A DNA stretch of 36,430 nt, taken from IMG/VR virus record IMGVR_UViG_3300046028_004510, positions 1 to 36,430 of that record; one strand, 5' to 3'. Source of the DNA: a virus. The notes under the pieces are model-generated. The model saw only the letters and a program-made list of their open reading frames with translations. It was not told the origin of the DNA and ran no database searches. Within the stretch, counting starts at the first letter, position 1. Every line of letters starts with the position of its first letter. The translations under genes were made by a program, and so were the position numbers. This document shows, in pieces, positions 1-36,430 of the stretch.

Positions 1-250
1 AGATGATGATGCGATGGACGGTATCCCATTTAGGTTGCGTTTTACCGGACAAGGCTTTGTAAAGGCTCTCACGGTTAAGCCCTGTATCAGTAGCAAGCTG
101 AGTAATACCTTTGGCTTTGGCGACATGACCCAGCGCAGTAACAAAAACAGCAGGATCATCATCCAAAAATGCTTGCGTCAAGTAGTCGCTCATATCTTCT
201 TGAGTCAACAAGTGATCGAAAGGGTTATAAGGTTTTGTTTCAGTTTTCAT
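1..250 (-). CDS. HigA-like antitoxin, N-terminal part (split by window ends)
   Basis: Reads from ATG at 250 leftward to the window edge, about 82 residues, and continues at 36430-36270 once the circle is closed. The joined protein is 93 residues, starts MKTETKPYNPF and ends KALNINLHIAA. It resembles the HTH antitoxin partners of short Gp49/HigB-like toxins (addiction module antidote family). The helix-turn-helix lies around residues 45-85 (ITQLATDTGLNRESLYKALS). It begins 9 bp after the toxin stop, so the pair is one toxin-first operon. The first three window bases give a wrong last codon and should be ignored. Confidence 0.85.
   Translation of the reverse strand, partial: MKTETKPYNPFDHLLTQEDMSDYLTQAFLDDDPAVFVTALGHVAKAKGITQLATDTGLNRESLYKALSGKTQPKWDTVHRIII
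4..129. repeat. Terminal redundancy, left copy (circular junction)
   Basis: Bases 4-129 are identical to 36305-36430. Bases 1-3 do not match the corresponding bases 36302-36304. Joining the right end to base 130 gives a circle of about 36,301 bp and restores the antitoxin reading frame. A repeat of about 126 bp is what an assembler overlap on a circular or circularly permuted molecule leaves, so I read it as evidence of a complete genome rather than as a biological terminal repeat. Confidence 0.9.
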
Positions 251-259
251 AAAGAAGCC

Positions 260-553
260 TCACAAGTTTTTAGCCAGTTCTTTGGCTTGTTTAATATCGT
301 TTTGTTGCGTCGATTTATCACCACCACACAACAAAATAACAATTTCGTTATTACGGATAGTGTAATAAATGCGATAGCCCGGACCAACAAAAATACGCAG
401 TTCGCTAACACCTTCACCAATTATTTTAGTATCGCCAAAGTTACCATTAGCAACTCTAGCCAAACGCAACGCTATTGCCATAGCCGCTTGGCGGTCTTTC
501 AACTTGGCAGACCATTTATCAAAAACTTCAGTAGTGTGTATTTCGTAATTCAT
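260..553 (-). CDS. HigB/RelE-superfamily toxin (short Gp49-like)
   Basis: 97 residues, the usual length of the phage-derived Gp49-like/HigB toxins, which as a family are ribosome-associated mRNA interferases. Recognisable pieces are the helical N-terminus (TTEVFDKWSAKLKD, about 7-20), the strand ELRIFVGPGYRIYYTIR (about 51-67) and the C-terminal strand plus helix IVILLCGGDKSTQQNDIKQA (71-90). The antitoxin gene follows on the same strand. A strong promoter with a palindromic operator lies directly upstream at 560-587, as expected for autoregulation. The module probably stabilises the phage genome in the lysogen; target and activity are inferred from the family. Confidence 0.88.
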   Translation of the reverse strand: MNYEIHTTEVFDKWSAKLKDRQAAMAIALRLARVANGNFGDTKIIGEGVSELRIFVGPGYRIYYTIRNNEIVILLCGGDKSTQQNDIKQAKELAKNL

Positions 554-559
554 GATTCT

Positions 560-587
560 ATTGTAGCTTACAGGCTACAAATGTCAA
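560..587 (-). promoter_or_regulatory. Promoter and operator of the junction toxin-antitoxin pair
   Basis: On the minus strand TTGACA (plus 582-587) is followed after 16 bp by TACAAT (plus 560-565). A perfect inverted repeat, TTGTAGC (561-567) and GCTACAA (574-580), overlaps the -10 box and spacer. This is the layout of an operator bound by a toxin-antitoxin complex. The toxin ATG follows at 553. Confidence 0.75.
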
Positions 588-600
588 GAGTAATTAGCAT

Positions 601-1026
601 ATGAAAGTCACTTTTGTAATAGATGAGCGTGGTGCTTTTCATGCACAGAAAACTATCGGTGATTTACCGACTGATAGAAGTATGGAAGTCGTCATACAAA
701 AACACGTCAAGAAACGCACCGATGGTCAAAACCGTTACCAATGGAAAGCTATATTGGGAGACATATCAAGGCAAGTACGCATAGACGGTAAAAGTTACAC
801 GCCTAAAATCTGGCACGAGCATTTAAAAGGATTGTTTTTACCTGATGAAGCTAATGAAGAAATAACTCTGCCAGGTTATAAGAAATGGGAAGAAATGCCA
901 GACGGAACACTCAAGATGGTAGGCAGTACAACAAAGCTAACCACTAAGGGCATAAGTATCTATTTTGAACAGATATACGCCTATGCGGTGAATGAGTTGG
1001 ACGTAAGGTTTACAGCAAATGTCTAA
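601..1026 (+). CDS. ninB: NinB/Orf-family recombination mediator
   Basis: 141 residues, close to lambda NinB/Orf (146). The family signature is clear: DGQNRYQWKAILGDISRQV around residues 41-59, equivalent to the LDQNRKLWACLGDVSRQV segment of the lambda protein, followed by GKSYTPKIWHEHLKG. Lambda Orf binds ssDNA and SSB and helps Red-type recombination start on ssDNA in place of RecFOR. Here the phage also encodes SSB, an ERF annealing protein and an exonuclease in its leftward operon, so the partners are present. It opens the rightward nin-like block and overlaps the next gene by 8 bp. The ribosome site upstream is weak (AAGAG). Confidence 0.88.
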   Translation: MKVTFVIDERGAFHAQKTIGDLPTDRSMEVVIQKHVKKRTDGQNRYQWKAILGDISRQVRIDGKSYTPKIWHEHLKGLFLPDEANEEITLPGYKKWEEMPDGTLKMVGSTTKLTTKGISIYFEQIYAYAVNELDVRFTANV

Positions 1027-1300
1027 GCTGCGTGAATCAGCCAGAGGACAAGACTGCTTAGTCAGATTGCCTGGCATATGTAACCGCAACCCAGAAACAG
1101 TGGTATTGGCTCATTTAGGCGGTGGAGGCATGGCATTAAAGAAACATGATATTCATGGTGCATTTTGCTGTAGCAGCTGCCATGACGAAATTGACAGACG
1201 CACACGATTATTTGACAAGGATTATGCAGAATTGGCTCATAGGCAGGGTGTTGAGAGAACACAAAATTACTGGATAGAACATGGCTTCCTCAAAGTATAA
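1019..1300 (+). CDS. YbcO-like putative nuclease (DUF1364)
   Basis: 93 residues that resemble E. coli DLP12 prophage YbcO along the whole length: an N-terminal KLRESARGQDCLVRLPGICN, then NPETVVLAHL, then CSSCHDEIDRRTR. The C-x2-C-H and Cys residues suggest a zinc-stabilised HNH-like nuclease fold. Family members sit in the nin region of lambdoid phages, as here between ninB and a second nuclease candidate. The biochemical role of YbcO is not firmly known, so function is inferred from family and place. Confidence 0.85.
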   Translation: MSKLRESARGQDCLVRLPGICNRNPETVVLAHLGGGGMALKKHDIHGAFCCSSCHDEIDRRTRLFDKDYAELAHRQGVERTQNYWIEHGFLKV

Positions 1301-1622
1301 GAATTGCAAGACGCTCATCAATGGGCATGAGTTTGCCAGTAAAGCAGAAGCCAAGCGTTATGCAGAGTTACATGTATTAAACAATGCTGGCGTTATATCG
1401 CAACTCAAGCTGCAATCTAAATATGAACTGATACCAAAGCAAAGGCGATCAGATGGAACGATGGAGCGAGCCTGTCATTATCTTGCTGATTTTGAATATA
1501 TCGAGAATGGCAACTTGATAGTTGAGGATGTTAAGGGCGGCAAGTCTACACCCGAATTTATTATTAAACGCAAGCTGATGTTAGATAAGTACGGCATCAC
1601 AGTGAGAGAGATTAGAAAATGA
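1281..1622 (+). CDS. DUF1064 phage protein, putative PD-(D/E)XK nuclease
   Basis: 113 residues. It has the DUF1064 pattern: FASKAEAKRYAEL near residue 18, YLADFEYIENGNLIVEDVKG around 67-86 and a basic C-terminus. The D70 and EDVK (82-85) spacing fits a PD-(D/E)XK active site (Asp, then Glu-x-Lys), with E22 as a possible extra acidic residue. Lambdoid phages carry a Holliday-junction resolvase (RusA) or NinG/Rap at this place, so a branched-DNA nuclease is a reasonable inference, not a demonstrated role. It overlaps its upstream neighbour by 20 bp and the following small ATG by 4 bp. Confidence 0.75.
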   Translation: MASSKYKNCKTLINGHEFASKAEAKRYAELHVLNNAGVISQLKLQSKYELIPKQRRSDGTMERACHYLADFEYIENGNLIVEDVKGGKSTPEFIIKRKLMLDKYGITVREIRK

Positions 1623-1702
1623 TTGATTGGTTCGTGTTCCCTTTTTACGCAACGATTTTATTTATGATTTATGTGATTTATTCAACCTGGTGGGGATGCT
1701 GA
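1619..1702 (+). CDS. Small membrane protein, 27 residues
   Basis: Translation is MIDWFVFPFYATILF followed by MIYVIYSTWWGC. It is almost entirely hydrophobic and could span the membrane once. The ATG overlaps the upstream stop (ATGA) and its own TGA overlaps the next ATG (TGATG), so it fits the translationally coupled chain on both sides. I recognise no family. The double coupling is the main reason to believe it is expressed. Confidence 0.5.
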   Translation: MIDWFVFPFYATILFMIYVIYSTWWGC

Positions 1703-1938
1703 TGTTACCTGTTAAAAAAGAAAAAGAATTTGTAGCTTGGGGAACGGAATCAGAGATTGAATACATTAATCAAATAGGAACATTTAGACCTGATGATTGT
1801 GATCGAATTACTTTCTTAAAAGGATATTTAGCTTCTATACCTAATCGAGTTAGATGGGCAGGTATTGATCGGATAAAAGTAACCAAGCACGCAAAAACAT
1901 TACTTTCTGAAAACTTAGCAAGGGCAGCAGCGCAATGA
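1702..1938 (+). CDS. Hypothetical phage protein, 78 residues
   Basis: The start at 1702 overlaps the upstream TGA and gives MLPVKKEKEFVAWGTESEIE. A longer upstream reading through the small membrane gene exists in the same frame but is less likely. The protein is soluble-looking and charged, with SEIEYINQIGTFRPDDCDRI in the first half and a basic C-terminus (KVTKHAKTLLSENLARAAAQ). No family recognised. Ends with a 4-bp overlap to the next ATG. Confidence 0.6.
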   Translation: MLPVKKEKEFVAWGTESEIEYINQIGTFRPDDCDRITFLKGYLASIPNRVRWAGIDRIKVTKHAKTLLSENLARAAAQ

Positions 1939-2057
1939 TCTATTGGGGTTTTCTAAAATTAAAAGACTGGACCATATTTCCTTGGGTAATGACTGAGGTA
2001 GAAGGCTTTGAGTTTACCTGGCTATTTCTTGTTGCAGGATATTTAAGAGATGAGTAG
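1935..2057 (+). CDS. Small hydrophobic protein, 40 residues
   Basis: Starts MIYWGFLKLKDWTIFPWVMT and ends FLVAGYLRDE. Aromatic-rich with a hydrophobic C-terminal half. The ATG overlaps the upstream stop by 4 bp and the end overlaps the next gene by 8 bp, continuing the coupled chain. No recognised family; accepted on context. Confidence 0.45.
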   Translation: MIYWGFLKLKDWTIFPWVMTEVEGFEFTWLFLVAGYLRDE

Positions 2058-2250
2058 AGCATCCAGTTTACAAGATGACGATGTAGATTTCTTGTACAAA
2101 AAAATGAGAGTTCTCTATCACCGATTGCCGAACGAAAAAGAAGAAATAGCCTATCCAATAGAGGTATGGCGTTTAATAGTTGAAGAAGGATTATCAATAC
2201 TTCCGGCACGAATGAAAGCACTAACAAGGATATTAGATGAAAAAGCATAG
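2050..2250 (+). CDS. Hypothetical helical protein, 66 residues
   Basis: MSRASSLQDDDVDFLYKKMR, then a mainly helical stretch with PNEKEEIAYPIEVWRLIVEE and a basic end (RMKALTRILDEKA). Acidic N-terminus and amphipathic helices suggest a small soluble regulator or adaptor. No family recognised. Overlaps the previous gene by 8 bp and the next by 14 bp. Confidence 0.6.
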   Translation: MSRASSLQDDDVDFLYKKMRVLYHRLPNEKEEIAYPIEVWRLIVEEGLSILPARMKALTRILDEKA

Positions 2251-2464
2251 TCATTATTATAAAGATACTTCCCACCTAGATGGCATGGACGTGTATCGCA
2301 TACTCAAAGAATGGGAAGTAACCGATCCTTGTATTCAACATGCTATCAAGAAACTGCTATGTGCAGGACAGCGTGGCGTTAAAGATGAAGAACAAGACGT
2401 GCAGGAAGCCATCGACACCCTTGAGCGTTACAAAGAAATGAAAGCAGAGGATGAATTAGCATGA
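2237..2464 (+). CDS. Conserved small phage protein (DUF3310-like pattern)
   Basis: 75 residues. It contains HYYKDTSHLDGMDVYRILKE, DPCIQHAIKKLLCAGQRG and EEQDVQEAIDTLERYKEM, a layout seen in many phage proteins in which an HY-x-DG start is followed by an HA-x-K-L helix and a C-terminal helix. It recalls the DUF3310 group sometimes annotated as nucleotide kinases, but no ATP-binding motif is present, so I do not assign an enzyme activity. Overlaps the next ATG by 4 bp. Confidence 0.65.
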   Translation: MKKHSHYYKDTSHLDGMDVYRILKEWEVTDPCIQHAIKKLLCAGQRGVKDEEQDVQEAIDTLERYKEMKAEDELA

Positions 2465-2637
2465 CCTGTTGGCCAATGATGAAATTTGATCCAGTAAACC
2501 TATTCAACGCACCCGTTATGTATAAGGAATGTAAGCACACACACTGGGCAACTTATGTGAGCTGGAAGAAACGTACTTGTGTAGATTGCGGCTTAGAAAA
2601 ACCATTGTACGAAATTGAAATAAAACATCAGAGGTAA
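2461..2637 (+). CDS. Small putative zinc-binding protein, 58 residues
   Basis: Starts MTCWPMMKFDPVNLFNAPVM. A metal site is suggested by ECKHTHW (about 23-29) and RTCVDCGL (38-45), giving two Cys/His pairs. The ATG overlaps the upstream stop (GCATGA). The protein has no recognised family; such one-finger proteins are common in phage operons and usually regulatory. Confidence 0.6.
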   Translation: MTCWPMMKFDPVNLFNAPVMYKECKHTHWATYVSWKKRTCVDCGLEKPLYEIEIKHQR

Positions 2638-2640
2638 GGA

Positions 2641-2772
2641 ATGGATATGCAATTATTAGCCGTCTTAATCGCGCTATCAATCGGAGTTATTGGTATTACT
2701 GCTGTCATAGTCAAGTACGCTCTGAAGGTATTTGATGATATATGGAAAGATGATGATAGCGAGTATTTCTAA
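2641..2772 (+). CDS. Single-span membrane protein, 43 residues (possible holin)
   Basis: MDMQLLAVLIALSIGVIGIT followed by AVIVKYALKVF and an acidic tail (DDIWKDDDSEYF). There is one clear transmembrane segment at about 4-26. The ribosome site GAGGTAAGGA is the best in this stretch. It lies 140 bp before the lysozyme gene, which makes a pinholin-like or antiholin role possible; a second holin candidate lies at 5545. Function is inference only. Confidence 0.6.
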   Translation: MDMQLLAVLIALSIGVIGITAVIVKYALKVFDDIWKDDDSEYF

Positions 2773-2879
2773 TGGCACTTAAAACGACTAATAAGAATAG
2801 AAAGAAAGTAGCCAAGTTTAGAGCAGATGAAAGCTCATATAAAACGGAAAATATTGCAAAAATACAAGATATGGTATAA
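2772..2879 (+). CDS. Tiny basic protein, 35 residues
   Basis: MALKTTNKNRKKVAKFRADE followed by SSYKTENIAKIQDMV. Lysine/arginine-rich. Its ATG overlaps the upstream stop (TAATG) and its TAA falls inside the -10 box of the promoter at 2872. It could be a real coupled gene or an accident of the intergenic spacer; confidence is low. Confidence 0.35.
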   Translation: MALKTTNKNRKKVAKFRADESSYKTENIAKIQDMV

Positions 2880-2880
2880 T
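2872..2880 (+). promoter_or_regulatory. Extended -10 promoter before the lysozyme gene
   Basis: TGGTATAAT is a TG-n-TATAAT extended -10 element. The ten bases ATGGTATAAT at 2871-2880 recur exactly at 5511-5520. The nearest -35-like hexamer (TTGCAA, 2854-2859) is only 15 bp away, so recognition would depend on the extended -10. It would start transcription of the lysis, packaging and head genes. Confidence 0.55.
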
Positions 2881-2912
2881 AGAGCCAAAATTAATACTAC
2901 ATATAGTGTTTT

Positions 2913-3377
2913 ATGGATAAATTGATTGAGCAATTAAAGCGTCACGAAGGCTACCGATGTCGAATGTATCTTTGTACGGCTGGCAAGGAAACCATCGGAT
3001 ACGGTTATAACCTGAAAGCTAACCCTTTGCACTTAAGTAGCTTAGAGATCAGCAATGCTTATAAGAACGGCATTAATGAAGTCGAAGCAGAAAGGATACT
3101 AAAGCTCATGGTATCTAAATGCAGCGATCAGCTAGAAGAAGCCATACCATTCATCAATAAACTCGATACGGTAAGACAAGACATATTAATAAACATGTGC
3201 TTCAACATGGGATTAGTCGGATTACTTAAATTCAAGAAAACATTGCAGCTTATTGAAGCTGGGGATTATGCGAAGGCCTCAGTTGAAATGTTAGCAAGCA
3301 AATGGTCAAAAGATGTCGGCAATAGAGCCTCAGAGTTATCAACACAAATGAAGTCAGGGGTTTATGCAGCCGTCTGA
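2913..3377 (+). CDS. Endolysin, T4-type lysozyme (GH24)
   Basis: 154 residues, normal for GH24 muramidases that cleave the peptidoglycan glycan backbone. The catalytic Glu is E12 in KRHEGYRCRMY. The position of T4 D20 is a Cys here (C21), followed by T27 in ETIGYG, so the triad is E-8-C-5-T, an arrangement known in active endolysins. There is no signal peptide or SAR segment, so it needs a holin. It follows the extended -10 promoter and overlaps the next gene by 14 bp. Confidence 0.92.
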   Translation: MDKLIEQLKRHEGYRCRMYLCTAGKETIGYGYNLKANPLHLSSLEISNAYKNGINEVEAERILKLMVSKCSDQLEEAIPFINKLDTVRQDILINMCFNMGLVGLLKFKKTLQLIEAGDYAKASVEMLASKWSKDVGNRASELSTQMKSGVYAAV

Positions 3378-3864
3378 GTATTATTCAGAAATAGGAAGGT
3401 CAAACATTGCTAATGAGGTATGGTCATTAGTTAATGATGGCACAGAATGGAAAGCGCATAATTCATTTCTAGCAAAACAAATCCCAGAAAACATTTATCT
3501 TCAAGAGCCATTACTTAAGTATTTGTCTATTAAACATTCATTATTGGTAGGCATCTTAATGATGCACCCATTCCATGTTTATAACTGGCACACAGACGGA
3601 AACAGGCGATGTGGTATTAACTTACTCCTTAGCGATAGTCCAAGCCATTGTCTATTCACTGATGATGAAACAATAACTAATTCAAAAGTTATAGAGTTGT
3701 CATATATGCCAACTACTTACTATGTGTTTAATACAGATAAAAAACACATGGTTGTTAATCTAAATCGTCCACGCTACTTGATGAGCGTTGAGATAGATGG
3801 TGGCAAAAATACAATCAGCTATGAAGAATTACTAAAGGAGTTAGAAGAATATGCTAACGCCTAA
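3364..3864 (+). CDS. Putative Fe(II)/2-oxoglutarate-dependent oxygenase
   Basis: 166 residues. A double-stranded beta-helix oxygenase signature is visible: H76-x-D78 in NWHTDGNRRCGINLLL, the distal His H128 in DKKHMVVNLN and Arg 135 or 137 in NRPRYLMSVEI, where the co-substrate carboxylate is usually held. The pattern is closest to aspartyl/asparaginyl beta-hydroxylase-like and small phage 2OG oxygenases. The substrate cannot be told from sequence. Its place between endolysin and terminase, overlapping both, is unusual for a modification enzyme and means it is expressed late. Confidence 0.65.
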   Translation: MQPSEYYSEIGRSNIANEVWSLVNDGTEWKAHNSFLAKQIPENIYLQEPLLKYLSIKHSLLVGILMMHPFHVYNWHTDGNRRCGINLLLSDSPSHCLFTDDETITNSKVIELSYMPTTYYVFNTDKKHMVVNLNRPRYLMSVEIDGGKNTISYEELLKELEEYANA

Positions 3865-4225
3865 GCAAGAAGTATTTGCTCAAGCTGTAGCAGGAGGCAA
3901 AACACAGGCTGATGCTTACAGAGAGGCTTACAATGTGAAGCCAACAACCAAGAATGAGGTAACACAAGTCAAGGCCTCACAACTAATGGCGGACGGTAAG
4001 GTTAGGGTAAGGGTTGATGAACTCAAAGCTCAACTCTCTGAAAAGCTACTTTGGACAAGGGAAGATTCACTTAAGACGTTAATCGCTGTCATTAATGCGC
4101 CTGACAATGCTGGCAATATTATCTCCTCAGTTCAAGCGATTAATAAGATGCAAGGATTTGATGCCGCTGAAAAGCATGAGCTAACTGGCAACCTTAACGT
4201 GACGATTACAATTCGTGGTCGATAA
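3851..4225 (+). CDS. terS: Terminase small subunit
   Basis: 124 residues with the Terminase_2 pattern: LTPKQEVFAQAVAGGKTQAD, AYREAYNVKPTT, a KASQLMADGKVRVRVDEL helix, then a C-terminal region ending in NVTITIRGR. The N-terminal helix-turn-helix recognises the packaging site on phage DNA and hands it to TerL. It starts 14 bp inside the upstream gene and overlaps terL by 11 bp, the normal small-large order. Confidence 0.88.
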   Translation: MLTPKQEVFAQAVAGGKTQADAYREAYNVKPTTKNEVTQVKASQLMADGKVRVRVDELKAQLSEKLLWTREDSLKTLIAVINAPDNAGNIISSVQAINKMQGFDAAEKHELTGNLNVTITIRGR

Positions 4226-5483
4226 TCTCGATTTAGACTTAGAGATACCCAATGCGCTGATCCCGTTCACGCAGCCTAAGCGTTATAAAATTGCTTATGG
4301 CGGCAGGGGGAGCGGTAAGAGCTGGACAGTGGCACGATTACTCATTATCAAAGCCATTGAAGCACCTATCCGTATTCTTTGTGCAAGAGAAACACAAAAC
4401 TCTATCCAAGAGTCAGTTCACTTCCTTCTGAAGAAGCAAATTGAAGATATGGGGCTGGCTCAATTCTTCACCGTACAGCAAACACGAATAACTTGTGTGA
4501 ATGGTTCGGAATTTGTATTCGCTGGCATCAGGCAACAATCAGTTGTTAATCTTAAATCATTTGAATCATGTTCAATCTGCTGGGTTGAAGAGGCTCAGGT
4601 CGTTACTAAGAAGTCATGGGATGCTTTAGTGCCAACTATTCGTTCACCAGGTTCAGAGATTTGGATAACTTTTAACCCTGAACTAGACACAGATGAAACC
4701 TACCAGCGTTTCGTTCTTAATCAATCTGATAACTCACTCGTTATCAAGGTTAATTGGTCTGATAATATTTGGTTTCCTGATGAGTTAGAGCAAGAGCGCA
4801 TTGACTGGCTTAAGCGTGATCCAGAAGGATATAAGACGGTTTGGGGTGGTGAATGTCGTCCAGCGGTTGAAGGCGCTATTTACGCGCAAGAGATCACCAA
4901 GCTATTACTGGAGAAAAGGCAAGGCCGCGCACCTTACGATCCGCTACTTAAAGTGCATACTGTATGGGATTTAGGCTGGAATGACTCAATGAGTATAGCG
5001 ATGGTGCAGCGCTCTGGTTCGGGTGAGGTTAGGGTTATTGATTACATCGAGGACTCGCACAGAACGCTAGACAGCTATGTTGATGAGCTGCGCAACAAGT
5101 CCTATAACTGGGGCGTTGATTATATTCCGCATGATGGTCGTAGCCGTGACTTCAAGTCTGGCAAATCGACTGAAGAAATGTTGCAAGCCTTTGGTCGCTC
5201 GGTGTTCGTGCTAGGTCGTGATGACATTGAGGAGGGCATTAAATCAGCCCGTATGATGTTCGGCAGAGTGTGGGTAGATGATAAGGCCTCAGCATTGTTA
5301 AACCAGCTTAAACGCTACCGACGGACGCAGAACCAAAGCACTGGTACATTCGGTGCGCCACTGCATGATGATAGCTCACATGGTGCTGACTGCTTCAGAT
5401 ACATAGCAATGGCTGAACAGCACATGACAAACGATACTTGGGGTGGCGGTAAGCTCAAGTATCCGTCATTAAATTACAATTGA
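4215..5483 (+). CDS. terL: Terminase large subunit (ATPase and nuclease)
   Basis: 422 residues from a GTG start that overlaps terS. Walker A is GGRGSGKS (29-36), Walker B ICWVEEA (121-127), and the coupling motif ITFNP follows at 151-155. The C-terminal RNase H-like nuclease has acidic candidates D252 (VWDLGWND), D307 (PHDGRSRD) and D392 (HGADCFRY). It packages DNA through the portal and cuts it. The Terminase_3/6-like architecture often goes with headful packaging, in agreement with a genome assembled as a circle, but the packaging type is not proven. Confidence 0.95.
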   Translation: MVDNLDLDLEIPNALIPFTQPKRYKIAYGGRGSGKSWTVARLLIIKAIEAPIRILCARETQNSIQESVHFLLKKQIEDMGLAQFFTVQQTRITCVNGSEFVFAGIRQQSVVNLKSFESCSICWVEEAQVVTKKSWDALVPTIRSPGSEIWITFNPELDTDETYQRFVLNQSDNSLVIKVNWSDNIWFPDELEQERIDWLKRDPEGYKTVWGGECRPAVEGAIYAQEITKLLLEKRQGRAPYDPLLKVHTVWDLGWNDSMSIAMVQRSGSGEVRVIDYIEDSHRTLDSYVDELRNKSYNWGVDYIPHDGRSRDFKSGKSTEEMLQAFGRSVFVLGRDDIEEGIKSARMMFGRVWVDDKASALLNQLKRYRRTQNQSTGTFGAPLHDDSSHGADCFRYIAMAEQHMTNDTWGGGKLKYPSLNYN

Positions 5484-5511
5484 CATATGTTATGTTATAA
5501 CATTGCAAATA

Positions 5512-5520
5512 TGGTATAAT
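5512..5520 (+). promoter_or_regulatory. Extended -10 promoter after terL
   Basis: TGGTATAAT again, in the same ten-base block ATGGTATAAT (5511-5520) as before the lysozyme gene. No good -35 lies at 17 bp. The element would feed the holin candidate at 5545 and the head genes beyond. Confidence 0.55.
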
Positions 5521-5544
5521 TAGCACAAATGGAAAGGAGTGAGT

Positions 5545-5718
5545 ATGAATTATCTATTCAATCGTTTAAAAGAACCATCCACTTGGCGAGGCGTTATCTG
5601 GTGCTTATCTGCCTTTGGTGTCTATCATTTTTCTGACGACCAGACCGCTGCTATTACTGCATTAGGTATGGCGGTAGCTGGTGGTGCTGGCATCTTGTCA
5701 CCGGACAAGCGGTTGTAA
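5545..5718 (+). CDS. Putative holin, 57 residues
   Basis: MNYLFNRLKEPSTWRGVIWC then LSAFGVYHFSDDQTAAITAL and GMAVAGGAGILSPDKRL. The LKEPSTWRG start, a first hydrophobic segment (about 16-28), a polar DDQ turn and a second segment (about 34-51) match a widespread family of small phage proteins annotated as holins. An excellent ribosome site (GGAAAGGAGTG) precedes the ATG, and an extended -10 promoter is 25 bp upstream. It would permit the lysozyme to reach the wall. Confidence 0.7.
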   Translation: MNYLFNRLKEPSTWRGVIWCLSAFGVYHFSDDQTAAITALGMAVAGGAGILSPDKRL

Positions 5719-5727
5719 AATAGCTTA

Positions 5728-5741
5728 TTGTCGGGAGACAA
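5728..5741 (+). promoter_or_regulatory. GNRA-tetraloop hairpin holding the Shine-Dalgarno
   Basis: TTGTC (5728-5732), loop GGGA (5733-5736), GACAA (5737-5741). The loop and first stem base form the Shine-Dalgarno GGGAG, five bases before the ATG at 5743. It is one of a family of such hairpins before late genes (see 8333, 9334, 10395, 17558). Confidence 0.6.
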
Positions 5742-5742
5742 C

Positions 5743-5946
5743 ATGAGTGAAGCAGATATATTAATGCCGGTAGTTGGCATGTTGATGTCAGTTCTAATTG
5801 TCGTGATCGGCTGGATGGGTAATAAACTCCATGAGCGCTTAGGCGAGATCAACGATACACTGGCAACGATAGACAGAGATTTACGGCACGAACTATCAAG
5901 ACTTGATACACGAGTATCAGTTATCGAAAGCAAGGTCAGCAAATGA
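5743..5946 (+). CDS. Membrane-anchored coiled-coil protein, 67 residues
   Basis: The ATG at 5743 is chosen because the GGGAG loop sits five bases before it; an in-frame ATG at 5728 lies inside the hairpin. The protein has one membrane segment (MPVVGMLMSVLIVVIGWMG, about 8-26) and a C-terminal heptad-like helix (NDTLATIDRDLRHELSRLD onward). This layout resembles XhlA-type lysis accessory proteins or small spanin-like proteins. It overlaps the portal gene by 4 bp. Lysis is the likeliest role; not proven. Confidence 0.6.
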   Translation: MSEADILMPVVGMLMSVLIVVIGWMGNKLHERLGEINDTLATIDRDLRHELSRLDTRVSVIESKVSK

Positions 5947-8000
5947 GCAAGATGACTGACGACAAGCTCAAAGCACTTACTGACCAAGAGATCAAGCAGT
6001 CGCTAGGTTACGGCTCAGGTGAGCTAACTAAGAACCGTCAGAAAGCCCTCGAATATTACTACGCAAAGCCTATTGGCGACTTAGCACCTCCCTCTATTGA
6101 TGGACGTTCTGCGGTGGTTGATACTTCTGTCATGGATACAGTCGAGTGGATGTTGCCTTCACTGCTAAAGATATTTGCCGGTGGTGATAAGGTCGTCGAG
6201 TTTCAGGCCAAGTCTGAGCAGTTTGAAGAGCAAGAAGATCATATTACTGAATATATTGGTCGTCATGTGTTCTATGTGCAGAATCAAGGCTTCCAAATCC
6301 TACACACTTGGTTTAAAGACGCACTCCTTGCCAAGAATGGCATCGTTAAAGTTTGGTGGGATAAAACCACTGACGAAGCCCGTGAAGATTATGTCGGACT
6401 TGATGATATTGAACTTGGCATGTTGTTGCAAGACAAGCACGTTGAGCCTATCGAGCATACAGCCTACCCAGATCAACTGACTGGTCAACAGTTACATGAT
6501 ATATCTGTCAAGCGTGTCGTTGATAAAGGCTACTGCTGCATCGAGAACGTACCACCTGAAGAATTCCTTATCTCACGAAGGGCTAAGAACTGCGAAGATT
6601 CCCCTTTTGTAGCGCACCGATTCGAACGCACCATAGGCGAGCTGAAAGAGGCTGGCTACGACAATGTTGATAACATAAGCTCTGATGAGAATGACGGGGC
6701 TTTTGGCTCTGAGCGAGTTTCTCGGAAGATGCAGAATGATGAATCACCGTATCTGGGTGGGCGTGGCAACATGGAGAATGGCGATCCTGCTTCTCGTGTG
6801 GTCTGGGTGACAGAGTGCTACTTAAAGGTAGATTATGACGGTGATGGCATACAAGAATGGCGCAAGGTCGTTCGTGCCGGTAATCAGATACTTGAGAATG
6901 TTGAGTGTGATGGGCAACCGTTTATCTCACTAACACCGATCCCAATCCCTCACCAGTTCTTTGGCTTATCTGTTGCAGATTTGGCAATGGAAGCACAGCG
7001 CACCAAGACTTCTTTAATGCGTGCCTTGATTGATAACTTGTACTTAACAGTCAACGGCAGGACATGGGCATTAGAAGGTCAGGTTAATCTTGACGATCTA
7101 TTAACGTCACGTCCTGGCGGTATTGTTCGCGTTAAATCACCGGGCGCTGTTGGTCCTATGCAGGCAGGTGGTGGCGATCTAACGTCAGCGATGTCGATGC
7201 TTGATTATGTCGACACACAACGAGGCAACCGAACTGGCTTCACCGCAGAAACTCAGGGCGGTAACATGAACGCGGTTAATCACACCGCAACAGGCATGAA
7301 CATTGTCACGAATCGTGCTGACATGCGTATTGAGCTGATTGCTCGTAATTTCGCTGAAAATGGTGTTAAGAGCCTATTTATCAAGATTCTGGAGTTAGTC
7401 TCCAAGTATCAAGATAAAGCCGAGCGAATCAAGGCTACAGGCGGCTGGATAGACATTGATCCGCGTGAGTGGAAGAACCAGTTTCACTTGAATGTGAATG
7501 TCGGGCTTGGCACCGGCAACAAAGATCAAATTATTCAGAACTTGACGGCTTTGGGCGCAGCAATGGGGCAAGCAGCCGCCTCTGGTGTTGTCAAGCCGGA
7601 TAATGTCTACAAGGCAGGTGTTAAGCTCGCTGAGACATTGGGCTTTAGTAACCCTGAGCAATACTTCACCGATCCAGCCACTCAACCACCCCCAGAGTCA
7701 AAGCCCGATCCACAGATTGAAACAGCTAAAGCGATGATGGAGATTGAGCGTCTCAAGACAGAAGCGAAGATCACCCAAGATCAGCAAAAACTGGAAGCTG
7801 ATATACAGATGAAGCGTGAGGAATTAGCCGCCAAATACGGGCTAATGAACGAAGAAATCAACCACAAAGTAATTCTTGGACAGCAGGCTAACAATGGACT
7901 CTACGCAAGAGCTAATATACCGCAAGCAGCAAGCGGAGGCGCTGGTCAACAGCCCCTTATTCCAGGAAGCGTTCAAGCACCTGGACAACCTTTATTATGA
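5943..8000 (+). CDS. Portal protein (P22/SU10-like)
   Basis: 685 residues, in the range of long podoviral portals. Recognisable stretches are the N-terminal ALEYYYAKPIGDLAPP with GRSAVVDTSVMDTVEWMLP, the central LTPIPIPHQFFGLSVADLAM and the C-terminal helical, charged tail (ERLKTEAKITQDQQKLEAD). The dodecameric portal forms the DNA channel at one vertex, binds terminase during packaging and the tail adaptor later. It is followed by scaffold and an SU10-like capsid gene, the expected order. Its last 107 bp overlap the next gene in another frame. Confidence 0.92.
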   Translation: MSKMTDDKLKALTDQEIKQSLGYGSGELTKNRQKALEYYYAKPIGDLAPPSIDGRSAVVDTSVMDTVEWMLPSLLKIFAGGDKVVEFQAKSEQFEEQEDHITEYIGRHVFYVQNQGFQILHTWFKDALLAKNGIVKVWWDKTTDEAREDYVGLDDIELGMLLQDKHVEPIEHTAYPDQLTGQQLHDISVKRVVDKGYCCIENVPPEEFLISRRAKNCEDSPFVAHRFERTIGELKEAGYDNVDNISSDENDGAFGSERVSRKMQNDESPYLGGRGNMENGDPASRVVWVTECYLKVDYDGDGIQEWRKVVRAGNQILENVECDGQPFISLTPIPIPHQFFGLSVADLAMEAQRTKTSLMRALIDNLYLTVNGRTWALEGQVNLDDLLTSRPGGIVRVKSPGAVGPMQAGGGDLTSAMSMLDYVDTQRGNRTGFTAETQGGNMNAVNHTATGMNIVTNRADMRIELIARNFAENGVKSLFIKILELVSKYQDKAERIKATGGWIDIDPREWKNQFHLNVNVGLGTGNKDQIIQNLTALGAAMGQAAASGVVKPDNVYKAGVKLAETLGFSNPEQYFTDPATQPPPESKPDPQIETAKAMMEIERLKTEAKITQDQQKLEADIQMKREELAAKYGLMNEEINHKVILGQQANNGLYARANIPQAASGGAGQQPLIPGSVQAPGQPLL

Positions 8001-8151
8001 CAATTGGCTGAATAATTCAGAACTAACGAGAGAAGAGCGAGAAGAGATATGGCGACAGCTAAAAGCAATGCAACACCTGAAACAGTTCTTTCAGACGGTT
8101 CTGGAGCAGGGAACGCAGGCAATGCAAACTCTGAATTTGCAGAATTATTAG
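7894..8151 (+). CDS. Small helical head-gene protein, 85 residues
   Basis: The start at 7894 gives MDSTQELIYRKQQAEALVNS. The rest is strongly helical and charged (NNSELTREEREEIWRQLKAM, then QHLKQFFQTVLEQGTQ). Small helical proteins of this kind are common between portal and scaffold genes. The function is unknown; an assembly co-factor is plausible. It overlaps the portal by 107 bp and the next gene by 103 bp, both in different frames. Confidence 0.7.
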   Translation: MDSTQELIYRKQQAEALVNSPLFQEAFKHLDNLYYDNWLNNSELTREEREEIWRQLKAMQHLKQFFQTVLEQGTQAMQTLNLQNY

Positions 8152-8321
8152 ACTTTTGTTTGGAGGCTGAGTTAGCGAATCCAGCATTGAGAATTACAGA
8201 GGTGCTAACTAATGACAAGAAAGCACCTGAGTTTATTCGCTTAAAGTATTCATTTCCAGCCGTGAAGGCAGGAACACCCGGCTACAAAGACAGTAAAGAT
8301 AAAGTAGTCAGCTTTAAATAG
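8049..8321 (+). CDS. Hypothetical head-region protein, 90 residues
   Basis: ATG at 8049, preceded by a GAAGAG ribosome site. The protein opens with a low-complexity Ala/Asn/Gly/Ser stretch and then has a more ordered part (EFAELLDFCLEAELANPALR, APEFIRLKYSFPAVKAG). Its first 103 bp overlap the end of the previous gene in another frame. That the ordered part lies beyond the overlap supports a real gene whose start was extended backwards. No family recognised. Confidence 0.55.
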   Translation: MATAKSNATPETVLSDGSGAGNAGNANSEFAELLDFCLEAELANPALRITEVLTNDKKAPEFIRLKYSFPAVKAGTPGYKDSKDKVVSFK

Positions 8322-8332
8322 TAACCGAGGCA

Positions 8333-8367
8333 TGTCGGGAGACACCCTCATCCACGCTGAGAAGCGT
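8333..8367 (+). promoter_or_regulatory. Two tandem GNRA-tetraloop hairpins before the scaffold gene
   Basis: First hairpin: TGTC (8333-8336), GGGA, GACA (8341-8344). Second: ACGCT (8354-8358), GAGA (8359-8362), AGCGT (8363-8367). Both loops are GNRA. A separate Shine-Dalgarno (AAGAGGA) serves the ATG at 8395, so here the hairpins are not the ribosome site itself. The 73-bp gap 8322-8394 holds nothing else I can see. Confidence 0.6.
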
Positions 8368-8394
8368 TATTTTCCTTAAGAGGATATTTTAACT

Positions 8395-9330
8395 ATGGAA
8401 CCAGAAGCTACCCAATATGAGGGCGCAGAAGTACAGCAAGAAACCAGCCAGTCTGGTAACGATGATGCAGCGTTGCTGTCTGCATTTTTGGCGCAAGAAG
8501 ATCACTCAAGTGATGGCATAGACGCTGCTTCCTCCGACATTCCTGCCGGACAAGAGGTTGAGCCTGTACAGTCAGTTGATAATTTTACCGTCAAAATCAA
8601 TGGCGAAGAGAAGCAAGTAAGCCGTGACGAGTTGATCGCTCACTATCAAAAGGGAGAGGCATCAAACCAGAAGTTTGAGGAAGCCGCTAACTTACGACGT
8701 GAGGTTGAGCAACAGAAAGCTGCGACTACTCAGCAACAAGCGCAATTGCAGAACGCTATCAACCACTTTATGCAGACAGCGAATCAGTGGGCGCAAGAGG
8801 GGCAACCTGACTGGGCTAACCTACTGGAAAACAATCCGCATGAGTATTTGAGGCAAAAAGAAGTATTCGCTGCACGTCAGGCAGAGTTTAGCAAGGCACA
8901 GGCCGCGCAAGCGTACCTAAACGAGCAAAACCAAGCCCAACAGCAGCAAAGCATGGCAGCGCATCTGGAGACAGAGGGAGCAAAGATGCTAGAGATTATA
9001 CCCGAATGGAAGAATCAAGACGTACGCCAAGCGGAAGAGCAAGAGCTAATCAAATACTTGACTGGTAAGGGCTACACCCGTGACGAACTACAAAACTTGA
9101 ATCAATCCAAAGCCTCTAATATTGCACTGGTATTAAATTCAATGCGATATGAAAAGCTAGTGGCACAATCGAAGGCAGCAGCTAAACAAGTCCAAAACTT
9201 ACCGCCAAGGGTTGAAAGACCGGGTGTGGCAAGTCAAGGCAATAACAACCGAAGTGAAGCCATGCAGCGTTTAGCAAGGTCAGGATCAATTGACGATGCA
9301 ACCAGCGCCTTTGCAGCTTTGTTCGGGTAA
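8395..9330 (+). CDS. Capsid scaffolding protein
   Basis: 311 residues, acidic N-terminus (MEPEATQYEGAEVQQETSQS), then a long Gln/Ala/Glu-rich helical middle (about 100-200, e.g. QQKAATTQQQAQLQNAI) and a basic C-terminal part with helices and the end SIDDATSAFAALFG. The composition, the coiled-coil centre and the position directly before the major capsid gene are typical for scaffolds, which form the inner core of the procapsid through C-terminal contacts with capsid protein. Confidence 0.82.
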   Translation: MEPEATQYEGAEVQQETSQSGNDDAALLSAFLAQEDHSSDGIDAASSDIPAGQEVEPVQSVDNFTVKINGEEKQVSRDELIAHYQKGEASNQKFEEAANLRREVEQQKAATTQQQAQLQNAINHFMQTANQWAQEGQPDWANLLENNPHEYLRQKEVFAARQAEFSKAQAAQAYLNEQNQAQQQQSMAAHLETEGAKMLEIIPEWKNQDVRQAEEQELIKYLTGKGYTRDELQNLNQSKASNIALVLNSMRYEKLVAQSKAAAKQVQNLPPRVERPGVASQGNNNRSEAMQRLARSGSIDDATSAFAALFG

Positions 9331-9333
9331 TCA

Positions 9334-9345
9334 TGCCGAGAGGCA
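9334..9345 (+). promoter_or_regulatory. GNRA hairpin before the capsid gene, with compensatory change
   Basis: TGCC (9334-9337), GAGA, GGCA (9342-9345). Compared with TGTC-GGGA-GACA elsewhere, the third pair is C-G in place of U-A: both sides changed together, which supports base pairing in RNA. It lies four bases after the scaffold stop. The capsid ATG at 9372 has its own AGCAGGA site. Confidence 0.6.
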
Positions 9346-9371
9346 CATTAATTTAAGCAGGAATATATAAA

Positions 9372-10355
9372 ATGGCTATCGTAACAGGAACCTACCAGAC
9401 GTTCCAAACCAAGGGTATTAAAGAAGATTTAGCAGATATTATCTACCGAATCACACCGACTAAAACTCCTTTCCTTTCAGCAATTCCAAAGGTAAAGGCA
9501 ACTAACACTTTCCACGAATGGCAAACTCAAGATTTGGCGGCAGTTACTGCTAACGCTCAGATCGAGGGCGATGATGTATCTTCATTTGCCTCTGTAACGC
9601 CTACTACTCGTTTAGGTAACTACACGCAAATTTCGACTAAAAACGTCGTCATTTCTGGTACTAACCAAGCCGTTAAGTCAGCCGGTCGTAACAACGAGAT
9701 GTCTTATCAATTAAGCATGAAATCTGCTGAGTTGAAAAGAGACATGGAAGCGGCTCTTGTGTCTGCTGCTAACGGTGTATCTGGCGCAGTTTCTAACGCT
9801 GGCAACTCAGCAACTCATGCCGGCTCTACTTCTGCTGCCCGTCAGTTAAGAGGCTTAGAAGGCTGGATCGCTACTAACGTAGACTTAGGCGCTTCAGGTG
9901 TTGCACCTGTGTACACAATGGGTTCTTGGGCGGCTCCGACTGATGGTACGCAACGTGCCTTCACTGAGACTCAGCTAAAGAACGCATTGCAGTTAGCGTA
10001 CGCACAAGGTGGCGAGCCAGACATGATTATGGTCGGTCCTGGTCAAAAACAAACTTTCTCAACCTTCACAGGCGGTTCAACCCGTTTTGATAAGGCTGAA
10101 GATAAGTCTGTGACTGCGGCTGTTGATGTTTACATCAGCGACTTTGGTACGCTACAGGTGGTTCCTAACCGTTTCCAACGTACTCGTACTGCGTTTATTT
10201 TGGAAACTGAAAAATGGGCATTGGCAACATTGCGTTCATTTGACACTGTTGATCTGGCTAAAACTGGTGACGCAGAAAAGAAACTTATCACAGTTGAATA
10301 CACACTAGAAGCCCGTCAAGAGAAGGCTTCTGCTGCTGTAAAAGACTTGTCTTAA
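9372..10355 (+). CDS. Major capsid protein (SU10-like, HK97 fold)
   Basis: 327 residues. Opens MAIVTGTYQTFQTKGIKEDL followed by ADIIYRITPTKTPFLSAIPK, the N-terminal pattern of the DUF5309/SU10 major capsid family. A central region contains MIMVGPGQKQTFSTFTG and the C-terminus KLITVEYTLEARQEKASAAV, typical of the P-domain and spine strand of HK97-fold shells. It follows portal and scaffold in the normal order and is followed by a small beta-rich protein that could decorate the shell. Confidence 0.93.
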   Translation: MAIVTGTYQTFQTKGIKEDLADIIYRITPTKTPFLSAIPKVKATNTFHEWQTQDLAAVTANAQIEGDDVSSFASVTPTTRLGNYTQISTKNVVISGTNQAVKSAGRNNEMSYQLSMKSAELKRDMEAALVSAANGVSGAVSNAGNSATHAGSTSAARQLRGLEGWIATNVDLGASGVAPVYTMGSWAAPTDGTQRAFTETQLKNALQLAYAQGGEPDMIMVGPGQKQTFSTFTGGSTRFDKAEDKSVTAAVDVYISDFGTLQVVPNRFQRTRTAFILETEKWALATLRSFDTVDLAKTGDAEKKLITVEYTLEARQEKASAAVKDLS

Positions 10356-10364
10356 GACTCAACC

Positions 10365-10388
10365 TGAGTGGGTGTAAAAGCCCACTCA
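10365..10388. other. Strong hairpin after the capsid gene
   Basis: TGAGTGGG (10365-10372) and CCCACTCA (10381-10388) form a perfect 8-bp stem with an 8-base loop. No U-run follows, so it is not a standard intrinsic terminator. It may protect the capsid mRNA 3' end or mark an RNA processing site; just 6 bases further the GGGA hairpin of the next gene begins. Confidence 0.6.
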
Positions 10389-10394
10389 ACCTAC

Positions 10395-10406
10395 TGTCGG
10401 GAGACA
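10395..10406 (+). promoter_or_regulatory. GNRA hairpin holding the Shine-Dalgarno
   Basis: TGTC (10395-10398), GGGA, GACA (10403-10406). GGGAG ends seven bases before the ATG at 10411 and is the only plausible ribosome site, so the site is in the hairpin loop. Confidence 0.6.
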
Positions 10407-10410
10407 CTAG

Positions 10411-10710
10411 ATGATTGACGATGCTATCCAAATTCAGGCCGTAGGTGTCAGCTTAACGACATCCGGCACTTCTAACAGGGGAGCTATCCCCAATACAGCA
10501 AGCGGCACTAAGCCTAACTACATTCGTATTTCTGTAACCGCAAACTGTTTCGTTAAGGTAGGAGACTCTTCTGTTGTCGCAACTAATGCTGACATTTTAA
10601 TGGTCCCTGCTGATAACTTAATTCTTAAGGTGTCAGGTAATACCAACATAGCGGCTATACAGCAAGCCTCTGCCGGCATCTGCAACATTACCCCTTTGGA
10701 AGATTTGTAA
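10411..10710 (+). CDS. Putative head decoration or virion protein, 99 residues
   Basis: Starts MIDDAIQIQAVGVSLTTSG and is rich in short beta segments (PNYIRISVTANCFVKVGDSS, ADILMVPADNLILKVSG, NIAAIQQASAGICNITPLE). Small beta-sandwich proteins directly after the capsid gene usually decorate the shell or sit in the head-tail region. No specific family recognised. Overlaps the next ATG by one base. Confidence 0.6.
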   Translation: MIDDAIQIQAVGVSLTTSGTSNRGAIPNTASGTKPNYIRISVTANCFVKVGDSSVVATNADILMVPADNLILKVSGNTNIAAIQQASAGICNITPLEDL

Positions 10711-10988
10711 TGTTGTCTCACTTAAGCGTGCAAGATGACTTGATGGTCGTCAAGACCATGCAAGACGTTCAGCCTATCCTACAGTCTGTCAAAGATAAAG
10801 TAGAAGTCGGTGATGTTGGCTCGAAGGATATGAAACATGCGGCTACCATACCGATGGTGGTTATTGAGGCTTACATGAACCGCGTCGGCTTAACCTTTCA
10901 AGAGTTCTTGCGTGATAAAGAGCATATTAAATCAATGCTAAATGATAAGTCACTTGAGGGCTTTCGTGTCTGGAAAGGGGCTGTCTAA
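10710..10988 (+). CDS. Conserved head-tail region protein, 92 residues
   Basis: MLSHLSVQDDLMVVKTMQDV, then helical charged sequence with KDMKHAATIPMVVIEAYMNR and VGLTFQEFLRDKEHIKSMLN. Mostly helical and soluble. A small protein of this type commonly lies between capsid and adaptor genes in SU10-like and related podoviruses. Function not known. Its TAA overlaps the next ATG by one base. Confidence 0.65.
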   Translation: MLSHLSVQDDLMVVKTMQDVQPILQSVKDKVEVGDVGSKDMKHAATIPMVVIEAYMNRVGLTFQEFLRDKEHIKSMLNDKSLEGFRVWKGAV

Positions 10989-11596
10989 TGGCTATCGCTA
11001 ACTATTCAGATTTATCAACAGCAATCGGCACATGGCTACACCGTACTGATTTAGACTCAGTTATTCCTGACTTTATCAGGCTTGCTGAAGCCAGAATGCA
11101 ACTTGATCTGGATACGCGGCAATTAGACAAAGTGACCACCCTAACCACAACATCAGGCACGAACACAATCGCCTTACCAAACGACTTTAATAAGGCCAGA
11201 TCGCTGTCTATGATATCCGGAGGTGTCACCATTGTCTTAGACGCTATGCCACCTGAGCTATTAGTGCAACGCTGGGGAAGTTATACTTCTTCAATGCCAA
11301 GAAGTTACTCCATCCGAGGCAGTAATTTACTGCTAGGCCCAACACCCAACGGCAACTATTCATTAACGTTAGAGTATCTGGCAGCGATACCGGGCTTATC
11401 TGATACCAACACAACCAATGACATTCTCACTAATTATCCTGACGCGTACCTACATTGCTGTTTGATCTACGCAGGGCAATACACCCGTGATAATGAAATT
11501 ATAGCCGGTATGGAAAGCCTATACAGCGCTGATGTTGAGCGCATTAATTTACAAAACTGGGGGCAATCAGCCACCATGACTATGAAGCAGGGGTAA
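10988..11596 (+). CDS. Head-tail adaptor protein (SU10-adaptor-like)
   Basis: 202 residues. The opening ANYSDLSTAIGTWLHRTDLD and PDFIRLAEARMQLDL are characteristic of the phage adaptor family seen in SU10-like and many other podoviruses, followed by a beta-rich middle (NTIALPNDFNKARSLSM, SYSIRGSNLLLGPTPNG) and a C-terminal helix (YPDAYLHCCLIYAGQYTRDN). It forms the ring between portal and nozzle. The gene position between capsid and tail genes fits. Confidence 0.85.
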   Translation: MAIANYSDLSTAIGTWLHRTDLDSVIPDFIRLAEARMQLDLDTRQLDKVTTLTTTSGTNTIALPNDFNKARSLSMISGGVTIVLDAMPPELLVQRWGSYTSSMPRSYSIRGSNLLLGPTPNGNYSLTLEYLAAIPGLSDTNTTNDILTNYPDAYLHCCLIYAGQYTRDNEIIAGMESLYSADVERINLQNWGQSATMTMKQG

Positions 11597-11599
11597 ATA

Positions 11600-12502
11600 A
11601 TGGCACTTGAAACAGGTAACTACATCAATGATCTGGTTATTACCTCACCGACTTCAACCGACCCAAAGAGTCAAGGTGATGACCATTTAAGGTTGCTTAA
11701 AACAGTTTTAAAAGAAACGCTTAACGGCTTCACTGGAGCGATTTTAGTTACTGCAACCGATACTGGTACAGCCACAGGCCATGTTTTAACACCTAGCACC
11801 GCTCTAGTTGGCTATACGCCTATGTTGTGCTTGCTGTATAAAGCAGCAGTCACCAATACAGGTGCATTGACTGTTAATGTGTCTGGTTTAGGTATTCGAT
11901 CAATTAAGACAATGGCAGGTGCTGATCCTACGGCTGGTGATATTGTTGCTGGTTATCCAATGTTGTTAATGTACGACGGAACTAATTTTGTCACATTAGG
12001 TGGATCGGAGTTCTTAAGCAAGACAGGTAATCAGAAATTAACAGGTAATTTTACTGTTGATGGTAATGAGTTGGTTACTGGTACGCTTGGTGTAACTGGT
12101 AAAACCACACTTAATGAGGCTGTTGGTTTAACTAGAACCGTTGGTGACAATACAACTAATCTTGCGACAACTGAATTTGCAACAACTTCTACTGCTAATG
12201 AAGCGGCTATACGATTGGCAGCGGATAATTTAGAGATTGCAAATAGAATAGCAGCGGATAATTTACTTGCTCCTTTAGCATCTCCTGCATTAACTGGAAC
12301 GCCAACATCACCAACCGCACCGACTGGAACAAGCACGACGCAAATAGCAACTTGCGCTTTTGTTACTGCAACAGCGTTTAACGCAGCACTACCATCACAA
12401 GCAGGAAACGCAGGAAAGTTTGTTACAACTGATGGTACTAATGCCAGTTGGGCAGAGCTTGTTATTCCATCTTATTTATTAATGGCACAAGGAATTATAT
12501 AA
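11600..12502 (+). CDS. Tail fibre protein
   Basis: 300 residues. The N-terminus (YINDLVITSPTSTDPKSQGD, DDHLRLLKTVLKETLNGF) matches the attachment part of many tail fibres. The centre has repeated beta and triplet-like sequence (LTGNFTVDGNELVTGTLGVT), the common NLATTEFATTSTANEAA motif, and ALTGTPTSPTAPTGTSTTQI. The last stretch (GKFVTTDGTNASWAEL) is usual at the base of an adhesin. It lies before two further virion genes and a glycine-rich adhesin, suggesting a multi-part receptor-binding device. Confidence 0.82.
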   Translation: MALETGNYINDLVITSPTSTDPKSQGDDHLRLLKTVLKETLNGFTGAILVTATDTGTATGHVLTPSTALVGYTPMLCLLYKAAVTNTGALTVNVSGLGIRSIKTMAGADPTAGDIVAGYPMLLMYDGTNFVTLGGSEFLSKTGNQKLTGNFTVDGNELVTGTLGVTGKTTLNEAVGLTRTVGDNTTNLATTEFATTSTANEAAIRLAADNLEIANRIAADNLLAPLASPALTGTPTSPTAPTGTSTTQIATCAFVTATAFNAALPSQAGNAGKFVTTDGTNASWAELVIPSYLLMAQGII

Positions 12503-12503
12503 A

Positions 12504-12905
12504 ATGTCAACTACAGCACAATATGCCTCAACTCCCGTATTTGGAGCGGCACTACTAACAACCGCAGATACTTCATTGACTGCGCCTACTACGGTCGGAA
12601 CAGTCTTAACGGCTGGTTCAAATGGCACTCGTATTGATTTTATTGATATTCAAGGTGTAGCGAACACAGTGGCAGGTATTGTTAATCTGTTTATTTATGA
12701 TGGTACAACCTATCATTTATGGCAACAAATACCAGTTGTGGCAGTAACATCAAGCACCACAGCAACGGCTTTTAACACTACAACATCAACTAATAACTCG
12801 CCAAATGTTATGCCAATGATTATTCCAACTGGCTATTCATTAAGAGCAACAACGACTATTGCTCAAACTGGTGTAAAGGTTATGGCTTATGGAGGTAACT
12901 TCTAA
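12504..12905 (+). CDS. Virion-associated beta-rich protein, 133 residues
   Basis: MSTTAQYASTPVFGAALLTT followed by ADTSLTAPTTVGTVLTAGSN. Thr/Ala/Val-rich with regular strands, including NLFIYDGTTYHLWQQIPVVA and PTGYSLRATTTIAQTGVKVM. It looks like a compact beta-sandwich found next to tail fibres. Starts one base after the fibre stop and overlaps the adhesin by one base, so it is coupled to both. No family name assigned. Confidence 0.6.
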   Translation: MSTTAQYASTPVFGAALLTTADTSLTAPTTVGTVLTAGSNGTRIDFIDIQGVANTVAGIVNLFIYDGTTYHLWQQIPVVAVTSSTTATAFNTTTSTNNSPNVMPMIIPTGYSLRATTTIAQTGVKVMAYGGNF

Positions 12906-13921
12906 TGAATAAAGGTTCTTATGGTTATCCTTTACCGCCTAATGGTTTTGTTCGTGTTGCTCCTTCCGAATGGAAACAATACAAATTAATTACTACCACA
13001 ACATCAACTGAAACTGTGCCACAGAATGTGTTTCAAATCGGCGTAGCTGTTTTTGGAGGTGGTGGTAATAGTGGCGGTAACGGAAAAGGCGGTGGCGGTG
13101 GCGGTGGATTTGCTTTCGGTATTGTTGATGTAATACCGGGTCAATTACTGCCAACAATCACGATAGGTGCAGCAGCAGGCACATCATCATTTGGAACATT
13201 GCTAACTGCAACAGGAGGATCAATGTCAATAACAACATCAGGTGGAGTTGGAGGAACTGGCTCTGGTTCATCGTTATTGCGTGGGTTTATGACAGCATCT
13301 GGCGGCGCAGGTGGAAGTACTGTGGCAGGTTCTGGCGGCGCAGGTGGTGGTGCTGCTGGTTCTTTTTATGGCGACGGTGGAATCGGAGGACGATCTAGTA
13401 GTGCAACTGCATCGTATGCAGGAGGCGGTGGCTTAGGGGGTGGCGCCGGTGGAACAACAGCAGCATCACAAACTGGTGGTGGCGGTGGAGTTGGTTTTGC
13501 AGGGTATACAGGAGCATCAGCCGCTACTTCAAATGGAGGAGGAACTGCGACAAATGCGTCATCTAATAGTGGGGGAATGGGTATTGCAGGATTGGCTGGA
13601 AATTCAATAACACAACCTACAAGCACTAATTTAATATCACCCTTTTTACAGCTAATTACTAAATCATTAGGCGGCGGTGGTGGGTATGCTGGTACTGCTG
13701 GTTTTGGAAATGGAGCAGTTGGCGGTGGTGGTGCTGCTAATTATAATGGTGGTTTTGGTGGCGGTGGCGGTGGCAATGGTGTTGGCGGTTTTGGCGGTGG
13801 AGGCGGTGGCGGTGGCAATGGTGTTGGCGGTTTTGGCGGTGGAGGCGGTGCTGATTCAGGAAGTGGTGGATCAGGCGGTGGTGCTGGCATAGTAGTTTTA
13901 TATTGGACAGAAGGTTATTAA
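12905..13921 (+). CDS. Glycine-rich tail adhesin
   Basis: 338 residues. A short N-terminal part (PPNGFVRVAPSEWKQYKLIT and VPQNVFQIGVAVFGGGGN) is followed by very glycine-rich sequence. The last third has GGGG-N-GVGGFGGGG repeated exactly. The sequence organisation recalls the glycine-rich adhesins of T-even-like phages (gp38 type), where polyglycine-II helices present variable receptor-binding loops. Between glycine runs are short Ala/Ser/Thr-rich segments that would be the variable loops. It ends GGAGIVVLYWTEGY, a hydrophobic cap. Confidence 0.75.
   Translation: MNKGSYGYPLPPNGFVRVAPSEWKQYKLITTTTSTETVPQNVFQIGVAVFGGGGNSGGNGKGGGGGGGFAFGIVDVIPGQLLPTITIGAAAGTSSFGTLLTATGGSMSITTSGGVGGTGSGSSLLRGFMTASGGAGGSTVAGSGGAGGGAAGSFYGDGGIGGRSSSATASYAGGGGLGGGAGGTTAASQTGGGGGVGFAGYTGASAATSNGGGTATNASSNSGGMGIAGLAGNSITQPTSTNLISPFLQLITKSLGGGGGYAGTAGFGNGAVGGGGAANYNGGFGGGGGGNGVGGFGGGGGGGGNGVGGFGGGGGADSGSGGSGGGAGIVVLYWTEGY
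13760..13843 (+). repeat. Exact 42-bp tandem duplication in the adhesin gene
   Basis: 13760-13801 and 13802-13843 are identical and in frame, each coding a 14-residue unit that includes GGNGVGGFGG. Identity at the DNA level indicates recent expansion or slippage. The copy number may vary between relatives. Confidence 0.9.
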
Positions 13922-13922
13922 G

Positions 13923-14390
13923 ATGACAAATTACGCTAGAAATGTTAATGATGTTGCCGTTGATGTAACAACCACAGACCCAACCACTATTTACTATCCA
14001 ACTGTTGCTGCTGAATTTATTATTGTGCCAGCAGATGTTCAAGATGGGTGGGTGTATAATGAAACAACTAAGAAGTGGAGTGCGCCACCACCTGTGCCTG
14101 TGCCTCCAACACCTGAGCCTGTCCCTCCAATAGTAACAGCGGTTCAGTTTATGATGCTGTTTTATCCACAGGAGCAGGCGTATATTCAAAACTCAACTGA
14201 TCCTATAGTAAAAGTGTTTTGGACTCGTTTTCAAGATATTAGAGTGACTGAAGTTAATCTTGCACTTGATTCTATGAGTCAAACTCTTGATTACTTATCA
14301 ACAACTAATGTTGAGCCAGCTTTAACGCCTCCTGCTCCCTATTTAGCAGCAGGTCGTAAAGCTCAAATATTGACAGGTAAGGCTATATAA
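13923..14390 (+). CDS. Tail fibre-associated protein with Pro-rich linker
   Basis: 155 residues. N-terminal NYARNVNDVAVDVTTTDPTT and VPADVQDGWVYNETTKKWSA match the common phage pattern in which a small domain ends in GWVYD-x-W-S-PPP. A proline/valine-rich linker follows (PPPVPVPPTPEPVPPIV). The C-terminal helical domain (AVQFMMLFYPQEQAYIQNST) resembles small phage tail-associated or fibre-assembly proteins. It follows the adhesin, where fibre chaperones are often encoded. Confidence 0.6.
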   Translation: MTNYARNVNDVAVDVTTTDPTTIYYPTVAAEFIIVPADVQDGWVYNETTKKWSAPPPVPVPPTPEPVPPIVTAVQFMMLFYPQEQAYIQNSTDPIVKVFWTRFQDIRVTEVNLALDSMSQTLDYLSTTNVEPALTPPAPYLAAGRKAQILTGKAI

Positions 14391-15944
14391 ATGCCGTTGG
14401 TTAAGGTAAAAGGAACTGGACAGATAGGTCTTAATCGTGACCTATCACAGTCTGAAATGCCAATTAACGCATGGAGTGATGCAAAGAACATTAGGTTTTT
14501 AGATGGCTATGCTTTGCAGTATTTAGGGCATGGTGAGGTCTATAATACGCCTTCTTATGCACCTCAGCATGTTATTCCGTGTAATGTCGCTGGCAATCGT
14601 TTCTGGGTGTATGCCACAGCAGGCAAACAGTATGCTGTCACCATTGTTGCTGGTGTAGCTACACATTACGACATATCACACTTAACGGCTCGTACTGGTG
14701 TCGTCAATCAATGGACAAGTACGCTGTTATCGGGTGTGCCTATCCTCAATGCAGGTGATACAGCAACCGTCCCTATGGCATGGAGCCTTAACACCGCTAA
14801 CAAGTTTGTTGATTTAACGAACTGGCCAGCTGCAACTTACTGTAAATCCATCAAGGCGTTTAAGAACTATCTGATTGCGTTAAATATCACTAAGGGATCG
14901 ACTAACTATCCATTCATGGTCAAATGGTCACACCCTGCCGATCCGGGTGGTTTGCCATCAAGCTGGAACGAGGCTGATGCTACCAAGCAGGCCGGTGAAG
15001 CTGATTTGGCTGAGGGCTATGATCCGATCATTGACGGTATGCAGCTGCGTGACTCCTTTATGATCTATAAAGAAAATAGTTGCTGGCGCATGGATTTCAT
15101 TGGCGGCAATTACATCTTTAAGTTCAGCAAGGTGCTGGGTAAGTCCGGTGCGATGAACCGTAACTGTATTGCTGACATTGATGGCTATCATGTGGTATTG
15201 ACGCAAAATGACGTAATTATTCATGACGGTAATTCTGCGACATCAATATTGGATAAAGCCACCAGACGTTCGTTATTTCAGTCGATTGACGTTGATAATT
15301 ATCAGAAAGCGTTTGTCTTTGCTAATCCATTCTTTAACGAAGTCTATATTTGTTATCCGCAGATTGGTTCGAGTAGTTGTGATAAGGCGATTATCTATAA
15401 CTATGTTGACAAGACGGTATCAGCCAGAGACATGCCGAATGTTAATCATGCTACCTATGGTCCGGTTGATAATGGCTTAATCGGTAACTGGGCGCAAGAT
15501 TCAGCACCTTGGGATTCAGATTTAACAAAATGGAATGGACCAGACTTTGTGCCGACAGCAGCTCGCGTTATTATGGGCAGCAATAACACCAAACTTTACA
15601 TGTTAGATGCTTCAGCATCATTTGATGGCGTAATACCTAACGCTTATCTTGAGCGCAGAGGCTTGTCATTTGATGCGTCCGAAACCTTAAAGCTAATCAG
15701 AGGTATTAGACCGCGTATTGTAGGCAATACCGGTGAAACGGTGTTAATTCAAATAGGTAGTCAGACTGATCCGTTTCTTGAGCCTGTATGGGGTCCGGTA
15801 ATGACCCACACCATAGGTAGTACGATTGCTAATGACTGCCTAATCTCAGGCCGTTATATTGCGATCCGCTTCATGACCGGCTCTGCCTATCAATGGAGAC
15901 TGGATGCCTACGATATAGACGTAAACCCAATGGGAGGATGGTAA
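14391..15944 (+). CDS. Tail nozzle or stabilisation protein (P22 gp10-like)
   Basis: 517 residues, beta-propeller-like. It opens PLVKVKGTGQIGLNRDLSQS and ELPINAW-type sequence (SEMPINAWSDAKNIRFLDGY), which is the hallmark of podoviral stabilisation/nozzle proteins. Further landmarks are QLRDSFMIYKENSCWRMDFI and YHVVLTQNDVIIHDGNSA. Six such chains close the tail tip in P22- and SU10-like particles. It lies between fibre genes and ejection proteins. Its TAA overlaps the next ATG. Confidence 0.82.
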   Translation: MPLVKVKGTGQIGLNRDLSQSEMPINAWSDAKNIRFLDGYALQYLGHGEVYNTPSYAPQHVIPCNVAGNRFWVYATAGKQYAVTIVAGVATHYDISHLTARTGVVNQWTSTLLSGVPILNAGDTATVPMAWSLNTANKFVDLTNWPAATYCKSIKAFKNYLIALNITKGSTNYPFMVKWSHPADPGGLPSSWNEADATKQAGEADLAEGYDPIIDGMQLRDSFMIYKENSCWRMDFIGGNYIFKFSKVLGKSGAMNRNCIADIDGYHVVLTQNDVIIHDGNSATSILDKATRRSLFQSIDVDNYQKAFVFANPFFNEVYICYPQIGSSSCDKAIIYNYVDKTVSARDMPNVNHATYGPVDNGLIGNWAQDSAPWDSDLTKWNGPDFVPTAARVIMGSNNTKLYMLDASASFDGVIPNAYLERRGLSFDASETLKLIRGIRPRIVGNTGETVLIQIGSQTDPFLEPVWGPVMTHTIGSTIANDCLISGRYIAIRFMTGSAYQWRLDAYDIDVNPMGGW

Positions 15945-17275
15945 TGGCTGGATTGTTAGACTGGTTATCGAAACAAAAAGATTCAGCCATGAGCGACTAT
16001 GCAGGGCTAATGGATAATTATCCTAATGCTCAGAAGTTCGGTAGTGGCTTGATTAATAATATCTCTCAGCATATTCCCAGTAATGCAGACTTTAAATCAC
16101 CTGAAGCCATGCGAGATTGGGGAACGGCTGCGGCTTTAAATGCTCCAATGGGGTTAGCTGTAAGCGGTTATGGTAATGCTAAACAAATCGGAGATATTTT
16201 AGATAAAAAATATGGAAGCAAAATAGATGCTGATATATCAGGAAGTAATAAAGGATTGACATTAGATAAAATTCTTATAGAAAAAGAAAATAGAAATCAG
16301 GGATTAGGCTCTAGCTTTTTAAAAGATTTGACTCAATATGCTGATTCAAGCCAACAACCTATGAGCTTAACAGCGGCTGGTGATTTTGGTGGAAGCAAAG
16401 CAAAACAGATTGATTTATACAAGCGATTTGGCTTTGTAGAGAATAAAGGTAAAAACAAGGATTATTCTATTTCTAACAATATGTATAGAAATCCAACTCA
16501 AGAGCAGATAATAAACCCTAATCTCAATTTTGAGCTATTGAACAAGCATTTGTCAGGACAAAAACTAACGCCAGAAGAAATGGCCTTGTATGAGAAAAAC
16601 GGCTCGGCAATGGAAACGCCACAGCTGCAAAGGTATAATGTTGAAAATGCTAATGCTAATCCAGAGATGGAAGCATATAAAAACAGTTTATATGACTCAT
16701 TTCATGGTGGGAGAGAGTCTAAAAAATATGACGGCACAATTGAGTCTGCAATTAATGGCTTTGATCTTTCTAAAGGCGGAATGGGTTCAGGAAACAGGGA
16801 TGGAAAATTAGGTGTTTTTTCAACTAACGATCCATTCGTTGCTAGTGAGTTTGCAGAAAAGAGAAACAATCCATTTGTAATGCCTTTAAAAATTAGAATG
16901 GACAATCCCTGGCAACCTGAAAATTATAAAGAAATATCTGACTTAATTGATAACCATACGCAATTTAAGGATAGTTATAAATTTCCAGACGGAAGTAATA
17001 TAAGGATGGTAGGTGATGTAATAAATCCAGAAGCAGCTAGAAAAGAATTAACAGATAAAGGTTTTGATAGTGTCCGTTTAAAAAATACTTTAATGGATTC
17101 TATTGAGGGAAAGCCCATAGATCAATATGTATCATTAGACCCTAAAAACATACGCTCCCGTTTCGCAGCCTTTGACCCACTACGCAAAAACAGTTCTAGT
17201 TTGTTAGCCAGTGGATTGCTAGGCTCACTACTGCTTAATAATCTGGGTAAGGATGGTAATGCAGCCACTCAATAG
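15944..17275 (+). CDS. Virion effector candidate: GNAT plus ADP-ribosyltransferase-like
   Basis: 443 residues from the ATG that overlaps the nozzle stop, preceded by GGGAGGATGG. N-terminal helix MAGLLDWLSKQ, then a GNAT domain at about 105-180 with the acetyl-CoA motif ENRNQGLGSSFLKDL (115-129) and LYKRFGFVENKGKNKD (158-173). Residues about 250-411 look like an ART domain of the polyvalent-protein type: SFHGG (252-256), GVFSTNDPFVASEFAE (290-305), KGFDSVRLK (372-380), VSLDPKNIRSRFAAFDP (396-412). A hydrophobic C-terminus (418-433) follows. Placed among tail and ejection genes, it is probably carried in the virion and delivered with DNA; both activities are inferred from motifs. Confidence 0.72.
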   Translation: MAGLLDWLSKQKDSAMSDYAGLMDNYPNAQKFGSGLINNISQHIPSNADFKSPEAMRDWGTAAALNAPMGLAVSGYGNAKQIGDILDKKYGSKIDADISGSNKGLTLDKILIEKENRNQGLGSSFLKDLTQYADSSQQPMSLTAAGDFGGSKAKQIDLYKRFGFVENKGKNKDYSISNNMYRNPTQEQIINPNLNFELLNKHLSGQKLTPEEMALYEKNGSAMETPQLQRYNVENANANPEMEAYKNSLYDSFHGGRESKKYDGTIESAINGFDLSKGGMGSGNRDGKLGVFSTNDPFVASEFAEKRNNPFVMPLKIRMDNPWQPENYKEISDLIDNHTQFKDSYKFPDGSNIRMVGDVINPEAARKELTDKGFDSVRLKNTLMDSIEGKPIDQYVSLDPKNIRSRFAAFDPLRKNSSSLLASGLLGSLLLNNLGKDGNAATQ

Positions 17276-17528
17276 CAATTCCGTATTCTACGCTCCAGCA
17301 CCGATACCGACTGATAGTCAGTACCTAACGCAATACATCGCTAATGAATTAATCGCTATACAGTCAGCTATTAATGCGCTTGCAGCAGGGCATTTGGATA
17401 AAGTTTACGCAGCACCTACAAAGTTGCGCGACGGTGATATTCGTTATGCTGATGGCACGACATGGAATCCCGGAAGCGGTGCAGGAATATACTATTACAA
17501 CGGTACACTCTGGAAGTTGCTAGGGTAA
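17259..17528 (+). CDS. Small tail protein, 89 residues
   Basis: ATG 17259 is preferred over the in-frame ATG at 17253 because AAGG (17249-17252) is six bases upstream. The sequence YIANELIAIQSAINALAAGH, KVYAAPTKLRDGDIRYADGT and TWNPGSGAGIYYYNGTLWKL is a widespread small phage protein pattern: an N-terminal helix followed by a compact beta module. It is usually encoded among tail or ejection genes. Role unknown. Overlaps the previous gene by 17 bp. Confidence 0.7.
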   Translation: MQPLNSNSVFYAPAPIPTDSQYLTQYIANELIAIQSAINALAAGHLDKVYAAPTKLRDGDIRYADGTTWNPGSGAGIYYYNGTLWKLLG

Positions 17529-17533
17529 TGATA

Positions 17534-17542
17534 TGTTATAAT
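17534..17542 (+). promoter_or_regulatory. Extended -10 promoter before the ejection genes
   Basis: TGTTATAAT (17534-17542) is a TG-n-TATAAT element. Transcription would start near 17549, just before the GNRA hairpin at 17558, so the hairpin would stand at the 5' end of the mRNA for the internal virion proteins. Confidence 0.5.
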
Positions 17543-17557
17543 ATAGCAACGCTATCA

Positions 17558-17569
17558 TGTCGGGAGACG
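17558..17569 (+). promoter_or_regulatory. GNRA hairpin holding the Shine-Dalgarno
   Basis: TGTC (17558-17561), GGGA, GACG (17566-17569). The outer pair is U-G in plus-strand RNA. GGGAG ends five bases before the ATG at 17572. Confidence 0.55.
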
Positions 17570-17571
17570 CA

Positions 17572-18030
17572 ATGGCACTGGAACACGGAAACCTATCAGT
17601 ACACGAAGTAACTAGCGACTTAGAGCTATATGATATATGGCCTGAGATTCGAGTCGGCATCAATGCCATGCGCGCCAAGTGTCCAGACATGCTTGACTAT
17701 CCAGAGCATATATTCCACGAAATAAAACTCAAGCAATCAAAACTTCTTGTTGCCAACATAGAGGGCGCTTACGCTGGCTTCTTTACTGTCAAGACGGTTG
17801 ATTGTGCAGATGGGCATGGACTTCTAATTGCACTCATTCACAACGCTAGTACCGATCCAGATTATCTATATAACTTCTTCAAGATCATTGAGGAACTCGT
17901 AAAACTTACAGGATATAGGCGCGCAACGTTTGCACTTACTCGCAAGGGTTGGCTACCGGCACTCAAGAAACTCGGCTATGACTCAGAAAATAGCGTCACT
18001 TATCAAACTATAGAGGCTTCACATGTTTAA
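17572..18030 (+). CDS. GNAT-fold internal virion protein (T7 gp13-like place)
   Basis: 152 residues from the ATG placed by the GGGAG loop; an upstream in-frame start would lie within the hairpin. A GNAT-like core is visible: LLVANIEGAYAGFFTVKT, then HGLLIALIHNASTDPDYLYN and FFKIIEELVKLTGYRRATFA, ending WLPALKKLGYDSENSVTYQT. In T7 the first internal protein gene, 13, also encodes a GNAT-like fold. The acetyl-CoA loop (R/Q-x-x-G-x-A/G) is not evident, so it may be structural rather than an enzyme. It is the first gene of the ejection block. Confidence 0.65.
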   Translation: MALEHGNLSVHEVTSDLELYDIWPEIRVGINAMRAKCPDMLDYPEHIFHEIKLKQSKLLVANIEGAYAGFFTVKTVDCADGHGLLIALIHNASTDPDYLYNFFKIIEELVKLTGYRRATFALTRKGWLPALKKLGYDSENSVTYQTIEASHV

Positions 18031-19357
18031 AATAAAAAACCTGACTGCTTTTTTCTTTACCTATTTTTGCCCAAGGTTTTATGGCTCACCACCGTCACCA
18101 TCGGCTAATACAACATCATCAACCACAACAACACCTTGGTCAGGGGCTGCTCAGTATCTAACAAATGGCAATAGCGCCTATAACAAAGATACTGGCATGT
18201 TTGACAATAATGGAAAGGGTCCGACAGGTATTTATGAGGAGATAGGAAACTACGCTAATCAATACTCAAACCTAACGCCTCAGCAACAAAATTTAAAAGC
18301 GATGTCAGATAACGCCTATGCTGGGCGCTATGGCACGATGCAAAATGCTTACAATGACTCGACAGCGCTAGGGAATAAAATAGCAGGTGGTGCTTACGAT
18401 ACTAATTATGGTCCTGTAGCAAATGCAGGATTAACTAACGCTAATGCAGCTAATGCAGGATTAACTAACGCGCAATTGACTACGAATAACTTTGGCCAGT
18501 CAATGCGAGACATGGGAGCAATAGACCCTACCAATGCAATGAGCAATGTTTTAAAGGGTGATCCAACCAATAACCCGTACTTAGCTAAAATGAATCAGGC
18601 TAATGTTAACACGGCAATGCGTGGCTATAACGATGCTATTCAAAATGTTAATCAACAAGTCATGCCAGGCATTAATAACGATGCGTTTGCAGCTGGTCAA
18701 TATGGCGGTAGTCGGCAAGGTATTGCTCAAGGGTTAGCGCTTCAAGGGATGGACAGAAGTGCAAGAGATTTAGGCATAGCGGCAATGGATTCTGGAAATC
18801 AGCTTTACGGGTCAGCTTTCCAGAATGCGCAAAATAACCAAGCACAAGCAGCCAACCAAATGGTTGGTTATGGACTGCAAAATGGACAATACAATGCCAC
18901 TCAAGCTAATGATATTAGCAAGTTTAACGCTGGACAAGCTAATAACATGAGTCAGTTCAACGCTGGACAGAATACTCAAAACAACCAGTTCAACGCTGGA
19001 CAAGCTAATAACATGAGTCAGTTCAACGCTAACTTAGGTTTGCAAAATAATACACAAGGAATGCTACAGCAAGCTCAAAACATGGGTAATGCAACAGCTG
19101 GTAATGAGTTAAATAACACAGCTCTAACAAGATTGTTCTCTGGACAAGATCAAAATTATTCAAATCAGATGACTAACGCTAATTTAGAACAACAACAAAA
19201 GTTAGACATGCTTAATATGATGCTAGGCGCGTACTCACCGGGCGCTAACTTAGGAGGAAGCTCAACGGCATCAACACCTTATTATGATAATACCTTGGGC
19301 AATATAGGCGGCATGGCGGCTGGTGCTGGTGGCTTAATCTCTGCATTGAAAAGCTAA
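18023..19357 (+). CDS. Internal virion (ejection) protein with Asn/Gln repeats
   Basis: 444 residues. The N-terminus has a hydrophobic stretch (NLTAFFFTYFC) and a Pro/Ser/Thr-rich linker. The rest is rich in Asn, Gln, Ala and Gly, with helices of the T7 gp14 or P22 ejection type (e.g. QQQNLKAMSDNAYAGRYG) and a repeat region around residues 300-336 built of QFNAGQANNMS units. The C-terminus ends GGMAAGAGGLISALKS. Such proteins leave the capsid with the DNA and help build a conduit in the cell envelope. Confidence 0.7.
   Translation: MFKIKNLTAFFFTYFCPRFYGSPPSPSANTTSSTTTTPWSGAAQYLTNGNSAYNKDTGMFDNNGKGPTGIYEEIGNYANQYSNLTPQQQNLKAMSDNAYAGRYGTMQNAYNDSTALGNKIAGGAYDTNYGPVANAGLTNANAANAGLTNAQLTTNNFGQSMRDMGAIDPTNAMSNVLKGDPTNNPYLAKMNQANVNTAMRGYNDAIQNVNQQVMPGINNDAFAAGQYGGSRQGIAQGLALQGMDRSARDLGIAAMDSGNQLYGSAFQNAQNNQAQAANQMVGYGLQNGQYNATQANDISKFNAGQANNMSQFNAGQNTQNNQFNAGQANNMSQFNANLGLQNNTQGMLQQAQNMGNATAGNELNNTALTRLFSGQDQNYSNQMTNANLEQQQKLDMLNMMLGAYSPGANLGGSSTASTPYYDNTLGNIGGMAAGAGGLISALKS
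18926..19030 (+). repeat. Exact 39-bp direct repeat in the ejection-protein gene
   Basis: 18926-18964 and 18992-19030 are identical, 66 bp apart start to start (22 codons), both in frame, coding the FNAGQ/NNMSQ region. A shorter diverged unit precedes them. The pattern points to in-frame repeat expansion. Confidence 0.9.
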
Positions 19358-19776
19358 TGAGTAGCCTACTAGCCCTGCAAGGCAATATGCCGGAGATTCT
19401 CGCACTGGAGAAGATCATACTAACGCTTGAGCAAGTCGAGTGTCCTATATCGCATTATCAGATAGAGGGTGTCTATTGTCGCTCTATGTTTATTCCGGCA
19501 GGAACAGTCATAACAGGCGCTATTCACAACAAAGAAAATATTTCGATACTGGCTCAAGGGACAATTCGAATAACAAATGGCACAGAGTCAAAGCTAATAT
19601 CAGCGCCTTATATTATGGTGGATCAACCCGGTATTAAAAGGCTCGGTGTCTCTGAAACAGACGTAACTTTTATCAACGTATGGCGTACTGATACCACTGA
19701 CCTTGATGAGATTGAGAAAGAAATTAGGTCAGAAACTTTTGAAGAATATGAGCTAAAACTTTTAGGAGCAGCATAA
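19357..19776 (+). CDS. Cupin-like phage protein, 139 residues
   Basis: The central part reads as a small beta-barrel: HYQIEGVYCRSMFIPAGTVI, TGAIHNKENISILAQGTIRI, SAPYIMVDQPGIKRLGVSE and FINVWRTDTTDLDEIE. This pattern (PAGT-x-hydrophobic, H, then GxIRI) is a cupin fold common in podoviral ejection clusters. The single conserved His pattern makes a metal enzyme uncertain, and a structural role in the virion is possible. Overlaps the previous stop and the next start by one base each. Confidence 0.7.
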   Translation: MSSLLALQGNMPEILALEKIILTLEQVECPISHYQIEGVYCRSMFIPAGTVITGAIHNKENISILAQGTIRITNGTESKLISAPYIMVDQPGIKRLGVSETDVTFINVWRTDTTDLDEIEKEIRSETFEEYELKLLGAA

Positions 19777-20564
19777 TGGCAATTTTTATTTCAGCAGCAG
19801 CAACAGCAGCAACAGCCGCAGCGGTGGCAGCAGGAGCAACGGCAGGCGGTGTTGCAGCAACAGCAGCGGGCATAGCTGGAGGAGCTGCAGCGGCTGGCGC
19901 AGCAGGAGCAGGAGTAGGCGCTATATCATCAGCCGCTCAAGGTGGTGATGTAGGGAAAGGCGCTTTGATGGGTGGTGTAACAGGAGTTGCAGGCGGTGTA
20001 GTCGGTGGATTAGCTGGAGCGGCAGGCGGTGCAATTTCAGGCGGTGCTGGTGGTGCTGGTGCTGGCGGTGCTGGCGGTGCTGGTAGTGCTGGCGGTAGTT
20101 CTGGCGGTCTTATAGGTGGAGGTGCTACCACAGCAGCACCAGCTAGTAGCAGTTTGGGCAGTGTATCTGGAATAGCACAGCCCGGTTCACAAGCCCTTAA
20201 TGCTTCTTTATCAAGTGGCTTACCACAAGGCGTAGGCTCTTTATCATCGCCACTCATTGAGGCTCCCGTATCTGGCGCACTAAATTCAGCATTAGCGCCA
20301 ACAGTAGGAAATGCTGGATCATTGGCCGCCCCAGCATTAGGGGCAGGATCAGGATCATTAGGGGGCGCTGCTGGTGGGCTATCAATGCCAACACTAGATC
20401 AAATAGGCACGGGCCTACAAGTAACAGGACAGGGCGCACAAATGCTTGCGCCTAAACCGCCTGAAGGTGGACCAATGAAGCCTGCACCGGTTATGGCCGC
20501 AAGAAATCAAATTCCCTACACTAAGCCTATGCCTCGTGGTATGGGCAGATTCGGAGGCATGTAA
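19776..20564 (+). CDS. Ala/Gly-rich internal virion protein
   Basis: 262 residues. The first 110 are almost only Ala, Gly and Val (ISAAATAATAAAVAAGATAG, GVTGVAGGVVGGLAGAAGG), resembling a membrane-inserting or glycine-zipper segment. The middle is Ser/Leu-rich; the C-terminus is Pro/Met-rich and basic (KPMPRGMGRFGGM). A glycine-zipper protein among ejection genes could line a membrane channel; that is inference. Its TAA overlaps the next ATG. Confidence 0.6.
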   Translation: MAIFISAAATAATAAAVAAGATAGGVAATAAGIAGGAAAAGAAGAGVGAISSAAQGGDVGKGALMGGVTGVAGGVVGGLAGAAGGAISGGAGGAGAGGAGGAGSAGGSSGGLIGGGATTAAPASSSLGSVSGIAQPGSQALNASLSSGLPQGVGSLSSPLIEAPVSGALNSALAPTVGNAGSLAAPALGAGSGSLGGAAGGLSMPTLDQIGTGLQVTGQGAQMLAPKPPEGGPMKPAPVMAARNQIPYTKPMPRGMGRFGGM

Positions 20565-21781
20565 TGGCCGGATTACTCGATTACTTATCTAACTTAAAAT
20601 TTGAACCTGATGCTAAGAGCATGGGCCTGATGAACATGGCTGCTGATATGTTGGCAGCTAGTGGTTATCACGATAGACCGGTTGGCTTTGGTGAGACATT
20701 AGGTGCTGGATTACATGGCTTTAATCAAGGCTACATGGCGCAAAAGAATCAAGAGGAGTCTTTGGCAGCAGCAGAACAGAAAAAGCTAACGGATGCGGCT
20801 GATATTAACTATAAAAATGCGCAAGCTAATTATTATAATTCTGGCGGCTCAGGGTCTCAACCCGGTGCGTATTTAATACCACCCAACTCAAAAGAAGAAA
20901 CTTTTGGAGGTCAAAAAGGCTATAGAACACCAGAAGGTTATTTCATTCCCTCTGTTCACGGCCTAACAGAAAATCAATACCTTAATCTTGATCCTGTTCG
21001 TCAACAACAAATTGCTGCGGCTAAAGAGGGAGTAAAAACAAATCCAGTTGAAATGTCAGACGGTTCTAAAATACCTATGACTAATAGCCAAGCAAACCCA
21101 AATTATAACTATGGTGGAAGCAATCAAGGTAATCAATTATCTCCTTTAGAGCTAGAGATTAAGCAAAATATAGAATCAGGTCAGATGACTCAAGAACAAG
21201 GAATAGCAATTCTTCAACAAAATGCCGCTCCCGGATTGGCTCCTAATGCAAGTGGTATTGGAATAGGGCAATCAACTGAAAGTAAATACAACCAACAAAA
21301 GACAGGTGAAATTAACGGTGAGGCACAAGCAAAAGCCCTGATTGATTTACCCGGATCTTTGGCAACAGCTGAACAGTTAAGTAAGCAAATAAATGAGCTA
21401 ATAAATCATGATGGCTTACCGGGCGTGGTTGGTATGCCTAACTTTTGGGGGGTGATGCCTTTCCCTGGCACTAAAGAAGCTGATTTTAAGGCGCGTCTTG
21501 AGCAATTAAAAGGCGCAGCATTCCTAGAGGCATTTCAAAAACTAAAGGGCGGCGGTGCAGTCACGCAACCAGAGGGAGAAAAAGCAACAGCAGCCCTAGC
21601 CAGATTACAGACTTCTCAAACAGAAGATACGTTCAAGAAGAGTTTGCAAGATTTTAATAAGGTCATTTTGGGTGCTACTGATCGGCTTAAAGTTAGAGCA
21701 AATGGCGGTGTTCAGCAGCCACAAGCGCCTCAATCGCAACCGTCTATTGATGATCTGGTTAATCATTACGGAGCTAAATAA
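20564..21781 (+). CDS. Internal virion protein, 405 residues
   Basis: Begins MAGLLDYLSNLKFEPDAKSM, nearly the same N-terminal helix as the GNAT/ART protein at 15944. It continues MGLMNMAADMLAASGYHDRP and ETLGAGLHGFNQGYMAQKNQ, a pattern frequent in podoviral ejection proteins. A Gln/Asn-rich linker follows, then a helical C-terminal domain (AKALIDLPGSLATAEQLSKQ, EFLQKLKG-type sequence near 315-330). The function in DNA ejection is inferred from place and from the N-terminal pattern. Confidence 0.68.
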   Translation: MAGLLDYLSNLKFEPDAKSMGLMNMAADMLAASGYHDRPVGFGETLGAGLHGFNQGYMAQKNQEESLAAAEQKKLTDAADINYKNAQANYYNSGGSGSQPGAYLIPPNSKEETFGGQKGYRTPEGYFIPSVHGLTENQYLNLDPVRQQQIAAAKEGVKTNPVEMSDGSKIPMTNSQANPNYNYGGSNQGNQLSPLELEIKQNIESGQMTQEQGIAILQQNAAPGLAPNASGIGIGQSTESKYNQQKTGEINGEAQAKALIDLPGSLATAEQLSKQINELINHDGLPGVVGMPNFWGVMPFPGTKEADFKARLEQLKGAAFLEAFQKLKGGGAVTQPEGEKATAALARLQTSQTEDTFKKSLQDFNKVILGATDRLKVRANGGVQQPQAPQSQPSIDDLVNHYGAK

Positions 21782-23352
21782 TGGCGACCCAAGAAGAGAT
21801 TGGTATTGCTTTACAAAACGCACACGCAGCCGGTGACACGGAAGCAGCGACTCGATTAGCGCAAGCCTACAAAGCACTTAACATTGATGTGCCAATAGAT
21901 AGTCATCCTGTTATGGATGCTGTACGAGGCTTTGCTAATCGTGGCAATCAAGCGATGACGGCATTAAACCCATTTGCTACCCAAGAAGATTTAGATAAAC
22001 GTGCAGCCGAACAACAGTGGGTTAATGAGAGACCTTGGGCGCAAGGTGGTCAGATGGGGGCTGATATGGTGATGACGGCTCCTGTTGGGGGCTTGGCTTC
22101 TGCTCCAGCAAGAGCAGTTGGGTCTGGGGTGATAGAGGCATTAACAACACCGGGCGACACCAACAAAAGAGCCGATGCGTTCAATTACGGAACAATAGGC
22201 GCTGGAGTCGGTGAGGGCGTAGGTAAGACGGCAGAGTTTTTGCTCAATCCATTTAAGAAAATAGCGAGTCCGATTAAAGATAAATTAATACAGCAAGCTA
22301 ATGACTTAGGGATTAAATTAAATGCAGCCCAAGCTACAGGAAATCAGACGCTAAAATATATGGATAAAGCGTTAGATTTTTTGCCTTCTTCGTCGGTTAT
22401 GCAACAGGAGGCCAAAGACGCACAACGCACAGCATGGCAAAAAGCATTATTTAAGCAAGGCGGTGAAAATGCGGATAACGCCTCAGCTATGGGTGATATG
22501 AAAAGGCGCATATCAGGCGACTATACCGATGTTTCATCAAGAAATAATATAACTGTCGATCAAAAGCTAAAAAATGCTCTGGATGCTATTGGAAGCGATA
22601 GAAACATGAACATTATGGATGTGAATAAACGTCCGATTATTTCTCAATATCTACAAGAATTTAATCAACCAGTAGGAAGCACCTTTAGTGGTCAGGGCTA
22701 TCAAAACACCCGATCCATGTTAGATAAGCAGTACAAGTCACTTAAGAACTCTAATCCAGCAGAGGCAGATTCATTAAAAGGTATTCGTGATTCTATCGAC
22801 TCTGCAATGAGTAGAAGTGTATCACCAGAAGATGCGGCTAAATGGGCTAAGGCTAATAATGACTGGTCGGTCATGAAGTCAATTGAGAAAGGCGTTAATC
22901 CGACTACCGGAGAAATAAGCCCTAATCTATTAATGAATGGCTTAAAGCAGCGCAATCCTGACAGTGTTATTTATGGCAATGGTCCACAAGAGTTAAATAA
23001 CATCGCTAAGGTAGGTAAGGAGTTTATACCGCCTATGCCTACCTCAAACTCGCCACAAATTGCAGCAATGGCAAAGCTATTAACGGGTGCTGGTGCTTTA
23101 GGTGGCGGAGCTGATTTTGCTTATACTCATGATCCAATAGATGCTTTAGGTGGTGCTGGTGCGTCTATGCTTGGAGCTGTATTGCTACCCAAGCAAGCAG
23201 CAAAATTAATGCTGAAAGACGGAGGTTACCTGTCAAAAGGACTCCTAGACTTATCAAAAGAATCTTTGCCAGGAGTGTCGAGAAAAGGGCTTTTAGAGTT
23301 TTTAACACGACAATCAGGACTCCAGACAGGTAATGAGATGATGAGGCAATAA
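21781..23352 (+). CDS. Internal virion / DNA ejection protein, 523 residues
   Basis: Opens with helical repeats (IALQNAHAAGDTEAATRLAQ and AYKALNIDVPIDSHPVMDAV) that are common at the N-terminus of phage ejection proteins. It has two hydrophobic Gly/Ala segments (about 95-150 and 435-475), a long helical middle, and a basic C-terminus with LLEFLTRQSG. It ends the plus-strand late operon, its TAA directly abutting the stop of the convergent minus-strand gene. No terminator is visible between them. Likely a membrane-interacting ejectosome component. Confidence 0.7.
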   Translation: MATQEEIGIALQNAHAAGDTEAATRLAQAYKALNIDVPIDSHPVMDAVRGFANRGNQAMTALNPFATQEDLDKRAAEQQWVNERPWAQGGQMGADMVMTAPVGGLASAPARAVGSGVIEALTTPGDTNKRADAFNYGTIGAGVGEGVGKTAEFLLNPFKKIASPIKDKLIQQANDLGIKLNAAQATGNQTLKYMDKALDFLPSSSVMQQEAKDAQRTAWQKALFKQGGENADNASAMGDMKRRISGDYTDVSSRNNITVDQKLKNALDAIGSDRNMNIMDVNKRPIISQYLQEFNQPVGSTFSGQGYQNTRSMLDKQYKSLKNSNPAEADSLKGIRDSIDSAMSRSVSPEDAAKWAKANNDWSVMKSIEKGVNPTTGEISPNLLMNGLKQRNPDSVIYGNGPQELNNIAKVGKEFIPPMPTSNSPQIAAMAKLLTGAGALGGGADFAYTHDPIDALGGAGASMLGAVLLPKQAAKLMLKDGGYLSKGLLDLSKESLPGVSRKGLLEFLTRQSGLQTGNEMMRQ

Positions 23353-23658
23353 TTACTCTGGAATCATTCCCGGTGGCACAGGCATATTTGGATCAATTTC
23401 ATCGTGGCGCGGTGGCTCACCAAAGCCGCCATAAGGGTTATTAGGCGATTGCTGGCTATATTTAGAGCCATATTGGGAGTAAGGATTATTAATGCTTGTC
23501 TGCGAATAAACAGAGCCATAAGGCCCATAGGGATTACTTGTTGAGTTTATGGCGTAAGGATTACTCGATAACTCACCTAAATAGGTTCCGTCAGGTGCTA
23601 CAAGAGAAACTGCAAAAGCAGTGTTGCTGAATAACAGTAAAGCGATAAAAGTTTTCAT
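23353..23658 (-). CDS. Secreted Asn-Pro-Tyr repeat protein (lysogenic conversion candidate)
   Basis: 101 residues. A clear signal peptide (MKTFIALLLFSNTAFAV, cleavage after AFA) is followed by a short module LVAPDGTYLGELSSNPYAI and repeats of S-x-NPYG-YGS-YSQ type: TSNPYGPYGSVYSQ, INNPYSQYGSKYSQ, PNNPYGGFG. Small secreted proteins of this pattern are common in Gammaproteobacteria and occur in prophages. It is isolated from the virion operon and lies next to integrase, the usual place for cargo. An AGGA site precedes the ATG. Molecular function unknown. Confidence 0.75.
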   Translation of the reverse strand: MKTFIALLLFSNTAFAVSLVAPDGTYLGELSSNPYAINSTSNPYGPYGSVYSQTSINNPYSQYGSKYSQQSPNNPYGGFGEPPRHDEIDPNMPVPPGMIPE

Positions 23659-23696
23659 ATGTTTTCCTATAAGTCAAGGGATGAAAATGTTGCAAA

Positions 23697-23816
23697 TTAA
23701 TCCCACATTTTGAGATGTTTATAGCAATATTCACAAATCTTTAAATTAAGTTTAGTGTACTCTTTAAATCGGTAACATTTATGTTCTGGTTTAAACCAAT
23801 TAAATAGTTTTTTCAT
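23697..23816 (-). CDS. Small Cys/His protein, 39 residues
   Basis: The ATG at 23816 follows a GGGGG ribosome site. MKKLFNWFKPEHKCYRFKEY then TKLNLKICEYCYKHLKMWD. The KHC and CEYC residues with a nearby His suggest a single zinc site. It overlaps nothing and lies between the cargo gene and integrase. No family recognised; a longer upstream reading in the same frame would run into integrase and is not needed. Confidence 0.5.
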   Translation of the reverse strand: MKKLFNWFKPEHKCYRFKEYTKLNLKICEYCYKHLKMWD

Positions 23817-23823
23817 AATCCCC

Positions 23824-24834
23824 CTAAATATCAATATCCCCTGGATTGGTATTGCAGTATCTCTGCAAAGTTTTCCAGCTCGAATGTAAAGTGATTTGTT
23901 GCACATCAACTATCGATAATCCTTTTTCAAATAGACGACTGGTAGCTTCATGGCGCAGATCGTGAAAATGCAGATTATCTATCTGTAGCAAGCGACAGGC
24001 ATTAGTAAAGTAAGTGCAAATAGTCTTAGTAGTATAAGGAAAGACACGCTCATCAATCCTCGGTTGCTTCATGATGATTTTATAAGCACTCAAGGGCATC
24101 TTTGCTCTTTTGTTAATAACGCGCTTCAATGGGTCTTTTAATCCGTAGACAACATAGGTTCTATCTTCATGTCGAATATCTTCCCATTTAATACGCATAA
24201 TCTCAGACTGTCTACGGGCTGAATAGATCGCAAACCACATCAGGTGAAGCATTGGTATATTCATGCCATCAAAGTGCCTAGATAGCTCCCACAACTCCTC
24301 CTTGGTAGGCCTTCTATCCCTTGCCACAGATGATGCAATAAGACCATGTTCGCTTAGTATTCTTCTGGCTTCATCAAAAATACCCATGTTAAATTCTAGC
24401 TTGTGCATACCAGACATGGTTTGAATGACACCGGATAACCATATCAAATCATTCTTAGCTGTCTGAGGCTTACAAACTTCATTTCTTAGTTGTATGTGCT
24501 TAACTACATCTTTGACTGTTAGTTTATGGACATCAATCTTGCAAATATCTCTAGTCCTTAATCCTTTTAAGTCTGATTTCTTAGTACGACCTTCTGGGCT
24601 GAACAGGTTTATGTATTCATCTATTAAAGTACCAATCGAAAGATAATCTTTCTTGGCATAGACATCAGTATTTTGTAGTTCGACTTCTCTACGAATACTC
24701 CAATCTTTTGCCAATTTAGTTTTATCAAAAGTTTTTGACTCCCTGTGTATAATTACGCCATCTTTTTTAATAACGATCTCAGCTTTATAAACAATGCTTC
24801 CATCTGCCCTAGTTCTTTTTGTAATAGTTGCCAT
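23824..24834 (-). CDS. int: Tyrosine recombinase integrase
   Basis: 336 residues from the ATG at 24834 (a longer frame upstream runs into the repeat region). The N-terminal part (ATITKRTRADGSIVYKAEIV) is an arm-binding-like domain, then a core-binding helical domain, then the catalytic domain with SARRQSEI (R207/R208), HDLRHEATSR (H291, R294), LHSS (H317) and the nucleophile Y326 in TLQRYCN. All expected active-site residues except an easily assigned Lys are visible. It integrates the phage at a host site; attP was not identified. Clusters of GGCGTA repeats lie just before the gene. Confidence 0.93.
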   Translation of the reverse strand: MATITKRTRADGSIVYKAEIVIKKDGVIIHRESKTFDKTKLAKDWSIRREVELQNTDVYAKKDYLSIGTLIDEYINLFSPEGRTKKSDLKGLRTRDICKIDVHKLTVKDVVKHIQLRNEVCKPQTAKNDLIWLSGVIQTMSGMHKLEFNMGIFDEARRILSEHGLIASSVARDRRPTKEELWELSRHFDGMNIPMLHLMWFAIYSARRQSEIMRIKWEDIRHEDRTYVVYGLKDPLKRVINKRAKMPLSAYKIIMKQPRIDERVFPYTTKTICTYFTNACRLLQIDNLHFHDLRHEATSRLFEKGLSIVDVQQITLHSSWKTLQRYCNTNPGDIDI

Positions 24835-24840
24835 TTTGAG

Positions 24841-25027
24841 TACGCCTAATAATGTCAGGCGTACTATAGGCGTAACGATAGTGAAATACAATTACTTTTT
24901 ATTACTTATAAACACATGGAAAACCTAGATTTTACGCGGCATCGCTTCTGTGTTGCCCCAATGCTAGATTGGACAAATACGCCATATATAATGCGTCATG
25001 TGGCGTTTCAGGTGTACTAGGGGCGTA
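24841..25027. repeat. GGCGTA repeat cluster before integrase
   Basis: TACGCC at 24841-24846 and 24978-24983; GGCGTA at 24858-24863, 24869-24874 and 25022-25027; a variant GGCGTT at 25002-25007. Both orientations occur. The first pair forms an inverted repeat just before the integrase start. They could be recombinase arm sites, binding sites of the PrtN-like protein, or an operator for int. The gap 24835-25053 holds no gene that I can see. Confidence 0.6.
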
Positions 25028-25037
25028 CCGTTCATAC

Positions 25038-25046
25038 TTATCCACA
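25038..25046 (+). promoter_or_regulatory. Consensus DnaA box
   Basis: TTATCCACA matches the DnaA-box consensus exactly and lies between the PrtN-like gene and integrase, outside coding sequence. It is single, so it is not evidence for an origin on its own. Confidence 0.4.
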
Positions 25047-25053
25047 GGTTTTG

Positions 25054-25272
25054 TTATCTAATTCTATCTAAAACATCAGCTAAATTTTCTATATCTACCA
25101 TGTAGTTTTTACCTAACCTAACTGGTTTTAATCCATTCAATTTATCTTTTTTAACCAGTTTAGTTATATCACCAATTTCGTCACAACGATAACCCCAATA
25201 TTCTGGAATTATCATTTCAGCAGGAATAAACTTTTTACCGTACTGTTTGAATAATGCTTCAGATGTTTTCAT
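25054..25272 (-). CDS. PrtN-like DNA-binding protein, possible excisionase
   Basis: 72 residues. EALFKQYGKKFIPAEMIIPE, YWGY and LNGLKPVRLGKNYMVDIENL with the end ADVLDRIR match the pyocin activator PrtN family pattern (a 'QYG-x-IP' start, a 'PVxRLG' turn and a 'DLADxID' C-terminal helix). In temperate phages small proteins of this type next to int often act as excisionase or activator. It is the last early gene before the int region and overlaps the preceding stop by 4 bp. Confidence 0.65.
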   Translation of the reverse strand: MKTSEALFKQYGKKFIPAEMIIPEYWGYRCDEIGDITKLVKKDKLNGLKPVRLGKNYMVDIENLADVLDRIR

Positions 25273-25604
25273 GATGCTTGCCTAGAATATAAATTTCCAA
25301 TCATCTCTTTTGACCAAACTGCTTTTCTAAATTTTTCAGGTGATATAAATGTACTTAAGATATTTTCACTAATCTCTAGTGCAGAATAAGGCTCATCCAT
25401 CCAACAATCATCATCCAAAAATCCTTTAGACAATTTTAGACAAAATCCAATATTAGATAATTTTTGAAGTTCACATTGATAAGGATCGCCAAATTCATCA
25501 ATGCTCCAAAACAAATCACGTTCAGAATTTGCACCAACCACTCCGTAATACCCAGTTGGCATACCTTCATCATCAATAAATCTAAAGGCAAATGTTTTCA
25601 TCAT
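25269..25604 (-). CDS. Hypothetical early protein, 111 residues
   Basis: Starts MMKTFAFRFIDDEGMPTGYY (the second Met is also possible). Mixed alpha/beta composition with DLFWSIDEFGDPYQCELQKL and many acidic residues in the middle (DDDCWMDEP). It may be an acidic host-takeover or DNA-mimic-type protein, but nothing specific supports that. It overlaps the next gene by ATGA and abuts the previous gene. Confidence 0.6.
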   Translation of the reverse strand: MMKTFAFRFIDDEGMPTGYYGVVGANSERDLFWSIDEFGDPYQCELQKLSNIGFCLKLSKGFLDDDCWMDEPYSALEISENILSTFISPEKFRKAVWSKEMIGNLYSRQAS

Positions 25605-25847
25605 CTACTCCAATAGTGTCTGTGGGTATAAAGGTATTGCTTCCCATCCTTTTTTTAAAACAGATGGTCTCCAAGCTACTTGCGTTTTGTACCCAGTTCC
25701 AGTTTCTTTTAGTATCCATGCTATAGGCTCTTGCTCAGGCTCAGCGAGAAGTTTTTTTGTATCTTCATACATTTTCATATAAGCAGGGTCTATCCAGAAC
25801 GGGGCTATGCATAACCACCCTTTCAATAACTCTCTTTCAATGCTCAT
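25605..25847 (-). CDS. Hypothetical early protein, 80 residues
   Basis: The start at 25847 (MSIERELLKGWLCIAPFWID) is preferred; an ATG four codons upstream also exists. The C-terminal half has EPEQEPIAWILKETGTGYKT and ends AIPLYPQTLLE, the 'PxAW...PLY' pattern found in many uncharacterised phage early proteins. No function known. Confidence 0.6.
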   Translation of the reverse strand: MSIERELLKGWLCIAPFWIDPAYMKMYEDTKKLLAEPEQEPIAWILKETGTGYKTQVAWRPSVLKKGWEAIPLYPQTLLE

Positions 25848-25855
25848 TCCACACC

Positions 25856-26149
25856 TCATAAAGTTTCAAAATTTACCTCCACTCTTAAGAATTTCTGATT
25901 GCCAAAGTAGTTGTCTACTCGGCTGACTCCGCCTAAGCGCAGAACCGGTACTTTTTTCTCTGGCTTGGGCTTCTTGTAGACTTTCTTTGATTCAATATAC
26001 TTATCAACAATTTCTTCATCGTATAATAAAATCTTACCTTCTTTAGCAACATGGCATGGGAAGTCACGCCATGTCTTTTTAAACTTAGTAACGAGTTGTT
26101 GCTTAGTTAGTCCATGCTTTGTTGCTATATAGTCTCTAGTCACTAGCAT
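25856..26149 (-). CDS. Putative HTH DNA-binding protein, 97 residues
   Basis: MLVTRDYIATKHGLTKQQLV then TKFKKTWRDFPCHVAKEGKI fits a helix-turn-helix with a short wing, as in AlpA/excisionase-like proteins. A basic tail (KKVYKKPKPEKKVPVLRLGG) follows. It overlaps the upstream HTH gene by 14 bp, so two small DNA-binding proteins are co-expressed. Could be an alternative excisionase. Confidence 0.6.
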   Translation of the reverse strand: MLVTRDYIATKHGLTKQQLVTKFKKTWRDFPCHVAKEGKILLYDEEIVDKYIESKKVYKKPKPEKKVPVLRLGGVSRVDNYFGNQKFLRVEVNFETL

Positions 26150-26519
26150 TTAATAACCTATCTATATCCCAATTACGATTTAACCTGGATGGTTGATAAA
26201 AATTAATTAGATGTTCTGGATACTCAAAGCAAGGTTGTTTTTTCCTTATCATCCAAATATCATCATTTTCATCTTTTTCTTTCTGCTCATCTGGTATAAC
26301 AACATAACCCCTTGGCCTTCCACATTTGGTCTTTTGACTACCACCAGAGGCTTTAAAATCTAACATTTCTTGTCTGTTGTAATAATTTGTGCCTTTGATA
26401 TTGACTGATTTGTATGGCATTTTTTTTAATCTTTCCCAGCGCTCAACGGTTGTCTTATCTACTTCAAATAAAACAGCCGTCTCTGTTCTGGATATCCATT
26501 TACTGTGATCTATAACCAT
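26136..26519 (-). CDS. HTH protein with AT-hook-like motif, 127 residues
   Basis: The N-terminal HKWISRTETAVLFEVDKTT-type sequence (SRTETAVLFEVDKTTVERWE, about 10-29) is a MerR-like helix-turn-helix, with a wing NIKGTNYYNRQEML. Residues about 65-71 (KCGRPRGY) contain a GRPRG AT-hook core. The C-terminal part is acidic then basic. A compact regulator that could bend or recognise AT-rich DNA in the early operon; target unknown. Confidence 0.65.
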   Translation of the reverse strand: MVIDHSKWISRTETAVLFEVDKTTVERWERLKKMPYKSVNIKGTNYYNRQEMLDFKASGGSQKTKCGRPRGYVVIPDEQKEKDENDDIWMIRKKQPCFEYPEHLINFYQPSRLNRNWDIDRLLNASD

Positions 26520-26522
26520 ACG

Positions 26523-26906
26523 TCAAAATGGTATTGAATCATCAAAGTCATCAGCAGCTGCTTGTCGAGCTGGTGCAGGACGTTGTTGCGTTGCTCCGTC
26601 TTTTTTGCCAATCAGGTCAATGATATTGGCATTAAGTTCAAGGCTGGTCTTGGTTGTGCCATCATTAGCTTTGTATTCACTTTGAGTAAGCTCACCGGAA
26701 ACTAGAATTTGATTGCCTTTTATTAAAAACTCTTTCATTTTCTCTGCGTTATTCCAATATGTAACCCTAAGCCATAATGTTTTTTGCTTATCACCATATC
26801 CTGTAGTGCTTGCCGCTGAAAAAGTTAATACAGCTTTACCGCTTGGAATAAATCTTAATTCTGGATCAGATCCAATTCTTACTAATCCGCTAAAAATGTT
26901 TGACAT
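26523..26906 (-). CDS. ssb: Single-stranded DNA-binding protein
   Basis: 127 residues. An OB-fold begins MSNIFSGLVRIGSDPELRFI, with the usual PSGKAVLTFSAAS and TLWLRVTYWNNAEKMKEFL, then KGNQILVSGELTQSEYK. The acidic C-terminal tip DDFDDSIPF is the classical interaction tail for host and phage replication and repair partners. It is somewhat short and lacks a long linker. An AGGA ribosome site precedes the ATG. It is encoded with exonuclease and ERF, so it probably works in recombination and replication. Confidence 0.93.
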   Translation of the reverse strand: MSNIFSGLVRIGSDPELRFIPSGKAVLTFSAASTTGYGDKQKTLWLRVTYWNNAEKMKEFLIKGNQILVSGELTQSEYKANDGTTKTSLELNANIIDLIGKKDGATQQRPAPARQAAADDFDDSIPF

Positions 26907-26915
26907 TATTTTCCT

Positions 26916-27557
26916 TTATTTAATTTGTTTAAGTTGAATTTGAACTGGAGTTGATAGAGCTTTAGTTGCGCTCCACTTTAGCCTGTTTATTCTTGCTCTT
27001 AATGTGTACTCTGATATGCCTAATAATTTCGCCCAGTCAGTAATACATTTTGTTTCGCCATTAAATACTAAATTTGTATTTCTACTGGTATTTCTGTTTT
27101 GTACTTTTTGTGTAGCCCAACGGCAATTATTTGGATCATAGTTTTTGTCATTATCAATTCTGTCTAAGGTCATTCCTGTTGGCTTTTCTCCCATATCAGA
27201 AAAAAAATTATCAAAAGAATCTTTCCATCTATCACAAACCTTTATCCCTCTTCCTCCATAATTATTAAAATTTTTATGAGAAGATCGGTAGCATCTGTGT
27301 AACATGTTATAAAACGATATATAGGTTGGTGTTTTATTCATCCCGTGTTTAGTAAATAAATCTAAAGCTCTTTCATTATTCAAACATTTACACGATAAAG
27401 TATTGCCGCTCCTTAAGCTATCGCCACGAACACTAACAATATTTCCACAAGAACAACTGCATTTCCATTTTATACACCCAGAACTTGCGGCTACATCTTT
27501 GCTAATAACAGTCAAGCGTCCATATATATTTCCAGTCTCATTAATAAAAGCTCCCAT
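26916..27557 (-). CDS. Free-standing HNH homing-type endonuclease
   Basis: 213 residues. An N-terminal zinc-ribbon-like part (KWKCSCSCGNI and LSCKCLNNERA) is followed by an HNH core with SFYNMLHRCY, GRGIKVCDRWKDSFDNFFSD and LDRIDNDKNYDPNNCRWAT (131-149), and a C-terminal helix-turn-helix (ITDWAKLLGISEYTLRARIN, 172-191) of the NUMOD type. It fits phage HNH endonucleases that spread by cutting homologous loci. Its ATG overlaps the stop of a truncated ssb (TAATG), and a complete ssb starts 9 bp after it. Confidence 0.88.
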   Translation of the reverse strand: MGAFINETGNIYGRLTVISKDVAASSGCIKWKCSCSCGNIVSVRGDSLRSGNTLSCKCLNNERALDLFTKHGMNKTPTYISFYNMLHRCYRSSHKNFNNYGGRGIKVCDRWKDSFDNFFSDMGEKPTGMTLDRIDNDKNYDPNNCRWATQKVQNRNTSRNTNLVFNGETKCITDWAKLLGISEYTLRARINRLKWSATKALSTPVQIQLKQIK

Positions 27558-27676
27558 TAAAAATTACCCAGATTTTTACTATTTACTGTGACATTTAAAA
27601 TAGCAACACCCGATGGTGAATATCTAACCTCAGCATCTCTGCCGACAGTGCCGGTAAAACTAAATACATTACTCAT
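27557..27676 (-). pseudogene. Truncated ssb, N-terminal 39 residues
   Basis: Reads MSNVFSFTGTVGRDAEVRYS then PSGVAILNVTVNSKNLGNF and stop. This is the start of an SSB OB-fold (compare MSNIFSGLVRIGSDPELRFI of the intact ssb) and breaks after about 31 residues of homology, at the junction with the HNH gene. The DNA has diverged well from the intact ssb, so it is not a recent copy of it. It is best read as the remnant of an earlier ssb cut by arrival of the HNH gene. Confidence 0.7.
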
Positions 27677-27864
27677 TTGTACTCCTCTTTAAAATTCTCT
27701 GAAAAATTCAAGTTAATTAGTCGTTCAGCATTGGTGCGCGAAAAACTAAAACCTGTCATTACTAAATCAATAATAATTTCTTGTATGCCTAAATTTGCTT
27801 TGTTGACTAATACAGTCATCAGCGTTTCTTCAGGCTCATAAAATGATTCGTCTATCTCGTTCAT
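27673..27864 (-). CDS. Small acidic early protein, 63 residues
   Basis: MNEIDESFYEPEETLMTVLV, then NKANLGIQEIIIDLVMTGFS and RTNAERLINLNFSENFKEE. Acidic N-terminus and helical body. Its stop overlaps the ATG of the truncated ssb by 4 bp, so it was coupled to the former ssb. No family recognised. Confidence 0.55.
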   Translation of the reverse strand: MNEIDESFYEPEETLMTVLVNKANLGIQEIIIDLVMTGFSFSRTNAERLINLNFSENFKEEYK

Positions 27865-27876
27865 AAATCCTCACTT

Positions 27877-28581
27877 TTAAATTAAGCATGGAGATACATT
27901 GGTTATAAAGTTCATCTTGTTGTATAGCTCTCGGCATTTCTCAACATCTTGCTTGTTGTACTCTGCAATTTCTTCAATGCGACCATCAAGCCAATAGTCA
28001 TAGACTTTACTGCCGTCAATGTCGCCTTTACCTTCCATGCCAAATGCTTTGCTGAGTGCATCTAAGCTACCAATCCCTGAGTATTGACCTGTTCCAGTCC
28101 AAGCTACTTTTGTGTCAAACACTTTTGAGTCCCAAGGCTTGGCCTCATACGGAATATGCACAGTTGGTCTAACACCGAGCATGACGCAGCGTTGCCATAA
28201 AAACCGCAAATCAAATCCTGTGATGTAATGCCCTGACCAAGTAGAGATGTGGACCTTTTGACCATACTTGTCAGTCAGGTCGTTAATATCTGCAAAGAAG
28301 CTGCGTAATAATCCAGCTTCATTATCATCAGACCGGTAGTTCACATTAACTGGACCATCATCCAGCGCCCAGGCTATTGAAATAATTTCGCCTAATGCGC
28401 CATCAAATGACTGCTTTCTGTGTTGTTCATTGGCTGCATCATCAGCTTTCTCGGCATACCACTTATCAATCGTGGCTTGCACTGACATACTGGCAGGCGG
28501 TTTGATATTTTCGCGTATAGCTTCAACTGCACCATCAGCTTGGCTAGGGATGGTTTCAATATCAAAATGAATAATACTCAT
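27877..28581 (-). CDS. DnaQ-like 3'-5' exonuclease
   Basis: 234 residues. Exo I is D7-I-E9 in HFDIETIP, Exo II includes D124 in HYITGFDLRFLWQR, Exo III is Y208-x3-D212 in EYNKQDVEKCRELY. This is the DEDDy arrangement of the predicted 3'-5' exonuclease family related to polymerase B. In phage recombination cassettes such an enzyme lies with an annealing protein, as here: it overlaps the ERF gene by 4 bp. It likely processes DNA ends or 3' tails. Confidence 0.85.
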   Translation of the reverse strand: MSIIHFDIETIPSQADGAVEAIRENIKPPASMSVQATIDKWYAEKADDAANEQHRKQSFDGALGEIISIAWALDDGPVNVNYRSDDNEAGLLRSFFADINDLTDKYGQKVHISTWSGHYITGFDLRFLWQRCVMLGVRPTVHIPYEAKPWDSKVFDTKVAWTGTGQYSGIGSLDALSKAFGMEGKGDIDGSKVYDYWLDGRIEEIAEYNKQDVEKCRELYNKMNFITNVSPCLI

Positions 28582-29108
28582 GCTGCTACCTCGGTTAATT
28601 TAGCTTTCATTTCGTCTTTAATCTCAACGAAATTAGGCTGCATGGGCTTGGGTATCATTTGCCATGCTGAACCCAGCTGTGACACATTCTTTGCGGTTTC
28701 CAGCAAGGCTTTATAGTCAGGTTGTTTTTCCTGTCCTGTTGTTGCGTCTAATGCGTCATGCTCGACTATTTCCAATGCCGACTGCCACAAGTAACGTCTT
28801 TGATAGGTTTGTACTGCTCCAAGATTTTGGACATCATGACATCCTTTAAGCGAGGCTGATGACATAGGAGAAGTAATGGTTATTTTGCCGTCACCTTCAT
28901 GCTCAAAGATATTTAGCTCTGCCAGCTCTACACCAAAGCTGATAATTCCAGTTAAGCCAACATCATTAAAAATGGCTTGAATCTGAGGCAGGTAATCACC
29001 TAACTCAAAGTAAGAGTATTTGGCAAAAGCATTAACACCAGACTTGTTAAGTGGTGTTGCTTGCAAGCGTATTCGTGCTTCTTGCAATTTCTTATAAATA
29101 GTCATCAT
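28578..29108 (-). CDS. erf: ERF-family ssDNA annealing protein
   Basis: 176 residues (the second Met at 29105 is an equal start). The family signature is NLGAVQTYQRRYLWQSALEI (95-114), matching the ERF pattern with a conserved T-Y-x-R-R-Y. N-terminal YKKLQEARIRLQATPLNKSG and ELGDYLPQIQAIF are also typical. P22 Erf and relatives form rings on ssDNA and anneal complementary strands. With exonuclease, SSB and NinB it forms a complete Red-like system that can also circularise the genome. Confidence 0.88.
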   Translation of the reverse strand: MMTIYKKLQEARIRLQATPLNKSGVNAFAKYSYFELGDYLPQIQAIFNDVGLTGIISFGVELAELNIFEHEGDGKITITSPMSSASLKGCHDVQNLGAVQTYQRRYLWQSALEIVEHDALDATTGQEKQPDYKALLETAKNVSQLGSAWQMIPKPMQPNFVEIKDEMKAKLTEVAA

Positions 29109-29250
29109 AAACCTCTGTATAATGTGTTTGGCTTTCTGTATTGGCGTACAGGTTGCCGTATTCGTTTAAGTAATGTTTGTTTGTGAATCTTGGCTCGCGA
29201 TGGTTATCAAAGTCAGCCTTGGCCAAGATTTGCATAATCCATCTGATCAT
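29092..29250 (-). CDS. Small early protein, 52 residues
   Basis: MIRWIMQILAKADFDNHREP, RFTNKHYLNEYGNLYANTES and THYTEVYDDYL. Its ATG overlaps the upstream stop (ATGA at 29250-29247) and its end overlaps the erf start by 17 bp. Aromatic- and His-rich. The two overlaps and the lack of any other content in 29109-29246 support it. No family recognised. Confidence 0.6.
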   Translation of the reverse strand: MIRWIMQILAKADFDNHREPRFTNKHYLNEYGNLYANTESQTHYTEVYDDYL

Positions 29251-29429
29251 TTAATCAGCTCCTCGATCTGGCAGTTTTCAGTCAGATACAAAGTGATCTC
29301 GTTCATAACACCTTTTTTATCAACAGCAGTAACACGCATTAAGCGAATGAGTGAGTCATCCGGCATGAATAAGTTTTCTTGCTGAAATTTCAGGTCTTGT
29401 ATGTGATGAATAGAAACTGAAGTTGACAT
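29247..29429 (-). CDS. Small early protein, 60 residues
   Basis: MSTSVSIHHIQDLKFQQENL then a beta-rich stretch RLMRVTAVDKKGVMNEITLY and an end TENCQIEELIK. Its ATG overlaps the upstream stop (TAATG) and its TGA overlaps the next ATG. No family recognised; a small soluble early protein. Confidence 0.55.
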   Translation of the reverse strand: MSTSVSIHHIQDLKFQQENLFMPDDSLIRLMRVTAVDKKGVMNEITLYLTENCQIEELIK

Positions 29430-29707
29430 TATTCATTCCCCCAAGCATCAACTAAGCTCATTGGACTAATTGGCATTGCATTGCCTTCAGCCTTGGCTTG
29501 GGTGTTTACTAAATACAAACTCATGATTAGAACAATGCCAATAATCATGGCAACCAAAAATTTATTGTCGCTTTCTGGTTCGTAATGAAACTCCTCGTAT
29601 TCTTCAACAATCACTCGCTCTGGTTTAAATACTTTCTTAGCTTGTTCTTTGATGAATTCTTGACGTTGCTTAGATGCAAAGTCTTTTACTGGATAGTGAA
29701 TAGCCAT
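29429..29707 (-). CDS. Membrane protein, first gene of the PL operon, 92 residues
   Basis: The ATG at 29707 is preceded by TCGGAGAAATAAAC, a good ribosome site; a longer frame upstream reaches into the structured leader. The protein has a basic, charged cytoplasmic half (KDFASKQRQEFIKEQAKKVF), then one membrane segment (FLVAMIIGIVLIMSLYLV, about 51-68) and a short outside tail. It is the first product after PL, so it is made very early; superinfection exclusion or host takeover are possible. No recognised family. Confidence 0.65.
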   Translation of the reverse strand: MAIHYPVKDFASKQRQEFIKEQAKKVFKPERVIVEEYEEFHYEPESDNKFLVAMIIGIVLIMSLYLVNTQAKAEGNAMPISPMSLVDAWGNE

Positions 29708-29800
29708 GTTTATTTCTCCGATAATTATTATTGATTGCCATGCTCTCAATGGCCTCCCAGCGTTTCCACACAAGCGAATGTGTTGAACAGGTAAGATGTA

Positions 29801-29868
29801 TTCATAAGACTGCCTACCAAGACAGCAAGCCTCTCACAACAATCTATCGAGATAGACAGTCTTATAAA
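29801..29868 (-). ncRNA. Second PL-leader stem-loop related to the first
   Basis: 29801-29812 pairs with 29857-29868 over 12 bp. The pair 29803/29866 is G-U in minus-strand RNA but C-A in plus-strand RNA, so the structure belongs to the leftward transcript. The stem shares the UUAUAAGACU core with the stem at 30051-30107. Inside is a hairpin UCUAU-CUCG-AUAGA. Just upstream in the RNA a 7-bp hairpin CCCAGAC/GUCUGGG follows. The stretch 29708-29985 has no gene. Confidence 0.6.
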
Positions 29869-29984
29869 CCCCAGACACTTAGCCGGTCTGGGTTAGCAAT
29901 TACGGCAGTTATGTTAATTAATGACTACACTAACTCCCGTCTTTTTATGGTGCGAGAGGACACCAGCCGTAAATTCTTATCTCC

Positions 29985-30014
29985 CAAAAAGACCCTCACC
30001 GAAATGAGGGTTTG
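29985..30014 (-). terminator. Intrinsic terminator in the PL leader
   Basis: In minus-strand RNA ACCCUCA, loop UUUCGG, UGAGGGU, then CUUUUU. About 170-200 nt after the PL start. AGGGUU at 30045-30039 could instead pair with the 5' arm (AACCCU), which would be an antiterminator. This makes the leader an attenuator candidate. Confidence 0.7.
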
Positions 30015-30185
30015 AATGTGCCTTAATAGGCTAGGAGCAACCCTTCGAGGTTATAAGACTTGGCACGAAAGGCTACCCCCGTAGAACTAACATACCAAGT
30101 CTTATAAAGACGATTTCCTGCTAAGGTCTATCGGAGTATTTCACCGGCCTTGCAATCCTTCTACGGGGATTTTCCGTTTCGTTGG
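29985..30185 (-). ncRNA. Pseudoknotted PL leader RNA
   Basis: Transcript from PL, about 200 nt to the terminator. Helices seen: UUUUCC/GGAAAA at the 5' end; GCAAGG/CCUUAGC enclosing CGG/CCG; a perfect 13-bp stem 30051-30063 with 30095-30107; and a perfect 10-bp helix 30077-30086 with 30159-30168. The last helix pairs the loop of the 13-bp stem with sequence before it, so it is a pseudoknot. No coding frame fits. It may be an attenuator, a put-type antitermination RNA, or a trans-acting immunity RNA; I cannot name a family. Confidence 0.65.
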
Positions 30186-30190
30186 AAAAT

Positions 30191-30219
30191 AATATACCAA
30201 TTGGTAAACATACTGTCAA
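30191..30219 (-). promoter_or_regulatory. PL promoter
   Basis: On the minus strand TTGACA (plus 30214-30219), 17-bp spacer, TATATT (plus 30191-30196). Near-consensus. The spacer ends in the operator TACCAATTGGTA, whose last TA begins the -10. The same geometry is found at PR. It drives the leftward early operon to integrase. Confidence 0.82.
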
Positions 30220-30231
30220 TATCATTTGGTA
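30195..30231. promoter_or_regulatory. Left operators OL1 and OL2
   Basis: OL1: TACCAATTGGTA (30195-30206), a perfect palindrome. OL2: TATCATTTGGTA (30220-30231), one mismatch in the left half. Their centres are 25 bp apart, the same as the right operators. They flank and overlap the PL -35. Confidence 0.8.
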
Positions 30232-30302
30232 TATTTTTCAAACAAAATAACACATAAAACCATAAGTATCTGATTAATTGAGGTATTTATTTTTGATAGG
30301 CA

Positions 30303-30327
30303 ATAAAAAACCCCAGTTAAGGGGTTT
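30303..30327 (-). terminator. Terminator of the toxin-antitoxin-chaperone operon
   Basis: In minus-strand RNA AAACCCC (from 30327), loop UUAACU, GGGGUUU and then UUUAUUG. A 7-bp stem and U-run, 30 bp after the chaperone stop. The plus strand has a weaker U-run. It isolates the operon from PL. The spacer 30232-30302 holds nothing else I can see. Confidence 0.75.
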
Positions 30328-30356
30328 GATAGGGGATTGGGTGGTTATTTTTAAAA

Positions 30357-30776
30357 TCAGGAATCTAGTTTCATTGTCAATGGTATGAAATCTAATTGTA
30401 CAAATGTCCAAGGACCGCGTGACGTCATATCCGCTAATCGCTCTCGAATAGCTCCTAAAAGTAATTGTGTTCCTGATGTTTCAACAAGACTTTCTATGCT
30501 TTGATAATTTTGCACATCTGGTTTTATTGAAATAATACCAAATGCAGTTATAGAAAAAAAATAGGGTGAGTTTTCGCTTTTTTCTTTATCTAGCTCAACA
30601 TGAACTGTTAAACCGTATCTATACCCATTATTGCTATCATCTAAACGAATTATTCCACCATTAACAATAATATCAATAGACGGTTTTTTATCTGCATTTT
30701 GCAAGAATTCAGGATTAGCTATAGCCTCTTGATGGGTAAAAAAATAGCTCTCAAGCCGTAGTGGAAATTCGCTCAT
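30357..30776 (-). CDS. SecB-like chaperone of a TAC module
   Basis: 139 residues. The sequence follows the SecB-superfamily plan: IDIIVNGGIIRLDDSNNGYR (34-53), YGLTVHVELDKEKSENSPYF (54-73), FSITAFGIISIKPD, then QLLLGAIRERLADMTSRGPW (104-123) and FVQLDFIPLTM. The helix-plus-'RGPW-x-L-P' end is the most typical part. In TAC modules a SecB-like protein protects the antitoxin, and in CmdTAC of E. coli it is diverted by a phage capsid protein so that the toxin is released. Here it is the third gene after toxin and antitoxin, overlapping the antitoxin by 26 bp, with an AGGA site six bases before its ATG. Confidence 0.78.
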   Translation of the reverse strand: MSEFPLRLESYFFTHQEAIANPEFLQNADKKPSIDIIVNGGIIRLDDSNNGYRYGLTVHVELDKEKSENSPYFFSITAFGIISIKPDVQNYQSIESLVETSGTQLLLGAIRERLADMTSRGPWTFVQLDFIPLTMKLDS

Positions 30777-31140
30777 CAGTTTTCCTTTTTTGCTTTACCC
30801 ATTCACTGGTAGTATCTTTATTAGGTAATTGCTGGGATTTTAAAACATCAAACCATTGCTCATTAGATTGCTTTGGTGAAATATGTATTTGCAGTTCTCC
30901 GTCTACCGATCGTGCTAATTTAACCATTGTTTCTATAGTAAAATTAGCATCACCTCTAAATACTTTAGTTATATAGGCTGGGCTAGTATTTAGCTTTTCA
31001 GCTAGTGAAGTCTGAGTGATGCCGCTTTTTTTGAAGAAATTAGTTAATTCAATGGAAAAATTAAGCTTAGCCTTTTCAACCCAGTATCTATCTCTTTGCT
31101 TAGCTTCAGTTAGTAATTTTTTAAAAGATTTTAATGCCAT
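30751..31140 (-). CDS. HigA-like antitoxin of the TAC module
   Basis: 129 residues from the ATG at 31140 (GAGGAA ribosome site; longer frame upstream overlaps the toxin). N-terminal helix (ALKSFKKLLTEAKQRDRYWV), XRE-type HTH at about 30-78 (FFKKSGITQTSLAEKLNTSP, YITKVFRGDANFTIETMVKL) and a C-terminal tail (88-129) with W96 and W114 and many basic residues. The tail, absent from the 93-residue junction antitoxin, is in the place of the chaperone-addiction domain of known TAC antitoxins. Begins 4 bp after the toxin stop. Confidence 0.8.
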   Translation of the reverse strand: MALKSFKKLLTEAKQRDRYWVEKAKLNFSIELTNFFKKSGITQTSLAEKLNTSPAYITKVFRGDANFTIETMVKLARSVDGELQIHISPKQSNEQWFDVLKSQQLPNKDTTSEWVKQKRKTDERISTTA

Positions 31141-31144
31141 ATTA

Positions 31145-31564
31145 TTATTCCTCATCCTTAACATAAATAATTTGATTCTTATCATGCGCCAACTGATAGG
31201 CTTTTTTGTGTCTAATAGCTTTATTTTTATCTTTATCAGTTGTCTTTTGTGTCTTTTTTATAAATGCGTGAGTTGTTACAATTATTGTATCGCCATGCCC
31301 TTTAAAAAATAATAGACGTATATCGCCTTTAATTAATTCAGAAATTTTATTATTTTTATCGACCTGATGACATTGCTTAGCTGATAAAACATCTATCCCA
31401 CGCTCTACAATTTGCTCAATCAATCTAAATAATCCAGCAGCACTTGCTTGATAATTATCAGCAAGGTCATTAAAAAACTCGTCAATCTCGCAAGAATCAC
31501 CATCCATTATAGCGACAACCTTACAGTGCGATGATGGCGATTCATGTAAAACTTTAAGTTTCAT
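31145..31564 (-). CDS. HigB/Gp49-like toxin of the TAC module
   Basis: 139 residues. The C-terminal half is a clear HigB/RelE-superfamily toxin: GDIRLLFFKGHGDTIIVTTH (80-99), then AFIKKTQKTTDKDKNKAIRH (100-119) and KKAYQ. FIKKTQKT is the family's common strand-turn-helix. The N-terminal half (about 1-60) is longer than in minimal HigB. The family cleaves mRNA at the ribosome. The gene is first in the operon, ten bases after its predicted transcription start. Confidence 0.82.
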   Translation of the reverse strand: MKLKVLHESPSSHCKVVAIMDGDSCEIDEFFNDLADNYQASAAGLFRLIEQIVERGIDVLSAKQCHQVDKNNKISELIKGDIRLLFFKGHGDTIIVTTHAFIKKTQKTTDKDKNKAIRHKKAYQLAHDKNQIIYVKDEE

Positions 31565-31572
31565 TTTAACCT

Positions 31573-31633
31573 ATAAGTTAATTTTAGAGTAATGAAGTAA
31601 ATTTATCAATGTCACTTTCACTGTATAACTTAT
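31573..31633 (-). promoter_or_regulatory. Promoter and inverted sites of the TAC operon
   Basis: Minus-strand TTGATA (plus 31604-31609), 17 bp, TAAAAT (plus 31581-31586). ATAAGTTA at 31573-31580 and its inverted copy TAACTTAT at 31626-31633 flank the promoter, 53 bp centre to centre, about five helical turns. These are candidate antitoxin operators. The start would lie near 31574, leaving a ten-base leader to the toxin ATG at 31564. Confidence 0.65.
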
Positions 31634-31667
31634 CTATCTTTTTTATTCAGCGGATCAGTAATTACAT

Positions 31668-32177
31668 TCAGGTAAGTGTGTTGCCATTTTCCTCCTTTAT
31701 GACCGCGTCTTTTTTTTGTGCATCTTCAATATCCCTTTTTACTGCATCACAAAATGGCTGATCTGCTGCTTGATTCTGTCGTCTTTTATAAGCAGATAAG
31801 GGATCATGCAGGTTCACCCCCCCCACATTTTCCGGTTGAGCTGTCAAGGGTTTATTTGCAGGTTTTTGAGATAATTTAAAGTCAATAAATTCAGTTACTT
31901 CACGTTGCTGATCTGGGCAGAGTTGGTTGAATTTATCGAGTATGTTAGATGATGGTAACTGTGCAATTGAATCTAATGTATCCATCCATCCAGATGGCTT
32001 ACCTAGCAATATTTCAAACTTTCTAGCTGTTTTTTCGCCAATATTTCTTTGACCAGTCAATAAATGATTAACACGGGCTGTGCTGGTATCAAGAATTTCG
32101 GCGAGCGCTACCTGCGAACCATATTTTGCCTCAAGTTTTTTTAAGTTTATTTTCCTAATTTCAGTCACTTCTTTCAT
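31668..32177 (-). CDS. Phage repressor (CI-like, no peptidase domain)
   Basis: 169 residues from the ATG at 32177, with GGGAG two bases upstream (tight spacing); a longer frame would include operator O3. An XRE-type HTH spans about 12-60 (SQVALAEILDTSTARVNHLL, NIGEKTARKFEILL). The C-terminal region has no S24 Ser/Lys motif, so RecA-stimulated self-cleavage is not expected. The gene contains an 8-base G run (plus 31817-31824, C8). Divergent from cro with the operators in between, it is the obvious lysogeny repressor. The TAC operon follows on the same strand. Confidence 0.8.
   Translation of the reverse strand: MKEVTEIRKINLKKLEAKYGSQVALAEILDTSTARVNHLLTGQRNIGEKTARKFEILLGKPSGWMDTLDSIAQLPSSNILDKFNQLCPDQQREVTEFIDFKLSQKPANKPLTAQPENVGGVNLHDPLSAYKRRQNQAADQPFCDAVKRDIEDAQKKDAVIKEENGNTLT
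31817..31824. repeat. C8/G8 homopolymer in the repressor gene
   Basis: Eight C on the plus strand, eight G in the sense strand, coding the region of ENVGGVNLHD. Such tracts slip readily in replication and sequencing; a one-base change would alter the last 50 or so residues. Confidence 0.9.
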
Positions 32178-32188
32178 TTCTCCCACAT

Positions 32189-32250
32189 TACCAAACAAAT
32201 AATTAAATACAACTACCAAAAGGTATTGATTAATAATCTACCATTTGGTA
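32189..32250. promoter_or_regulatory. Right operators OR1, OR2 and a weak OR3
   Basis: OR1 TACCATTTGGTA (32239-32250), OR2 TACCAAAAGGTA (32214-32225), and a half-site TACCAAACAAAT (32189-32200). Centres are exactly 25 bp apart in both steps. OR1 lies in the PR spacer and touches the -10; OR3 lies between the repressor start and OR2, where it could control the repressor promoter. Confidence 0.78.
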
Positions 32251-32254
32251 TATT
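32226..32254 (+). promoter_or_regulatory. PR promoter
   Basis: TTGATT (32226-32231), 17 bp, TATATT (32249-32254). The operator OR1 fills the spacer and shares TA with the -10, identical in layout to PL. The predicted start is near 32261, one or two bases before the cro ATG at 32263. Confidence 0.8.
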
Positions 32255-32262
32255 TAACCCAT

Positions 32263-32463
32263 ATGATCAGTCAAATTAAAACAAATGAATTAGCCAATTT
32301 TCTTGGAAAAACCAAGGGATGGGCTTCGAGTCTCAAAAAGGGGAGAAGAAAACTTCCTCTTGCTGAGTGTTTTCGAGTTTCTGAGCATTTTGGTATCCCA
32401 TTACATGATCTTCGTGAAGAGTTCCCACGAGAAGAAATCCGTCCCGACATTTTTGGTAAATAA
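32263..32463 (+). CDS. Cro-like repressor (YdaS-type HTH)
   Basis: 66 residues from the ATG at 32263. QIKTNELANFLGKTKGWASS, KKGRRKLPLAECFRVSEHFG and IPLHDLREEF match the small Cro/YdaS helix-turn-helix proteins (first helix, turn, 'GRR-x-P' then 'C-x-x-E' helix). It would bind the same TACC-N4-GGTA operators and shut the repressor. The ATG is at or next to the predicted transcription start, so the mRNA would be leaderless or nearly so. An in-frame ATG 18 bp upstream lies in the promoter and is rejected. Confidence 0.8.
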   Translation: MISQIKTNELANFLGKTKGWASSLKKGRRKLPLAECFRVSEHFGIPLHDLREEFPREEIRPDIFGK

Positions 32464-32465
32464 CT

Positions 32466-32657
32466 ATGGCACTCGACTACGAAATAAAAACTTCAGTTGA
32501 TGAGGACACCCATGACAACGCTCTAGTTACTGCCAGATCGTACGGCTTTAAGACTCGCGCGGAGTGGGTACGCTGGTTAATAGAGAGAGAGTTGGCATGG
32601 GCAGTTCCACAACTACATATTAACCGCATACCTGGTGCAGTGAAAGGACGAGAGTGA
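32466..32657 (+). CDS. Ribbon-helix-helix-like regulator, 63 residues
   Basis: A beta strand (DYEIKTSVDEDTHDNALVTA) followed by two helices (RSYGFKTRAEWVRWLIEREL) fits an Arc/CopG-type fold, and the C-terminal tail is basic (HINRIPGAVKGRE). The gene begins two bases after cro, where lambda has cII; a role as a lysis-lysogeny regulator is possible. No strong ribosome site, so coupling with cro is likely. Confidence 0.65.
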   Translation: MALDYEIKTSVDEDTHDNALVTARSYGFKTRAEWVRWLIERELAWAVPQLHINRIPGAVKGRE

Positions 32658-32710
32658 AGCTCGATTCGTCTGCAAAATAAATTGAACTTTTTGAAAAGTA
32701 GTCTAGCGAA

Positions 32711-32905
32711 ATGAGCGAACAGAAAAGAAACATAGCAGGGGATAAGAGGGCAGCAAGTTTGTCTTTGCGTCCTCGTAAAGCTCAGACCAATACATTCGGC
32801 AGAGGCTTTGAGTTATCGCCTAAAGCAACAGAGATGGACATTATTGAAAACCAGCGCAGACATGTGTGTTTTCAATCCAAATTTGGACGGTTTGTAAAAA
32901 ATTAA
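32711..32905 (+). CDS. Small basic protein, 64 residues (uncertain)
   Basis: MSEQKRNIAGDKRAASLSLR, then PRKAQTNTFGRGFELSPKAT and a tail RRHVCFQSKFGRFVKN. Arg/Lys-rich at both ends, so possibly nucleic-acid-binding. The ribosome site is poor and the sequence runs into the structured segment at 32917. It could be a small antiterminator-like protein or a chance reading; I cannot decide. The 53-bp spacer before it contains only an ACTTTT-TG-AAAAGT inverted repeat. Confidence 0.45.
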   Translation: MSEQKRNIAGDKRAASLSLRPRKAQTNTFGRGFELSPKATEMDIIENQRRHVCFQSKFGRFVKN

Positions 32906-32916
32906 GTTTTATTGAT

Positions 32917-33329
32917 GGCTATGTTAGGAGACGGTCGAAAGACAGAGGACGAGGACATAGCTTAATAGGGAATACGCACTACTCGGAGCAAGTAAAGTGC
33001 GGTGCTTGGAATGACACATTGTCAGTTGGACAGTAGTGACACCGTAAAGTAAATCGGGTCGCAAAACGCCTAAAAACACTGTTAAACGAGATTGAGATCA
33101 GTCGGTTATCCGGACTCAAAGTGATTTAACAGCAAGTCTGATGTAGTGGGATATGCGGCATACGGCCTTCACTACGAGGGGAGCATATCAGCTTAGGCAT
33201 GTAGTAATGACCTAAGTACGGCACGATTTTAATCGCCCGTTTCCTTCAAACTCATTTATTTGGGGTTAGGGAATATTTACCCAGCACTCCACCTGATAAG
33301 AGGTTTTAGATGACATTTCAGCCCTAACC
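32917..33329 (+). ncRNA. 413-nt densely structured untranslated RNA
   Basis: No coding frame fits 32906-33335, but helices follow one another almost without gap: 32917-32924/32955-32962 (8 bp, one G-U in plus RNA) enclosing GUC-GAAA-GAC; 32976-32980/32996-33000; 33001-33004/33040-33043; 33079-33086/33125-33132 (8 bp perfect) enclosing UUGAG/CUCAA; 33138-33142/33187-33191 enclosing 33143-33148/33170-33175; 33192-33197/33211-33216; 33218-33221/33237-33240; and 33264-33271/33322-33329 (8 bp perfect), which ends just before the ribosome site of 33342. It lies in the PR transcript before the replication genes. Could be a large ncRNA, a translational control region, or an origin; no known family is named. 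Confidence 0.6.
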
Positions 33330-33341
33330 AAGAGAGTGAAT

Positions 33342-33635
33342 ATGTTTATAGACATTGCGACCAATGCACACATTAACGACCCATTGTCATCTCACTTGGC
33401 AGGGATAGAGATCGAGGCAAGCGGAATAGCTGGCACGCAGCGTTCACAGTGTCTTGCAGCGGTAAAACAGCATCAAGGATTAACCAGTAAAGAGTTATGC
33501 GACATAACTGGACTGGATCGCTACATGTTAGCCAGACGATTACCGGAGATTAAGCAGTTAGAGCAGGGAAAGATGAAGATTTGCAATATTAGCAAGAAGC
33601 TAAGTGTGACTTGGTGGTTGAAGAAGCCTAATTAA
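33342..33635 (+). CDS. Winged-helix DNA-binding protein, 97 residues
   Basis: ATG 33342 has AGAGAG at 5 bases; a GTG at 33336 overlaps that site and is less likely. The ordered part QCLAAVKQHQGLTSKELCDI, TGLDRYMLARRLPEIKQLEQ and a C-terminal KLSVTWWLKK fits a winged helix-turn-helix. Placed just before the helicase, it may be an origin-binding or loading factor, or a regulator; function is inferred only. Confidence 0.65.
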   Translation: MFIDIATNAHINDPLSSHLAGIEIEASGIAGTQRSQCLAAVKQHQGLTSKELCDITGLDRYMLARRLPEIKQLEQGKMKICNISKKLSVTWWLKKPN

Positions 33636-33638
33636 AAC

Positions 33639-33674
33639 AAAGCCCACAGACTCGCGAAAGTAAACGTGGGCTTT
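33639..33674 (+). terminator. Hairpin between the winged-helix gene and helicase
   Basis: AAAGCCCAC (33639-33647) and GTGGGCTTT (33666-33674) form a 9-bp stem with an 18-base loop. Only a short U-run follows (UUU of the stem then AU), so termination would be partial. It could reduce or regulate readthrough into the helicase. The ribosome site of the helicase is downstream of it. Confidence 0.5.
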
Positions 33675-33697
33675 ATCGTAAACAGCGGAGTAATTAT

Positions 33698-35173
33698 ATG
33701 ATTTTAAGAGAATATCAGCAAGTACAGAATGATGCCATAAGAGCATCAGCCATGCTGGGCAATAGACGGATCATTTCTTGTGCGCCTACCGGTAGCGGTA
33801 AGAGCATCATGATTGGCGAGTTAGTAGCCTCTTTATTGGAGAAGAAGTCAGGCACTCAACGTGTTGTGATTGTGTTACCCAGACGTTCATTAGTAAAACA
33901 ACTAAGTGATTCATTCACTGGTTGGGGCATTAATCATGGCGTAGTAATGAGTGGAGTTAAGCCGTTTCTGATGCCTAGATGCCAGATAGTGAGTATTGAT
34001 ACTTATACGAAAAGGATGGCAAATGAAACATTGAAGTTTATAGAAGGTGATTGCTTGATCGTGGATGAGATGCACTTGCAGTTTACACCAAAGAAACTGG
34101 AATTATTTGCGCGTTATCCATTCGTTATAGGTTTCTCAGCGACACCGGTAGCACCGAACAAACAGAGTTTAGGATTATTTTACGATTCGATTGTTGAGAC
34201 AGTGACATTGGGTAAATTAACAGAACTTGGGTTTTTATCGCCATTGAAGTATTACGCCCGTCCTGATATTGATTTAAGTGGATTATTGCTAGGCAAAGAC
34301 GGTGACTGGCGAGAATCACAGCTTGGTGATGTGATGGACAAACCTAAGCTGATCGGTGACATATTTGATAACTGGCAACGTTTAGCACGAGATAAAAGCA
34401 CTGTTATTTTTGCCAGCTCGCAATCACACGCGAGGCATATTTGTGATGAATTTAATAGTCATGGTTATTCAGCCGAATATGTTGATTGCAATACACCAGA
34501 TGAACAACGGCAGGAAATGTTTGACAGGGTTCGTGCCGGTAAAACAAAAGTTATTGTGAATGTTGGCATTGTGTCAGTCGGTATCGACATACCTAACTTG
34601 GAATGTGTGGTGTTGGCACGTCCTACCCGCAAGATAGCGATGTATTTACAGTGTTTGGGCAGAGTCACACGAATCTGTAAGGGTAAGACACACGGTATTG
34701 TTATAGATCACGCTGGCATTATCGAAAGACTTGGATTTGCAACCGATGACTTTGAGTGGTCACTTGATGGCAAAGAGTCAGTCGAGGATCGGAATAAAAA
34801 GACAAAAGAAGAAAAGAAAGAGCCAAAAGACATTATTTGTGGTGATTGCGGAACGGTATTCAGGTCAAGACGTTCATGCCCAAACTGTGGCTATGAGTCT
34901 ATTCCACAAGGTATGCCCGTACCGATACATCAGGCAGACTTGAAAGAGGTTGTAAAGATACGCTCCGTTGATAAAAAAACGTTTTATGCCGAGCTATTAG
35001 GGTATGCCAAACAGAACGGTAAAAGCAGTAAGTTTGCCCTGGCTATTTTCAGAAAGAAATTTAACGAATGGCCACACGGAAAGAACAGCGCACAACCCAT
35101 AGCACCCAGCCCAGAGACGATTGGTTATATAAAGCATAGTCATATTGCTTTTGCTAAGAGGGCAGCGGCATGA
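33698..35173 (+). CDS. SF2 DEAD/DEAH-like helicase with zinc ribbon
   Basis: 491 residues. Walker A APTGSGKS (29-36), motif II DEMH (123-126), motif III SAT (147-149), motif VI QCLGRVTR (318-325), VSVGIDIPN before it at 292-300. A zinc ribbon follows: C381, C384, C394, C397 (CGDCG...CPNCG). The family includes phage replication or restriction-type helicases that remodel DNA with ATP. Next to the primase it most likely unwinds the origin or the fork, in place of a DnaB-type helicase. Overlaps the primase start by 4 bp. Confidence 0.88.
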   Translation: MILREYQQVQNDAIRASAMLGNRRIISCAPTGSGKSIMIGELVASLLEKKSGTQRVVIVLPRRSLVKQLSDSFTGWGINHGVVMSGVKPFLMPRCQIVSIDTYTKRMANETLKFIEGDCLIVDEMHLQFTPKKLELFARYPFVIGFSATPVAPNKQSLGLFYDSIVETVTLGKLTELGFLSPLKYYARPDIDLSGLLLGKDGDWRESQLGDVMDKPKLIGDIFDNWQRLARDKSTVIFASSQSHARHICDEFNSHGYSAEYVDCNTPDEQRQEMFDRVRAGKTKVIVNVGIVSVGIDIPNLECVVLARPTRKIAMYLQCLGRVTRICKGKTHGIVIDHAGIIERLGFATDDFEWSLDGKESVEDRNKKTKEEKKEPKDIICGDCGTVFRSRRSCPNCGYESIPQGMPVPIHQADLKEVVKIRSVDKKTFYAELLGYAKQNGKSSKFALAIFRKKFNEWPHGKNSAQPIAPSPETIGYIKHSHIAFAKRAAA

Positions 35174-36120
35174 GAGTTGATATCAAGCAAGAATGTGCTG
35201 GTCGCTGGAGTGGTGTTTTAACTAATTTGGGCATTGATGCAAGGCTATTTAATGGCAAGCATCAGCCCTGCTTATTTTGTGGCGGTAAGGACAGAGCCAG
35301 ATGGGATAGAGCCAAAGAGTTTTATTACTGCTCACAATGTGGACATAAGCAACCGATTGATATGGCTATTGAACACACCGGATTGTCATTTAAAGAAACA
35401 ACTAACTTAATCAGGCCAACTGTTATGACGACACCACTACAAATTGTAAAGCCTGCCGATACACAACAAGCAGAGGCAAGAATACGCAAGATTCATGCAG
35501 GGTTAAAACATATCACGCCTGACACAGCTACTTTTTTGTACCTTGCAAAACGAGGCATAACAGTTTTACCCGATGCTGATTGCTACGAACATCCTAAATT
35601 AGATTATTGGGAGGATGGCGTTAAGACTGGGACTTATCCGGCAATGGTGTCAGTTTTTAGGACGCCAGTGGGTGAGGTATCAACCCTTCACATCACTTAC
35701 TTGACTAAAGACGGGGAGAAAGCGCCTGTGCCTACAGATAAAAAGATTCTGCCGGTTATGCGCCCATTGGTAGGGAGCGCTGTTAGATTGTTTGAAGCTG
35801 AAGAAGTGCTGGCTATTACGGAAGGCATAGAAACTGCGTTATCAGTAAGACAGGATCAAGGCGTTCATTGTTGGGCAGCAGGATCAGCACAAGCAATGGT
35901 CAATATCGTTATTCCTGAGAGCGTAAAAGTCGTTTGGATTTATGCCGATGCGGATGAAAGTTTTACCGGCCAGAAAGCCGCTTATGACTTAGCAAATCGG
36001 TTAAAGGTAAAAGAGGGAAAAACCGTTCGAGTTGTTACTTTAGTCAATCAAGAAACCGTTGAAGATTATGGACGTAAATGCGACTACAACGATTACGTCA
36101 TTATGAAAGCCGCTTCCTGA
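35170..36120 (+). CDS. Zinc-finger/TOPRIM DNA primase
   Basis: 316 residues. An N-terminal zinc finger with C34, C37, C54, C57 (PCLFCGGKDR, YYCSQCGHK) of the P4-alpha/DnaG type, and a TOPRIM domain with E218 in LAITEGIETA and D260, D262 in WIYADAD. TOPRIM sits at the C-terminal half and there is no helicase domain, so it should work with the helicase encoded just upstream. It makes RNA primers for replication. Overlaps the helicase by 4 bp. Confidence 0.88.
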   Translation: MRVDIKQECAGRWSGVLTNLGIDARLFNGKHQPCLFCGGKDRARWDRAKEFYYCSQCGHKQPIDMAIEHTGLSFKETTNLIRPTVMTTPLQIVKPADTQQAEARIRKIHAGLKHITPDTATFLYLAKRGITVLPDADCYEHPKLDYWEDGVKTGTYPAMVSVFRTPVGEVSTLHITYLTKDGEKAPVPTDKKILPVMRPLVGSAVRLFEAEEVLAITEGIETALSVRQDQGVHCWAAGSAQAMVNIVIPESVKVVWIYADADESFTGQKAAYDLANRLKVKEGKTVRVVTLVNQETVEDYGRKCDYNDYVIMKAAS

Positions 36121-36126
36121 CTGAAA

Positions 36127-36273
36127 ATGCACGAGTTTACAGAGATGATAGAAAAAACATTTGGCATACAAGCTAAAGCCATGAGGCATAAAGACACGTT
36201 AATCATGCGTGAAGGTAAGTTTCAACAAAAACGCAATATGACTGTGCCTAAATCGAGCGTGAACTGGTGTTAA
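36127..36273 (+). CDS. Small basic protein, 48 residues
   Basis: MHEFTEMIEKTFGIQAKAMR, HKDTLIMREGKFQQKRNMTV and PKSSVNWC. It starts six bases after the primase stop. Helical N-terminus, then basic. It is convergent with the antitoxin at the junction and overlaps its stop by 3 bases. No family recognised; a small regulator is possible. Confidence 0.6.
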   Translation: MHEFTEMIEKTFGIQAKAMRHKDTLIMREGKFQQKRNMTVPKSSVNWC

Positions 36274-36430
36274 GCAGCAATATGCAAATTAATATTCAAA
36301 GCCTTGATGATGCGATGGACGGTATCCCATTTAGGTTGCGTTTTACCGGACAAGGCTTTGTAAAGGCTCTCACGGTTAAGCCCTGTATCAGTAGCAAGCT
36401 GAGTAATACCTTTGGCTTTGGCGACATGAC
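36270..36430 (-). CDS. HigA-like antitoxin, C-terminal part (split by window ends)
   Basis: The TAA (plus 36270-36272) ends the frame that continues from base 250 leftward. Reading from 36430 it gives the last 50-odd residues, including SGKTQPKWDTVHRIIKALN and ending HIAA. Confirms that the window ends join. Confidence 0.85.
   Translation of the reverse strand, partial: HVAKAKGITQLATDTGLNRESLYKALSGKTQPKWDTVHRIIKALNINLHIAA
36305..36430. repeat. Terminal redundancy, right copy
   Basis: Identical to 4-129; see the left copy. Confidence 0.9.

Follow-up and report, generated by a model that had tools for sequence, protein, structure and literature searches.

Toxin-antitoxin-chaperone (TAC) systems are already known, as is the rex slot, the hotspot behind the repressor gene where lambda carries rexAB. 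Among the TACs characterised in E. coli, CmdTAC is triggered by the T4 capsid protein (PMC11618068), MqsRAC acts against T2 (PMC9519451) and HigBAC is reported to be triggered by the lambda major tail protein (PMC11980606, citing Mets et al. 2024). The C-terminal tail of the Mycobacterium tuberculosis antitoxin HigA1 needs W108 and Y114 (PMC6377645, PMC5105189), and W108, R110 and Y114 in this tail hold the chaperone (PMC6377645). Defences located behind cI include RexAB, BstA and RexABpp (PMC8585504, PMC12894663).

The trio described here has the same order of toxin, tailed helix-turn-helix (HTH) antitoxin and SecB-like chaperone as HigBAC of E. coli C496 and HigB1-HigA1-SecB(TA) (Rv1955-57) of M. 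tuberculosis. The toxin is likewise in the HigB/Gp49 sphere, the antitoxin tail likewise includes a tryptophan motif and the chaperone fold is like that of Rv1957. However, the sequences are far apart, with no PDB profile match, and no report of either system in a rex slot was found in the literature searched. Sensing of a phage protein is shown for E. coli HigBAC (PMC11980606) and is putative for the present trio. CmdTAC (PD-T4-9) of E. coli is likewise a TAC with a SecB-like chaperone and provides the model for phage-triggered release (PMC11618068), but its toxin is an mRNA ADP-ribosyltransferase and not of the Gp49 type, and CmdA is described as two helices with an unstructured tail while the antitoxin here is a tailed HTH protein. 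Lambda rexAB, bstA of BTP1 and the RexABpp genes of P. putida prophage P1 share the slot behind cI and the cI strand and are prophage-encoded exclusion systems (PMC8585504, PMC12894663), though their proteins are unrelated to the trio and include no toxin-antitoxin or chaperone part. Profile searches revealed no RexA or RexB homology in the three proteins, which match the Gp49, HTH and SecB families. No paper joining TACs to the rex slot was found in a literature search that reached the minority of subscription journals, and a TAC family habitually housed in this slot is, as far as searched, undescribed.

Organisation of the immunity region and its three-gene cargo

The window, i.e. the whole stretch analysed, is the 36,430 nt (36.4 kb) of IMGVR_UViG_3300046028_004510. 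The final 126 bases (36305-36430) duplicate bases 4-129 and, hence, the record represents a closed, essentially complete genome. It encodes an integrase (23824-24891) together with podovirus-type terminase, portal, capsid and DNA-ejection proteins, and found no DNA match among named phages or E. coli genomes. PADLOC matches to NsnC and PDC-M64 were set aside, being to single domains with no system named. A second Gp49-type toxin is encoded at 260-553 on the minus strand (1.1e-7). A lambda-like switch, made up of a minus-strand repressor gene, a divergent Cro-like gene and two operators in the gap between them, lies at 30.2-32.5 kb, where the following features were located.

30191-30219, minus strand: PL, a strong leftward promoter, TTGACA-17-TATATT, matching 11/12 consensus positions, between and over the OL operators
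30195-30231: OL, two operators, 30195-30206 (TACCAATTGGTA) and 30220-30231 (TATCATTTGGTA)
30308-30327, minus strand: intrinsic terminator ending the TAC operon, also kept in siblings with an empty slot
30357-30776, minus strand: SecB-like chaperone, 139 aa, the start overlapping the antitoxin end by 26 nt
30751-31140, minus strand: antitoxin, 129 aa, HTH_3 (6e-10) with a C-terminal tail
31145-31564, minus strand: toxin, 139 aa, Gp49/HigB-type (RelE superfamily), PF05973 (2.8e-9, above the curated cut-off)
31566-31581: imperfect palindrome of 16 bp (TTAACCTATAAGTTAA) preceding the toxin ATG
31581-31609, minus strand: predicted TAC promoter, TTGATA-17-TAAAAT
31668-32177, minus strand: repressor, HTH, 169 aa, phrog_12107 'transcriptional repressor' (1.1e-13)
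32214-32250: OR, two operators, 32214-32225 and 32239-32250
32263-32463, plus strand: Cro-like protein encoded divergently to the repressor, HTH, weak HTH_3 match (0.029)

Exact copies of TACCN4GGTA occur three times in the 36 kb, solely in OL (30195) and OR (32214 and 32239), against 0.19 expected, and none of 100 shuffled sequences reached three; a copy with one mismatch at 30220 is the fourth site. As OL and OR carry the same operator, the trio occupies the place of lambda rexAB, the position given to it in a preliminary description of this DNA. It sits in the interval that separates cI from OL, on the same strand as cI, and the terminator (read 30327-30308) falls between the trio and PL, in agreement with the earlier view that the operon is isolated from PL. 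No terminator was found between the repressor and toxin genes. The DNA past the repressor stop (31668 and downstream), which siblings also conserve, reads on in another frame (QHTYLNVITDPLNKKDR), a hint that the end of the repressor may be frameshifted.

All three TAC genes are present directly after the repressor gene, and Pfam and NCBIfam matches and the AlphaFold fold agree with their initial description as a HigB-like toxin, a HigA-like antitoxin with a C-terminal extension and a SecB-like protein. A profile built from seven toxin relatives matched the PDB HigB toxin 6af3 weakly (E 0.0093), and the antitoxin profile had no PDB match. The antitoxin start was taken as 31140 by alignment, not the ORF start at 31185. 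Its HTH domain is followed by a tail of approximately 45 residues with a conserved tryptophan in NEQWFDVL and a second tryptophan in SEWVKQKRK. In the alignment, antitoxin tails are about 40-55 aa long with a conserved tryptophan, which is invariant in the first seven relatives and present in most, though not all, of the wider set. The tailed antitoxins accompany a chaperone, whereas a distant antitoxin from Dyadobacter (L114) has neither a tail nor a chaperone gene nearby. Many tails end in small residues (-AA, -IYA or -AIAS), and such C-termini may resemble ClpXP degrons.

The chaperone scored 25.9 bits against Pfam SecB (1.1e-5; cut-off 26) and 5.6e-7 against NCBIfam SecB and, because the profile match was weak, the protein was modelled with AlphaFold. 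The pLDDT was 72.5 with 7 alignment rows and 86.5 with 20 rows. For use in scanning, a 20-row chaperone alignment proved too diverse. All 23 Foldseek matches at E<=0.001 were to SecB or SecB-like proteins, including the M. tuberculosis TAC chaperone. In VIA-align comparisons the model scored Z 13.2-13.3 against E. coli SecB and Z 11.4 against Rv1957, and the first unrelated chain appeared at 5.9. Judged by its predicted fold, the third protein is a SecB-like chaperone, as originally proposed. It is distant from characterised chaperones; its profile made no sequence match in the PDB, and single-protein scans retrieved only the sibling L002 described below.

A promoter belonging to the operon, also part of the preliminary description, is predicted at 31609-31581. 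However, the flanking inverted sites named there were rejected, as stated, as a TAC operator, since one arm (~31623-31634) is in repressor flank that siblings with no TAC also possess. A better candidate is the palindrome at 31566-31581, which is letter-for-letter identical in the diverged relative L104 though its flanks differ, and it is likely to be an autoregulatory antitoxin operator. The window aligns with L104 from 31593 onwards but not further upstream; hence, the TAC -10 box and leader are conserved.

A heteroimmune sibling and recurrence beside repressors

One sibling, L002 (IMGVR_UViG_3300014837_000313), matches the window at 99 % identity throughout this region except in two places. 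In the first (window ~31940-32690), the N-terminal ~80 residues of the repressor, OR, cro and the next gene are replaced, such that the DNA-binding half of the repressor is swapped and the C-terminal part retained. In the second, 1.7 kb away, ~45 bp at OL (window 30188-30236) are replaced. OL and OR of L002 have a common palindrome of a different type, TAAC..GTTA. The repressor and both operator sets have thus been replaced in concert, and this is strong evidence, from sequence alone, that OL is correctly assigned. The TACs of the two genomes differ by one amino acid.

Further siblings were retrieved via the helicase and ERF genes, and the content of the slot varies among them. The interval from the repressor end to the terminator is empty in L018/L020/L024, L029, L030 and L034. 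In L021 (3646-4635), and also in L031 and L032, it holds a Panacea-domain antitoxin (PF13274, 2.4e-20) and a 152-aa partner, unmatched in Pfam, which is a candidate new toxin. L033 (6205-6742) carries a 61-aa ORF together with a membrane protein of 127 aa that weakly matches DUF2335, and L028 (314-1571) four small genes, among them a weakly PHD-like one and another encoding a retropepsin-like aspartyl protease.

Antitoxin scans of viral contigs and bacterial genomes revealed 24 distinct TAC loci, the window and L002 included, and the only other match was the distant L114. The trio, read at the outset as a module from gene order and motifs, is kept together in the order toxin, antitoxin, chaperone in all 22 loci with enough readable downstream DNA. 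A cI-type repressor gene lies upstream on the same strand within 1.8 kb in 17 of the 24 loci, though, with viral contigs making up part of the material scanned, this is not a rate for all TACs, and in 15 of the 17 it is within ~820 nt of the toxin gene. This linkage in many unrelated phages strengthens the assignment to the rex position.

Matching operators on both sides of the repressor and TAC were found in four of these 17 loci, namely L012, L110 (a short contig labelled Bowmanella) and the Pseudomonas prophages L111 (P. mendocina) and L112 (P. fluorescens). Operator words from upstream of the repressor reappear 470-760 bp past the chaperone gene as pairs flanking TTGAC, and none of 200 shuffles yielded as many near-identical shared sites. 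The TACs of L012, L110 and L111 are closely related while their operators differ. The same shuffle test gave no significant shared OL/OR words for L008, L011, L014, L117, L121, L122 or L104. Its dyad filter also missed the operators of the window and L002, the evidence for which is the count of exact copies and the sibling comparison given above; L009, with no downstream sequence, lay outside the test. In three loci a secreted-looking protein adjoins the TAC or sits between it and the repressor (L011 4769-5365, L117 3790-4386 and L122 3845-4315).

Searches of 50,697 named phage records with the window chaperone and toxin and the antitoxins of two relatives gave no protein match. L104, from a Methylococcaceae bin, shares 81, 69 and 61 % identity with the trio in gene order, and its origin may point to a methanotroph host. 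The corresponding dN/dS values are 0.13, 0.16 and 0.09 (dS saturated for the chaperone gene), and by this measure purifying selection acts on each gene of the trio. A Gp49-like toxin-antitoxin pair is convergent to the TAC in L104 (5843-6450).

Proposed function and alternatives

We consider it fairly probable that this HigBA-SecB-type TAC is rex-slot cargo expressed in the lysogen and serving as a phage-triggered abortive defence. As the device recurs next to the switch of many unrelated viruses, it is probably a prophage defence against rivals. Its anatomy, protein families, fold, position between OL and OR, recurrence and purifying selection were observed, while chaperone dependence, phage sensing, defence and expression in the lysogen are inferred, the mechanism by analogy with studied TACs. 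In the lysogen, transcription of the operon would start at a promoter of its own that is autoregulated, and read-through from PRM would probably contribute. The chaperone would hold the antitoxin tail and so keep the antitoxin stable, and the antitoxin would inhibit the toxin, a putative ribosome-dependent mRNase, and repress the operon. A structural protein of an infecting phage could then outcompete the tail for the chaperone, leading to degradation of the antitoxin, and the freed toxin would cut mRNA and halt translation, aborting the infection and sparing the host population of the prophage.

A phage that encodes a sensor for phage structural proteins must not set it off with its own, and how it manages this is a concrete question raised by this arrangement. 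A podovirus-like carrier may not have a tail-tube trigger, though this is only a guess. It is also conceivable, if doubtful, that this family consists of specialised rex-slot systems with sensors tuned to competing phage groups, the carrier escaping via the extra antitoxin and chaperone supplied by its incoming copy; TAC defence in E. coli is lost when additional chaperone is present (PMC9519451). If so, exclusion would outlast changes in repressor immunity and spare heteroimmune siblings with the same cassette. The heteroimmune pair formed by the window and L002 offers a ready test of whether phage defence and immunity specificity evolve separately. If TACs repeatedly occupy the rex slot, prophages would form a natural reservoir for this type of defence. 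The finding links two hitherto separate lines, defence by toxin-antitoxin systems under the guard of a chaperone and the exclusion genes located behind the repressor of temperate phages.

The main rival to defence is addiction, in which a genuine TAC serves mainly to retain the prophage, cured cells being poisoned as antitoxin and chaperone decay, and the position is simply a permissive spot expressed in lysogeny. Addiction is a classic role of toxin-antitoxin modules, an antitoxin of the tail-dependent kind decays rapidly once the chaperone is missing (PMC5105189), and both the Panacea antitoxin among the slot cargo and the second Gp49-type toxin in the window would fit. However, stabilisation requires no chaperone, an integrated prophage is stable already, the characterised E. 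coli TACs act against phage (PMC9519451, PMC11618068), the known slot tenants RexAB and BstA are exclusion systems, and experiments on a HicAB of a P. putida prophage showed neither a defence nor an addiction role (PMC12894663). We therefore regard retention as the principal purpose of the trio as possible but unlikely.

That the trio tunes the lysis-lysogeny switch, with DNA binding by the antitoxin or toxin activity altering expression of the repressor or from PL and PR, is quite improbable. The antitoxin is a DNA-binding protein encoded beside the repressor, and RexA is reported to bias the lambda switch (PMC11077077). Nonetheless, the same TAC is found unchanged with two repressor/operator specificities and siblings do without it, which indicates that the switch is independent of the TAC, and the conserved palindrome sits at the promoter of the TAC itself.

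Finally, the cI-n interval is known as a mosaic hotspot (PMC8585504, citing Degnan 2007) and the slot content of siblings varies, but that the three ORFs are a neutral passenger, acquired there by recombination with no selected function for the phage, is very improbable, as it is disfavoured by the selection result (dN/dS 0.09-0.16), the trio being intact in every readable locus and the linkage to repressor genes in 17 of 24.
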